Positions 1 through 48,256 of a stretch of 48,256 bases of DNA are shown one piece after another. Source of the stretch: JBDREC01 sp043820105 [NCBI: Pseudomonadota bacterium] (lineage in GTDB: Bacteria; Bdellovibrionota_F; JAHFAK01); assembly GCA_043820105.1 (NCBI GenBank), contig JBDREC010000027.1, positions 1 to 48,256 of the forward strand, in the 5' to 3' direction. Below the pieces are notes generated by a model. The model did not search any database. It worked only from the letters and a program-made list of their open reading frames with translations, and was not told the origin of the DNA. The first letter of the stretch is position 1, and each line of letters starts with the position of its first letter. The translations under genes were made by a program, and so were the position numbers.

Positions 1-260
1 AAATCTATCTGCTCCCAATAAAGATTAGCACTATTAAATGTGGCGTTATGTTCAACTAGCTTGCTTGCCCAATCCTTTCTTGCTTCAGGATTATAAACTT
101 TACTGCCTCCACATAAAATCCCTTTCATTCTAAACAAAGACTTTAAACGACACTTAGATCTTCTAATATCCTTAGTTACTTTAGAATAAGTATTCATTAG
201 TTCTCTAAATTCTTGTCTCCTTTTTTGAACAGGATGAACTACTTCCTTTAAACGATTAAA
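1..260 (-). mobile_element. IS110-family transposase fragment
   Basis: Translating the minus strand from 260 down to 1 gives one open frame rich in Arg and Lys that ends off the left edge of the window. Its order of motifs resembles the middle region of IS110-type (DEDD) transposases: an HPVQKRRQEFRELMN segment, a KCRLKSLFRMKGI segment, then VYNPEARKDWASKL. An in-frame TAA at 261-263 and no convincing N-terminal catalytic part upstream indicate a 5'-truncated copy. The C-terminal part may continue outside the window. Identification is by remembered family pattern, so the family name is moderately sure and the truncation at the N-terminal side is clearer. Confidence 0.55.
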
Positions 261-371
261 TTATGCTTTTCTTGTTGATTTCTTCCTGTTTTGAATTATT
301 TTAAGTTTTATACTTTAACGATGTCTCAGAAAGTTCCTATGAATTTTACGGGGTTAAATTAAGGAAATAAA

Positions 372-1001
372 ATGAACAAGCTTATCCTTATATTTGCAAT
401 GTTTATTTTTCTAAATATCTTTGCACAAGATAAATTTAAAATATTTTCTCCTCCCAATAATATTGGATTTGGAAAAAGCTCTGACTGCACGGAGCTAATG
501 CCTTTTGTTGTTAACGGACCCTTGGTTGAAGAAGATGGATTTCCTGTTGGTGGTTATATAGACAATTTCAATATTAAAAAAGATTGGGCTGATCCTGCTT
601 TAAAATCTGGAAATTTTTCAATGCAAAATGGAATATTTGGAATGAAGGGCAATGGAACAATGTTTATGGTTAGCTATGAAAATAGAAATTCTGTTGAAAA
701 CATACGCTGGGCTTTTCAAAATGGGATGATGCTAATTATAAACGGAAATAATATTTGCAATCCCAATAGTACAAATAATCATTTTACACGCTCTGGCATT
801 GGTTTTCGAGCAGATGGCTCTTTCGTAGTAGTAATTTCTCTTGTTCCTTGTACCTTTTGGGAATTGGCCCAAACTTTACTTGAAAATGCTTGTACAAATG
901 CAATTTATTTAGATGGCGGGCCACCCGTTGGATATTCAAGCTTTAATCCTGATGAAAAGCTTGGCCTGCAAGCAGAATTAATCAAGTTACAATTTTTTTA
1001 A
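372..1001 (+). CDS. YigE-like secreted phosphodiester glycosidase (NAGPA/DUF2233 domain)
   Basis: A 209-residue protein with a signal peptide (residues 1-18, cleavage near FA-QD), so it is expected outside the cytoplasm. Hallmarks of the phosphodiester glycosidase (NAGPA-like) fold are visible: an early CTELMPFVVNGP segment as in YigE proteins, a central NGIFG segment, a SGIGFRADGSFVVV strand, and the C-terminal YLDGGPP motif with Asp181, the most conserved part of the family. The family removes GlcNAc or related sugars linked by phosphodiester bonds; the substrate here is unknown. Start ATG at 372 has AAGGA at 362-366 just upstream. It stands alone between an insertion-sequence fragment and gene remnants. 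Confidence 0.75.
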   Translation: MNKLILIFAMFIFLNIFAQDKFKIFSPPNNIGFGKSSDCTELMPFVVNGPLVEEDGFPVGGYIDNFNIKKDWADPALKSGNFSMQNGIFGMKGNGTMFMVSYENRNSVENIRWAFQNGMMLIINGNNICNPNSTNNHFTRSGIGFRADGSFVVVISLVPCTFWELAQTLLENACTNAIYLDGGPPVGYSSFNPDEKLGLQAELIKLQFF

Positions 1002-1022
1002 ATAATAAATCTGTAGTTTCAA

Positions 1023-1154
1023 TTATCTTCCTGCACTTCCCCCACCTACACTAGCAACAGCGGTTACACTTCTCTGTGTACTATCATCTACCTCACTTGA
1101 CGGTGTTTTAAAACCTAATACATTGCTTGTACCATGTATGGTAATTGATATTAA
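1023..1154 (-). pseudogene. Small coding-like remnant (unknown)
   Basis: The minus strand is open from 1154 to a TAA at 1023-1025 (43 codons) and reads like the end of a real protein, with segments HGTSNVLGFKTPSS and SVTAVASVGGGSAGR. No start codon fits, and the same frame upstream is broken by TGA codons. This looks like the 3' end of a decayed gene. I do not recognise the family. Compositional impression only; it could be chance. Confidence 0.25.
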
Positions 1155-1275
1155 TCATAAAATTTTGTTCTTTAAATTTCATGATGTTGACTCTGATTGA
1201 GCTTGATGTTTTACGATGGAGTTTATTATTATTTATTTATTCATTTATTTATTATTTTATAGGAAATTGATTATT

Positions 1276-2088
1276 ATGAAAATTAATATTTCAAAAAAAC
1301 AATATAGAACATTAATGAAACTATCTGCAATCAGTGAATTTGTTTTAGAAGATATAGAAGATGTAGAATTTAATAAAGACATTAAGGATACGATAAATTA
1401 CATGGGGTCCTTGGCAAAAGAATTTGGTGAAGAAAACATTATTTGTAAAGATGATCATGAAAACTATTATTTTAATGATGATTATTTTGAAGAAAATTTA
1501 CTTCCATTTATAGAAGATTTTGAGGAATTTTCCTTTTGGGAAGAGCTGGGATATAAGTTAGGCAAAAGAGATGCTATTTTAGAACTTGGTGAAAAAGCAA
1601 AAAGGAAAAGAAATCAGTATAAAAAAATATTCCCATACCTTGCTGTTTTGAACCAGATTCTTTTACGTACAATGGACCAGCTTAAATATGATGGATCTGA
1701 TTTATCTTTTTTCAAAGCAAAAGAAAATTTAATCTATGGAATGATAAATTCAGATGAAAGACTAATGAAATTGGATGACAGTAATAATGTTTTAAATATT
1801 CTTTCTTTAATAGAAGAAGTAAAACACATATTAATTCAGAATAATAATATGTTTTTTGAAATGCAGGTGATATTAATAAATCTAGGGCTAAATAATATTA
1901 ACTTGAATTATTTTAAACTTATAGACCAGGTTCAGGCAGCAGATGAAATTATGTCAGAATTAGAAGGATTACTAGATAAATTAAACAGTGAATATGTCAA
2001 TAGGGTTCCCAATTTGCGTGAAAAAAGATTTAACGATATTCTTGTTGAGGAGCTGGAAGCTTTAAGGGAAAAAATATTTAGCGTATAA
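1276..2088 (+). CDS. Hypothetical cytoplasmic protein
   Basis: I choose the ATG at 1276 (270 residues) because the frame upstream to 1216 encodes only an Ile/Tyr/Leu low-complexity stretch, while AGGAA lies at 1261-1265. The protein opens with KINISKKQYRTLMKL, and around residues 70-100 has an acidic, aromatic segment (DDYFEENLLPFIEDFEEF, then FWEELGYKLGKRD). Together these resemble a widespread small hypothetical family that starts with a KxQYxxLxKL motif and has an FWxEL-xRD motif. The second half (about residues 120-270) is helical and leucine-rich with no motif I know. No signal peptide or membrane segment. Function unknown. Confidence 0.6.
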   Translation: MKINISKKQYRTLMKLSAISEFVLEDIEDVEFNKDIKDTINYMGSLAKEFGEENIICKDDHENYYFNDDYFEENLLPFIEDFEEFSFWEELGYKLGKRDAILELGEKAKRKRNQYKKIFPYLAVLNQILLRTMDQLKYDGSDLSFFKAKENLIYGMINSDERLMKLDDSNNVLNILSLIEEVKHILIQNNNMFFEMQVILINLGLNNINLNYFKLIDQVQAADEIMSELEGLLDKLNSEYVNRVPNLREKRFNDILVEELEALREKIFSV

Positions 2089-2185
2089 AAAGATTAGATA
2101 GCCAATTTCAAGGAATCCTCAAGCCATGTCCTGATAATTTCATTTATATGGTACAAAACAATCTACAGGAGTCGGCGCTTACAAA

Positions 2186-2335
2186 TTAAATTGATAGATT
2201 CTCCTGGCATCTCGTTTGCAAAAAATCTTTCAACTTTGCGTCTAAATTACTTGCTTTGCTTTTATCTTGAAGAATAGGATAATTTGATAACTCTAAATAA
2301 TTGCTTAGAAACTTTACCCAATCTTCCATTTTCAT
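2186..2335 (-). pseudogene. RhuM-like C-terminal remnant
   Basis: Reading the minus strand from the ATG at 2335 gives 49 codons ending at TAA 2186-2188. The segment MEDWVKFLSNYLELSNYPIL followed by QDKSKASNLDAKLK resembles the C-terminal region of RhuM-family proteins (MxDWxxxLxxFL ... xxGKxSxxxA). The large N-terminal DNA-binding-like part is absent, so this is a remnant rather than a working gene. Just downstream on the same strand (2094-2162) a second short open stretch, NEIIRTWLEDSLKLAI, also looks coding-like. Both suggest decay of accessory genes. Confidence 0.4.
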
Positions 2336-2370
2336 AATTATCTGTTTTTCAGCTCTAATTATTTCGCGGC

Positions 2371-4722
2371 TTATTGTTCATCAACAAAGCTGTTAAGATA
2401 ATCAAGAACTTTCAAATATTCTTCCTGGATTCCCTTATCAAAAATTGAAATCCCAGGTCCTCTACTCGTCGAATAATATAGTTTTTTATCATGAAAGATA
2501 TTCATTGATGGAGAAGATAATGAAAAATTCATCATTGATAAATATTCCATATTAGAATTTATTAAATTTGAAAAATCCCTGTAATACATTGCATAAATAT
2601 CAATTTTTCCAGAAACCTTCTGGGCAATTTCTTTATAAAGTTCAACAACATTTCTATTTTTATCTTCTAATACTAGTAATATTGATAACTTATCGGCTTT
2701 AACAACAAGCTTTTCAAAATCCCAGACTTCAATCATTTTAACTGAATATGGATCCTGGCTTAATAATTGGCTAGCAGGTATTTGCATCAGATCTTCAAGG
2801 TGTGGATAAGTTTTCTTTTTCTCTAAAATCAATAGCTTATCACTTAGTTCCTGATAAAATTCAGATGCTAAAACTTGAGGCAATTTAGCTTCAAAAGCTT
2901 TCTTTAAAGCGAGTAATGAATAGTAATAAAGACCAAGAATACGTTCATCTAACTTATCAACTGATTGCTGCCAATTTCTAAAAAACAATGAGCTCATAAG
3001 AGAGGCAAAAAATTCATATTTATCATCTTGAGGATGCCCTCCCATTCCTGCTTCAAGAAAATTTTTCTCAGCCAAAGCATTAAAAAATGCATCATCTGAT
3101 GATTTTTTAATCTTAACAAAAAGATCTTTAAATTCTTCAAAGTTGCTAATGCCATATTGAAAATCTAGCACATGGAACATTTCATGGGCCAGAATAAACT
3201 CACCACCTTGATTAATTGTGTCAGCTATTTCATCCCAAATATAAACAACAGCTGGATTTCCAAATGATACGCAAGCATTACTTTGCAAAGAAGGAATGTA
3301 AATAAATGCCTTTACACAGGTACCAGGCTCAAATGATAACCACTTTTCCACGTCAAATGCAGTCTTTACAGCCTTTTCAAATATTGGCCCAAATTTTCCA
3401 AGTTGACCTTCCTTAATAAAGGAAAAAAGATAATATGGCTTTTCAGGGCTTGCCTCTAAAAGAGGCTGAAATAGCCTATAAGAGAAAAAATATGGAATAT
3501 CTTCAAGACCATATTTTGAAAAATCTACGCCATGGATAGAATAATCACTATTGTTAGCATGACTATCCATGTCTAAATTGTAGCCTGGAACCACGATAAA
3601 TCCCAAAAACAGTTCCTTGCCAGTTGAAATTTGAACACCAATATTTGTAAAAATTGCATTCCCATACTTATCAAAGTAAACTTGCCCTGCATTCTCTTGA
3701 TTTTCAACTAGATATTGGTATTTTTTCATAGTTTTTTTATTTTTAACCTGAATTTCTATATAATCAACAGGTCCTTTAATCTCTAGAGGCCCAAAGTCTA
3801 CTTGCCTCAAACCCTTTCGATCAAGTCTCAACTCTAAATCTATTCCAGCAAACATGTGCATCTGATTTCCTCTGTCAATGTCCTGATCTGCTTTTCTTGC
3901 TCTAACATAAATATTAAAATCATTGGATAGGTTTTTAAATTGCCTTCTTGCTGCTTTTTGATTCCCACTTAAATCCCTGGCCTTACCCTCATAAAATTGA
4001 AAAACTCTCATTTCTTTAAGCTTAGTGTCTTCTGCTTGAGTAAGTGCTGCTAAGCTTGCAACAGCACCATTAAAATCATAAGTTTTCCAAAAAGCTGAAG
4101 CTTCAGAAATTAAACTATCCACTGCTTCATCAAGGTTAATTTCACTTATTTTAATTGTTTTCCTAAAAACCTCCCTATTTTCAACCCAATTCCACATTAA
4201 AAGCTCAAAAGATTCCTCATTTTCACTAAGGTGCAGAGTAAGAAAAGGAATATTAATTTCAATACCCTTGTCTACTGAAGCCAGAGTATGGCCTTCAAAT
4301 AATTTTAGACTTATAGTTTCCATAAGAACATCTAAATTCAAATCACCTAGTTCATAAAATGGAATTTCAACACTGTCTACATATCCAGCATGGTCAAAAA
4401 ATATCACCCCATTTTCTTCTGAATTTTTTTCTCTAATTTTATCCACAAAAGGCTTATTTAATCCACGCATAAACTCATCTTCAAAAATTAAAGGAATTGA
4501 ATTATATTTAAGCATTTCATATTTAAAACCACGCAATCCTTTTAAAAGCAGGATATATTTTTCATTTCTTTCAGATAAATTCAAATCAGATTTTGAAGTC
4601 CCTATTTGCACTTCTTCTTGAGCAAATGCATTAAAACCAGACAAGATAAAAAGAAATAATATAGTAAAACAAATATTCCGCGAAAAATATCTTTTCATGT
4701 TTATCTGTATTTTCAATAGCAT
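2371..4722 (-). CDS. Exported zincin-like protein with HEMFH motif
   Basis: A 783-residue protein. The start ATG at 4722 is supported by GAGGAG at 4730-4735. A signal peptide covers about residues 1-34 (hydrophobic core then AFA-Q), so it is secreted or periplasmic. Around residues 205-290 there is a helical, Ala-rich part that could be TPR-like. The HExxH motif of zinc peptidases occurs at residues 513-517 (AHEMFHVLDF), followed by an acidic/aromatic stretch (KYEFFASLM) that could supply the third ligand. I do not recognise a named peptidase family, so proteolytic activity is inferred from the motif only. It is divergent from the lipoprotein gene at 4966. Confidence 0.65.
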   Translation of the reverse strand: MLLKIQINMKRYFSRNICFTILFLFILSGFNAFAQEEVQIGTSKSDLNLSERNEKYILLLKGLRGFKYEMLKYNSIPLIFEDEFMRGLNKPFVDKIREKNSEENGVIFFDHAGYVDSVEIPFYELGDLNLDVLMETISLKLFEGHTLASVDKGIEINIPFLTLHLSENEESFELLMWNWVENREVFRKTIKISEINLDEAVDSLISEASAFWKTYDFNGAVASLAALTQAEDTKLKEMRVFQFYEGKARDLSGNQKAARRQFKNLSNDFNIYVRARKADQDIDRGNQMHMFAGIDLELRLDRKGLRQVDFGPLEIKGPVDYIEIQVKNKKTMKKYQYLVENQENAGQVYFDKYGNAIFTNIGVQISTGKELFLGFIVVPGYNLDMDSHANNSDYSIHGVDFSKYGLEDIPYFFSYRLFQPLLEASPEKPYYLFSFIKEGQLGKFGPIFEKAVKTAFDVEKWLSFEPGTCVKAFIYIPSLQSNACVSFGNPAVVYIWDEIADTINQGGEFILAHEMFHVLDFQYGISNFEEFKDLFVKIKKSSDDAFFNALAEKNFLEAGMGGHPQDDKYEFFASLMSSLFFRNWQQSVDKLDERILGLYYYSLLALKKAFEAKLPQVLASEFYQELSDKLLILEKKKTYPHLEDLMQIPASQLLSQDPYSVKMIEVWDFEKLVVKADKLSILLVLEDKNRNVVELYKEIAQKVSGKIDIYAMYYRDFSNLINSNMEYLSMMNFSLSSPSMNIFHDKKLYYSTSRGPGISIFDKGIQEEYLKVLDYLNSFVDEQ

Positions 4723-4867
4723 ACGAAAACTCCTCTACCTTTACATTGACTAATATCTTATATCCTAATTTATATTTTATCATAATTAATGAATAATCCA
4801 AAACTAATTATTAAGCCTAGATCCAAGTAATTCTAGCAATCAATATTAAGGAATTTATGAATATAAT

Positions 4868-4896
4868 TTGTAAATTTATGAATAATATAATATAAT
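4868..4896 (+). promoter_or_regulatory. Putative sigma-70 promoter for the lipoprotein gene
   Basis: TTGTAA (4868-4873) and TATAAT (4891-4896) are separated by 17 bp, about 70 bp before the likely start codon at 4966. The -10 box is perfect and the -35 box matches 4 of 6. The surroundings are very AT-rich, so chance matches are possible. Confidence 0.4.
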
Positions 4897-4965
4897 GGAA
4901 ATATCATCATTTTGCTTGTGGCTAAAGTATCGGGATTATGGCTAGACTTGGGAGAAAAATTGAAA

Positions 4966-6462
4966 ATGAAATTTCTATATAAGTTAGTAATATTTTTTTT
5001 GATTTTTGCTATCTTTTCCTGCACGAAAAATGAAGCTGGTGATGATCAAAATCAATCAAATGAAAATGAAAATCTATCCACAATAACAGCCTACATAGAC
5101 TATGAAGATCTTTTAGAAAATGAAGACCTAATTAATTTTGATAATTCAATAACTTATGATTTCGCAGCATCTAGCTCCGGGATTATTTCGCCAGTCACCA
5201 TCCCTACTCCTGCTTTTTTAAAGGAAGTCAAATCTCCTCAATATAAATCAATAAAGAATAGTAGCCAAAATATCAATCCACTTTACTGGGTTGCAACAAA
5301 TCTTGATTTAAAAGCAGAAACTTTATCAAGTGATATTACAGCAAGTGATTCATGGATTACATGGGCCCTACCTGATGCATCAACGTGGATTGCATCTGTT
5401 TCTGTTGAGCAAAATGAAACCTTTAGACTTTATTTAGTCTCGCCTTCATGCATTGATCTTACTGATTGCTTACTAACACTCAATAAAGATTCAATTGTTG
5501 AATACGAATCATTTTATGGAGCTAAGCAATTTAGTGTTTCAACAATAAGCGACTATGATATTGGAACTTTATCACTTGATGCAAATTTTACAGAACCTGT
5601 CCTGGCTAGCTCTAACATTGCCATTTCACTTGATGGTTTTGAAGAAAAAGGCACACTGAATACCAATGCCCTGGCAATTTATACTGTTGAAAACTCAGGC
5701 AGCTATTATTCTGAAGCCACGTTATCAAATAGTAATATGGTTGAATATAATGAGCCAGCCTCTACTAATTCACAATTCCTTAAGTGCGATAGTGAAAATG
5801 AATATTACCTGACCTTAAGCCCTTCAGAAAATGCTAGCTCATTAATCAAAGATGAAACAATTAGAGCTATTTCTGTTTACGCATCCATTAAGGTTCATGA
5901 TAATAACAGTGATGAAACATATAAATATGTGCTTATTTCTGAATTTGCCTCTGAAGTTGAAAGTTTAGCTTCAAAACAGATGTTTAAAGTAAGATTACAA
6001 GAAGATCCTGATAATCCAGATGATTCATATTTAACAGTAAATATTCTTGAAAATACAACAATAAGTCTGGCGACTTATTTAAATGATAGCTCATATGCTG
6101 GGGCAAAGCTTGAAAAAGGCAAATGGTACTTCTTTGTGCTAACAATGTACTTTTTTGGTGAAGCCTCAAATAAAAAGATTGGCTCAGATCTTTATGTTTT
6201 TAATGAAGCAGGACAAGGCACCAGGGTAACTGGATATGAATCTATTGCAAATATCTCTAATTTTTCAGATTATGAATGGGCCGAAGCATTTTCTGTCTGC
6301 CACTTCAATCAAAATAATAATGGAGAAGCTTTGCAAGGTATCTCAGCTATTCCAAATATCTATCTGGATAATATTAATATTTATGCAAAAATCACCTCTC
6401 AAGCTCAAGCAACAAGTATTTTCAATATTGAAAAAGAAAAAGTTGCATATTTCAACAATTAG
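4966..6462 (+). CDS. Outer-surface lipoprotein, paralogue of the 19017 gene
   Basis: The open frame begins further upstream (TTG at 4912), but the ATG at 4966 puts a normal lipoprotein signal at the N-terminus: Lys, hydrophobic core, then IFSC as lipobox, followed by a Ser/Asn/Glu/Asp linker. GGAG at 4951-4954 could also serve a TTG at 4960, two codons earlier. The mature part starts with ITAYIDYEDLL and has an SGIISPVTIPTPAFLK segment shared almost exactly with the protein at 19017-20519. The C-terminal third has a KGKWYFFVLTMYFF segment that resembles the strand pattern of LamG/concanavalin-like folds. Role unknown; a surface-exposed binding or structural lipoprotein is inferred. The kinase-regulator gene follows about 110 bp downstream. 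Confidence 0.7.
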   Translation: MKFLYKLVIFFLIFAIFSCTKNEAGDDQNQSNENENLSTITAYIDYEDLLENEDLINFDNSITYDFAASSSGIISPVTIPTPAFLKEVKSPQYKSIKNSSQNINPLYWVATNLDLKAETLSSDITASDSWITWALPDASTWIASVSVEQNETFRLYLVSPSCIDLTDCLLTLNKDSIVEYESFYGAKQFSVSTISDYDIGTLSLDANFTEPVLASSNIAISLDGFEEKGTLNTNALAIYTVENSGSYYSEATLSNSNMVEYNEPASTNSQFLKCDSENEYYLTLSPSENASSLIKDETIRAISVYASIKVHDNNSDETYKYVLISEFASEVESLASKQMFKVRLQEDPDNPDDSYLTVNILENTTISLATYLNDSSYAGAKLEKGKWYFFVLTMYFFGEASNKKIGSDLYVFNEAGQGTRVTGYESIANISNFSDYEWAEAFSVCHFNQNNNGEALQGISAIPNIYLDNINIYAKITSQAQATSIFNIEKEKVAYFNN

Positions 6463-6509
6463 CACACCCCAATCTGCCCCACAGGAATTTCTTTGTTTTA
6501 ATTTATAGT

Positions 6510-6538
6510 TTGATGTTTTATTTAGAAATTAGTAAAAT
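6510..6538 (+). promoter_or_regulatory. Putative sigma-70 promoter for the giant regulator gene
   Basis: TTGATG (6510-6515) and TAAAAT (6533-6538) are spaced by 17 bp and lie about 37 bp before the TTG start at 6575. Each box is close to consensus. It suggests the regulator is transcribed from its own promoter rather than only by read-through from the lipoprotein gene. Confidence 0.45.
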
Positions 6539-6574
6539 ATTTACTATGTTTATCTCTAAGTTTGTGAGGGAATT

Positions 6575-9500
6575 TTGAAAGATATTATCTTAGATTATTT
6601 AAAGCACATTGAAAGCTTAGAAAAATATTCATTGAGTTCTATTAAGTGTTATGTAAAAAGGCTTAATGATTTAAAAATATTTTTAGCTAAAAAACAAGAA
6701 GTAGAGCAAATTGACTTAAATGATATTAAAGCTTTTTTAAAGAATCTTGAAGATAATAACACAGCAATTGGCACCTATAATCAATATGTAACATCTATAA
6801 AGGGCTTATTAAAGTTTCAAAGCAATATTCAAAAAACAAAAGATTTAAGCAAAGAAATAAAGGTGAAGGCTAGCGAGCAAATTTCAACAATTTCAAAAAA
6901 AGCTATTATCACTTTTTTAGAGAATATTAAAGACATAGAGGATACTAATAAAACACTCTTCCTTTTATATATTCTTACAGATATCAATTTAAAAGAAACA
7001 CTCAATTTAAAGAAAAAGGATATTTTAATAGAAGAAGGCCGAATAGGAATTAAAAAATCAGAAAAAAATGTATATTCTTATTATTTAATACATACAAATA
7101 AATATGGTGTTCGCTTAAAAAAGGAGCTTTCAATAATAATTGAAAAAACAAACAAATATTTATTTGAATCATCAAAAGCAAAACCCATGTCCCCTCCCCA
7201 TGTGAATTATCTTTTTAATAAATATAAGAAATACATCCCTGAGAACTGTGATTCAATAATGAAATTAAAATCATCTGAACTCTTTCTTGGAATAAAAGGA
7301 AAAGATATTATCGTAAAAATACCCGAAAACTACGAAGTAAAAAACTTATTGGCAGACGGACTTGATTGCAATCTTTATCATTGCTATGACCATACTAGAA
7401 AAATTGATCTGGTAATTAAAATAATAAATAATCCCAGCTATTCAAATGAATCTTTTCAAAGACTAAAAAATGAATTTACCTTATTAAAATCATTAAAACA
7501 TTCATCTCTTCCAAAGGTTTATGATTTTGTTCATAAAGCAGAAGAAAAACTGGCTTTTTTTACAATGGAATTCTTTGGACAAAAAGCGCTATCTTATTTT
7601 AAGAAAAAAGTTTCTGAAAAAGATGCCCTATTTATTCTTCATACTATGCTTGAACTTCTTAGCTATTTGAAAATAAATAATATAATTCATCATGATATAA
7701 ATCCTGCTAATATTCTCTTTAAAAAAACAACAAACAATACATATGAATTAAAACTTATCGATTTTGGCCTGGCTTCAAAAAAAGAAAGCTGCACATGCAA
7801 TTGCACAATAAAAGGAACTAACTACTTTATTGCTCCTGAGATTGTTTTTAATAAAAAAGCAACTTATAGAAGCGATATCTATTCGCTTGGAATCACTCTT
7901 TATAATATTTTATGCGAAGATTTTCCATTTTCAACAGAAAATCCTGACAAAATGTTAAAAGATATCAAAAGCAATAGTTATGTTTTATTAAATCAAAAAA
8001 ATAAAAAAATATCAGATAAGTTTTCTGATATAATTGCAAAAATGACTGTTTATGACCCTGACAAACGATATCAAAATGAAAATATCATAAAAAAAGAGAT
8101 CCAAACTTTCTTACAAAGTGGGGAGCTATTTGAAGATAGCAGTGAAAATGAAATCATAATCAGACTCCCAGACTATGTAAAAAAGAATGAAGAATTAGAA
8201 GAAATTATTTCAGACATGAATATGATCTATTCAGATGCAATTATTCATGCAAACCCACAGATTAATATCATTTCTGGAGAAACTTCTATTGGAAAAACAA
8301 GATTGATTTCCGAAATCAAAAATCAGGCTAGCTCATCTGAGATAAATATTTTTGAGTTTGATATTGAAAAAGAAAATCCTTTAGCCTGCATCCTTGAGTT
8401 TGCCTCAAAAAACAAAGAATTTAAAGTTGAACTATCAGAAAAAGAAGAATCAAATTTGAATTCATATTCTACTAAATTACAAATGAAACTAGCTTCAATT
8501 TTAGTTAAGGAACTTCAGGCACAAAAATCTATTCTAATATTTGAACACATCGCCTATTTTAAAAGAGCCTTTTACCCTTTTTTACGCTTTCTTGTTAAAG
8601 AACTTACATCAAAAAATGTTTCAGCACTAATTATATTTTCAATAAACACTGACCATGCAGACCCCAAAATCATCAATGATATAATTACACAAAAGCAAGA
8701 AGCAAAACTAAAAACCTCAATTATTCCCCTTGACAGGTTTGCAAAAAAAGAAATTAAATTATTTGTTGAATCTTCCTTAAATAAGGCAATTGAAACAAAA
8801 CTCCTTGATTACCTGGCACAAAACAGTGGTGGTAATCCTGGCCTTGTATTAATGATATTAAATAAGCTTAATGATGATGGAGCGCTTATAAATAAAAACA
8901 ATTTTATAAGCTTAAAAGAAGAAAACCTAGTTAGCTTTGAAAATAAAACTTTAGAAATTGCAAAAAATAGAATCAAACACCTAAAAACCCTCGAAAGAAA
9001 TATTGTATCTATTTTATCAATTATTGAAATGAATATTGGAATGGATGAAATCTTCAAATTGCTTTTATCACTAAATGCTAATGCAAGTGAAACTGAAATT
9101 CTAATTATTCTTGAAGAACTAATAAAAAGAAACTTTATTTCCCAGCTTGACATTAGTCCAAGTCAAAATAATATTTTATCAAATATCAAATCTTATTCAA
9201 TTCAAGATAAAAACATTAGCAACTCCATAGACCGCATACTAATAACAAAAGAAAAGAAAGCAATTCACTTATCAATTGCACAAATGCTAGAATCACATTC
9301 GAATTTTAACAATATTCCTAAAGAAAAGATAGCTCTTCATTATAAGGCTGCTGGTGACAAAAAAATAGCATATAAATTTTTTCTTTTAGCAGCAGAAGAA
9401 AATCTTTCTATCTTTAACCTTGAAAGATCTGTCTATAATTATAAAGAAGCAATAATGCAAATTGATGATATTAGTCAAAGCATAATTACTGAAAAGAAAA

Positions 9501-12445
9501 ACCATATTTTATTTAAACTTGCAAAGATACAGATGCAAATGGGTGATTATCAAGATTCTGAAAACTCTTTAAATGCAATTGATAAAATTCTTCTTACCAT
9601 AAAAGATGAAATCGAATATCACAAAGTAATAGGACGTTTATTAAACAGAAAAGGCAAACAAACTGAAGCAATTGAATATTTTGAAAAGTCTTTAAATTTT
9701 TCAGATATTGCAAAATACCCTGAACTTCATCAAGAATTAATTCTTTATAAAATCTCAGCTCTTTTAGATTCACATAATTACCAAGAAGTAGTGTCAATTA
9801 TTTCAGATCTTTCTGATTTTAATTTTACTGATAAAAATCAAGCCACCTATTACTATTTATTAGGATCTTTACATTACCATAAGCAAGATACTAACAATGC
9901 TATAGATAATTTGAAACTATCGCTAAACCTTTCAATAAAAATTTCTGACAAGTATGGAATATTAAATGCAAGTAATATGCTAGGATCAACTTACTACTTC
10001 CTCAGAGACTTTAATAAAGCCATTCATTGTTACAACGAAGCTCTATTGCAAGCAAAACATCTTTCTGATCTATACTTAAATGGCTTAATTCTTCAAAATC
10101 TGGCCTCATGCTATTTTCAAAAAGGAAGCCTTAATAACTCATTATTAAACTATTTAGAAACATATGACCTATTTTCGGATCTTGATTTCCCCAGAGGATC
10201 TGAAGCACTGCTTTTAAATATTGGTTTAGTTTATCTAGAGATAGGCAATATTAATTTGGCTTTAAAATATAAGGAAAAATCATTAAAACTAGCAATAAAA
10301 CGAGATAATAAAATGATTGTTGCCTATAATCATTATCTTGAAGGTGAGATTTTAGCAAATAATAAAGACCTTGAAAATTCTTTTTCATCCTTTTCTTTAG
10401 CGCAAAAAACCTTTGATTCAATGCAAATTGAAATAGCTAGCCTTGAAACATCACTTGCAATTATCAAACTTAGAATTGCAAATAATGACCTGGATGCAGC
10501 CAACAAAGCTTTAGAAGAAATTAAGCACAAAACAATAAGGGATAAAAAAGTAACAATTGAAATACGCTTAATCCAAAGTTACTTAGCTCTTAAGAATAAT
10601 GACCTGCTTTTAGCAAAAGAACTCCTTGAGTCAATTGATATAAATCAAATAGAAACACAAAATTATAACACAAAACTTTATTACTATAAAATATATACGA
10701 ACTATTTTGATACTATAGCGAACCAGGAGCAAGCAAGCAGTTTCGCTAAAAAAATTATTAAGCTTATTACCTACCTTAGCAATAATGTACCTGAGTCATC
10801 AAAAATTGATTTTTTCAATAAAGATAAAATAAAAACCGCAAAACATCTGGCAGCTAAAGTTCTTATGCAAAATGAAGAATTAAGCTCAAACAACAAATTA
10901 CAAACAATTAGCAATTTGCTTATGAGCCTTGCTAGCATAAAAGATGTTAATAAACTTTATAACTCTATACTGGATAACGCTATTTTATTTTCCAATGCTA
11001 AAAAAGGATATATTTTATTATTTGATGAAAAAAATCCACGTGGAAAAGCTGCTAATAATTATAAAATTATAGCAGCTCGTAACTTTTTAAACTCTGAGCT
11101 AAATAAATCAAGCCAAATTTTGAGTCAAACTATTTTAAATAAAACATTAAAACAAGACCAAATATTAAACACAGAAAATGCAATTGAAGCCTTTGAAAAC
11201 TCAAGAAGTATCGCAGAAGCTAAACTAAAAAGCATCTTAAGTCTTCCTATTATTTACGATAAAAATATTATTGGACTTGTCTACCTTGAAGACTCAGATA
11301 AAATTGGCACCTTTTCAAAAATTGATAAAAACTTTATTCAAACTTTTGTCTATGCTATTTCTAATATCATTGCATCTTCAATGCTTATAGAGGAATTAAA
11401 AGTTAAAACTTCTATTATAGAAACGCATAATTTAAACTTAGAAAATCAGTTAAGCAATGCTGAAAGTAAATGTGAAAAAGCTTCCAGAGTCATAAAAGAA
11501 GCAAAAATCATTGATCTTCCATTATATAATAATAAAAATATTATAAGCCAATCTGAAGCATTAAAAACTATTTTTAAGATTATTGAACAAGTAAAAGATT
11601 CAGATATCCCTATTTTAGTTACAGGGGAAACAGGTACTGGAAAAGAACTTATTGCCAGGTCAATTCACTACAATAGCAAAAGAAGAGAAAAGGAGTTTTT
11701 CTCTGAAAACTGCGCAGCTTTAAGCGAATCACTCCTTGAAAGCGAACTTTTTGGACATGTAAAAGGTAGCTTTACTGACGCTATTACAGACAAAAAAGGC
11801 ATATTTGAAATTGCAGATGGCGGCTCAATATTTCTTGATGAAATAGGTGAAATGTCTCTTGAGATGCAAAAGAAATTTTTAAGAGTTCTTCAGGAAAAAA
11901 CCATAAGGCCAGTTGGAGCAAATAAAACGATAAAAGTTGATTTCAGGTTAATCTGTGCTACTCATCGAGATCTTAAAAAAATGATAGCCAAGGGTGAGTT
12001 TAGAAGCGATTTATATTACAGAATAAATGCAGTTGAAATTCATAACCCTGCCCTAAGAAACAGAAAAGAAGATATTCCTATTCTTGTTAAACATTTTCTT
12101 TCCAAATACGCTGATGGCGAAGAAAAGAGATTTTCAAAAGAGCTCCTAACTTGCTTTATTCATTATGCCTGGCCTGGTAATATTAGAGAACTCGAGAATG
12201 AAGTTAAAAGACTTATCCTTTTATCAAAAAATAAATTAATTACCAAAGAAGATCTTCATGACAATAGGTTTAAAGAAGGTGAACAAGTAAAGGAAAATAT
12301 AATGACCCTGGCTGAAGCTGAGAAAAAAGCAATCTGGCTTGCATTAAAGCACACCAATGGAAACCAGAAATCAGCTTCTGCGCTATTGGGAATTGATAGA
12401 AAGACGATATTGCGAAAAATTAAAAAATACAGGATACCGCTTTAA
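6575..12445 (+). CDS. Giant regulator: recombinase-like + Ser/Thr kinase + ATPase + TPR + GAF + sigma-54 activator
   Basis: A 1956-residue multidomain protein starting at TTG with GAGGG at 6566-6570. Order by approximate residue: 1-85 SAM-like core-binding domain as in XerC/XerD; 105-240 a region aligning to the recombinase catalytic domain but lacking its Arg/His/Arg residues; 250-500 a Hanks kinase with the VIK lysine, HHDINPAN catalytic loop, DFG and APE motifs but no proper glycine loop; 540-900 a P-loop ATPase (GETSIGKT, about 567); 920-1430 TPR-type helical repeats; 1440-1610 GAF; 1650-1850 sigma-54 activator AAA+ (GETGTGKE, FLDEIGEM, RSDLYYRIN); C-terminal Fis-type HTH. The GAFTGA loop reads GSFTDA. 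Kinase-ATPase-TPR-GAF-activator proteins are known as large enhancer-binding regulators; the recombinase-like head is what I have not met. Target genes are unknown. Confidence 0.85.
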   Translation: MKDIILDYLKHIESLEKYSLSSIKCYVKRLNDLKIFLAKKQEVEQIDLNDIKAFLKNLEDNNTAIGTYNQYVTSIKGLLKFQSNIQKTKDLSKEIKVKASEQISTISKKAIITFLENIKDIEDTNKTLFLLYILTDINLKETLNLKKKDILIEEGRIGIKKSEKNVYSYYLIHTNKYGVRLKKELSIIIEKTNKYLFESSKAKPMSPPHVNYLFNKYKKYIPENCDSIMKLKSSELFLGIKGKDIIVKIPENYEVKNLLADGLDCNLYHCYDHTRKIDLVIKIINNPSYSNESFQRLKNEFTLLKSLKHSSLPKVYDFVHKAEEKLAFFTMEFFGQKALSYFKKKVSEKDALFILHTMLELLSYLKINNIIHHDINPANILFKKTTNNTYELKLIDFGLASKKESCTCNCTIKGTNYFIAPEIVFNKKATYRSDIYSLGITLYNILCEDFPFSTENPDKMLKDIKSNSYVLLNQKNKKISDKFSDIIAKMTVYDPDKRYQNENIIKKEIQTFLQSGELFEDSSENEIIIRLPDYVKKNEELEEIISDMNMIYSDAIIHANPQINIISGETSIGKTRLISEIKNQASSSEINIFEFDIEKENPLACILEFASKNKEFKVELSEKEESNLNSYSTKLQMKLASILVKELQAQKSILIFEHIAYFKRAFYPFLRFLVKELTSKNVSALIIFSINTDHADPKIINDIITQKQEAKLKTSIIPLDRFAKKEIKLFVESSLNKAIETKLLDYLAQNSGGNPGLVLMILNKLNDDGALINKNNFISLKEENLVSFENKTLEIAKNRIKHLKTLERNIVSILSIIEMNIGMDEIFKLLLSLNANASETEILIILEELIKRNFISQLDISPSQNNILSNIKSYSIQDKNISNSIDRILITKEKKAIHLSIAQMLESHSNFNNIPKEKIALHYKAAGDKKIAYKFFLLAAEENLSIFNLERSVYNYKEAIMQIDDISQSIITEKKNHILFKLAKIQMQMGDYQDSENSLNAIDKILLTIKDEIEYHKVIGRLLNRKGKQTEAIEYFEKSLNFSDIAKYPELHQELILYKISALLDSHNYQEVVSIISDLSDFNFTDKNQATYYYLLGSLHYHKQDTNNAIDNLKLSLNLSIKISDKYGILNASNMLGSTYYFLRDFNKAIHCYNEALLQAKHLSDLYLNGLILQNLASCYFQKGSLNNSLLNYLETYDLFSDLDFPRGSEALLLNIGLVYLEIGNINLALKYKEKSLKLAIKRDNKMIVAYNHYLEGEILANNKDLENSFSSFSLAQKTFDSMQIEIASLETSLAIIKLRIANNDLDAANKALEEIKHKTIRDKKVTIEIRLIQSYLALKNNDLLLAKELLESIDINQIETQNYNTKLYYYKIYTNYFDTIANQEQASSFAKKIIKLITYLSNNVPESSKIDFFNKDKIKTAKHLAAKVLMQNEELSSNNKLQTISNLLMSLASIKDVNKLYNSILDNAILFSNAKKGYILLFDEKNPRGKAANNYKIIAARNFLNSELNKSSQILSQTILNKTLKQDQILNTENAIEAFENSRSIAEAKLKSILSLPIIYDKNIIGLVYLEDSDKIGTFSKIDKNFIQTFVYAISNIIASSMLIEELKVKTSIIETHNLNLENQLSNAESKCEKASRVIKEAKIIDLPLYNNKNIISQSEALKTIFKIIEQVKDSDIPILVTGETGTGKELIARSIHYNSKRREKEFFSENCAALSESLLESELFGHVKGSFTDAITDKKGIFEIADGGSIFLDEIGEMSLEMQKKFLRVLQEKTIRPVGANKTIKVDFRLICATHRDLKKMIAKGEFRSDLYYRINAVEIHNPALRNRKEDIPILVKHFLSKYADGEEKRFSKELLTCFIHYAWPGNIRELENEVKRLILLSKNKLITKEDLHDNRFKEGEQVKENIMTLAEAEKKAIWLALKHTNGNQKSASALLGIDRKTILRKIKKYRIPL

Positions 12446-12474
12446 AATAATATGTCAGAACCCATAATAGGTTT

Positions 12475-14160
12475 CTATAAGATTTCAAGATTTTTTTCAA
12501 TAGCTATATTATCATAAACAGTATTATTAGTGAATTTAATTGAAATATTTGCGTCTTCTTTTAATAAGCTCTTTAGCTCGCTAGTTATAATTCTCATTCT
12601 ATCATAACCTTTAAGATCAATGCACTTCATTTTATTTAGTTTGCTGATTCTTTTGTTTGGCCTGTCTTCCAAATCAACTTTTTCTCCAGATTCAATAAAT
12701 TCAAATCTTCCAGCTTTAATTAAAATTATATTTTCATTTTCATATTCTATCAATGAATCTATTAGTTTTAAAAACCAATTGGCTCTTCGTAAAAGCAAAC
12801 CCAAATGACTAATAGAGCCTTCTATAAAGGAAGATACTCTGGCTACATCCCATAATGCCCCAACAATCACCTGTTCATCTTCATCTTCATCATAATCACA
12901 ATCGTCATCTTCCTTCGCTAGCCTATCCTTAAAAAAATGCAAACTAAATTCCATAAAATTTCTGTATGAAATTCCCTTTTTAATGTAATAGCGATTTCGC
13001 TTTCTAAACTCCTTTACTCCCTGCTTAAACATTTCCATATCTGGTGCATATTTATTTTCAACACCAAAAATCTCATAAGCCTTTTCATAATTAATCCGGC
13101 AAGAGAAAATACTGGAAATAGAATCAAAAGCCAAACCTGATTCGTTCATAAGAAATGGTCCAATATTGAATGTTGAACTTGGTCTTTCAGAATATTTCTG
13201 AAATTGCTTATCATAAAAAACAATTTTCCTTCGATTTTCTTTTAAAGCTTTATTATAAGGAGGTGAGTACTCTTTAATTTCGTCTGATTCAATAATAGCT
13301 GCTTCTATCTCGCTTTTACAAAGCTTAATTTTTATATCTTTAGCCTGTGAAAGCATTTCAAGAATATGCTCAGCATGCTTACTTGATTTTTGGAAATAAC
13401 TTTTCACCCTGCTTTTTAAGGATTTAGCTTTCCCAATATACAATAGATCGCCATTTGAACGAAACATTTTATATATCCCAGGTTGCTCGGGAAGTTTTAA
13501 TAAAAATTCTTTTTCTATATTATATTGTCTTTCAACCTTTTTAATTTCCTTATTTTCAAGCCATTTTAAGAGATCAAATAAGGTGTAAATATTAATTTCT
13601 TCAAGTAAGCCGATTAAATTGTTCCAAACAAATTTTGTTGCAATAACATGACCTTCTGCCCTTCTTAACTCTGAAACTGAATAAGCGAAATATCCAGCGC
13701 AAGCCCTTAAACCTTTTCGAGGAAGAGCTGGAATAAGTCTTTTGACAATTTCATGAGTACAAATAAATTCATATTCAAAATCTATTTTCTTAAGTTTATT
13801 TTTTATAATATCTTCAATAAAAGGCTTTTCATAACGAGCAAAATGTGCAAGAAAAATTACTTTTTCATTAAATTCACAAAATTCGTTTAAATCTTTATCA
13901 AAATAAGAGAGCACATCTTCAAAACTTCTAGCACTTAACAAATCTTCTTTTTTAATACCTGTTATATAACTTATATTTCTTTTAAGTACAAAATCAGAAT
14001 CTTGTCTTATTAAAAATGACTTTATTTCAGCTTTACCCTTTTCTGCCTCATCGATTCTACCAAAACAACCCCAAGCAAGCTCCAACAAAGTCCCTTGTGA
14101 GCTAAAGGGTTTTGTCGCCTGACAATCCAAAACCAAAACATTTAATTCCCTTAACTTCAA
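12475..14160 (-). CDS. DnaQ-like exonuclease / GIY-YIG nuclease fusion
   Basis: A 561-residue protein from a TTG start at 14160 with AGGAG a few bases upstream. Residues 1-200 follow the DEDDh exonuclease layout, but the first motif is D12-C-Q14 where DnaQ has D-x-E, and the last motif keeps H171 without the usual following Asp. Residues 225-310 are a UvrC/Cho-type GIY-YIG domain with GIY (228-230), YIG (241-243), Arg251, and Glu291 in a context like UvrC. The remaining 250 residues, which include an acidic DDDCDYDEDEDE patch, are unassigned. DnaQ plus GIY-YIG fusions are known in several phyla and thought to act in DNA repair. The broken helicase gene ends 16 bp upstream in the same operon. 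Confidence 0.8.
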   Translation of the reverse strand: MKLRELNVLVLDCQATKPFSSQGTLLELAWGCFGRIDEAEKGKAEIKSFLIRQDSDFVLKRNISYITGIKKEDLLSARSFEDVLSYFDKDLNEFCEFNEKVIFLAHFARYEKPFIEDIIKNKLKKIDFEYEFICTHEIVKRLIPALPRKGLRACAGYFAYSVSELRRAEGHVIATKFVWNNLIGLLEEINIYTLFDLLKWLENKEIKKVERQYNIEKEFLLKLPEQPGIYKMFRSNGDLLYIGKAKSLKSRVKSYFQKSSKHAEHILEMLSQAKDIKIKLCKSEIEAAIIESDEIKEYSPPYNKALKENRRKIVFYDKQFQKYSERPSSTFNIGPFLMNESGLAFDSISSIFSCRINYEKAYEIFGVENKYAPDMEMFKQGVKEFRKRNRYYIKKGISYRNFMEFSLHFFKDRLAKEDDDCDYDEDEDEQVIVGALWDVARVSSFIEGSISHLGLLLRRANWFLKLIDSLIEYENENIILIKAGRFEFIESGEKVDLEDRPNKRISKLNKMKCIDLKGYDRMRIITSELKSLLKEDANISIKFTNNTVYDNIAIEKNLEIL

Positions 14161-14176
14161 TTATCTCCTAATCTCC

Positions 14177-15656
14177 CTATTCCCTTGTTCCCCAAAACTC
14201 CCCCAAAATCACATCAGCTTCATCATTAGCACTTACATCACTAGCCTTCCAATCACCTGGAAAGAGTTTTCTATAATGTTCATATCTGTATCGCTCATCA
14301 ATTAACATAATAGAACCTTTATCATCTGCTGATCTAATAACCCTTCCTGCAGCTTGTAAAACTCTATTAATCCCTGGATATTTATAAGCGTAACTATAGC
14401 CATCAACATCCTTACTTGAAAAATATTCTTTAATTATTTCTGTTTCCTAAAAAAGATGCTTTGGAAAGGTAAGCTGAATGCATCTCTCTTGCCCTTTCTG
14501 GTAAATTATGGGCTTCATCTATAAGCAAAACATCTTTTTTCAAAGAGTCAATTAATAATGATTTTAAAGAAACCTCAGGATCAAAGAGATAGTTGAAATC
14601 GCAAATAATAATATCTGCCCACCTTGCAAACTCAAAAGACAAATAATAAGGACAGAGCTTATGTTTTTTAGCAATACTTATTAATGTTTCCTGGTCAAAT
14701 AAAAATTGTCTAAAAAATTCTAGCCTGGCTTTTTCAAGATTATCAAAATAATTTTTACCGTAAATACAAGTGCCACTTAAACAGTCTTTATTAGGATCAA
14801 GGCAAATCCTTTCTTTTGCTGAAATTGTTACAGATTTTATTTTAAGGCCATTCTTAATTAAATCATTAATCGTCTCCTGGGCAATTATTTGACCTGTTAC
14901 CTTTGAAGTTAAATAAATATTTCTTGATACCTTTTTTTTAGATATTGCCTTAATACTTGGAAATAGCGTTGCAATTGTTTTTCCAATTCCAGTAGGTGCC
15001 TGAGCTATAAACTGACCCTTATTTTTTATTATAGACGAAACATCATTAATCAACTCTTGCTGTCCAGGCCTATGAGTTTGATATGGAAATTCCAAGTCTT
15101 TAATTGATAAATCTCTCTTAGTTCGATGGTTTTCAACCGATATTAACCAATCCAAATATTTATCAACTAAGCCATTTAAATATTCATCAAGCTCAATGAC
15201 ACTCCACTCATTAAAAATAGTTTTTATTTCTGCGGTTTTTATATGATAATAAGTAAGTTGTGTTTGCAGTTTTTGAATGCTATTTTCCTTTGCATAAATA
15301 GCAGCATAAAGCTTAGCTTGCCCAAGATGCAAATTATGTTCAGAGTTAATAAAATCTATTATTTTACGAGAAGTTGATTTGATCTCTTCAATGATTATAG
15401 ATCCTGAAATATCGTAAACCCCATCAATTCTACCAAGAACTCTTAATTCAAGGTCATCTTTTATCCTTTTATATTCAACCTTAACTTCTTTTTTATAAGC
15501 AGGCCCTCGTTGTGATTGCAAACGCTGATGAGCCCAAATCCCATTGCTTAATGCTTTCTTAAATACAGCGAAATTTGAAAAAGAAAGCCCACCTCTTCTT
15601 TCAAAAAAATATATTAAATCTCTAACTGATATGGTGTACTTAATCATAATCTCCAA
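14177..15656 (-). pseudogene. XPD/DinG-type helicase with internal deletion and frameshift
   Basis: The 5' part (15656-14430, 408 codons) has a PD-(D/E)xK nuclease-like N-terminus (D78, E90/E91, K93), the Walker A motif APTGIGKT, four cysteines placed as in the XPD iron-sulphur domain, and the DEAH box. The frame then runs out within a few codons. In another frame, from about 14438 to a TAG at 14177-14179, the sequence encodes the missing C-terminal end: YKYPGINRVLQAAGRVIRS is helicase motif VI, then LIDERYRY. Family members run to about 750-800 residues, so some 250 internal codons (motifs III to V) appear lost. The product should not be an active helicase. A shorter functional nuclease-like fragment cannot be excluded. 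An assembly error is the main alternative. Confidence 0.75.
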
Positions 15657-15671
15657 CCTGTTAGCCTTACC

Positions 15672-15700
15672 ATGCTCGATGCTGGATGCTGGATGCTGGT
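15672..15700. repeat. Short-word repeat (GATGCTSG)n
   Basis: Four near-copies of the word GATGCTCG/GATGCTGG lie in tandem upstream of the zincin-like lipoprotein gene. The same word appears inverted at 45107-45144. Part of the intergenic word-repeat pattern seen across the window. Confidence 0.6.
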
Positions 15701-15917
15701 ATATAAATATTCATTACTAATTAAAAATAAATTAATTATAGTGATTTAATTTGAATAATCTATTCAAACAAACAAATCAAGACTTTATCTGACTTTATTT
15801 AACCATATTTTCATAGACTTACCTTTTTTAGCTATTTTTTTTGACGCTTTGCGTTTGACAATGCTTTTAGCCTATGTTATTAAGCGATCATTCATAAAAT
15901 TATTGGGGTCTGTGTCT

Positions 15918-17672
15918 ATGTTTAATCAAAAATATATCAATAGATTATTAATTTTAAATCTCATTTTATTTCTGAGCATATTTATTTTTTCATCTTGTAA
16001 AAAGACAGTTGTAAAAGCAAGCACTACAACAAGCACTGTAGTTGAAGGTCATCCTCCTACTTCTCCTCCTGTACCCACTTCACCTCTAAATGGTGATTAC
16101 AGGCTGGGAACAGAGCAATATCTTTTCAAATATTTTCCAGTATTGAGCGAAATAGAAAGTGACTTTTGGTTTAAGAGCTGTGCTCCTTATACTGATACAG
16201 TAAACTTTATGAGAGATTTGATAAAAACAAAAAACAAGAACTTCTACAATAAGTTTGGGGGAAATCTTAATCAATATAGAAGTTCCTCGTATATATATGA
16301 AAATTTTTTATTAGAATTTACTGATATAAAAGATATTTTACCAAAACAAAAAAAATTCTTAGTAAATGATTCCACTTTTTTACCTTTGTGGTATAAAGAA
16401 ACCAACTTTTTAGTTTATGATTATCCTAATCTAAATACCAGGCAAGACCTTTCTGAACAACCGCTTCTTCTAGATGCAGTATTCTTAACTTATGAACCCT
16501 TATTAAATACTCTTCTCAAATTAAAACTAGCCCCACTTGGAGTTAATATATTAATGAATGATTCAGCTTTTGTAGCTTTTCTAACGAAACTAATAACTGA
16601 TCTTGCAGAAAAACCATATCTTTTAGATACAACTCCAATAATCGAAATGCAGATTTTAGATAGTATAAAATACATTGCAAATAGAACAGGATACAAGTTT
16701 ATAGCAGAAGCTAATGTCCCTAAAACATTAAATCTCACTACATGCAATTTGGACAAGGAATGCCTCCAGGAACAATTCGTTCATCTTTCTAAAATATTAC
16801 CTATTGGCAGTCCTATTCGCAGATTATTTATTTTAGGACTTCCTGATACTATCTATAAAGGTTTCAGGAAATTATTTTATAGATCTAGCCTTAGAATTGA
16901 TGATGCTTTTTCAGAAGAATTAAAATCTTCAGCAGATATCTTTTATCCAATAGCACCCACTGAAGGACAAGCTTATTTTACAGACATATTTAATTATGTG
17001 AAATCACAGGTATTAAACACAATGGAAAGTTTTTTAAATGACAATGGAGCAGGCTCAGAACTAATTGGCAAAACAATATCAAGATTAAATGAAGTTACCT
17101 TAATTAAAACTATTGATCAAAATGGGAAAATAATACCTGAGTTAAGTAACGCTTTGAGTACAGGACAGACATGGAAAGATCATCTTGCAGAATTTTATAA
17201 TGGCAGAATTTATGGCTCAAATTATACTGTTGAAATAGTTCCTGCTATGCTAAATTTTTTATACCTGGATAAATTCGCTCAAGAAAATCCTAAAAACAAT
17301 ATTATTTCATTTAAAGATCCTAAAAACATTCTAGTATGGTTAATTGCACATGAATTTGGACACTCTATTTATGATTTTGATTTTTTTACAGCACTGGCTG
17401 AGAATTTATTTAAAGAGACAAAAATTGAAAAACATCACTATGAAGAAGCATTCTCGGATTTTTTAGCTTCATTAGTATTTGTAGATACTTTAAAAGATAA
17501 TGAAAGTCTTGATATATTACATTTTTTTGGATGTTTTAATATTACAACATTTAATGATAAAAATGTTATTACGTATAATCACGTAGGTGTACACCCACCT
17601 ATGACATGGAGAATGGAAAATGGGTATATGAAACATGACTTCTTAAAAGATTTTTTTACTAATTTACCATAA
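15918..17672 (+). CDS. Lipoprotein with HEFGH zincin motif
   Basis: The frame is open from 15849, but the ATG at 15918 gives a sensible lipoprotein signal: hydrophobic core and SSC lipobox, then a Thr/Ser/Pro-rich linker (TTTSTVVEGHPPTSPPVP). This yields 584 residues. The C-terminal part has AHEFGHSIYDFD with H478 and E479 to H482, and an acidic EEAFSDFLASL motif 27 residues further on, the layout of gluzincin metallopeptidases in which a downstream Glu or Asp is the third zinc ligand. The middle 350 residues are unrecognised. Secreted or membrane-anchored peptidase is inferred from the motif only. Separate in sequence from the other two zincin-like proteins in the window. Confidence 0.65.
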   Translation: MFNQKYINRLLILNLILFLSIFIFSSCKKTVVKASTTTSTVVEGHPPTSPPVPTSPLNGDYRLGTEQYLFKYFPVLSEIESDFWFKSCAPYTDTVNFMRDLIKTKNKNFYNKFGGNLNQYRSSSYIYENFLLEFTDIKDILPKQKKFLVNDSTFLPLWYKETNFLVYDYPNLNTRQDLSEQPLLLDAVFLTYEPLLNTLLKLKLAPLGVNILMNDSAFVAFLTKLITDLAEKPYLLDTTPIIEMQILDSIKYIANRTGYKFIAEANVPKTLNLTTCNLDKECLQEQFVHLSKILPIGSPIRRLFILGLPDTIYKGFRKLFYRSSLRIDDAFSEELKSSADIFYPIAPTEGQAYFTDIFNYVKSQVLNTMESFLNDNGAGSELIGKTISRLNEVTLIKTIDQNGKIIPELSNALSTGQTWKDHLAEFYNGRIYGSNYTVEIVPAMLNFLYLDKFAQENPKNNIISFKDPKNILVWLIAHEFGHSIYDFDFFTALAENLFKETKIEKHHYEEAFSDFLASLVFVDTLKDNESLDILHFFGCFNITTFNDKNVITYNHVGVHPPMTWRMENGYMKHDFLKDFFTNLP

Positions 17673-17725
17673 TTATATTAAAACTAAATTTATTTTCAAA
17701 CTCGCTATAAAACCATAGGTGATTT

Positions 17726-18403
17726 ATGCTAATTATAAATAACTTAATCGAAGAAAATAATATTAATTATTTTAACAATAGAATGCATGATCTGTTAAAA
17801 GATTACGTAGAACTAACATATATTCACCAACCAAGCCAAAAACTTAGTTCATTTGACCATATAATAGATTCTCATATAATTTTATCTGGCTCTGAAGTTT
17901 CAATTTGTGATGACATAGAGTGGGCAAAACCTTTAATTGAATTAGTCCAAAAGGCTTATGAAAAAAATATATCAACCATTGGAATATGCTATGGTCATCA
18001 ACTAATAGCAAAGGCCATTCAAGGTCCATCCTCTGTTAGAAAAGCAGCAAGAGCTGAATTCGGATGGTTCCCTATAAAATTTCATAAACAGGATTCCTTA
18101 TTCAAAAATATAGATAGTGAAATAAAGTGTATGCATTGCCACTTTGATGAAGTCACAAATCTTGATGAAAGATTTGAAATCCTGGCAGCCTCTGAAAACT
18201 GTTCAGTACAAGCCTTTAGAATCAAAAATAAACCCATTTGGGGTACACAATTCCATCCTGAAATTGAAGTCCTTGAAGGCTATAAAATTATAGATTGGTT
18301 TTCCTCAGAATATCCTAAACTAGATTTTAATAAAGATAAAGCTATGCAAGAAGCTGTTGATTCTGATTTGGCTAATAAAATTTTTAATAATTTTTTAGAT
18401 TAA
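17726..18403 (+). CDS. Class I glutamine amidotransferase-like protein
   Basis: A 225-residue protein of the GATase1 family, like the amidotransferase half of GMP synthase. The catalytic triad is visible: the nucleophile Cys88 in GICYGHQ, and His177 and Glu179 in GTQFHPEI. Start ATG at 17726 has AGGTGA a few bases before it. Such stand-alone proteins act as glutaminases for an unknown partner, or as gamma-glutamyl hydrolases. No synthetase partner lies next to it, so the substrate cannot be assigned. Confidence 0.8.
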   Translation: MLIINNLIEENNINYFNNRMHDLLKDYVELTYIHQPSQKLSSFDHIIDSHIILSGSEVSICDDIEWAKPLIELVQKAYEKNISTIGICYGHQLIAKAIQGPSSVRKAARAEFGWFPIKFHKQDSLFKNIDSEIKCMHCHFDEVTNLDERFEILAASENCSVQAFRIKNKPIWGTQFHPEIEVLEGYKIIDWFSSEYPKLDFNKDKAMQEAVDSDLANKIFNNFLD

Positions 18404-18414
18404 GTTAGTTAAAA

Positions 18415-18678
18415 CTACTCTTCATCAGGTGCTAACCATATTTCTGTTAAAAAAGTCTTATATGTGTCTTGAATGCGCTCACCATGCTCACTAAAGGCTT
18501 GTTGAATATTCAAATTTAGTTCCTCAAAAATATGATCAAAAATACCTGTTTTATTTGATGATTTTTCAGCATATTTGGGTAATCTTTGAAAAAATATTTG
18601 CTGTTTTTTTGCATCAATAAAGGCTGTGGATAATTCAGATATTCTTTCATTTACATTTTCTAATAATAATTTTTCCAT
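18415..18678 (-). CDS. Small hypothetical protein
   Basis: An 87-residue protein, convergent with the amidotransferase gene and only 11 bp from it. GGGGAA lies 8 bp before the ATG at 18678. The composition is that of a soluble helical protein (many Glu, Lys, Gln), without signal peptide or membrane segment. I do not recognise it. The real-looking ribosome binding site and normal codon use favour a genuine gene over a chance frame. Confidence 0.5.
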   Translation of the reverse strand: MEKLLLENVNERISELSTAFIDAKKQQIFFQRLPKYAEKSSNKTGIFDHIFEELNLNIQQAFSEHGERIQDTYKTFLTEIWLAPDEE

Positions 18679-18896
18679 TTTTAAAATTCCCCAACTTAAT
18701 ATTTGTTATTCCCATTTAAATAGTTTAATTTACAAGAAACATGCCATAAAACAGTTTTCTGCACAGTACTGTTTTCATTAGCTTAATCTGCTTCTTGGCC
18801 GCACCGCTGCATTTTTTAATTAAATTTTTTGACCTCTTAAGAGGGCAATATTGAGGTTTAATAGTCGCATGTATCAAAAAAAATAAAAAAATACTT
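18679..18896. other. Intergenic region with small palindromes
   Basis: No convincing gene. It contains ACAGTACTGT (18763-18772) and CCTCTTAAGAGG (18833-18844), both perfect palindromes of operator size. A minus-strand frame of 62 codons here has poor composition and I take it as chance. Confidence 0.4.
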
Positions 18897-18916
18897 ATTG
18901 TGATTAAAATCACAAT
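18897..18916. promoter_or_regulatory. CRP/FNR-family type operator palindrome
   Basis: A 9-bp inverted repeat, ATTGTGATT and AATCACAAT around a central AA, contains TGTGA-N6-TCACA exactly as in the CRP consensus. It ends 2 bp before the -35 box of the promoter at 18919-18947. The centre is about 47 bp upstream of the expected transcription start, not the classical -41.5, so activation or repression is open. The regulator gene is not in the window. Confidence 0.55.
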
Positions 18917-18918
18917 TT

Positions 18919-18947
18919 TTGACCTTAGAATATTAATATGTTATAAT
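18919..18947 (+). promoter_or_regulatory. Strong sigma-70 promoter
   Basis: TTGACC (18919-18924), 17 bp spacer, TATAAT (18942-18947): the best consensus promoter seen in the window. The expected start near 18954 leaves a leader of about 60 bases before the lipoprotein start at 19017. Confidence 0.7.
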
Positions 18948-19016
18948 AAAAACATATTTTCCGAATTAAGCGTATTAGAAACACATCTTCAATAAATATT
19001 ATATTTAGGATAGTGG

Positions 19017-20519
19017 ATGATGAATAAAACATTAATTATTTTAGCTAGTTTGCTACTATTTTCAGCTTGTACCTTATTCCAATCAGGTGATGGTTCTTCT
19101 GATGATTCTGGTTCTGATTCTGATAGCCAATCAAGCAGTTCTGATTTTGATATATCATCCATAACAGCCTGGCTTGATTATTCAGAAATTATTACAAGGT
19201 CAGATGTTGCTGATAATACAAGCATAATTTCAAGAAATGATGTTACTAATACTAGTGGAATTACTTCTCCTGTTACAATTCCTGTACCTAATATATTAAA
19301 ATCTAATGCCAAAACAAAAAAAGCTTCAGAATTTAAAGCCTTTAGTACAGATAATCCTCCTCCAATATTGTTAGTTGCATCAGATGAAAACCCAAGCTCT
19401 GCTGATGTAACTTTTTTAGCATGGGCCATGGCAGATGCAGATGGTTATGTGGACCTTTCTGTTGATACAGAACAAACTTTTAGTCTGTATCTTGTGCTGC
19501 TTACTTGTAATGATTTTGAAACTTGCAGACAGGAGCAAGATGACTCATTGATATTTAAATATGGCACCTATTATGGTCAAGATTCTTTTTCAATTTCTGT
19601 AAAAGGAACCTACAATATCGGTGAAATGGCTCTTTATGATCATATCTCAACAAGCGAAGCATTAACAAGCCTAAGGGCTGAGAACTCTCTTGATGGTCTG
19701 GATAATATAACAGCAAGCTCAACAGATCGGCCTGACGTGCTTGCAATATTAACAGCAGAAGGTACTAGTTCTTTAGATACTCAAGCTACCATTGAAAGTC
19801 CCAATGAAATGATAGTCACATCAACTACTAATTTGCAATATATTAAGTGTCGTCGAAATAATGACCACTTTATAAAACTCGAACCTGATTCAAATGCACT
19901 TCCTGTCATTGATAATGGCTATCTAAAGTCTGTATCTTTAAGTTTCTGGCTAGCACCACTTCCAATCTTAGAAGAAGATGATATATATACTGTTATTGCT
20001 TCTGCTAAAATAATTGACACCATAGAAAATATTAACTCAGGATGGTTTCAAGTAAAGTTAACAAAGAGAGCTGATGATGATTACAGTGATATTAATATAT
20101 ACTCCGGAGGTCATCCTTTAATTGGTCCAGATGCTGAGCATCCAGATGGATCAGAAAATTATAAAATTTTAAATAATGATTGGAATTATGTAGTGATTAA
20201 TATTTATTTTAATAATGAAAATGGAGAAAACAGAGTATCTTCAGAGTTATATATTTATGATAAAAATGCTGAGCAAACTAAAACTACAGGATATGCAACT
20301 GCAGGAGTAAGCTCTTTTCCTGCAGCTGATTGGGAAGAATATTTTATAATTTGTGGGCAAACCTTTGAAGATGATTTGGATATAGTAAATCAGGCAACTT
20401 TATTTATAGATGATATTTTCATAGTACAGGAAAGAGCCTTAGATTTTGAAATTGATGATATTTACCAAGGGCACCTCACTAAATATAATCATACAGTTGC
20501 AACCTATCCACTGAATTAA
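19017..20519 (+). CDS. Lipoprotein, paralogue of the 4966 gene
   Basis: A 500-residue lipoprotein with signal and lipobox (LLLFSAC, Cys18), then a long Ser/Asp/Gly linker (SSDDSGSDSDSQSSSS). AGGA at 19007-19010 supports the ATG at 19017. It shares the block ITAWLDYSEI and SGITSPVTIPVPNILK with the lipoprotein at 4966, and both have a C-terminal LamG-like segment (here NNDWNYVVINIYF, then SSELYIYDK). The two are about the same length, so they are whole-length paralogues. Likely exposed at the cell surface; function unknown. It has a strong promoter and a CRP-type operator. The 3' end overlaps the convergent DUF58 gene by 4 bp. Confidence 0.7.
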   Translation: MMNKTLIILASLLLFSACTLFQSGDGSSDDSGSDSDSQSSSSDFDISSITAWLDYSEIITRSDVADNTSIISRNDVTNTSGITSPVTIPVPNILKSNAKTKKASEFKAFSTDNPPPILLVASDENPSSADVTFLAWAMADADGYVDLSVDTEQTFSLYLVLLTCNDFETCRQEQDDSLIFKYGTYYGQDSFSISVKGTYNIGEMALYDHISTSEALTSLRAENSLDGLDNITASSTDRPDVLAILTAEGTSSLDTQATIESPNEMIVTSTTNLQYIKCRRNNDHFIKLEPDSNALPVIDNGYLKSVSLSFWLAPLPILEEDDIYTVIASAKIIDTIENINSGWFQVKLTKRADDDYSDINIYSGGHPLIGPDAEHPDGSENYKILNNDWNYVVINIYFNNENGENRVSSELYIYDKNAEQTKTTGYATAGVSSFPAADWEEYFIICGQTFEDDLDIVNQATLFIDDIFIVQERALDFEIDDIYQGHLTKYNHTVATYPLN

Positions 20520-21397
20520 ATCCTAATTCTTTTTTCCCTTTGTTTAAAAAACTTCACTAAGGGGTCAACAAAATCTTCATCTGTTTTTAAAGAAATAAAA
20601 TCAACTTTAAGTTTTTGGAAAATTGATTTTATGAAAAAAATATTTTTACCAGCCGTTTTTTCATAGTCTTCACGGAATTTTTTATTGGAACTATCAACAA
20701 GTTGCTCTTCACCATTTTCAAGGTCATAGAATGAGATCAAAGACGCTTTAGGCAAAGCTCTTTCTATTTTATCATAAATATTGAATGCAATTAAATCATG
20801 TTTTTTAGAAGCTAAAGATAAAAGATTTTCAAAATCCTTATCATGAAAATCAGAAATTAAAAAAGCCACAGAGCGTTTTTTTATAAGGTGAATTAAATAT
20901 TCAAGGGCCATTGAAATATTAGTGCCACTGCTTCTTGGTTTAAAAGAGATAATTTCTTTGATAAGTCTAAAAATATGACTTTTGCCCTTTCTTGGAGGAA
21001 TAAATTTTTCAATTACATCTGAAAAAAGTAAAAGCCCAACTTTATCATTATTTTTTATTGAAGAATACGCTAAAAATGCAGATAGCTCAGCAGCTAGCTC
21101 ATTTTTAAATTTTTTTGATGTCCCAAAATAATTTGAGCTAGAGACATCAACCATAATAATAATTGTTAATTCACGTTCTTCTCTGAATTCTTTGATATGT
21201 GGAAAACCAGTTTTAGCAGTCATATTCCAGTCAATGTTCTTTACATCATCGCCCACCTGATATTCACGTACTTCTTCAAATTCCATGCCTTTTCCTTTAA
21301 AGGCTGATTTGAAATGTCCAACCATTGCATTATCAACAAGATAATCTGTTTTTATTTGAATTTGCTTTATCTTTTTTAGTAAATCTTTTGAAATCAT
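20516..21397 (-). CDS. DUF58 domain protein (MoxR-associated)
   Basis: A 293-residue DUF58 protein. The KGMEFEEVREYQVGDDVKNIDWN segment (residues 35-57, shown in part: REYQVGDDVKNIDW) is the family signature. A vWA-like part follows with the metal-site motif DVSSS at about residues 88-92 and conserved FLISDFHD. DUF58 genes nearly always sit next to moxR, as here, and the pair is thought to act as a chaperone-like or metal-inserting system at the membrane. No further vWA or BatA-type genes follow: the operon stops at the convergent lipoprotein gene. Confidence 0.85.
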   Translation of the reverse strand: MISKDLLKKIKQIQIKTDYLVDNAMVGHFKSAFKGKGMEFEEVREYQVGDDVKNIDWNMTAKTGFPHIKEFREERELTIIIMVDVSSSNYFGTSKKFKNELAAELSAFLAYSSIKNNDKVGLLLFSDVIEKFIPPRKGKSHIFRLIKEIISFKPRSSGTNISMALEYLIHLIKKRSVAFLISDFHDKDFENLLSLASKKHDLIAFNIYDKIERALPKASLISFYDLENGEEQLVDSSNKKFREDYEKTAGKNIFFIKSIFQKLKVDFISLKTDEDFVDPLVKFFKQREKRIRI

Positions 21398-21413
21398 ATT
21401 TTTTTCTTTTTAA

Positions 21414-21466
21414 AAACCTTAACAAAACACTTACGACTTAAAACTTACGACTTAGCACTTATTAAG
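21414..21466. repeat. Short-word repeat (ACTTACGACTTA)n
   Basis: The word ACTTACGACTTA is repeated with small changes between the MoxR and DUF58 genes, reaching the stop codon region of MoxR. It is one of the distinct word families found in different intergenic spaces of the window. Confidence 0.5.
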
Positions 21467-22448
21467 GAACCTCTACTCGTTCAAGAATCATATCAATAAT
21501 ATTATCAGAATCAATTTCTTCAGCTTCTGCTTCATAGCTGACCAATATTCTGTGTCTAAGCACATCATGAGCAATTGACTTAACGTCTTGAGGAGTAACA
21601 TATCCTCTTGCATTAATAAAAGCATGGGCTTTAGCAGCTTTAAACAGATAAATAGAAGCTCTTGGAGATGCGCCATATTGAATTAGATTTTCTATATCAA
21701 GTTTAAAGTCTTTTGGCTGCCTGGTCGCAAACACAAGGTTTAAAATATAGTCTTCAATTTTTTCATCAATATATATTTTATCAACTGAATTCACTGCACT
21801 TATAATATCTTCTGCTTTTAAAACAGGACTTGCGCTTGGTACATCTTTTTTAGCCATTCTATTAATTATTTCTTTTTCTTCTGCTTTACTTGGATAGCTA
21901 ATTTTTGCTTTAATAATAAACCTATCAACTTGAGCTTCAGGTAATGGATAAGTTCCTTCCTGCTCAATTGGGTTTTGGGTTGCCATTACTAAAAATGGTT
22001 CATCCATTTTATAAGTTTCATTAGATATTGTCACTTGTCTTTCTTGCATAGCTTCTAATAAGGCAGATTGAACTTTTGATGGGGCTCTATTTATTTCATC
22101 TGCTAAAATTAAGTTTGAAAATATTGGACCTTTTTTAATACTAAACTCACCGGTTTTGGGAGAATAAACTTGTGTTCCAATTAAATCCGCTGGAAGCAAA
22201 TCAGGTGTAAATTGTATCCTTTGAAAATTTACACTAAGCGCGCTAGCCAGGGTCTTAACTGCCATAGTCTTAGCAAGACCTGGAACACCTTCAACAAGCA
22301 AGTGACCATTGGCTAATAGTGAAATCAGCATCCTGTCAAGTAAATATTTTTGACCAACAATCACCTTTTCAATTTCTTGTTTCAAAATCATAAACTTATT
22401 TGATTTTTCAATAATCTCTTCATTAATCTTTGTAATATCAGTTGTCAT
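21462..22448 (-). CDS. MoxR family AAA+ ATPase
   Basis: A 328-residue AAA+ ATPase. Motifs: Walker A GVPGLAKTMAVKT (about residues 54-66), Walker B followed by EINRAPSKVQSALLEAMQE, and MATQNPIEQEGTYPLPEAQ, all typical of MoxR/RavA-type ATPases. MoxR ATPases remodel proteins together with vWA partners; the DUF58 gene directly downstream (about 65 bp) is the expected partner. Upstream lies a 130-bp repeat hairpin region. Confidence 0.92.
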   Translation of the reverse strand: MTTDITKINEEIIEKSNKFMILKQEIEKVIVGQKYLLDRMLISLLANGHLLVEGVPGLAKTMAVKTLASALSVNFQRIQFTPDLLPADLIGTQVYSPKTGEFSIKKGPIFSNLILADEINRAPSKVQSALLEAMQERQVTISNETYKMDEPFLVMATQNPIEQEGTYPLPEAQVDRFIIKAKISYPSKAEEKEIINRMAKKDVPSASPVLKAEDIISAVNSVDKIYIDEKIEDYILNLVFATRQPKDFKLDIENLIQYGASPRASIYLFKAAKAHAFINARGYVTPQDVKSIAHDVLRHRILVSYEAEAEEIDSDNIIDMILERVEVP

Positions 22449-22491
22449 TTAAATAACCTTTCATAAAAATTAATTAAGTCGCCTGGAAGCA

Positions 22492-22623
22492 TACCGTATT
22501 CAGTATTCAGTATTCAGTATTCAGTATTTAGTATTCAGTATTCAGTATTCAGTATTTAGTATTCAGTATTTGGTATACAGTGTCTTTTTCTTAACTGAAT
22601 ACCGAATACCGAATACCAAATAC
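22492..22623. repeat. Inverted short-word repeat (GTATTCA)n ... (TGAATAC)n
   Basis: About ten copies of GTATTCA or GTATTTA/GTATTTG in tandem (22496-22580) are followed after a 14-base spacer by four inverted copies (CTGAATACC, GAATACC, GAATACC, AAATAC). The transcript could form a long imperfect hairpin. The rest of the 420-bp gap up to YjbQ (22624-22868) is AT-rich and carries no gene; a TATAAT at 22846-22851 may be the -10 box for YjbQ. Confidence 0.8.
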
Positions 22624-22868
22624 CCAGCCCATCTGTTGCGGATTCTGAGTTGAATTCAATAATATCTTTTTGTCAAATAAAATTAAAACTAAGCCATTGG
22701 ATTTGTAAGTTATTGCTATAGTTTATAATAAAAATATAAAAATAAATTAATTTTGCAAGCCTTTTTCAAAACTAATAATTCATTGACTTTTGTGTGAAAA
22801 TCGAGTTTTTGTGGTCGCTTGTGGTTTTGAAACTCATAACTAATTTATAATAAATTTTTTGAGGTATA

Positions 22869-23291
22869 ATGATGAAAATCATTAATGAAAAGATATTCAA
22901 AGAAACAAGCTCTGAAACAGATGTCATTGATATCACTCCAGAGATTGAAAAACTAATAGATAGTTCAAGTATTTCAAATGGATGTGTATGTGTTCATATA
23001 CCAGGTTCAACTGCATCAATTAGTACAATTGAATTTGAACCAGGTGCTATAGCTGATTTTAAAAGAATTTTAGAAAAGCTAATCCCGCGAGATGAAAATT
23101 ATAAACATAATGAAACCTGGAATGACGGTAATGGTTATTCTCATATTCGCTCAACCATTCTAGGCTCATCAAAAACCTTCCCAATCCATGACAAAGTTAT
23201 CCAATTAGGGACATGGCAACAGATTGTCCTTATTGATTTTGACAATAAATCTAGAAATCGGGAAATAAACATTCAAGTAATTGGCGAATAG
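22869..23291 (+). CDS. YjbQ family protein (UPF0047)
   Basis: A 140-residue member of the YjbQ/UPF0047 family, some of which show weak thiamine-phosphate synthase activity. Signature parts: GCVCVHIPGSTASIS, HNETWNDGNGYSHIRSTILG with the conserved histidines, and the C-terminal FDNKSRNREINIQVIG. GAGGT at 22861-22865 is 3 bases from the ATG at 22869 and 6 from the ATG at 22872, so the second Met may be the real start. Convergent with dedA, 8 bp apart. Confidence 0.88.
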   Translation: MMKIINEKIFKETSSETDVIDITPEIEKLIDSSSISNGCVCVHIPGSTASISTIEFEPGAIADFKRILEKLIPRDENYKHNETWNDGNGYSHIRSTILGSSKTFPIHDKVIQLGTWQQIVLIDFDNKSRNREINIQVIGE

Positions 23292-23299
23292 CGTTTAGA

Positions 23300-23908
23300 T
23301 CAAGAAATTAATTTTTTCTTCACCTTATGAATGATAATGAAAGCAATAACAACAAATAGAACAATAAATATGCCAACATTCTTCATTTTAGAAATAGCTT
23401 CTAAGGCTTGATCAATTTCAGCTCCAAAATGATAGGATATAAATAAAATCAAAGGAACAGAAATAATAGCTGCACACAAATCTAAAATTATAAACTTAAA
23501 AATATTTAATTTTATGAATCCTGCAGTTAAATATATTGGTGCCCTTAAGCCAGGTAAAAATCTGGCGAAAAACACAGTTTTCCCACCATATTTCATTGAA
23601 AAACTAATAGCTTTATTGAGTCGCTTTGTAGTAAAAATTCTCTGAAAAAACTTTTTTTCAATTAAGGCTGAACCACCAATCCTGCCTATTGTATAAATGG
23701 TAAGATCTCCCAAAAGCACACCAGACATACATACTAAAAATGCAGGGAAAAGATTTATTCTTCCAGTAAAGCTTAAATATCCTGCTGTAAAGATAGTAAT
23801 ATCCTCAGGAATTGGAAGACCCAAGCCACATAGAAACAATACGGCAAAGATACCAAGGTATCCAAAATTTGAAAATAAATTAAGAAGATAGTCTAAAAGA
23901 AATTCCAT
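23300..23908 (-). CDS. DedA family membrane protein
   Basis: A 202-residue integral membrane protein of the DedA (SNARE-associated, DUF20) family: about five hydrophobic segments, the motif LGLPIPEDITIFTAGY near the N-terminus, and FFARFLPGLRAPIYLTAGF in the middle, which carries the conserved Arg residues and Gly. The family is tied to lipid translocation and membrane homeostasis. It lies 20 bp downstream of pnp, so it is probably co-transcribed with rpsO-pnp. Confidence 0.85.
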   Translation of the reverse strand: MEFLLDYLLNLFSNFGYLGIFAVLFLCGLGLPIPEDITIFTAGYLSFTGRINLFPAFLVCMSGVLLGDLTIYTIGRIGGSALIEKKFFQRIFTTKRLNKAISFSMKYGGKTVFFARFLPGLRAPIYLTAGFIKLNIFKFIILDLCAAIISVPLILFISYHFGAEIDQALEAISKMKNVGIFIVLFVVIAFIIIHKVKKKLIS

Positions 23909-23928
23909 TTATTCTTTGCTAATAAGTA

Positions 23929-26019
23929 TTATTTATTTTTTAAAGCTTCTTTCCTAGAAAGTCGAATCTTACCCTGCCTATCAATTTCAATAACTTTTAC
24001 AGCTATTTCATCACCAGCTGAGACTTCGTCTTCAACATTATTAACTCTGTGATGGGCAAGTTGTGAAATATGAACAAGACCTTCAGTCCCAGGTAAAATT
24101 TCAACAAAAGCACCAAAATCCATAATTTTAATTACTTTACCCATGTACACTTTACCAACTTCAGCTTCTTCAACAATAGCATTTATCATTTTTATAGCAG
24201 CTGCTTGAGACTCTGAATCAGTAGAAGCAATATGAATTTTTCCATTATCTAAAATGTCAATTTTCACACCAGTTTCTTCAATGATTTTTTTAATCATTTT
24301 TCCACCTGGTCCAATTACCATTCCGATTTTGTCAGGATTAACCTGGATAGTTTGAATTCTTGGAGCATATTTGGATAAGTCACCTTTTGGTTCTTTAATT
24401 GCTTCATCCATTTTTTCCAATATATGAAGTCTTCCCTTTTTCGCTTGATCTAAAGCTGCTTCCAAAATCTCTTTACTAACTCCATCAATCTTAATATCCA
24501 TTTGCAGTGCTGTAATACCTTTTTTTGATCCAGCTACTTTAAAGTCCATATCTCCAACATGATCTTCGTCTCCAAGAATATCAGAAAGAATTGTAACATC
24601 ATCGCCTTCTTTAACTAATCCCATTGCAATCCCTGCAATGCTGGCTTTAATTGGAACTCCAGCATGCATTAGAGAAAGTGAAGCTCCGCAAACTGTTGCC
24701 ATTGAAGAAGAACCATTTGATTCTAAAATTTCAGAAACAATTCGAATTGTATATGGAAATTTATCATATTCAGGTAAAACATAACTAATTGAACGTTCAG
24801 CTAAGGCACCATGCCCTATTTCTCTTCTACCTGGACCTCTTAAAAACTTTGCTTCGCCCACAGAAAATGGTGGAAAATTATAATGAAGCATAAATTTTTT
24901 CTTATATCCTTCAACTAAACTATCTATTATCTGTTCGTCTTCTGTTGTTCCTAGAGTAGTGGAAACCAAGGCTTGAGTTTCACCTCTGGTAAAAATTGCA
25001 TTTCCATGAACCCTTGGTAATAAGCCTAAATCAATAGTTATAGGTCTAACTTCATCAGTTTTTCTATTTCCAATTCTAACTTTATCTTTAACTATATTTG
25101 TACGAATGATTTCATGCTCAAAATCTGTTGCTAATTTAGAAACAATCTTTTTAGCATCTTCTCCCCATTCGCATTCAGTGAACTTTTCTATTGCAGCTTT
25201 TTTGATTTCTCTTTTTACATTATACCTTTCCAACTTATCAGGGATGGAAATAGCATTTTGTAGAGGCACATAAATTTCTTCTTTAATAACATTTACAATA
25301 GAAGGTTCTATAATAATAGGTTCAACTTCAAGCTTTTCTTTTCCACATGTTTTGGCTAGTTTTTCCTGAGCTTCAACAATTGGTTTAATAGCTTCGGCTG
25401 CTCTCATTATAGCTTCAAGCATTTCTGCTTCACTAACCTCAGCTCCGCCACCTTCAACCATCATAATTGCATCTTTTTTTCCAGCAACCATTAAATTGAT
25501 TTCAGCTTTATCAAGGCTTTCATAACTTGGATTAATTATCCATTCACCCTCTAACTTACAAATCCTAACACCTGCTATTGGTCCTAAAAAAGGAGCTTGT
25601 GTCAATGATAATGCAGCACTAGCACCAATCATTGCCATTGTATCTGTATCATGTTCAGGATCTAAAGATAATACAGTATTTATAATCTGAACTTCATTTT
25701 TAAAGTCTTCATGAAATAGAGGTCTAATGGGTCTATCTATAAACCTAGATGTAAGGGTTTCTCTTTCAGATAAGCGCCCTTCTCTTTTAAAAAATCCACC
25801 TGGAATTTTTCCAGCTGAAGATGTTTTTTCAAGATAATCAACTGTTAATGGGAAAAAATCCTGATCTTCTTTTGCTTCGTCAGCAACACAGCAAGTGGAA
25901 AGAACAACCGAATCCCCATATTTAATTATAACTGCACCTGATGCTTGCTTTGCAATAACACCAGTTTCTATTGTCAGCGTACGTCCACCAACTTCGCAAG
26001 ACACTATTTGTTTTTTCAT
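23929..26019 (-). CDS. pnp: Polyribonucleotide nucleotidyltransferase (PNPase)
   Basis: A 696-residue PNPase, the usual length. It degrades RNA 3'-5' with phosphate. Two RNase PH-like domains are seen (SAGKIPGGFFKREGR with RPIRPLF in the first; GRREIGHGALAERS and LGDEDHVGDMDFKVAGSK in the second, whose Asp residues bind the metal), then a KH domain (MVIGPGGKMIKKI) and a C-terminal S1 domain (DFGAFVEILPGTEGLVHISQL, about residues 630-650, shown in part). The gene starts 5 bp after the rpsO stop, the classic rpsO-pnp order. Confidence 0.97.
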   Translation of the reverse strand: MKKQIVSCEVGGRTLTIETGVIAKQASGAVIIKYGDSVVLSTCCVADEAKEDQDFFPLTVDYLEKTSSAGKIPGGFFKREGRLSERETLTSRFIDRPIRPLFHEDFKNEVQIINTVLSLDPEHDTDTMAMIGASAALSLTQAPFLGPIAGVRICKLEGEWIINPSYESLDKAEINLMVAGKKDAIMMVEGGGAEVSEAEMLEAIMRAAEAIKPIVEAQEKLAKTCGKEKLEVEPIIIEPSIVNVIKEEIYVPLQNAISIPDKLERYNVKREIKKAAIEKFTECEWGEDAKKIVSKLATDFEHEIIRTNIVKDKVRIGNRKTDEVRPITIDLGLLPRVHGNAIFTRGETQALVSTTLGTTEDEQIIDSLVEGYKKKFMLHYNFPPFSVGEAKFLRGPGRREIGHGALAERSISYVLPEYDKFPYTIRIVSEILESNGSSSMATVCGASLSLMHAGVPIKASIAGIAMGLVKEGDDVTILSDILGDEDHVGDMDFKVAGSKKGITALQMDIKIDGVSKEILEAALDQAKKGRLHILEKMDEAIKEPKGDLSKYAPRIQTIQVNPDKIGMVIGPGGKMIKKIIEETGVKIDILDNGKIHIASTDSESQAAAIKMINAIVEEAEVGKVYMGKVIKIMDFGAFVEILPGTEGLVHISQLAHHRVNNVEDEVSAGDEIAVKVIEIDRQGKIRLSRKEALKNK

Positions 26020-26024
26020 ATATA

Positions 26025-26294
26025 CTACTTTCTAATTCCTAATTTTTTAATAAGAACTTTGTAACGATCAACACTCTTGACTTTAAGAAAATCCAAAAGT
26101 CCACGGCGTCTATTAACCATTTTTAATAAGCCACGTTTTGAATGATGATCTTTTTTATGAATCTTAAAATGTTCAATAAGTTCATTAATCCTTGTTGTTA
26201 AAATTGCAACCTGAACTTCAGGTGAACCTGTATCTGACTTATGAGTCTTATACTGTTCAACTAAATCTCTTTTTTCTTCTCCATGAAGTGCCAT
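26025..26294 (-). CDS. rpsO: 30S ribosomal protein S15
   Basis: An 89-residue protein with the normal S15 pattern: [16 protein letters not shown], then [15 protein letters not shown] and the basic C-terminal tail. S15 binds 16S rRNA and nucleates the central domain of the small subunit. AAAGGAAAG lies just upstream of the ATG at 26294. First gene of the rpsO-pnp-dedA operon. The proteobacterial and firmicute versions are often autoregulated by a leader; no recognisable leader fold was seen here. Confidence 0.97.
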
Positions 26295-26363
26295 AATAAC
26301 TTTCCTTTTGTAAAATTGATAATAAAATAGTGTTTTGATTATAATATTTTAGTAGATTAAAAT

Positions 26364-26459
26364 GGTGTATTTTTGCGAAAGCGTTTAGCGTATAGCGTAT
26401 ATTGTCTTTTAGCAAAACATTATACGCTGTACGCTGTGCGCCAAAAACGTAAAAATACC
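26364..26459. repeat. Imperfect 96-bp palindrome built of (GCGTATA) words
   Basis: Outer arms GTATTTTTGCG and CGTAAAAATAC enclose inner arms of repeated words, TAGCGTATAGCGTATA on the left and TATACGCTGTACGCTG on the right. It lies between the divergent rpsO and glpK genes in a 334-bp gap. Same design as the GTATTCA hairpins but with a different word. Confidence 0.65.
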
Positions 26460-26486
26460 TGAAAATATTATAATTTCACACTTGTG

Positions 26487-26566
26487 AGGCTTCTTATACT
26501 AAAAAATAAGCCTTAGCAAGAAAAAAAGGGGCGTCTTTTGGTAATTAAAAAGCCTTGGTTTTAATT
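26487..26566. promoter_or_regulatory. Inverted repeats in the rpsO-glpK intergenic region
   Basis: Two hairpin-like repeats upstream of glpK: AGGCTT...AAGCCT (26487-26513) and AATTAAAA-N8-TTTTAATT (26543-26566). No clear -35/-10 pair could be fixed for glpK. Their role (operator, leader hairpin or chance in AT-rich DNA) is open. Confidence 0.3.
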
Positions 26567-26628
26567 TGCTTTTTAGCATGATAAATTATAGGGAATAAAG
26601 CTTATTTCAACTAAAAACGAGAAAATTA

Positions 26629-28119
26629 ATGAGTAAATATATATTAGCAATTGATCAAGGCACAACAGGTACCACAACCTTAGTTGTTTCTAAAGAAGGT
26701 AAAATAGTATCTAAAGGCTATAAAGAGATCACTCAACATTATCCTGAGCCTTCATGGGTTGAACATGATCCAATAGAAATTTTTGAATCCGTTTTGGGAA
26801 CCATTAAAGAAGCTTTAGCTAAAGCACAACTATCCTACAGTGACATCGCCAGCATAGGAATCACTAACCAAAGAGAAACAACTGTTGTATGGGAAAGATC
26901 CTCAGGAAAACCAATCTGTAATGCAATTGTATGGCAATGCAGACGTTCAGCAGAGATTTGTGAGCAATTAAAAAAAGACAGCCTGCAAGATTTTTTTTAC
27001 AATAGAACAGGCTTGACAATAGATGCCTATTTCTCTGGAACTAAAATAAAGTGGATTATGGAAAATGTTAAACCAGCCAAAAAATTAGCAGCTAATGGCG
27101 AGCTATTATTTGGCACAATCGATACATGGATTTTGTGGAATTTAACCGGCAGAAAAATACATGCAACTGACATGACAAATGCTTCCAGAACCTTACTATT
27201 TAATATACATAAAAAATGCTGGGATGAAGAACTCATAAAAATCCTCAATTTACCTGAAGATATTTTCCCAAGGGTCTGTGACTCTTCATTTTTCTATGGT
27301 GAAACAGATGAAGAATTAACGGGTGGGCAGAAAATACCAATAACAGGAATCGCAGGCGATCAGCAGGCTGCTTTGTTTGGTCAATGCTGCTTTTCTGAAG
27401 GTGATATTAAAACAAGCTATGGAACTGGCGCATTTCTAGTAATGTATACTGGAGAAAAACCAAAGGGAGAAAAAGATCAAAATATTTTGACAACTCTGTG
27501 TTGTGACCCAGAAGGAAAGGTAGCTTATGCACTTGAGGGCTCTATTTTTATGTGTGGAGCCATCCTGCAATGGCTTAGAGATGAGCTTGGCATAATAAAA
27601 GATTCAGCTGACTCTGAAGATATTGCCAATTCGATATCAGATACAAAAGGTGTATATTTTGTTCCAGCTTTTACAGGTCTTGGTGCCCCATATTGGGATA
27701 TGTATGCAAGAGGCGCAATTTTAGGCTTAACAAGAGGAGCTTCAAAAAAAGAAATCGTTAGAGCGGCTCTTGAAAGCATTGCTTTTCAGACAAAGGAGCT
27801 CTTAGATTCTATTTGTGACTACTCAGGCTTTAAAGCAAAATCAATGAAGGTTGATGGTGGAGCTTGTGCAAATAATTTCTTAATGCAATTTAGCTCTGAT
27901 ATCCTTGAAATTGATATGATAAGACCTAATTACCTGGAAACAACTGCATTAGGGGTTGCTTATTTAGCTGGTCTAAATATTAAATTTTGGAAAAACGCCG
28001 AAGCCTTAAAGAAACTAAACGAAATTGAAACTCGCTTTGATCCAAAAATGCTAAAAGACAAACGCGAAGAACTTTTTAAAGGCTGGAAAGCAGCGGTGAA
28101 AAAAGTAAGACATGTTTAG
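26629..28119 (+). CDS. glpK: Glycerol kinase
   Basis: A 496-residue FGGY kinase of normal length that phosphorylates glycerol to glycerol-3-phosphate with ATP. Diagnostic parts: DQGTTGTTTLV at the N-terminus, SITNQRETTVVW, the substrate-binding QCRR, DAYFSGTKIKWI, the second nucleotide motif SYGTGAFLVMYTG, and KVDGGACANNFLMQF near the C-terminus. No uptake facilitator (glpF) or glpD is adjacent; it is a single gene here, flanked by repeats at both sides. Confidence 0.95.
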   Translation: MSKYILAIDQGTTGTTTLVVSKEGKIVSKGYKEITQHYPEPSWVEHDPIEIFESVLGTIKEALAKAQLSYSDIASIGITNQRETTVVWERSSGKPICNAIVWQCRRSAEICEQLKKDSLQDFFYNRTGLTIDAYFSGTKIKWIMENVKPAKKLAANGELLFGTIDTWILWNLTGRKIHATDMTNASRTLLFNIHKKCWDEELIKILNLPEDIFPRVCDSSFFYGETDEELTGGQKIPITGIAGDQQAALFGQCCFSEGDIKTSYGTGAFLVMYTGEKPKGEKDQNILTTLCCDPEGKVAYALEGSIFMCGAILQWLRDELGIIKDSADSEDIANSISDTKGVYFVPAFTGLGAPYWDMYARGAILGLTRGASKKEIVRAALESIAFQTKELLDSICDYSGFKAKSMKVDGGACANNFLMQFSSDILEIDMIRPNYLETTALGVAYLAGLNIKFWKNAEALKKLNEIETRFDPKMLKDKREELFKGWKAAVKKVRHV

Positions 28120-28130
28120 TAATTACTAAT

Positions 28131-28170
28131 TAGTATTTGGTATTCAGTATTTGGTATTCAGTATTCAGTG
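28131..28170. repeat. Short-word repeat (GTATTCA/GTATTTG)n
   Basis: Five tandem copies of GTATTTG or GTATTCA directly after glpK, in one direction only, with no inverted partner nearby. Same word as at 22492, 35341, 43004 and 47910. Confidence 0.7.
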
Positions 28171-28281
28171 GTCACTCCCCTCAAATATTACTTTACAAAA
28201 CATTTCCATTATGCTACCCAATTTATTCTTTTATAAATTTGCGGCGTAACCATTTAATTTCATTAGAGAAAGGAATCTAAT

Positions 28282-29733
28282 ATGGAAGCAGTTCAAGTTA
28301 AAGAAAAACACCCACAGGGACTTTATCTACTTTTTACAGTGGAAATGTGGGAACGGTTCTCATACTACGGAATGCGTGGTATTTTACTTCTTTATATGTT
28401 GAAATATCTAGAGTTTTCAACAGAAGATGGTAGTCGAATTTATGGTTGGTATACAAGTTTGGTTTATGGTTTTGGCATGTTTGGAGGCTACGTTGCAGAT
28501 AGATTCTTGGGTCAAAGACGTTCTATCTTCCTTGGTGGAATTTTGATTACTCTTGGCCACTTTTCTTTGGCCTTTGAACCCCTACCCTTCTTTTTTGGAG
28601 GTCTTGCCTTATTAGTTGTTGGAACAGGTTTTTTAAAACCTAATATTTCAGCTATTGTTGGTGGCTTATATGAAAAAAATGATCCAAGAAGAGATGGTGG
28701 TTTCACCATCTTTTATATGGGCATTAATTTAGGTGCAATGTTTTCACCACTTATTTGCGGAACCTTGGGCGAAAAAGTTGGCTGGCACTATGGTTTTGCA
28801 GCAGCAGGTGTGGGAATGGTAATCGGTCTTATTTGTTATGCAATAGGCCACAAAAAACTCCTAGGTGATATTGGTTTAAAACCTGAACATAAGACAAGAG
28901 ACTTTAAAGAACTATTTATAATAATAGGTGTTATAGCCATTGCTGTTGCACTAATGTTTTTAACAAGCATGGCAGTAGCAATACTTACTATGATAGCTGT
29001 TTTAGCTTGTTATTATTATTATAAACATATTAATGCCAAGAAAACTGGCGGAGTTGTTGATGATTCAAAACCTCTGACTAAAGAAGAAATCCATAGATTG
29101 ATTGTTATCTTTGTAATGTCATTCTTTACAATATTTTTCTGGATGGCTTTTGAACAAGCAGGATCTTCATTAACACTTTTTGCAGACAGAGAAACAAATA
29201 GAATAATACCTTTTTTAAATTGGGAATTCCCAACAAGCTGGTTCCAATCACTTAATCCACTTTTTATTATTATTCTGGCTCCATTCTTTTCAAAAATGTG
29301 GATTAAACTTGCAAAGAAAAATATGGATCCTTCAGCACCAATTAAATTCGCAGCAGGCCTAACCCTTCTTGCCTTAGCTTTTTTGACAATGGTATTTGCA
29401 GTTATGGTATTTGAAGCTACAGGAAATAGTGTTGGAATTATTTGGTTAGTTCTATGTTATTTCTTCTGCACAGTTGGTGAACTTTGTATTTCACCAATTG
29501 GCTTATCACTAGTCACCAAACTTTCACCATTTAGATTTGTTTCATTTATGATGGCGATTTGGTTCATGTCAGCTTCTGCTGCTAACTTATTCGCTGGATT
29601 ATTTGGTGGACAATATGATTCTATGGACCACAAGCTCTTCTTCTTAATACCTGTTGTTATAGCTGGTTCTTCTGCTGTTGTCTTATTATTGTTATCCAAA
29701 TGGTTGAAAAACTGGATGCACGGGGTTAGATAA
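28282..29733 (+). CDS. POT family proton-dependent oligopeptide transporter
   Basis: A 483-residue inner membrane MFS protein of the POT/PTR2 family, which imports di- and tripeptides with protons. The N-terminal ExxERFxYY motif is intact (EMWERFSYYGMRGIL). Loop motif GGYVADRFLGQRR and the PTR2 signature region GGFTIFYMGINLGAMFSPL are present, and about 12-14 hydrophobic segments can be counted. A ribosome binding site AGAAAGGAA lies upstream of the ATG at 28282. Works naturally with the cytoplasmic peptidases coded further along the window. Confidence 0.92.
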   Translation: MEAVQVKEKHPQGLYLLFTVEMWERFSYYGMRGILLLYMLKYLEFSTEDGSRIYGWYTSLVYGFGMFGGYVADRFLGQRRSIFLGGILITLGHFSLAFEPLPFFFGGLALLVVGTGFLKPNISAIVGGLYEKNDPRRDGGFTIFYMGINLGAMFSPLICGTLGEKVGWHYGFAAAGVGMVIGLICYAIGHKKLLGDIGLKPEHKTRDFKELFIIIGVIAIAVALMFLTSMAVAILTMIAVLACYYYYKHINAKKTGGVVDDSKPLTKEEIHRLIVIFVMSFFTIFFWMAFEQAGSSLTLFADRETNRIIPFLNWEFPTSWFQSLNPLFIIILAPFFSKMWIKLAKKNMDPSAPIKFAAGLTLLALAFLTMVFAVMVFEATGNSVGIIWLVLCYFFCTVGELCISPIGLSLVTKLSPFRFVSFMMAIWFMSASAANLFAGLFGGQYDSMDHKLFFLIPVVIAGSSAVVLLLLSKWLKNWMHGVR

Positions 29734-29741
29734 AAGGAGAA

Positions 29742-29839
29742 ATCAATTTAAATGGACATAGCAACCCTACCCTGAAAATAAATCAAAAAACAGAAGAGTT
29801 GAAATTTATATTGATGCAGAATTAAAGCAAACCTTGTAA
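29742..29839 (+). pseudogene. OmpA-family C-terminal remnant, frameshifted
   Basis: Just after the transporter gene the plus strand reads INLNGHSNP in one frame and, after a one-base shift, YPENKSKNRRVEIYI in the next, ending at TAA 29837-29839. NRRVEIYI is the hallmark C-terminal end of OmpA/MotB-type peptidoglycan-binding domains. Only about 30 codons remain and no start codon fits, so it is a relic of an outer membrane or flagellar-type protein gene. Confidence 0.5.
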
Positions 29840-29860
29840 AATATAAATCAAAATTCAGTT

Positions 29861-30715
29861 TTAATTAAATATAAATGGTTCTGGGATTATGATTAAGATT
29901 AAGATTATGATAAGGAAGATGGATATGATTTTTCTTTGCTTTGACAAAGGTATATTTTCATATTCAACAGGGGGATGCTTGGAACCCATTACTATTAATA
30001 AAAATCCCCAAAAGGCCCAACCTGGCCAGGTAAAATATCCTAAAATTAACATTGCAAAAATTAATATTCTTGATGCATTTTTATGAGCCTTTCCAAAAAT
30101 AGAGTAAAGAATGTGACCACCATCTAATTGTCCAATTGGAATTAAATTAAGCATAGTAACTAGAAAGCCAAACCAGGCAGCTAAAGCCATTGGGTGCAAC
30201 ATTATAGTAACCCTGTCAGAATCAACACCATATAGAATATAAAATATACACTTTAGCAAAATTGATTCGCCTAAAAACATTCCATGCTCAGCTGGTGGAT
30301 ATGGCAATATCCTTGAATACATAAGTCCGATAATAAATGCGATCAATGAAAATAAAAAACTAATAATTGGTCCTGAAGCTCCAATATCAAATAAGGCGTT
30401 TCTAGTTTTAATTCTGGATTTCATCATTATAAAAGCGCCAAATGTACCAATTGATATATAAGGAGCAGGCAATACAATGCCTGGAATAAAATAAGGTAGG
30501 GTCACATTTACTTGCCACTTTCTAGCAAAATAATAATGTCCCAGCTCGTGAGCAAACAAAATAAACATTAGTGTAAAGGAAAAGGGTATTCCCCTTAAAA
30601 TAAACATAGGATTCTGAAATGGGTCATAGCCTGAAAGATAAGTTCCAGATAAAAGAGTAGTAAATAAAGTTACAAAAAATAAAAGAATGTGGATTAAATA
30701 TTTATTCTTCCGCAT
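29861..30715 (-). CDS. Site-2 protease family membrane metallopeptidase (M50)
   Basis: A 284-residue membrane protein with 6-7 hydrophobic segments. The zinc motif H56-ELG-H60 lies in a membrane segment, and the second ligand motif NLIPIGQLDGGH is near residue 200: both marks of M50 intramembrane proteases. No PDZ domain, unlike RseP. The gene overlaps the end of the upstream LpoA-like lipoprotein gene by 14 bp, so translation is probably coupled. Substrate unknown; cleavage of membrane-bound regulators is the usual role. Confidence 0.88.
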   Translation of the reverse strand: MRKNKYLIHILLFFVTLFTTLLSGTYLSGYDPFQNPMFILRGIPFSFTLMFILFAHELGHYYFARKWQVNVTLPYFIPGIVLPAPYISIGTFGAFIMMKSRIKTRNALFDIGASGPIISFLFSLIAFIIGLMYSRILPYPPAEHGMFLGESILLKCIFYILYGVDSDRVTIMLHPMALAAWFGFLVTMLNLIPIGQLDGGHILYSIFGKAHKNASRILIFAMLILGYFTWPGWAFWGFLLIVMGSKHPPVEYENIPLSKQRKIISIFLIIILILIIIPEPFIFN

Positions 30716-32825
30716 TGATTGATTCTTCTGCCACCTCTGAGGCCCTTAATATCTGACCATTTTGTACAGTTAAAATAGTCAAATCTCTTTCAAAGTCTCC
30801 GTCTTCAGTAATCCTTGTATTTCCCATTATGCTTTTAAATTTTTTCAAGTTCAATAATACATCTTTTAATTCTTCTCTTTTATCAATATCTTTGAGAGTT
30901 AAAATCCTCGTTAAAACCCATGCTGTTTCATAACCAATGTGTGATAGATAGCCAGGATCATCAAAAGTGCTTAGTCTATATTCATCAATAAACCTTTTCC
31001 TAATCGGATCACTTTCATCAAGCTTAAAAAGCTCAACAAAGAAAGAATTATCAACATTCTTTTTTCCACTTCTAAAAATAAATTTTTGATTATTCCAACT
31101 AGGGGTTCCAACAAATACTACATCACGAATATCGTGATAATATAGTGCAGGAATAATTAAACTGGCTGTTTGATATTTTTCTGGAATAAATATGGCTTCA
31201 AAATCAACGATTGCTGGCAGATCATTATAGCTTTCATAACAAAGATCATCTTTAACTTTCTCTTGGTTTTGTTGTGTTTCCTCACCTTCTACAAGTCCTA
31301 TGCCTCCAAGAAGAATTTGGTTTTCTTCTTCATTATGTTTTTCTGTTTCCTTTGCTTCTTCTAAAGTCTTTTTCAGCTCCTGTTCTTTAGCTTTCTTTCT
31401 TGCTAACTCTTCTTCTGTACATATCTGGTCATGTCTATCTTTTTTATAATATAAACCAACAAGCTTTTTTAGTGGTTGTTTAAAATCAGTGGAATTTGGT
31501 TCATAAGCTTCAATTCCAACTAGTTCACCATTATATTTTTTTAGCTCCTTGACAAAAATATCCACAAACTCCAGTCCTGATTCGTCTTCAGGATAAAGTA
31601 TAGCATATTTCTTAATGTCATAGTTTTCCATAAGATGAGGAATAAGGGTAGCTACTTGATTTTTCTTTGTAAGAAAATTTCTAAATACATACTCTCTTTC
31701 TTTTGTAATATTTTCTATTGAAGTAAATGTAAATGTTGGGACCTCATACTGATTTGCAAGCTTTGCGAGTTCTTCGAGATTATCAACACCAAATGGTCCA
31801 ATAACTGCAATTACTGATTTATCTAAAACTAAACTTTCAAATTGATTTATAACTTCACTATCATCAGATTCTCCAATATCTTCCACTTCAAAGCTAATAT
31901 CAACGCCTGTATCGCTAAAGACTTTTGCAGCTAATAAAATACCATAAAATAATGACTTCCCATGCTTTTCATTTTTCCCAGACAAGGGCAATAAAAGACC
32001 AATCTTATGTGGGTCCACCTTGTTTAATTTTTTAATAATATCTATTTTCTTTTCAATTTGAGCTGTTAATGGATGATTGGGGAAAAGGTCAATAAAGTCA
32101 TCAGCATAATCCATTAATTTTTCATATTGTTTTTCTGCAAATAACCTTTTAATAAGTTCGGCTAAAATATCAGCTGAAGGAAAATTACCTTTATAATCTT
32201 TATATTTTTCCTCGAGTTCAGCAATAGATAGTTCATTTATTATAAAATATATTTTTTCCTCAATATCCATTATTTTTTCGCTATTTGTCTCAACCTTCAT
32301 GCTTGCAATAAAAAGATCAAAGGCATTATAATAATCTTCATAAGTAAACAAAAGAGAAGGATAAAGAGTTAAATATTCATATTGCTCAGGAGCACTCAAT
32401 TTTCTCATATCTATAGCATTTAAAAACTTCAAACTACTTTCTTCTTCTGATGCATTAAAATAACAAGTAGCTAGGCGAAGATTTGACACATTAACTTTTT
32501 CATAATCAGAATGCCGTTTAACCAAAGTATAGTAGTATTTAATAGCTTCTTCACAGTTTTTTTGCTTGTAATAAATCTCACCAAGCATGTAATAGATATG
32601 AGGAACATCGCTAGAATGAGGAAAAAATCTTAAGTAGTCTTTTAAAACACTTTTAGCTTCCTCAAACTTACCTTCTTCAAATGCCTTCTTTGAAGTTAAA
32701 TATAATCCAAGCTTTAAAGTACCAGCATCCTGCTGTCGTCCCTTATATGAGATCCTTTTGGGGTGACATGAAAGTAAAAGAATAGAAATAATTATAAGAC
32801 AAGATATGACCTTAAGAATTTTCAT
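30702..32825 (-). CDS. LpoA-like lipoprotein: TPR plus periplasmic ligand-binding domain
   Basis: A 707-residue lipoprotein (signal with lipobox LLLSC, Cys20). Residues about 30-265 are helical repeats of the BamD/YbgF kind (GKFEEAKSVLKDYLRFFPHS). From about residue 270 a LivK-type periplasmic binding fold begins (KIGLLLPLSGKNEKHGKS), as in penicillin-binding protein activators such as LpoA. A charged Glu/Lys-rich insert of about 75 residues (roughly 460-535), flanked by Cys residues, interrupts that fold. The likely role is outer-membrane stimulation of peptidoglycan synthesis, by analogy only. It follows lon by 13 bp and overlaps the M50 gene. Confidence 0.82.
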   Translation of the reverse strand: MKILKVISCLIIISILLLSCHPKRISYKGRQQDAGTLKLGLYLTSKKAFEEGKFEEAKSVLKDYLRFFPHSSDVPHIYYMLGEIYYKQKNCEEAIKYYYTLVKRHSDYEKVNVSNLRLATCYFNASEEESSLKFLNAIDMRKLSAPEQYEYLTLYPSLLFTYEDYYNAFDLFIASMKVETNSEKIMDIEEKIYFIINELSIAELEEKYKDYKGNFPSADILAELIKRLFAEKQYEKLMDYADDFIDLFPNHPLTAQIEKKIDIIKKLNKVDPHKIGLLLPLSGKNEKHGKSLFYGILLAAKVFSDTGVDISFEVEDIGESDDSEVINQFESLVLDKSVIAVIGPFGVDNLEELAKLANQYEVPTFTFTSIENITKEREYVFRNFLTKKNQVATLIPHLMENYDIKKYAILYPEDESGLEFVDIFVKELKKYNGELVGIEAYEPNSTDFKQPLKKLVGLYYKKDRHDQICTEEELARKKAKEQELKKTLEEAKETEKHNEEENQILLGGIGLVEGEETQQNQEKVKDDLCYESYNDLPAIVDFEAIFIPEKYQTASLIIPALYYHDIRDVVFVGTPSWNNQKFIFRSGKKNVDNSFFVELFKLDESDPIRKRFIDEYRLSTFDDPGYLSHIGYETAWVLTRILTLKDIDKREELKDVLLNLKKFKSIMGNTRITEDGDFERDLTILTVQNGQILRASEVAEESINAEE

Positions 32826-32838
32826 TTATATATAAGAC

Positions 32839-35313
32839 CTAGTTAGCGTGAACTTTAATTTCTTCTTTGCTGTTTTCAATCTCTGATTGTGGTTGATTTT
32901 TTTCAATTATGAAGAATTTATCTTGTTCATTTAATTTTATTTTGAACTCATCTTTATCTTCAACTGCCAAGGCATTAATTAAGACTTCATCCATATTCTC
33001 AACCATTATTATTTCCAAAGACTTTAGAATCTTTGAAGGAATATCTTTTAAATCTTTCTCATTTAAAGCAGGAATAATAACAGTCTTCATCTGACCTCTA
33101 TGAGCAGCCAATATTTTTTCTTTTAAACCACCAATTGGTAAAACTCTGCCACGAAGTGATATTTCACCTGTCATTGCCACATCTCTTTTTACTGGTATTC
33201 TTGTAAGTGATGAAGCTATTGAAGTGGCCATGGTAATACCAGCTGAAGGTCCATCTTTAGGAATAGCTCCTTCTGGAATATGTATGTGAATATCAATTTT
33301 TTGATAGAAATCACCAGGTAGTCCAAGATGCAAAGCTCTACTTCTAACATAACTTAAAGCAGCTTGTGCTGATTCCTGCATTACATTTCCAAGTCGCCCT
33401 GTTATTGTAAGTTTGCCTCTTCCTGGCATAACTGAAACTTCTGTAACTAAGAGTTCGCCACCAACTTCTGTCCAAGCTAAGCCAGTTGTTAAGCCAATTT
33501 CATCCTTTTCTTCAATAGATCCATATCTAAACCTGGGAATCCCAAGATAAGAAAAAACTTTTTTAGCATTTACTTTAACAAAGTGATCTTTACCATATTG
33601 AACAACTTCTTTTGCTGCTTTTCTAGAAATTGAAGCTAGTTCTCTGTTTAGGCTTCTAACGCCAGATTCTCTAGTATAGCGACGAATCACTGTTTTAATT
33701 GCATCAGAAGTAATTTCAATATTTTTAGTTAACAGACCATTTTCTTCTCTTTGTTTTTTAACAAGATATTTTTGAGCAATATTTAGTTTTTCGATTTCAG
33801 TATAACCTGCGATTTGTATTATTTCCATTCTATCCAGAAGTGGTCTTGGAATAGTGTGCAAAGTATTTGCAGTGGTAATAAACATTATTTTTGAAAGATC
33901 ATAATCACAATCCAAATAGTGATCATTGAAAGTATGGTTTTGTTCAGGATCTAAGACTTCTAATAATGCAGCAGAAGGATCACCTCTAAAATCTGTACTC
34001 ATTTTATCAACTTCATCAAGAAGAAAAACTGGGTTTGAAGATCCTGCTTTTTTCAGTGATTGAATAATTTTACCTGGCATCGCACCGATGTAAGTTCTTC
34101 TATGACCTCTAATTTCTGCCTCATCTCTAACACCACCTAATGATAGTCTAACGAATTTTCTGCCTGTTGACCTTGCTATTGATCGGGCTAATGAAGTTTT
34201 ACCGGTGCCTGGAGGGCCCACCAAACAAAGAATTGGTCCCTTAATTTTTTCAACAAGTGCTTGTACTGATAAATACTCAAGAATTCTTGTTTTAGGTTTT
34301 TTAAGAGCGTAATGATCTTCATCTAGTATCTTTTCTGCTTCAACAATATCAAGTTTATCCTTTGTAAATTCACTCCATGGTAAACCTAAAAGCCAATCAA
34401 TATAGTTACGTACAACAGTAGCTTCAGCTGACATTGGTGACATTAATTTCAGTTTCTTAATTTCTTTTTCAGTTTTAATTCTTGCGTCTTTAGGCATTTT
34501 TTTGCTGGCCAATTGATCAGTAAGCTCTTGAATCTCATTTTTAGCATCATCTTTATCACCGAGCTCTTTTTGAATAGCATTTATCTGTTCATTTAAATAA
34601 TACTCTTTCTGAGTTTTCTCCATCTGCTTTTTAACACGAGATCTTATTTTTCTGTCAATTTGTAAAACTTCGATTTCTGATTCCATATGACCTTTTAACT
34701 TTATTAACCTCTTGTTTGGATCGTCAATTTCTAAAATCTCTTGTCTTTCATTAATCTTCAAACTCAAATGAGCTACAATAGTATCTGACAAGCGTGAAGG
34801 ATCATCAATTGTTGCAACAGACATCAGCATCTCAGGTGGAATTTTTCTGTTGAGTTTTATATAAGATTCGAATGTTGAATGTGTTGAACGTAAGAGTTCC
34901 TCAGTCTCATGAGAAGCTGTAACCCTATCCATAATTTCTTCAACTTCTACTTGAAAAAATTCTTTATTAGCTACATATTTTCTAACCTTTGCTCGTTTTT
35001 TACCATCAATAAGTACTTTCACAGTATTGTCAGGCAATCTTAGAAGCTGAACAATTGTACCAATTGTTCCAATTTCATAAAGATCAGCTTCAGATGGTTC
35101 ATTCACTTTAGCTTGTTTTTGAGAAACCAAGAAAAGATCTTTATCTTTTTTCATTGCTTCTTCTAAAGCTTTAATCGATTTTTCTCTTCCAACAAATAAA
35201 GGAACTACCATATATGGAAAAATTATAATATCCCTTAATGGTAATAAAGGTAAGTTTCTACTTAGTACATTATCATTTTGAGACTCATGTTCTTTTTGAT
35301 CTGACTTTGTCAT
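32839..35313 (-). CDS. lon: Lon ATP-dependent protease
   Basis: An 824-residue LonA protease, cytoplasmic. N-terminal LAN domain ([15 protein letters not shown]), coiled-coil middle, AAA+ domain with Walker A GPPGTGKT (about residue 366), and the C-terminal serine protease domain with the Ser690/Lys733 dyad in PKDGPSAG and [13 protein letters not shown]. All catalytic parts are intact. GGAGG lies 7 bp before the ATG. It degrades misfolded and regulatory proteins. It follows clpX by 130 bp containing a repeat hairpin, and probably reads into the lipoprotein and M50 genes. Confidence 0.97.
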
Positions 35314-35340
35314 TAATTTCCTCCAGTGTAAGTTTAAACA

Positions 35341-35420
35341 TAGTATTCAGTATTCGGTATTCGGTATTCAGGGCTTTTAAACACTGAATACTGTATACTG
35401 AATACTGAACACTGAATACA
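35341..35420. repeat. Inverted short-word repeat between clpX and lon
   Basis: Four tandem GTATTCA/GTATTCG words (35341-35371) are followed after a short spacer by inverted TGAATACT words (35383-35420), giving a potential hairpin that could attenuate or end transcription between lon and clpX (both minus strand). Two CTTATAG words follow it at 35424-35437. Confidence 0.75.
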
Positions 35421-35443
35421 ACTTATAGCTTATAGTAACAATA

Positions 35444-36703
35444 TTATGCTAATTTTTTTGTCTTAGCATACACTAAAACTGCATCCTTTTTCCCAAGGAT
35501 AACATTATCATCAATTACACATTCGCAAACATTTTCCATTGATGGTATTTCATACATTATTTCAAGCATAGTTGTTTCTAAAATAGTTCGAAGTCCTCTT
35601 GCACCAGCTTTTTTCTTGAGAGCTTCTTGAGCTATAATTTCTATAGCTGAATCAGTAAAAGTAAGTTTTACATCTTCCATTTCAAATAATTTTTTATACT
35701 GCCTTACCAAAGAATTCCTTGTTTGAGTAAGTATTTTGCTTAAGGCATTTTTATCAAGCAGATGAAATGGAGAAACAACTGGAACCCTTCCAACAAATTC
35801 TGGAATCATACCATACTTTAAAATATCATCAGCATTTACTTGTCTTAAAATATCATCAAAGCTTAATTTAGATTTTGTTTTGATATCTGCACCAAAACCT
35901 AAATTTTTAACACCAATTCTTTTTTGGATAATCTTTTCAAGACCAACAAAAGCGCCCCCACAGATGAAAAGAATATTTGTTGTATCAACTTTAATGAACT
36001 CTTGCTGAGGGTGTTTTCTTCCACCCTTTGGAGGTACAGAAGAAATAGTGCCTTCAATAATCTTTAGCAAAGCTTGTTGAACCCCTTCACCTGAAACATC
36101 TCTTGTGATTGATGGATTATCAGATTTTTTAGCAATTTTATCTATCTCATCAATATACACAATTCCACGTTGAGCTCTTTCAACATCATAATCAGCAGCT
36201 TGCAAAAGATTTACTAAAATATTTTCAACATCTTCACCAACATACCCAGCTTCTGTCACATTAGTAGCATCAGCAATTGTAAAAGGCACATTCAGAATTT
36301 TTGCTAAAGTTTGTGCTATCAAAGTTTTTCCACAACCAGTTGGGCCAACAAGCAAAATATTACTTTTTTGTAATTCAACATCATCTTCAGCTGAATCAAG
36401 GTTTATCGCTATTCTTTTATAGTGGTTATAAACAGCTACTGAGATAATTTTTTTTGCATAGTCCTGGCCAATAATATATTGATCAAGGAATTTTTTAATT
36501 TCATGAGGTTTAGGAACTTTTACGTTTTTTTGACCCCCATGATCTCTTTTATTTTCTTCTGCTATAATATCATTACATAAAGCTATGCATTCATCACAGA
36601 TATAAACTGTTGGTCCTGCAATTAGCTTCTTTACTTCACGCTGTGTCTTTCCACAAAAAGAACAACTGAGTTGATTCTGTCTGGATTTTTTATTGTTAGA
36701 CAT
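35444..36703 (-). CDS. clpX: ClpX ATPase subunit of ClpXP
   Basis: A 419-residue AAA+ unfoldase of normal length. The N-terminal zinc-binding domain has four Cys (CSFCGKT and CDECIALC), then Walker [16 protein letters not shown], Walker B, the pore and sensor motifs ([16 protein letters not shown]) and the ClpP-binding loop region IGF-like ([13 protein letters not shown]). It feeds unfolded substrates to ClpP. It lies 15 bp after clpP, in the order tig-clpP-clpX. Confidence 0.97.
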
Positions 36704-36718
36704 TGCTTATAAGTAATC

Positions 36719-37303
36719 CTATTTATTGTTTGTAAAGACTTTATCAATAATTCCATAATCTAAAGCTTGCCTTGAACTCATGAAATTATCTCTATCAATA
36801 TCATTTTTTATTTTATCAGGGTCCTGGCCAGTATGAAAGGAAATGATATCTATCATTTTATTTTTGGCCTTAATTATTTCCCTTGCATGAATTTCAATAT
36901 CAGTTGCTTGACCTTGCATTCCACCAAGAGGCTGATGAATTAAAACTCTTGAATTTTCAAGCGCAAATCTCTTGCCTTTTTTACCAGCCATTAACAAAAT
37001 GGCTCCCATGCTAGAAGCCTGACCAATACAATATGTACAAATATCAGGAACTACATATTGCATAGTATCGTAAATTGCTAATCCAGAGGAAATAATACCA
37101 CCTGGTGAATTGATATAGATATGAACGTCCTTTTCAGGATCATCTGTTTGCAAAAATAAAAGCTGAGCAACCAAAGAGTTTGCAACATTATCGTTTATTT
37201 CTCCGCTTAAAAAGATGATTCTATCCTTCAAAAGTCTTGAATAAATATCGTAAGATCGTTCACCCTGATGGGTTTGTTCAATTACAATTGGTACTAAACT
37301 CAT
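36719..37303 (-). CDS. clpP: ClpP protease subunit
   Basis: The frame opens at 37339, but the Met at 37303 ([11 protein letters not shown]) is the likely start: it gives 194 residues, the family's usual length, and lies 7 bp after the tig stop codon with GTGAG just before. The Ser-His-Asp triad is intact: Ser98 in [10 protein letters not shown], His123 in LIHQPLGG, and an Asp in DRDNFMSS. It forms the barrel-shaped peptidase of ClpXP. The upstream 12 codons (Lys/Arg-rich) would be an odd N-terminal extension. Confidence 0.96.
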
Positions 37304-37310
37304 ATATTTC

Positions 37311-38579
37311 TCACTTCTTCTCTTCTTCTTTTTGTTCAATTATTATTGCTTCTTTTGCTAAAAAATCAAGAGTCTTCTCTTCTTTTATTTGAAATAAAAT
37401 TTGAGCCTTCATTTCATTTTTTGAATAATATGCCTTTAGTTTTGCTACTGGAAGATTCATTTGTGCAGCTTGGGTCTCAAAATATTCATCAAGTTCTTTT
37501 TCACCAGCTTTAATGTTTTCTTTTTCTGCAATAGCATCTAGTAATAAAGAAGTTCTAATGTTTTTTTCAGCATTTTTCTCATAGTTTTCTCTTTCAGTGC
37601 TTAAGATTTCTTCTTCTGTAAATTTCTGTCCGGAATGAGCCTGACTTGCAACAGCTCTTTTAACCATAATTTCAACTTCTCTTGCTACTAAAGATTTAGG
37701 AAGTTCAAAAACATTGTTTTGGGCCAGGGTTTCAAGCAGTTTTGTATTAAGCAGCTGTTTTTTAATATATTCTGTGCTTTTTTCAAGCTCTTCTTTTAAT
37801 TTAATTCTCATATCTTCCAAGTTTTCATACTTACCTGTTGACTTAGCGAATTCATCATTAATTTCAGGCAGTTCTTTTGATTTTATATTCAAAACTTTAG
37901 TTTCTACGTTATATTCCTTTTCGCCCATTTTAAAAGAAAATTTCTTTTCCTCATCTTTTTTCATGCCTTTAATATTTTTAAGAAATTCTGAAACTTCACC
38001 TTCTGAAACTATTTCAACAGTATCAACAACTGGTTTTGGATCTTTACCTTCTTCTAAAAAACAATATTCAACTTCAACATGATCACCATCAATCACTTCT
38101 CTTGCTTCTTCAATTGGCTTTAAAATAGCTTTTTCATCAAGCATTCTCTTCATCGCCATTTCAATGTCTTGTTCTTTAACATCAAACTTAGGGATCTCAA
38201 CTTTAATACCTTTATACTCATTAAGTTCAATTTCTGGTCTTACTTCAACTTTGGCTGAATAACTAAAGATTGCATCTTTTTGGGGAACTTCATAATCAAA
38301 TTCAGGTCTGGAAACCACAAAAATCTCATTTTTCTCAACAGCATCTGGAAAGGTTTTATCAATAATCTTTCTAGCTACATCATCAGCAACAGATTTTGAA
38401 AATTGTTTTTCAACTAAGCCTTTAGGAACTCTACCTTTTCTGAATCCCTTAAGGGCAAAATTTTTCTTAATATAATCAAAAGCTTCATTTATTTCAGAAT
38501 TAACAACTTCTTGCGAAATTTCCACAGAAATCTTTTTTTCAATCTTACTTAGATTTTCAACTGTTGCTTTAAAGTCCAT
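37311..38579 (-). CDS. tig: Trigger factor
   Basis: A 422-residue ribosome-associated chaperone with peptidyl-prolyl isomerase domain. The ribosome-binding motif is present ([11 protein letters not shown], written here as [13 protein letters not shown]), the middle FKBP-like domain and the helical C-terminal domain follow. GGAG lies 6 bp before the ATG at 38579. First gene of the tig-clpP-clpX cluster. Length is typical. Confidence 0.95.
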
Positions 38580-38676
38580 TTTTTACTCCATTCTTAGTTA
38601 ACTAATATATTAATTCACCTGTGAGGCGCTGTTTAATTGATTAATATGGAAATGTAAAGGAAAAATTTCATCCGCC

Positions 38677-38917
38677 AGCCTGATTTTGAAAAGGAAGCGG
38701 TATTTAACTCAAAAAAAGACGGGTCAAAATCCCTGCGAGATTTTGCCCTTGATCTCGCCAGGCCATTTTCCAAGTATAAGTAAAATGAAATTTCCAAGTT
38801 AAAAACATTTAAAGGAAGAGATTTCATTTAACTTCTACTAGGAAAAACCATGCTGGCCAGGCTCCGATACACTTTTTTTGAGTTAAATACCGCTTCCTTT
38901 TCTTATAAAATCAGGCT
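38677..38917. repeat. Small element with 42-bp inverted repeats
   Basis: The arm at 38677-38718 (beginning AGCCTGATTTT, then AAGGAAGCGGTATTTAACTC) recurs as its reverse complement at 38872-38917, identical over all 42 bases except for a 4-base insertion in the second arm. Inside lies a perfect hairpin GCGAGAT...ATCTCGC (38735-38758). Left of the first arm AAATTTCAT is also echoed inverted inside the element. No gene is credible in the 427-bp gap between tig and the dipeptidase gene. The form fits a MITE or a structured RNA; no second copy is in the window. Confidence 0.7.
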
Positions 38918-39006
38918 AATATTTAAATATAAATAAGGATAAATAATTAACAGTCTTAATAATACATCAAGATGTGTATTTTTTATATAGGAAAATCTCA
39001 GGGAAG

Positions 39007-40530
39007 TTAAAGTTCTTCGAGTAATTTAGTTAAAAAATGATACAATCTTGCTAGATCTTCTATTTTTACGCGTTCATTTGTTGAGTGACCTTCAAGAATT
39101 GTGGGTCCTAAGGAGATTATGTCAATTCCTGGAAATTTTTGGGCAAAATAGGCTGGTTCCAGTCCAGCATTAGCTGGGCCTATGCCTGGTTCTTTATTGT
39201 ACATTTGTCTAAAAAGTCTTGTGGCTTTTTGAATTAACTTTGAGTTAATATTTTCTTCCCAGGCTGGATAACCATATGCATTAAGTAAAAACCCGTTCAT
39301 TTTCTTTAATTCGTCTTTTACAGAATCTTGATAGCTTTCTAGGTCTTTATTGAAAAGTGATCTTTGGGAAATTCCAATGTAAAATTTATTACCTTTTAAT
39401 GCAGCAAGAGCCAAATTATTTGAAAGCTTAGGTTCATAACCATGTTTTAATTTATCTAAAAATCCTATAATTAACTGATTGTAAATAGATGGAACAAAAT
39501 CAGAATATTGATCTTTTGGTTCATCATCAAATATAATACGTAATTGTATGTCAATGCTTCTAAGTTTATTTTCATTTAATCTTAAATAAGCTTCAAAAGC
39601 TTTTTGGAGTTTTTCTTGCTTTAAACTATCAATCTTAAAGACCAATTTTCCCTCATTAGGAATAATATTTGGCGACGTTCCAGCACTAAAATCAACTATG
39701 GAAATATCAAGTCTTTCATTTAAATATTTTAGGATTGAGCTTAACACTTTAATTGCGTTCAAATGTTTTTCATGAATATTATGTACAAAATGTTTTTCTT
39801 TGCCACTTTTGACAAGAATCGAAAAAAGCTTATCACTTTTTGTTAGAGTTTGTTTTTCTATTGGAATGGCCATTTCCATAACTTTAAAGCCAGTTGAAGC
39901 ACTTGTAAAAATTCCCCACCATTCTGTATCAATATTAATTAAATATTTGCCAGAAATCAGATCCAGGTCAAGTTTGCTTGCCCCAACAAGTCCATTTTCT
40001 TCAGAGGCTGTAAATAAAAGCTCCAGGGCTGGTCGATTTAAGGTCTTATCTTCAGCTATTGCTAAAATCGTAGACATCCCAATTCCATTATCAGCACCTA
40101 GAGTTGTTTTAGAAGAATGTAAATATTCATCATTAAAAACAAGCTTTATAGGATCTTTATTAAAATTATGGGAAGAATCATTATCCTTTTTGCAAACCAT
40201 GTCCATATGAGCCTGCATTACAATGGTTTCAGTTGAAGTAGACCTGCCCTGCCTGGGAACATAAATAACTATATTTTGTGCCCTATCAGTAAGTGTAAGA
40301 AAGTTGTTTTTTTTAACCCAATTTTTTAGCCATTTAACCATCTGCCCTTCATTGCCAGTACATCGTGGAATTTGACTAATCATATTAAAATTATTAAGAA
40401 TCCTTATAGTCTCATCGTCATTGATGGATTCTGGAATTTTGAATTCTTTATATGAGTGCTTAAAACAAGATGATAAAATTAAAAGGATAAATAGTAGCTT
40501 AAACAAAAAGAACTTTTTAATATTAATCAT
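39007..40530 (-). CDS. PepD-like M20 dipeptidase, lipoprotein
   Basis: An aminoacyl-histidine dipeptidase-like M20C peptidase. Metal ligands are visible: MQAHMDMVCKK (His/Asp), TTLGADNGIGM (Asp), TASEENGLVGA (Glu), INIDTE (Asp) and EGHSTNERV (His). The frame is open up to 40644, but the Met at 40530 places a lipoprotein signal (ILLILSSC) at the N-terminus and gives 507 residues; the start is uncertain, since no good ribosome site is seen for any candidate. A lipid anchor is unusual for PepD, which is normally cytoplasmic. It would cleave dipeptides in the periplasm or at the surface. Confidence 0.85.
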   Translation of the reverse strand: MINIKKFFLFKLLFILLILSSCFKHSYKEFKIPESINDDETIRILNNFNMISQIPRCTGNEGQMVKWLKNWVKKNNFLTLTDRAQNIVIYVPRQGRSTSTETIVMQAHMDMVCKKDNDSSHNFNKDPIKLVFNDEYLHSSKTTLGADNGIGMSTILAIAEDKTLNRPALELLFTASEENGLVGASKLDLDLISGKYLINIDTEWWGIFTSASTGFKVMEMAIPIEKQTLTKSDKLFSILVKSGKEKHFVHNIHEKHLNAIKVLSSILKYLNERLDISIVDFSAGTSPNIIPNEGKLVFKIDSLKQEKLQKAFEAYLRLNENKLRSIDIQLRIIFDDEPKDQYSDFVPSIYNQLIIGFLDKLKHGYEPKLSNNLALAALKGNKFYIGISQRSLFNKDLESYQDSVKDELKKMNGFLLNAYGYPAWEENINSKLIQKATRLFRQMYNKEPGIGPANAGLEPAYFAQKFPGIDIISLGPTILEGHSTNERVKIEDLARLYHFLTKLLEEL

Positions 40531-40673
40531 TTCCAATTTTTTCGTGACATTATTGTTATTTTTATACTTAAAAAACTTCATAGCGATTGTCAATTTAACA
40601 TAAAAATCCAACTTATTAAGCTTCAAAACAAAATAAATTTGCATAAATACATTTTTTCCTCTATTTTATTTTT

Positions 40674-42836
40674 ATGAGAAAAAATTATTTTATTATTATT
40701 TCATATTTACTCTTTTCAGTCGCGTTATTAGTCTCTTTACAAAACCCAATTGTACGCATTTTTCATTATGAGTTTAATTTAGTATTATCGATTCTATTAA
40801 CCACATTTACTCCAATAACAAGCCTCTTGCTTCTAAAATCTAAAAAAACGCTTAGTTTTATCAAACAAATTAAGATAACTCTAATATCTCAAGCCATCTT
40901 TTATTCTATAGCTTTATTATCTATCATAATATCTTCTGTTTTCACAAAAAACTGTTCCCCTATAGATGGTCTATTTTTCTTTATTCTATTACCTCTTGTA
41001 ACATCTTTTTTCTTAATTTCTCTATGTCTATTATCTCATAAACTAACAAAGAAATTCTATCTTCAAATAATTATGATATATGCAATAATCTTCATCTCAA
41101 TCATATATTCAATAGCCAGGCTATTTCTTCAAGCTCCAGTATTTTCATTTAACCATTTTTATGGCTTCCTTCCAGGCCCTTTATATGACGAAAGAATCTA
41201 CTTTTTAAATTCCCTACTGATCTACCGCGGCCTAACAATCCTAATCTCAATCTTAATCTTAATCCTAATCTTAAGCAAAAAACAAAAACGAGCACTTAAA
41301 ATCATAATACCATCATCAATTATTTTTTTAATACTTCTATTTAGTTTCATATTCAGCGATAAGCTAGGATACACTCGTTCAAAACATTCTTTAATTAAAA
41401 ACCTGGGTGGCCACATTGAAACAAAACACTTTAACATTTACTATGATAAAGAAATTTCCGAAAAAACAATTAAGAAACATGCCCTATTCCACGAATTTCG
41501 CTATCATCAAATAACAAGCGATTTAGCGCTTAAACCAAAGCAGAAATTCACATCCTTTATATATGCAAATGCAAAAAAGAAAAAATTAACAATTGGTGCT
41601 GCCAGAACATTTATTGGTGATTTTTATAATAAAGAGATGCATCTAAACTTGATATCACCACTACACCCGATAATTAAACACGAAATGACTCACATTATTT
41701 CCAGTGAATTTGGAAACCAGTATTTTGGTGGAAGCTTTAACATAGGTTTAATTGAGGGAATAGCCGTATATGAAGAAAAGAAAGATTATTTTATTTCTTT
41801 AGACAAGCAAGTTAAAGCTATTATTAACAAAGGATTTAAGCCAGACATAAAAAGTCTCTTTTCTCTAACAAAATTCTGGTCAGCTCGAGCAAGCCACGCC
41901 TATATATTATCTGGTTCATTTACAGGCTTTCTAATTAACAACTATGGAAAGGATAGATTTAAAAGACTTTATAAAGGTGCTTCGATTGAAGAAGTTTATC
42001 ATAAAACTCTTGATGATATAATAAAAGATTACGATAGGTTTATTTCTAAAATCCAAATAACAAAAAAGCAGCAAAATTTTTTAGACCACAAGCTCTCAAG
42101 AAAATCCATGTTTGAAAAAACCTGTCCACATACTGTAGCAAAATTATATGAAGCTTCAGAAGAAATGCTTGAATGCAAAAACTATAACGAAGCTCTTAGC
42201 GAACTAAAAAATATCAGTAATATCAATCCAAATGAATATAGATCCAGTTTTTTATCAAGCATAACTTATGCAAAGCTTGATCTTTTAAAAAATGCTCACA
42301 ACTCACTTTTTTTGATTGATAAAAGTAGTTTAAGTTTTGGAGAGAAATTAAAAAGAAAAGAAATGCTAGCAGACCTTGATGCCAAGATGAATAATTGTGA
42401 TTCAGCTATTTCAAGTTACAATGACTTGATGAAAATTGATTATCTTCCAAACTTTAGCAACAGAATTGCATTAAAAGAACATTTAGCCAAAAAAGACTGC
42501 CAACTTTTTACTAAATATTTAAATCAAAACAATAATCAAACCTTAATAAATAATTTTAAAAATGAGGAGACTATAACTCTTATCTGTAAAACAAGCCCTG
42601 ACGATTCATTTGATGAAACCTATTTAAATGCATGCAAAATATCACATAAAACCCATCCAACAAATCCAGAGATCAATTATTACTTGGGTCTAAATTTATT
42701 TAACAAAGAAAACTATAAAGAAGCTAGTATTTACTTAACTTATGCTAATAATAACCTAAAAAATAATTATTTGAAAATGAAATGCAATGAAATGCTGGAA
42801 TTTACAGACTGGATCCTGAATCGAGTTCATAAATGA
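40674..42836 (+). CDS. Membrane protein with gluzincin (HEMTH) domain and TPR-like tail
   Basis: A 720-residue protein in three parts. Residues 1-230: about seven hydrophobic segments. Residues 250-470: a peptidase_MA-like domain with H336-EMT-H340 and the third ligand Glu361 in LIEGIAVYEE, spacing as in gluzincins. Residues 480-720: TPR-like helices (NEALSELKNISNINPNEYRS, then YYLGLNLFNKENYKEASIY). The metal site is complete, so it is likely an active membrane-anchored metallopeptidase. Divergent from the M20 gene. Substrate unknown. Confidence 0.72.
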   Translation: MRKNYFIIISYLLFSVALLVSLQNPIVRIFHYEFNLVLSILLTTFTPITSLLLLKSKKTLSFIKQIKITLISQAIFYSIALLSIIISSVFTKNCSPIDGLFFFILLPLVTSFFLISLCLLSHKLTKKFYLQIIMIYAIIFISIIYSIARLFLQAPVFSFNHFYGFLPGPLYDERIYFLNSLLIYRGLTILISILILILILSKKQKRALKIIIPSSIIFLILLFSFIFSDKLGYTRSKHSLIKNLGGHIETKHFNIYYDKEISEKTIKKHALFHEFRYHQITSDLALKPKQKFTSFIYANAKKKKLTIGAARTFIGDFYNKEMHLNLISPLHPIIKHEMTHIISSEFGNQYFGGSFNIGLIEGIAVYEEKKDYFISLDKQVKAIINKGFKPDIKSLFSLTKFWSARASHAYILSGSFTGFLINNYGKDRFKRLYKGASIEEVYHKTLDDIIKDYDRFISKIQITKKQQNFLDHKLSRKSMFEKTCPHTVAKLYEASEEMLECKNYNEALSELKNISNINPNEYRSSFLSSITYAKLDLLKNAHNSLFLIDKSSLSFGEKLKRKEMLADLDAKMNNCDSAISSYNDLMKIDYLPNFSNRIALKEHLAKKDCQLFTKYLNQNNNQTLINNFKNEETITLICKTSPDDSFDETYLNACKISHKTHPTNPEINYYLGLNLFNKENYKEASIYLTYANNNLKNNYLKMKCNEMLEFTDWILNRVHK

Positions 42837-42843
42837 CGGTTTT

Positions 42844-43041
42844 TTCTTTTCTTGTTCCCTTGTTCTCTTGCGCTCTTGATCCCTTGTAAAAAAGTGACAC
42901 GACAATAGGCGGTTTAAAAATAATCAATAATCAACAATCAATTTTCAATAATTAATGAAAGTTATTCACCAGTCACCAGAGCACCGGTCACCAGCAAGAA
43001 AGCGAATACTGAATACCGAATACTAAATACTGAATACTAAA
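42844..43041. repeat. Stack of four different short-word repeats
   Basis: In one 200-bp gap four word types follow each other: CTTGTTCC/CTTGATCC copies (42850-42890), AATCAATA/AATCAACA copies (42920-42955), CACCAGT/CACCGGT copies (42967-42994), and GAATACTGAATACC copies (43004-43041). No gene in this stretch. Confidence 0.65.
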
Positions 43042-43053
43042 CTTACCACTTCC

Positions 43054-43425
43054 TCATATCCCCTTCCCAATATCCTTCTGAAATCGCATTAAAGAATTGA
43101 GCAGGTCTCTTTTTATTTTAATATTTTCATTTATTGTTTCATAAAATATTTTAAAACAAACAACACTGAAAAATCCTGACCAGAATATAATCTGTGAAAC
43201 AATGACTTCTATAATTGTTATGTTTTGAACAAGAAAAAGTAAAAACAAGAGATAATATGTAAATGCTGACATGAAAAATATTATTAAAACAAAAAGTACA
43301 ACCCACCATATTTTCAAACCCTTTGATTTAGTAATCTTCCATACAGCCATTATTGATGGTATTGAATAAATATACCAAAAAATCCCAAGCAAGGTAAACA
43401 TTAAACAAACAATTTGTAGAATCAT
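43054..43425 (-). CDS. Small hypothetical membrane protein
   Basis: A 123-residue protein with about three hydrophobic segments (residues 3-25, 40-65, 68-98) and a basic/amphipathic C-terminus. I recognise no family. It follows the lipoprotein gene at 43445 by 19 bp in the same direction, so they may be co-transcribed. Confidence 0.5.
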   Translation of the reverse strand: MILQIVCLMFTLLGIFWYIYSIPSIMAVWKITKSKGLKIWWVVLFVLIIFFMSAFTYYLLFLLFLVQNITIIEVIVSQIIFWSGFFSVVCFKIFYETINENIKIKRDLLNSLMRFQKDIGKGI

Positions 43426-43444
43426 TTTTTACCCTTTCTTAAAG

Positions 43445-45061
43445 TCATTCTGTAAAACATGGTGAAGTAAGATTTGTTGTAAACTGAACAGAGCCAGAAC
43501 ACGCGGCATCACCGTTTGCACTAAGCCCACAAATAGACAAGGCCCAATGAAAAGCATTCGAATACGCAGCCTCCAGAATTTCATTAACTGTCTGAATAGT
43601 TAATGATGCAACATCTTGGCCTGCAGAAATCGAACCATAAGCGCTTGTATCAGCTGTGCATGTTCCATCTCCGTTATCAGTATATGGTACAAATCTTGCT
43701 TCATAAGTCAATCCCTTTGGTCCAACATCATTTGGAACTGTCCACCCTAAAGTAAAACCAGGAAGCCAATTAACTTGGTTAGTTGATGTATCCACAGCTG
43801 TGCCATTCTTTGTAAAAGCATATCCATAATATTTTGGTATAATATTTATTTTCTTAATGCACGTATATTCTGTTGAGTCATCATCAGCCATTGTTATAGT
43901 AAAAACAAAAGTATCGCCAGAATACATATTTTCTAGAATTCCCGCTGTCTCTGTATCAGATACACTTATACTAAAACTATCCTCTCCTTGGGTTAATTCC
44001 ATTGAAGCACAAGTGTCCCAAAGCTCACCATAGCATTCATCAGCTGAATCAAGAACATATGAATAAGCTTCTAAATAACTGGGACCAGATATTGAAACTT
44101 TAGCAAAGTCTGCCATTGTATAATCAGAATCTTCTGAAGGTGCAAAAGACATATTTAATTTGTAATCTGTAAATGCTTCTAAATCCTCAGCTATTTCAGC
44201 AGGTGTTGGAAAGCCTTCTTGGACTGCACCTGTTCCAGAGGGTGAATTTTCAACATATAAACTCACATCCCCCACAAGGCAATAATCTGTTTGCCCATCA
44301 ATTTCATCCACATAACCACTATTATCATTATCACTGTCAAACACATCTGGAGTGCCATCATTATCGTCATCCGGATCACTAGCAGCACTTACTTCATCTT
44401 CAATTTTAGCAGATTCATAATTTTCTGTTCCATCTCCTGTTAATCCTCCTGCTAAAACTTCGTCAATTGTATATGCAAGCATAAGCTCATCCTCTGCCAC
44501 ATCTACATTTGTTGTAATATTACCAGTATCCGTATAAGCTGTAACTGTTCCAATATTATCAATTTCACCATCTTCTGAGGTTGTTAATGCAATTGAAACA
44601 GAATAATCAAGGTCGTCTATTGCGGAAGTCATTAAAGTACCAATGTAGTTCATGGATGAATCAAGAAAATTTACAATGTATGAGGTTTCACTTGAAAGGG
44701 TAAATGAAAATGATCCGTTTTCTTCAAGTTGTGAAACTGCTTGGCCTTGGGTTTCGGTGTTTATTACGTGGGCATAATAACTAGAGGCAATGGCATGTTT
44801 TGAATTCGTCTTTAAGACACTGCTATCATTAGAATCCAGAACTTGTAAAAGACCGAATAATATAACCTCACCATCAGAGCTTCCAGATGTTTCTGTTCCT
44901 GAACTTCCAGAAGAGGAAGATGTATTACTTTCCCCACTCAAATCTCCGGCTGTGCCCTCACCACTTGTATTATCTGTTCCTCCAGACCCTGATGACATAT
45001 CGCAGGCTAGTAAGCCTAAAAACATTATTAAAAAAGCAGTCAAAATAACTATTTTTTTCAT
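43445..45061 (-). CDS. Lipoprotein with TSP3-type calcium-binding repeats
   Basis: The Met at 45061 is preferred over 45103: it has GAGGG 4 bp upstream and starts a lipoprotein signal (MKKIVILTAFL ... GLLAC, Cys20). A Ser/Gly/Asp/Thr linker follows, then at roughly residue 235 aspartate-rich thrombospondin type 3-like motifs (DPDDDNDGTPDVFDSDNDN). The C-terminal half is beta-rich and Cys-containing with no domain I can name. Surface exposure with calcium binding is inferred. It precedes the small membrane protein gene. Confidence 0.6.
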   Translation of the reverse strand: MKKIVILTAFLIMFLGLLACDMSSGSGGTDNTSGEGTAGDLSGESNTSSSSGSSGTETSGSSDGEVILFGLLQVLDSNDSSVLKTNSKHAIASSYYAHVINTETQGQAVSQLEENGSFSFTLSSETSYIVNFLDSSMNYIGTLMTSAIDDLDYSVSIALTTSEDGEIDNIGTVTAYTDTGNITTNVDVAEDELMLAYTIDEVLAGGLTGDGTENYESAKIEDEVSAASDPDDDNDGTPDVFDSDNDNSGYVDEIDGQTDYCLVGDVSLYVENSPSGTGAVQEGFPTPAEIAEDLEAFTDYKLNMSFAPSEDSDYTMADFAKVSISGPSYLEAYSYVLDSADECYGELWDTCASMELTQGEDSFSISVSDTETAGILENMYSGDTFVFTITMADDDSTEYTCIKKINIIPKYYGYAFTKNGTAVDTSTNQVNWLPGFTLGWTVPNDVGPKGLTYEARFVPYTDNGDGTCTADTSAYGSISAGQDVASLTIQTVNEILEAAYSNAFHWALSICGLSANGDAACSGSVQFTTNLTSPCFTE

Positions 45062-45106
45062 ACTTCCCTCTAACTTATATTGTTCCTCAATTCCCCAGAA
45101 CAAGCA

Positions 45107-45144
45107 ACATCAATTATCAAGCATCAAGCATCGAGCATCGAGCA
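45107..45144. repeat. Short-word repeat (GCATCRAG)n overlapping a gene 3' end
   Basis: Four copies of GCATCAAG/GCATCGAG with flanking degenerate copies. The last codons of the saccharopine-dehydrogenase-like gene lie in it, so its C-terminus (ARCSMLDA) is repeat-coded. The inverse word occurs at 15672-15700. Confidence 0.6.
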
Positions 45145-46256
45145 ACCTCCACCAAAGCTCCCACAGATTCATGCGCTTTTATCATCTCATTATAAATTTC
45201 ATCGTGACATAAATTCTCTAAAGGCATTACTCCTGTTTCATTTATTTTATTTTCAGCAATTAGTTTTGCAGCGCAAAAAGCAGTAATTGCTACTGAATTA
45301 ACTAAAGCTGAAACATTATTTTCGTGATCATAGCCAATTTTATATTTATGGACAAGCTCTTTATCGCCTTTTTTACCAACAATCTCCATAATAAATTGGT
45401 CTTCTTTAGGAAGATCTAAAAAATTTTGATTAATAAGCTCATTTAATACTTTTATTGGAACAATTTCTTTTTCATTAATGATTAAGGCTTTTCTGGAAAT
45501 TAAACCCAGATCTTTTAATGACTGCATAAATTGCAAATGACCTTTATGTCTTAAGGTTCTTTCAGTAACATTTTTTACATGCGGATAAGTTGCCAGAAAA
45601 GAACGAACACCATCTGTTAAAAATGATTCAAGTAAAAGACCAAAAAGATTTTCATTTTCAATTGTATCAAAAGGATCAAGCACTTTTATTTCACCATTAA
45701 TCCTAATCTTAGCGGGTCTGAGATATTCTTCTAATAAATCTTCAATAGCCCATGTTATGCTATGATAAAATGGAGCTTTAGCTTCAAGAGGAATAGCTCC
45801 AAGTTTCATTTCTATTGAATCAGCACCATCTAATTTAACAACTGAATATCCACTTAAAAGATGAGAAAATCCAGGCGCTGCTCCACAATCAGGAATTATC
45901 AAAGCGCCATTTTCATGTGCTTCATCATGAAAAGCCATAAAATCTTCTTCTAAAAAGGAAACAGAAACCATTTTCTTGTTAGTTTTAGCAACTACTTTAA
46001 ACAGATCATAAGAAAAAGCAGCAGGTAATGAATCAATAATTAAATCGAAATTATTTATTTGAGAAAGTTTTTCCTCATCACTTAAAGCAAAAAAATTCTC
46101 GCTAAAAACAGAGGTCTTCTTCTGATATTTTTTAGATAATTTTTCTAAAAGTCCCGAGTTGATATCATAAAGCCATATATTATCAAACCCGTCACCACAA
46201 AGCAGATCAAGTATTCTTTCTCCTTGTCTTCCCAAACCAAACATCAAAATCTTCAT
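45117..46256 (-). CDS. Saccharopine dehydrogenase-like NAD(P)-binding protein
   Basis: A 379-residue protein with a Rossmann fold at the N-terminus (MFGLGRQGERI, GxGxxG) and the saccharopine dehydrogenase/lysine-6-dehydrogenase pattern: DLIIDSLPAAFS, DCGAAPGFSHLLSGY (near residue 125), LRHKGHLQFMQSLKDLGL, and a C-terminal region with the motif IEMKLGAIPLE. It probably oxidises or reduces an amino acid such as lysine or saccharopine; the exact substrate cannot be set. No aminotransferase or partner gene is adjacent. Confidence 0.78.
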   Translation of the reverse strand: MKILMFGLGRQGERILDLLCGDGFDNIWLYDINSGLLEKLSKKYQKKTSVFSENFFALSDEEKLSQINNFDLIIDSLPAAFSYDLFKVVAKTNKKMVSVSFLEEDFMAFHDEAHENGALIIPDCGAAPGFSHLLSGYSVVKLDGADSIEMKLGAIPLEAKAPFYHSITWAIEDLLEEYLRPAKIRINGEIKVLDPFDTIENENLFGLLLESFLTDGVRSFLATYPHVKNVTERTLRHKGHLQFMQSLKDLGLISRKALIINEKEIVPIKVLNELINQNFLDLPKEDQFIMEIVGKKGDKELVHKYKIGYDHENNVSALVNSVAITAFCAAKLIAENKINETGVMPLENLCHDEIYNEMIKAHESVGALVEVARCSMLDA

Positions 46257-46270
46257 AATTATCCTAAAAA

Positions 46271-46357
46271 ATTAATTGTTAATTATTATTTATTACTTAT
46301 TGGTTATTTTAACGTTTTCATAGAATAATCAATAATTAATAAATAATAATTAATTTA
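46271..46357. repeat. AT-rich inverted repeat of ATTAATTA-type words
   Basis: TTAATTGTTAATTATTATTTATTA-type words (46271-46308) face an inverted copy (46325-46357), a potential stem between the two genes on the minus strand. Low complexity makes the match less striking than the other word repeats. Confidence 0.45.
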
Positions 46358-46384
46358 ATTTGCTTTACGTAAATAACCCTATTC

Positions 46385-47773
46385 TCACCAACCAACAATC
46401 CCCTCAATCTCATTAACAGTTTTTGGAATCCTCTTCCCAATCACTCTATAAGCATCTTCTGTAACCAAAACATCATCCTCAATTCTAATTCCACCAAAAC
46501 CAATATCTTCAAACACTTTATCATAATTAACAAAATCAAGAAACTTTCCTTCTTCTTTAAATTTCTTAATTAATGTTTGAATAAAATAAATTCCAGGTTC
46601 AATTGTGACAACAAAACCCTTTTGAAGTTTTCTAGCTAGACGCAAATAAGCAAGACCAAATTGATCAGATCTTTGCACGGTTTCATCATAACCGATATAA
46701 TCTTCACCTAGATTTTCCATATCATGTGCGTCAATCCCAAGCATGTGGCCAAGACCATGAGGAAAGAAAAGAGCATGAGCTCCAGCTGAAACAGCATCTT
46801 CAGCAGATCCCTTCATATAACCAAGATCAATTAAGCCCTCGGTAATAATTTTCGAGGCGGCTATATGAACATTTTTAAAAGGTAACCCTGGTCTAATTAG
46901 CTTAATAGCTTCTTCATTTGCCTTTAAAACTATACTATAAATATCTTTTTGTTTTTGAGTAAATTTGCCTGACACTGGAATCGTTCTTGAAATATCAGCT
47001 GCATAGTGAAATGAGTTTTCAGCTCCAGCATCAATTAATAAAAGATCACCATCTTTGAGTTGATTTCCATGATAATGGTTATGCAGAATTTCTCCATTAA
47101 TGGTAGCAATAACTGGAAATGAAATCATCCCTCCTAAAGAAAGCGCGACTCCTTCCATTTGACCTGCGATTCTGCTTTCATATGCGCCTGGGGCACATCT
47201 CCTCATTCCAACTAAAAACATTTTTCTGGTAATATCATGTGCTTCTTCCATTTGGATAATTTCATCATCAGATTTTACTGATCTTAACTCAATAATTGCT
47301 TTAATCAGGTCTATTGAAGCAAAATCTCTCGCCTCCTTATGATGTATATCCAATAAAGTTTCAATTCTCATCATATTATCCATTCTATATGGAGGAATAA
47401 AATGAACCTTTCTTTTTTGCTGTTTAGCCTCTTCTAACTTTTCACCAATTTGATCAAAATTATAAGTTTCATCAATACCAATATCTAAAGCTCTTTGACT
47501 TAAAGTTTTTTGAGGTCCCATCCAAATAATATCATCAATATCAAAATCATTTCCAAAAAGCATGTCTTTATCATTATCAATATCAATAAGACCAGATAGA
47601 CCCTGGCTATCTAAACCAAAGAAATACAAGAAGGTAGAATTTTGCCTAAAATGATATGGATTTGAATTATAATTCATGGGCATATCATTGTTTCCCCATA
47701 ATAAAATCACCCCAGATCCAACCAATTTTTTAAGCTTTTTTCTTCTTTCAACATAAACTTCAGCTTTGAACAT
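46385..47773 (-). CDS. pepP: Xaa-Pro aminopeptidase-like M24B metallopeptidase
   Basis: A 462-residue aminopeptidase P-type enzyme (removes N-terminal residues before proline), cytoplasmic. An N-terminal creatinase-like domain (residues 1-170) precedes the pita-bread domain, whose metal ligands are visible: LLIDAGAEN (Asp), YAADISRTIPV (Asp), FFPHGLGHMLGIDAHD (His), VTIEPGIYF (Glu) and GGIRIEDDVLV (Glu). GGAG lies 7 bp before the ATG at 47773. The length fits PepP. It complements the peptide transporter and dipeptidase. Confidence 0.9.
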   Translation of the reverse strand: MFKAEVYVERRKKLKKLVGSGVILLWGNNDMPMNYNSNPYHFRQNSTFLYFFGLDSQGLSGLIDIDNDKDMLFGNDFDIDDIIWMGPQKTLSQRALDIGIDETYNFDQIGEKLEEAKQQKRKVHFIPPYRMDNMMRIETLLDIHHKEARDFASIDLIKAIIELRSVKSDDEIIQMEEAHDITRKMFLVGMRRCAPGAYESRIAGQMEGVALSLGGMISFPVIATINGEILHNHYHGNQLKDGDLLLIDAGAENSFHYAADISRTIPVSGKFTQKQKDIYSIVLKANEEAIKLIRPGLPFKNVHIAASKIITEGLIDLGYMKGSAEDAVSAGAHALFFPHGLGHMLGIDAHDMENLGEDYIGYDETVQRSDQFGLAYLRLARKLQKGFVVTIEPGIYFIQTLIKKFKEEGKFLDFVNYDKVFEDIGFGGIRIEDDVLVTEDAYRVIGKRIPKTVNEIEGIVGW

Positions 47774-47909
47774 ATAAACTCCAGATTATTAATATTAACT
47801 ATAAAAACAAACTATTGTCATATTTTTTTTAATTATTCAAGAATTTTGCTAAAAAGAAACATTGATTTTAAAATTTCATTTGATAAAAGACTCTTAATTA
47901 AGTGTTCCC

Positions 47910-47948
47910 TACTGAATACTAAATACCAAATACCGAATACTGTATTCA
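47910..47948. repeat. Short-word repeat (GAATACT)n next to the tRNA
   Basis: Tandem TGAATACT/AAATACC/GAATACT words ending with one inverted GTATTC, 4 bp before the tRNA. Same family as the other GTATTCA repeats. Confidence 0.7.
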
Positions 47949-47952
47949 ACCT

Positions 47953-48026
47953 GCATCCGTAGCTCAGCTGGATAGAGCGGCAGACTTCGAATCTGAAGGT
48001 CGGGGGTTCGAATCCCTCCGGGTGTG
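47953..48026 (+). tRNA. tRNA-Arg (anticodon TCG)
   Basis: A complete cloverleaf: acceptor GCATCCG pairs with CGGGTGT, D arm GCTC...GAGC, anticodon loop CTTCGAA with anticodon TCG at 47986-47988, variable loop AGGTC, T arm GGGGG-TTCGAAT-CCCTC, discriminator G; CCA is not encoded. One mismatch (G-A) closes the anticodon stem at its outer end. The anticodon reads arginine CGN codons. It is followed by 230 bp without an identified feature. Confidence 0.93.
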
Positions 48027-48256
48027 TTTGATATTAGTTGACTTCCAGAGGTTCTCTTCAAATAGCACTACTTTTTGCTAATTTTTTTCTAAATCCATAA
48101 TACAAATTATTAATACCTAAACAAGGCGATTCTTAATAAAAGAGAAGAATAGAAAACAGAGCAAGCCAAGATAAGAACGGGATATTAAGCAAAAGATTAA
48201 TATTTTCATAAATAACCCAATGGGTGCACACTCCAATATTCAATAAAAAGTAAGAT

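Follow-up and report, generated by a model that had tools for sequence, protein, structure and literature searches.

The gene at positions 6575–12445 of the forward strand raises the question of what a tyrosine recombinase-like domain is doing at the N-terminus of a protein that otherwise has the layout of a sigma-54 activator. It lies in a window (the whole stretch of DNA that was analysed, 48,256 nt) with a G+C content of 31%, which looks chromosomal and carries tig-clpP-clpX-lon, pnp, an FGGY kinase gene, and other housekeeping genes. Among the matches listed for its Lon protein the best was 71% identical; a Lon tree left the window without a definite place among delta-type lineages, and the neighbouring genes did not place it either. 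The initial annotation had placed a recombinase-type head, a kinase, an ATPase, TPRs, a GAF domain, and a sigma-54 activator in one frame, and had suggested that a DNA-binding head would make it a new kind of signal-integrating transcription factor. Frame analysis and Pfam bore out the single frame. Translation starts with TTG at position 6575, and 1956 codons (1956 aa) are open without interruption. All named domains were found in this frame, the recombinase core-binding domain near one end as well as the Fis-type HTH at the other.

From the kinase onwards, Pfam applied to the whole protein recognized the following order, all on the forward strand. A Ser/Thr protein kinase domain (Pkinase; residues 253–507, positions 7331–8095, E = 1e-42) with HHDINPAN and DFG motifs is followed by an AAA_16 P-loop ATPase (residues 559–682, 8249–8620, E = 2e-9) with the Walker A motif GETSIGKT and by a TPR region (about residues 979–1354, 9509–10636). 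Next come a GAF domain (GAF_2; residues 1457–1599, 10943–11371, E = 4e-8) and the sigma-54 AAA+ domain with its lid (residues 1656–1904, 11540–12286), composed of Sigma54_activat (residues 1656–1823, E = 1e-70) and AAA_lid_14 (residues 1828–1904). The protein ends with a Fis-type HTH (HTH_8; residues 1911–1952, 12305–12430). The order kinase, AAA_16, TPR, GAF, Sigma54_activat, HTH_8 is thus complete in the window protein.

We compared this body with proteins from other genomes. Long frames matching the C-terminal half were found among 25 genomes searched, and a search of 377 genomes from the phylum to which G011, a Myxococcales bin, belongs gave one frame with an E-value of 1e-111, with two candidates scored per genome. 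Six genes (L232–L237) encoding 1421–1804 aa were fetched from four genomes, of Myxococcota and of another delta-type genome. Pkinase, then GAF, then Sigma54_activat with the AAA lid were present in all six. With the thresholds used, the domain set was complete in three of them (L232, L233, and L235), while L234 lacked HTH_8 and had no AAA_16 in place, L237 lacked AAA_16, and L236 lacked TPR. This amounts to TPR and HTH_8 in 5/6 relatives each and AAA_16 in the expected place in 4/6. The bodies of these proteins and of the window protein are alike, with 30–36% identity over the aligned part, but the relatives have no recombinase head. Their Pkinase match starts at residue 11–62 in all six cases and leaves no room for such a head, whereas 252 residues precede the kinase in the window protein. 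We concluded that the kinase-to-activator body is an already known architecture and that the unusual part is the head. The idea of a new kind of factor has to be given up for the rest of the fusion, which is common to Myxococcota and another delta-type genome.

The sigma-54 AAA+ motifs GETGTGKE, GGSIFLDEI, and FRSDLYYR are all there in the window protein. Its GAFTGA loop reads GSFTDA (residues 1731–1736, positions 11765–11782). The fifth position of this loop is G in all six relatives and D in the window protein, and D did not occur at this position in any of the 15 motifs in the fetched loci, the six relatives included. Because the loop deviates from the relatives' G, the function of the window protein as a sigma-54 activator is not certain.

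The head itself consists of two recognizable parts. Residues 7–81 (positions 6593–6817, + strand) form a tyrosine recombinase core-binding (SAM-like) domain, as indicated by Pfam, by the structural model, and by the match to 3nrw described below. Phage_int_SAM_1 (PF02899) matched these residues in the whole protein with E = 2e-7 and 31.6 bits, and the head alone with E = 1.7e-8 and 35.1 bits, both above the cut-off of 22.3. Phage_int_SAM_4 also matched the head alone (6e-7). Alignments, profiles, and PF00589 revealed that residues 110–221 (6902–7237, + strand) correspond to the initial two thirds of a catalytic domain of the recombinase type, in eroded form. Phage_integrase (PF00589) reached E = 5e-5 and 23.6 bits on the head, which is below its cut-off of 27.1, and only positions 10–119 of the 172 in the profile were covered. 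The initial annotation of a recombinase-type core-binding domain was therefore correct, but the head is more than a lone domain of this type, since an eroded and truncated catalytic domain is present too.

Other searches supported the same assignment. The PHROG_1 integrase family matched head residues 2–221 (5.6e-11), and hhalign of the head versus nine recombinases gave 98.4% over residues 7–221, with an E-value that is flattered because the nine rows had been picked as matches of the head itself. Plasmid sequences gave 26 matches; among the 20 listed, with E-values of 5e-4 to 4, 14 carry a recombinase or integrase annotation and six have none. Among 16 phage matches, the best nine were integrases, none with an E-value better than 0.1; the remaining seven were structural proteins with E-values of about 10. 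No match to the head was obtained among PDB sequences by phmmer with E-values up to 1. In global alignments, the identity of the head to recombinases was 12–25%, and on this basis we call the divergence old.

The profile matches end at residues 219–221, before the HxxR helix, and some weak plasmid alignments continue to residue 228–247. Profile ends and alignment show that the HxxR and Tyr part is absent from residues 222–252 (positions 7238–7330, + strand), which lie between the head and the kinase. A MAFFT alignment had offered residues 225–246 as a degenerate LGH...Y stretch. This candidate was dropped, as the profiles stop at 219–221 and a low-confidence single-sequence model shows strands here.

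We also compared the head with known structures. AlphaFold, when supplied with recombinase rows in the alignment, modelled the core-binding domain well, as four helices, and the catalytic part with intermediate quality (mean pLDDT 70; block pLDDT 75–93 over residues 1–90). All 50 Foldseek matches listed for this model were tyrosine recombinases. In VIA-align the top match was the N-domain of integrase 3nrw (Z 14.1, rmsd 1.8 over 96), a score that has to be read with the fact that Z near 14 also arises by chance for helical models. It was followed by XerD (Z 12.9, rmsd 14.2 over 195) and lambda Int, and MrpR was also among the matches (Z 8.2, rmsd 16.6 over 190). The head folded without other sequences gave a pLDDT of 37.7 and no usable model. 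The structural match thus leans on the supplied alignment and counts as support and not as independent proof.

The catalytic residues were compared in an alignment (A6) with 12 recombinases, all of which have the full set R...K...HxxR...H/W...Y. In the head, the catalytic Arg I is replaced by Asn138. Glu141 and the beta-hairpin Lys are retained, the latter as residue 161 (164 in alignment A1). No residue aligns with HxxR or with the third His, and a forced alignment puts Ile246 at the position of the Tyr. Compared with XerC/XerD-type recombinases (PDB 1a0p; L238 and L171), head residues 2–222 share the core-binding domain and the first catalytic part, but the head is without Arg I, HxxR, and Tyr, is truncated, and is fused to a kinase. 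Together with the profile matches, the residues that were lost or kept indicate that the head is almost certainly of recombinase ancestry and catalytically dead.

Erosion of the head was uneven. With separate profiles, its core-binding part scored 31.9 bits versus 5.7 bits for the first catalytic part; such raw bits vary with length, and of the two profiles the catalytic one is the longer. In 23 of the 24 recombinases compared, all of which had been found with the head as the query, the first catalytic part outscored the core-binding part, which is the reverse of the situation in the head. The 24 comprise loci L171–L190 and L238–L245 minus L179, L181, L182, and L186, which were excluded manually because they have no recombinase, encode a frame of 104 aa, or belong to the kinase family; for L185 the C-terminal catalytic part was without score. 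The single exception was L189, a recombinase in which Pfam recognizes no catalytic domain. This 'site-specific integrase' of a Terribacillus plasmid (L189:550–1431) keeps its core-binding domain and is a candidate retired recombinase in its own right. The loss of catalytic residues together with the better preservation of the core-binding part suggests that the head is a dead recombinase with its DNA-binding domain kept. Such uneven erosion would be expected if catalysis had been given up and the DNA-binding domain kept, although one sequence cannot demonstrate selection.

We examined whether the head could be a separate gene that was joined to the kinase gene by an assembly or frameshift error, as the initial annotation had allowed for. 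A gene break does exist in the window at about 14.4 kb, and the fusion was observed in one genome only. The codon score, which expresses the fit to the usage of the other genes in the window, was 0.18 per codon in frame for residues 1–252, compared with -0.88 and -0.66 when the two remaining forward frames are read. It was 0.16–0.24 over the rest of the gene, which matches the head and makes the score continuous across the join. The other two forward frames near positions 6951–7500 are full of stops. A recombinase profile detected no second recombinase piece in the six frames of the window, so that the missing C-terminal part is not encoded in any of them. In view of the codon usage of the head, the stop-filled alternative frames, and the lack of a second piece, we consider an artefact of this kind very unlikely.

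The start sites pointed in the same direction. Only one of the seven ATG, GTG, and TTG codons within the first 260 codons was preceded by a Shine-Dalgarno-like motif in a simple test, namely the TTG start, with GAGG at positions 6566–6569 (+ strand), 5 nt before it. The same test found no such motif at the candidate starts near the kinase, which also speaks against two joined genes. Given the absence of this motif from all other starts, and a codon usage in the head that matches the rest of the gene, the kinase is probably translated in one piece with the head.

A genuine join may nevertheless be functionless. A xer or integrase gene could have lost its end by deletion and have become fused in frame to the kinase gene, so that the head would be a decaying passenger. 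This would agree with the end of the recombinase match immediately ahead of HxxR, the place expected for the edge of a deletion. Some 2 kb away, a helicase gene looks broken, so that gene decay may be under way in this region (or assembly breaks may be present). We still regard this explanation as unlikely: the head has the codon usage of the rest of the gene, its 252 codons have no stop, and its low identity to recombinases speaks for an old divergence. The loss of the catalytic part with retention of the core-binding part would also not be as simple neutral decay predicts.

The distribution of the fusion bears on the same explanation, as no fused relative was found among the genomes searched. 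Searches with the head covered 46 genomes (E limit 0.001), 30 genomes (E limit 1), and 377, 198, 45, and 2 genomes (E limit 0.01). In these 698 look-ups, which partly overlap since some genomes were counted twice, include no close relative, and ran without a positive control genome known to carry the fusion, no fused head was detected. This follows from frame length, since all listed matches to the head fell in frames of at most 450 aa. A search with exact short peptides, which detects close kin only, revealed no relatives of the whole protein in viral_contigs or genome_contigs, and no report of such a fusion was found in the open-licence literature among the matches listed. The search for the same domain order, which the initial annotation had suggested for recognizing a real family, thus recovered the order from the kinase onwards in the relatives and no second example with the head. 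We have one example only, and in the neighbouring phyla that were sampled the fusion is rare, if it occurs at all.

If the head is neither an artefact nor a passenger, it may have kept or lost contact with DNA. Active recombinases grip DNA using both domains, and N-terminal domains of sigma-54 activators are usually regulatory and not DNA-binding. The head lacks the end of the catalytic clamp and may therefore bind DNA weakly or not at all; its core-binding part is no more than mildly basic (residues 1–90 net +3, pI 8.95). In that case the head could have given up its contact with DNA and mediate protein-protein interaction or dimerisation instead, or cover the kinase as an autoinhibitory cap. 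We take this to be possible but somewhat improbable, because what is best preserved in the head is the domain with which recombinases contact DNA, and because related folds are reported to bind DNA (PMC10516654) or are predicted to, in the case of the plant ALOG core-binding domain (PMC3537659).

The closest parallel is MrpR (YopR), the master repressor of the Bacillus prophage SPbeta (PDB 8A0A). According to PMC10516654, MrpR is a proven DNA-binding repressor with a tyrosine recombinase fold that has lost the Arg and His and kept the Glu and Lys, and its authors suggest that recruitment of recombinases as regulators is more widespread than anticipated. The head shares the fold, the absence of catalytic Arg and His, and the retention of Glu and Lys. 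Unlike the head, MrpR is a standalone protein that has a whole catalytic domain, keeps Tyr304, and is not fused to a kinase or activator. In plant ALOG proteins a recombinase core-binding domain was recruited as the DNA-binding domain of a regulator, with DNA binding predicted (PMC3537659). These proteins differ from the head in being eukaryotic and retroelement-derived and in having a zinc ribbon insert. A DNA-binding role of the head is modelled on these two cases (PMC10516654, PMC3537659); use of the head for DNA binding appears to us about as probable as its opposite.

Our best explanation, which we hold with moderate confidence, is that the protein is a sigma-54 activator of the kinase-ATPase-TPR-GAF type that gained a dead tyrosine recombinase at its N-terminus, which now serves as a DNA-binding module. 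Signals would enter through the GAF domain, the TPRs, and the kinase/ATPase activity, and would control an AAA+ ring that remodels sigma-54 RNA polymerase and opens promoter complexes. Promoters would be chosen by the Fis HTH. A second contact with DNA, either sequence-specific or anchoring, would come from the head and would serve to position or tether the activator or to bring about its auto-repression. It is doubtful, though conceivable, that the activator is two-ended, with the head on its own site, the Fis HTH on the enhancer, and the kinase-gated AAA+ part bridging or looping two loci. If true, such an arrangement would connect sigma-54 promoters to signal sensing in a new way and put retired recombinases to new use. 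Should the head bind DNA, the protein would represent a bacterial signalling activator with a captured retired recombinase as an extra DNA-binding domain, and would extend recombinase recruitment from a standalone phage repressor to a multi-domain kinase-activator fusion. Residues 1–252 are a simple testable construct for this.

The sigma-54 promoter pattern had 10 matches versus 4.55 expected, and 1 of 100 shuffles also reached 10. It was left unused since the sole exact match lies inside a gene. Inverted repeats beside the gene were not persuasive.

Some other genes of the window deserve mention. Directly upstream of the kinase-activator gene is a lipoprotein-like gene (4912–6462) that has a paralog at 19017–20519; neither has a Pfam match, and they are 29% identical over 421 columns. 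The gene at 12475–14160 (- strand) encodes an RNase_T-type exonuclease joined to a GIY-YIG nuclease domain. The XPD/DinG-like helicase gene at 14182–15656 (- strand) looks broken: the part with PD-(D/E)XK, DEAD, and DEAD_2 (14430–15656) stops prematurely, and a different frame holds, at about 14182–14400, a stretch that resembles the last helicase motifs, with the middle missing. This may be due to gene decay or to an assembly break. Finally, the gene at 43445–45103 (- strand) encodes a protein that is secreted or resembles a lipoprotein; its acidic DPDDDNDG...DSDND stretch looks like a calcium-binding repeat.
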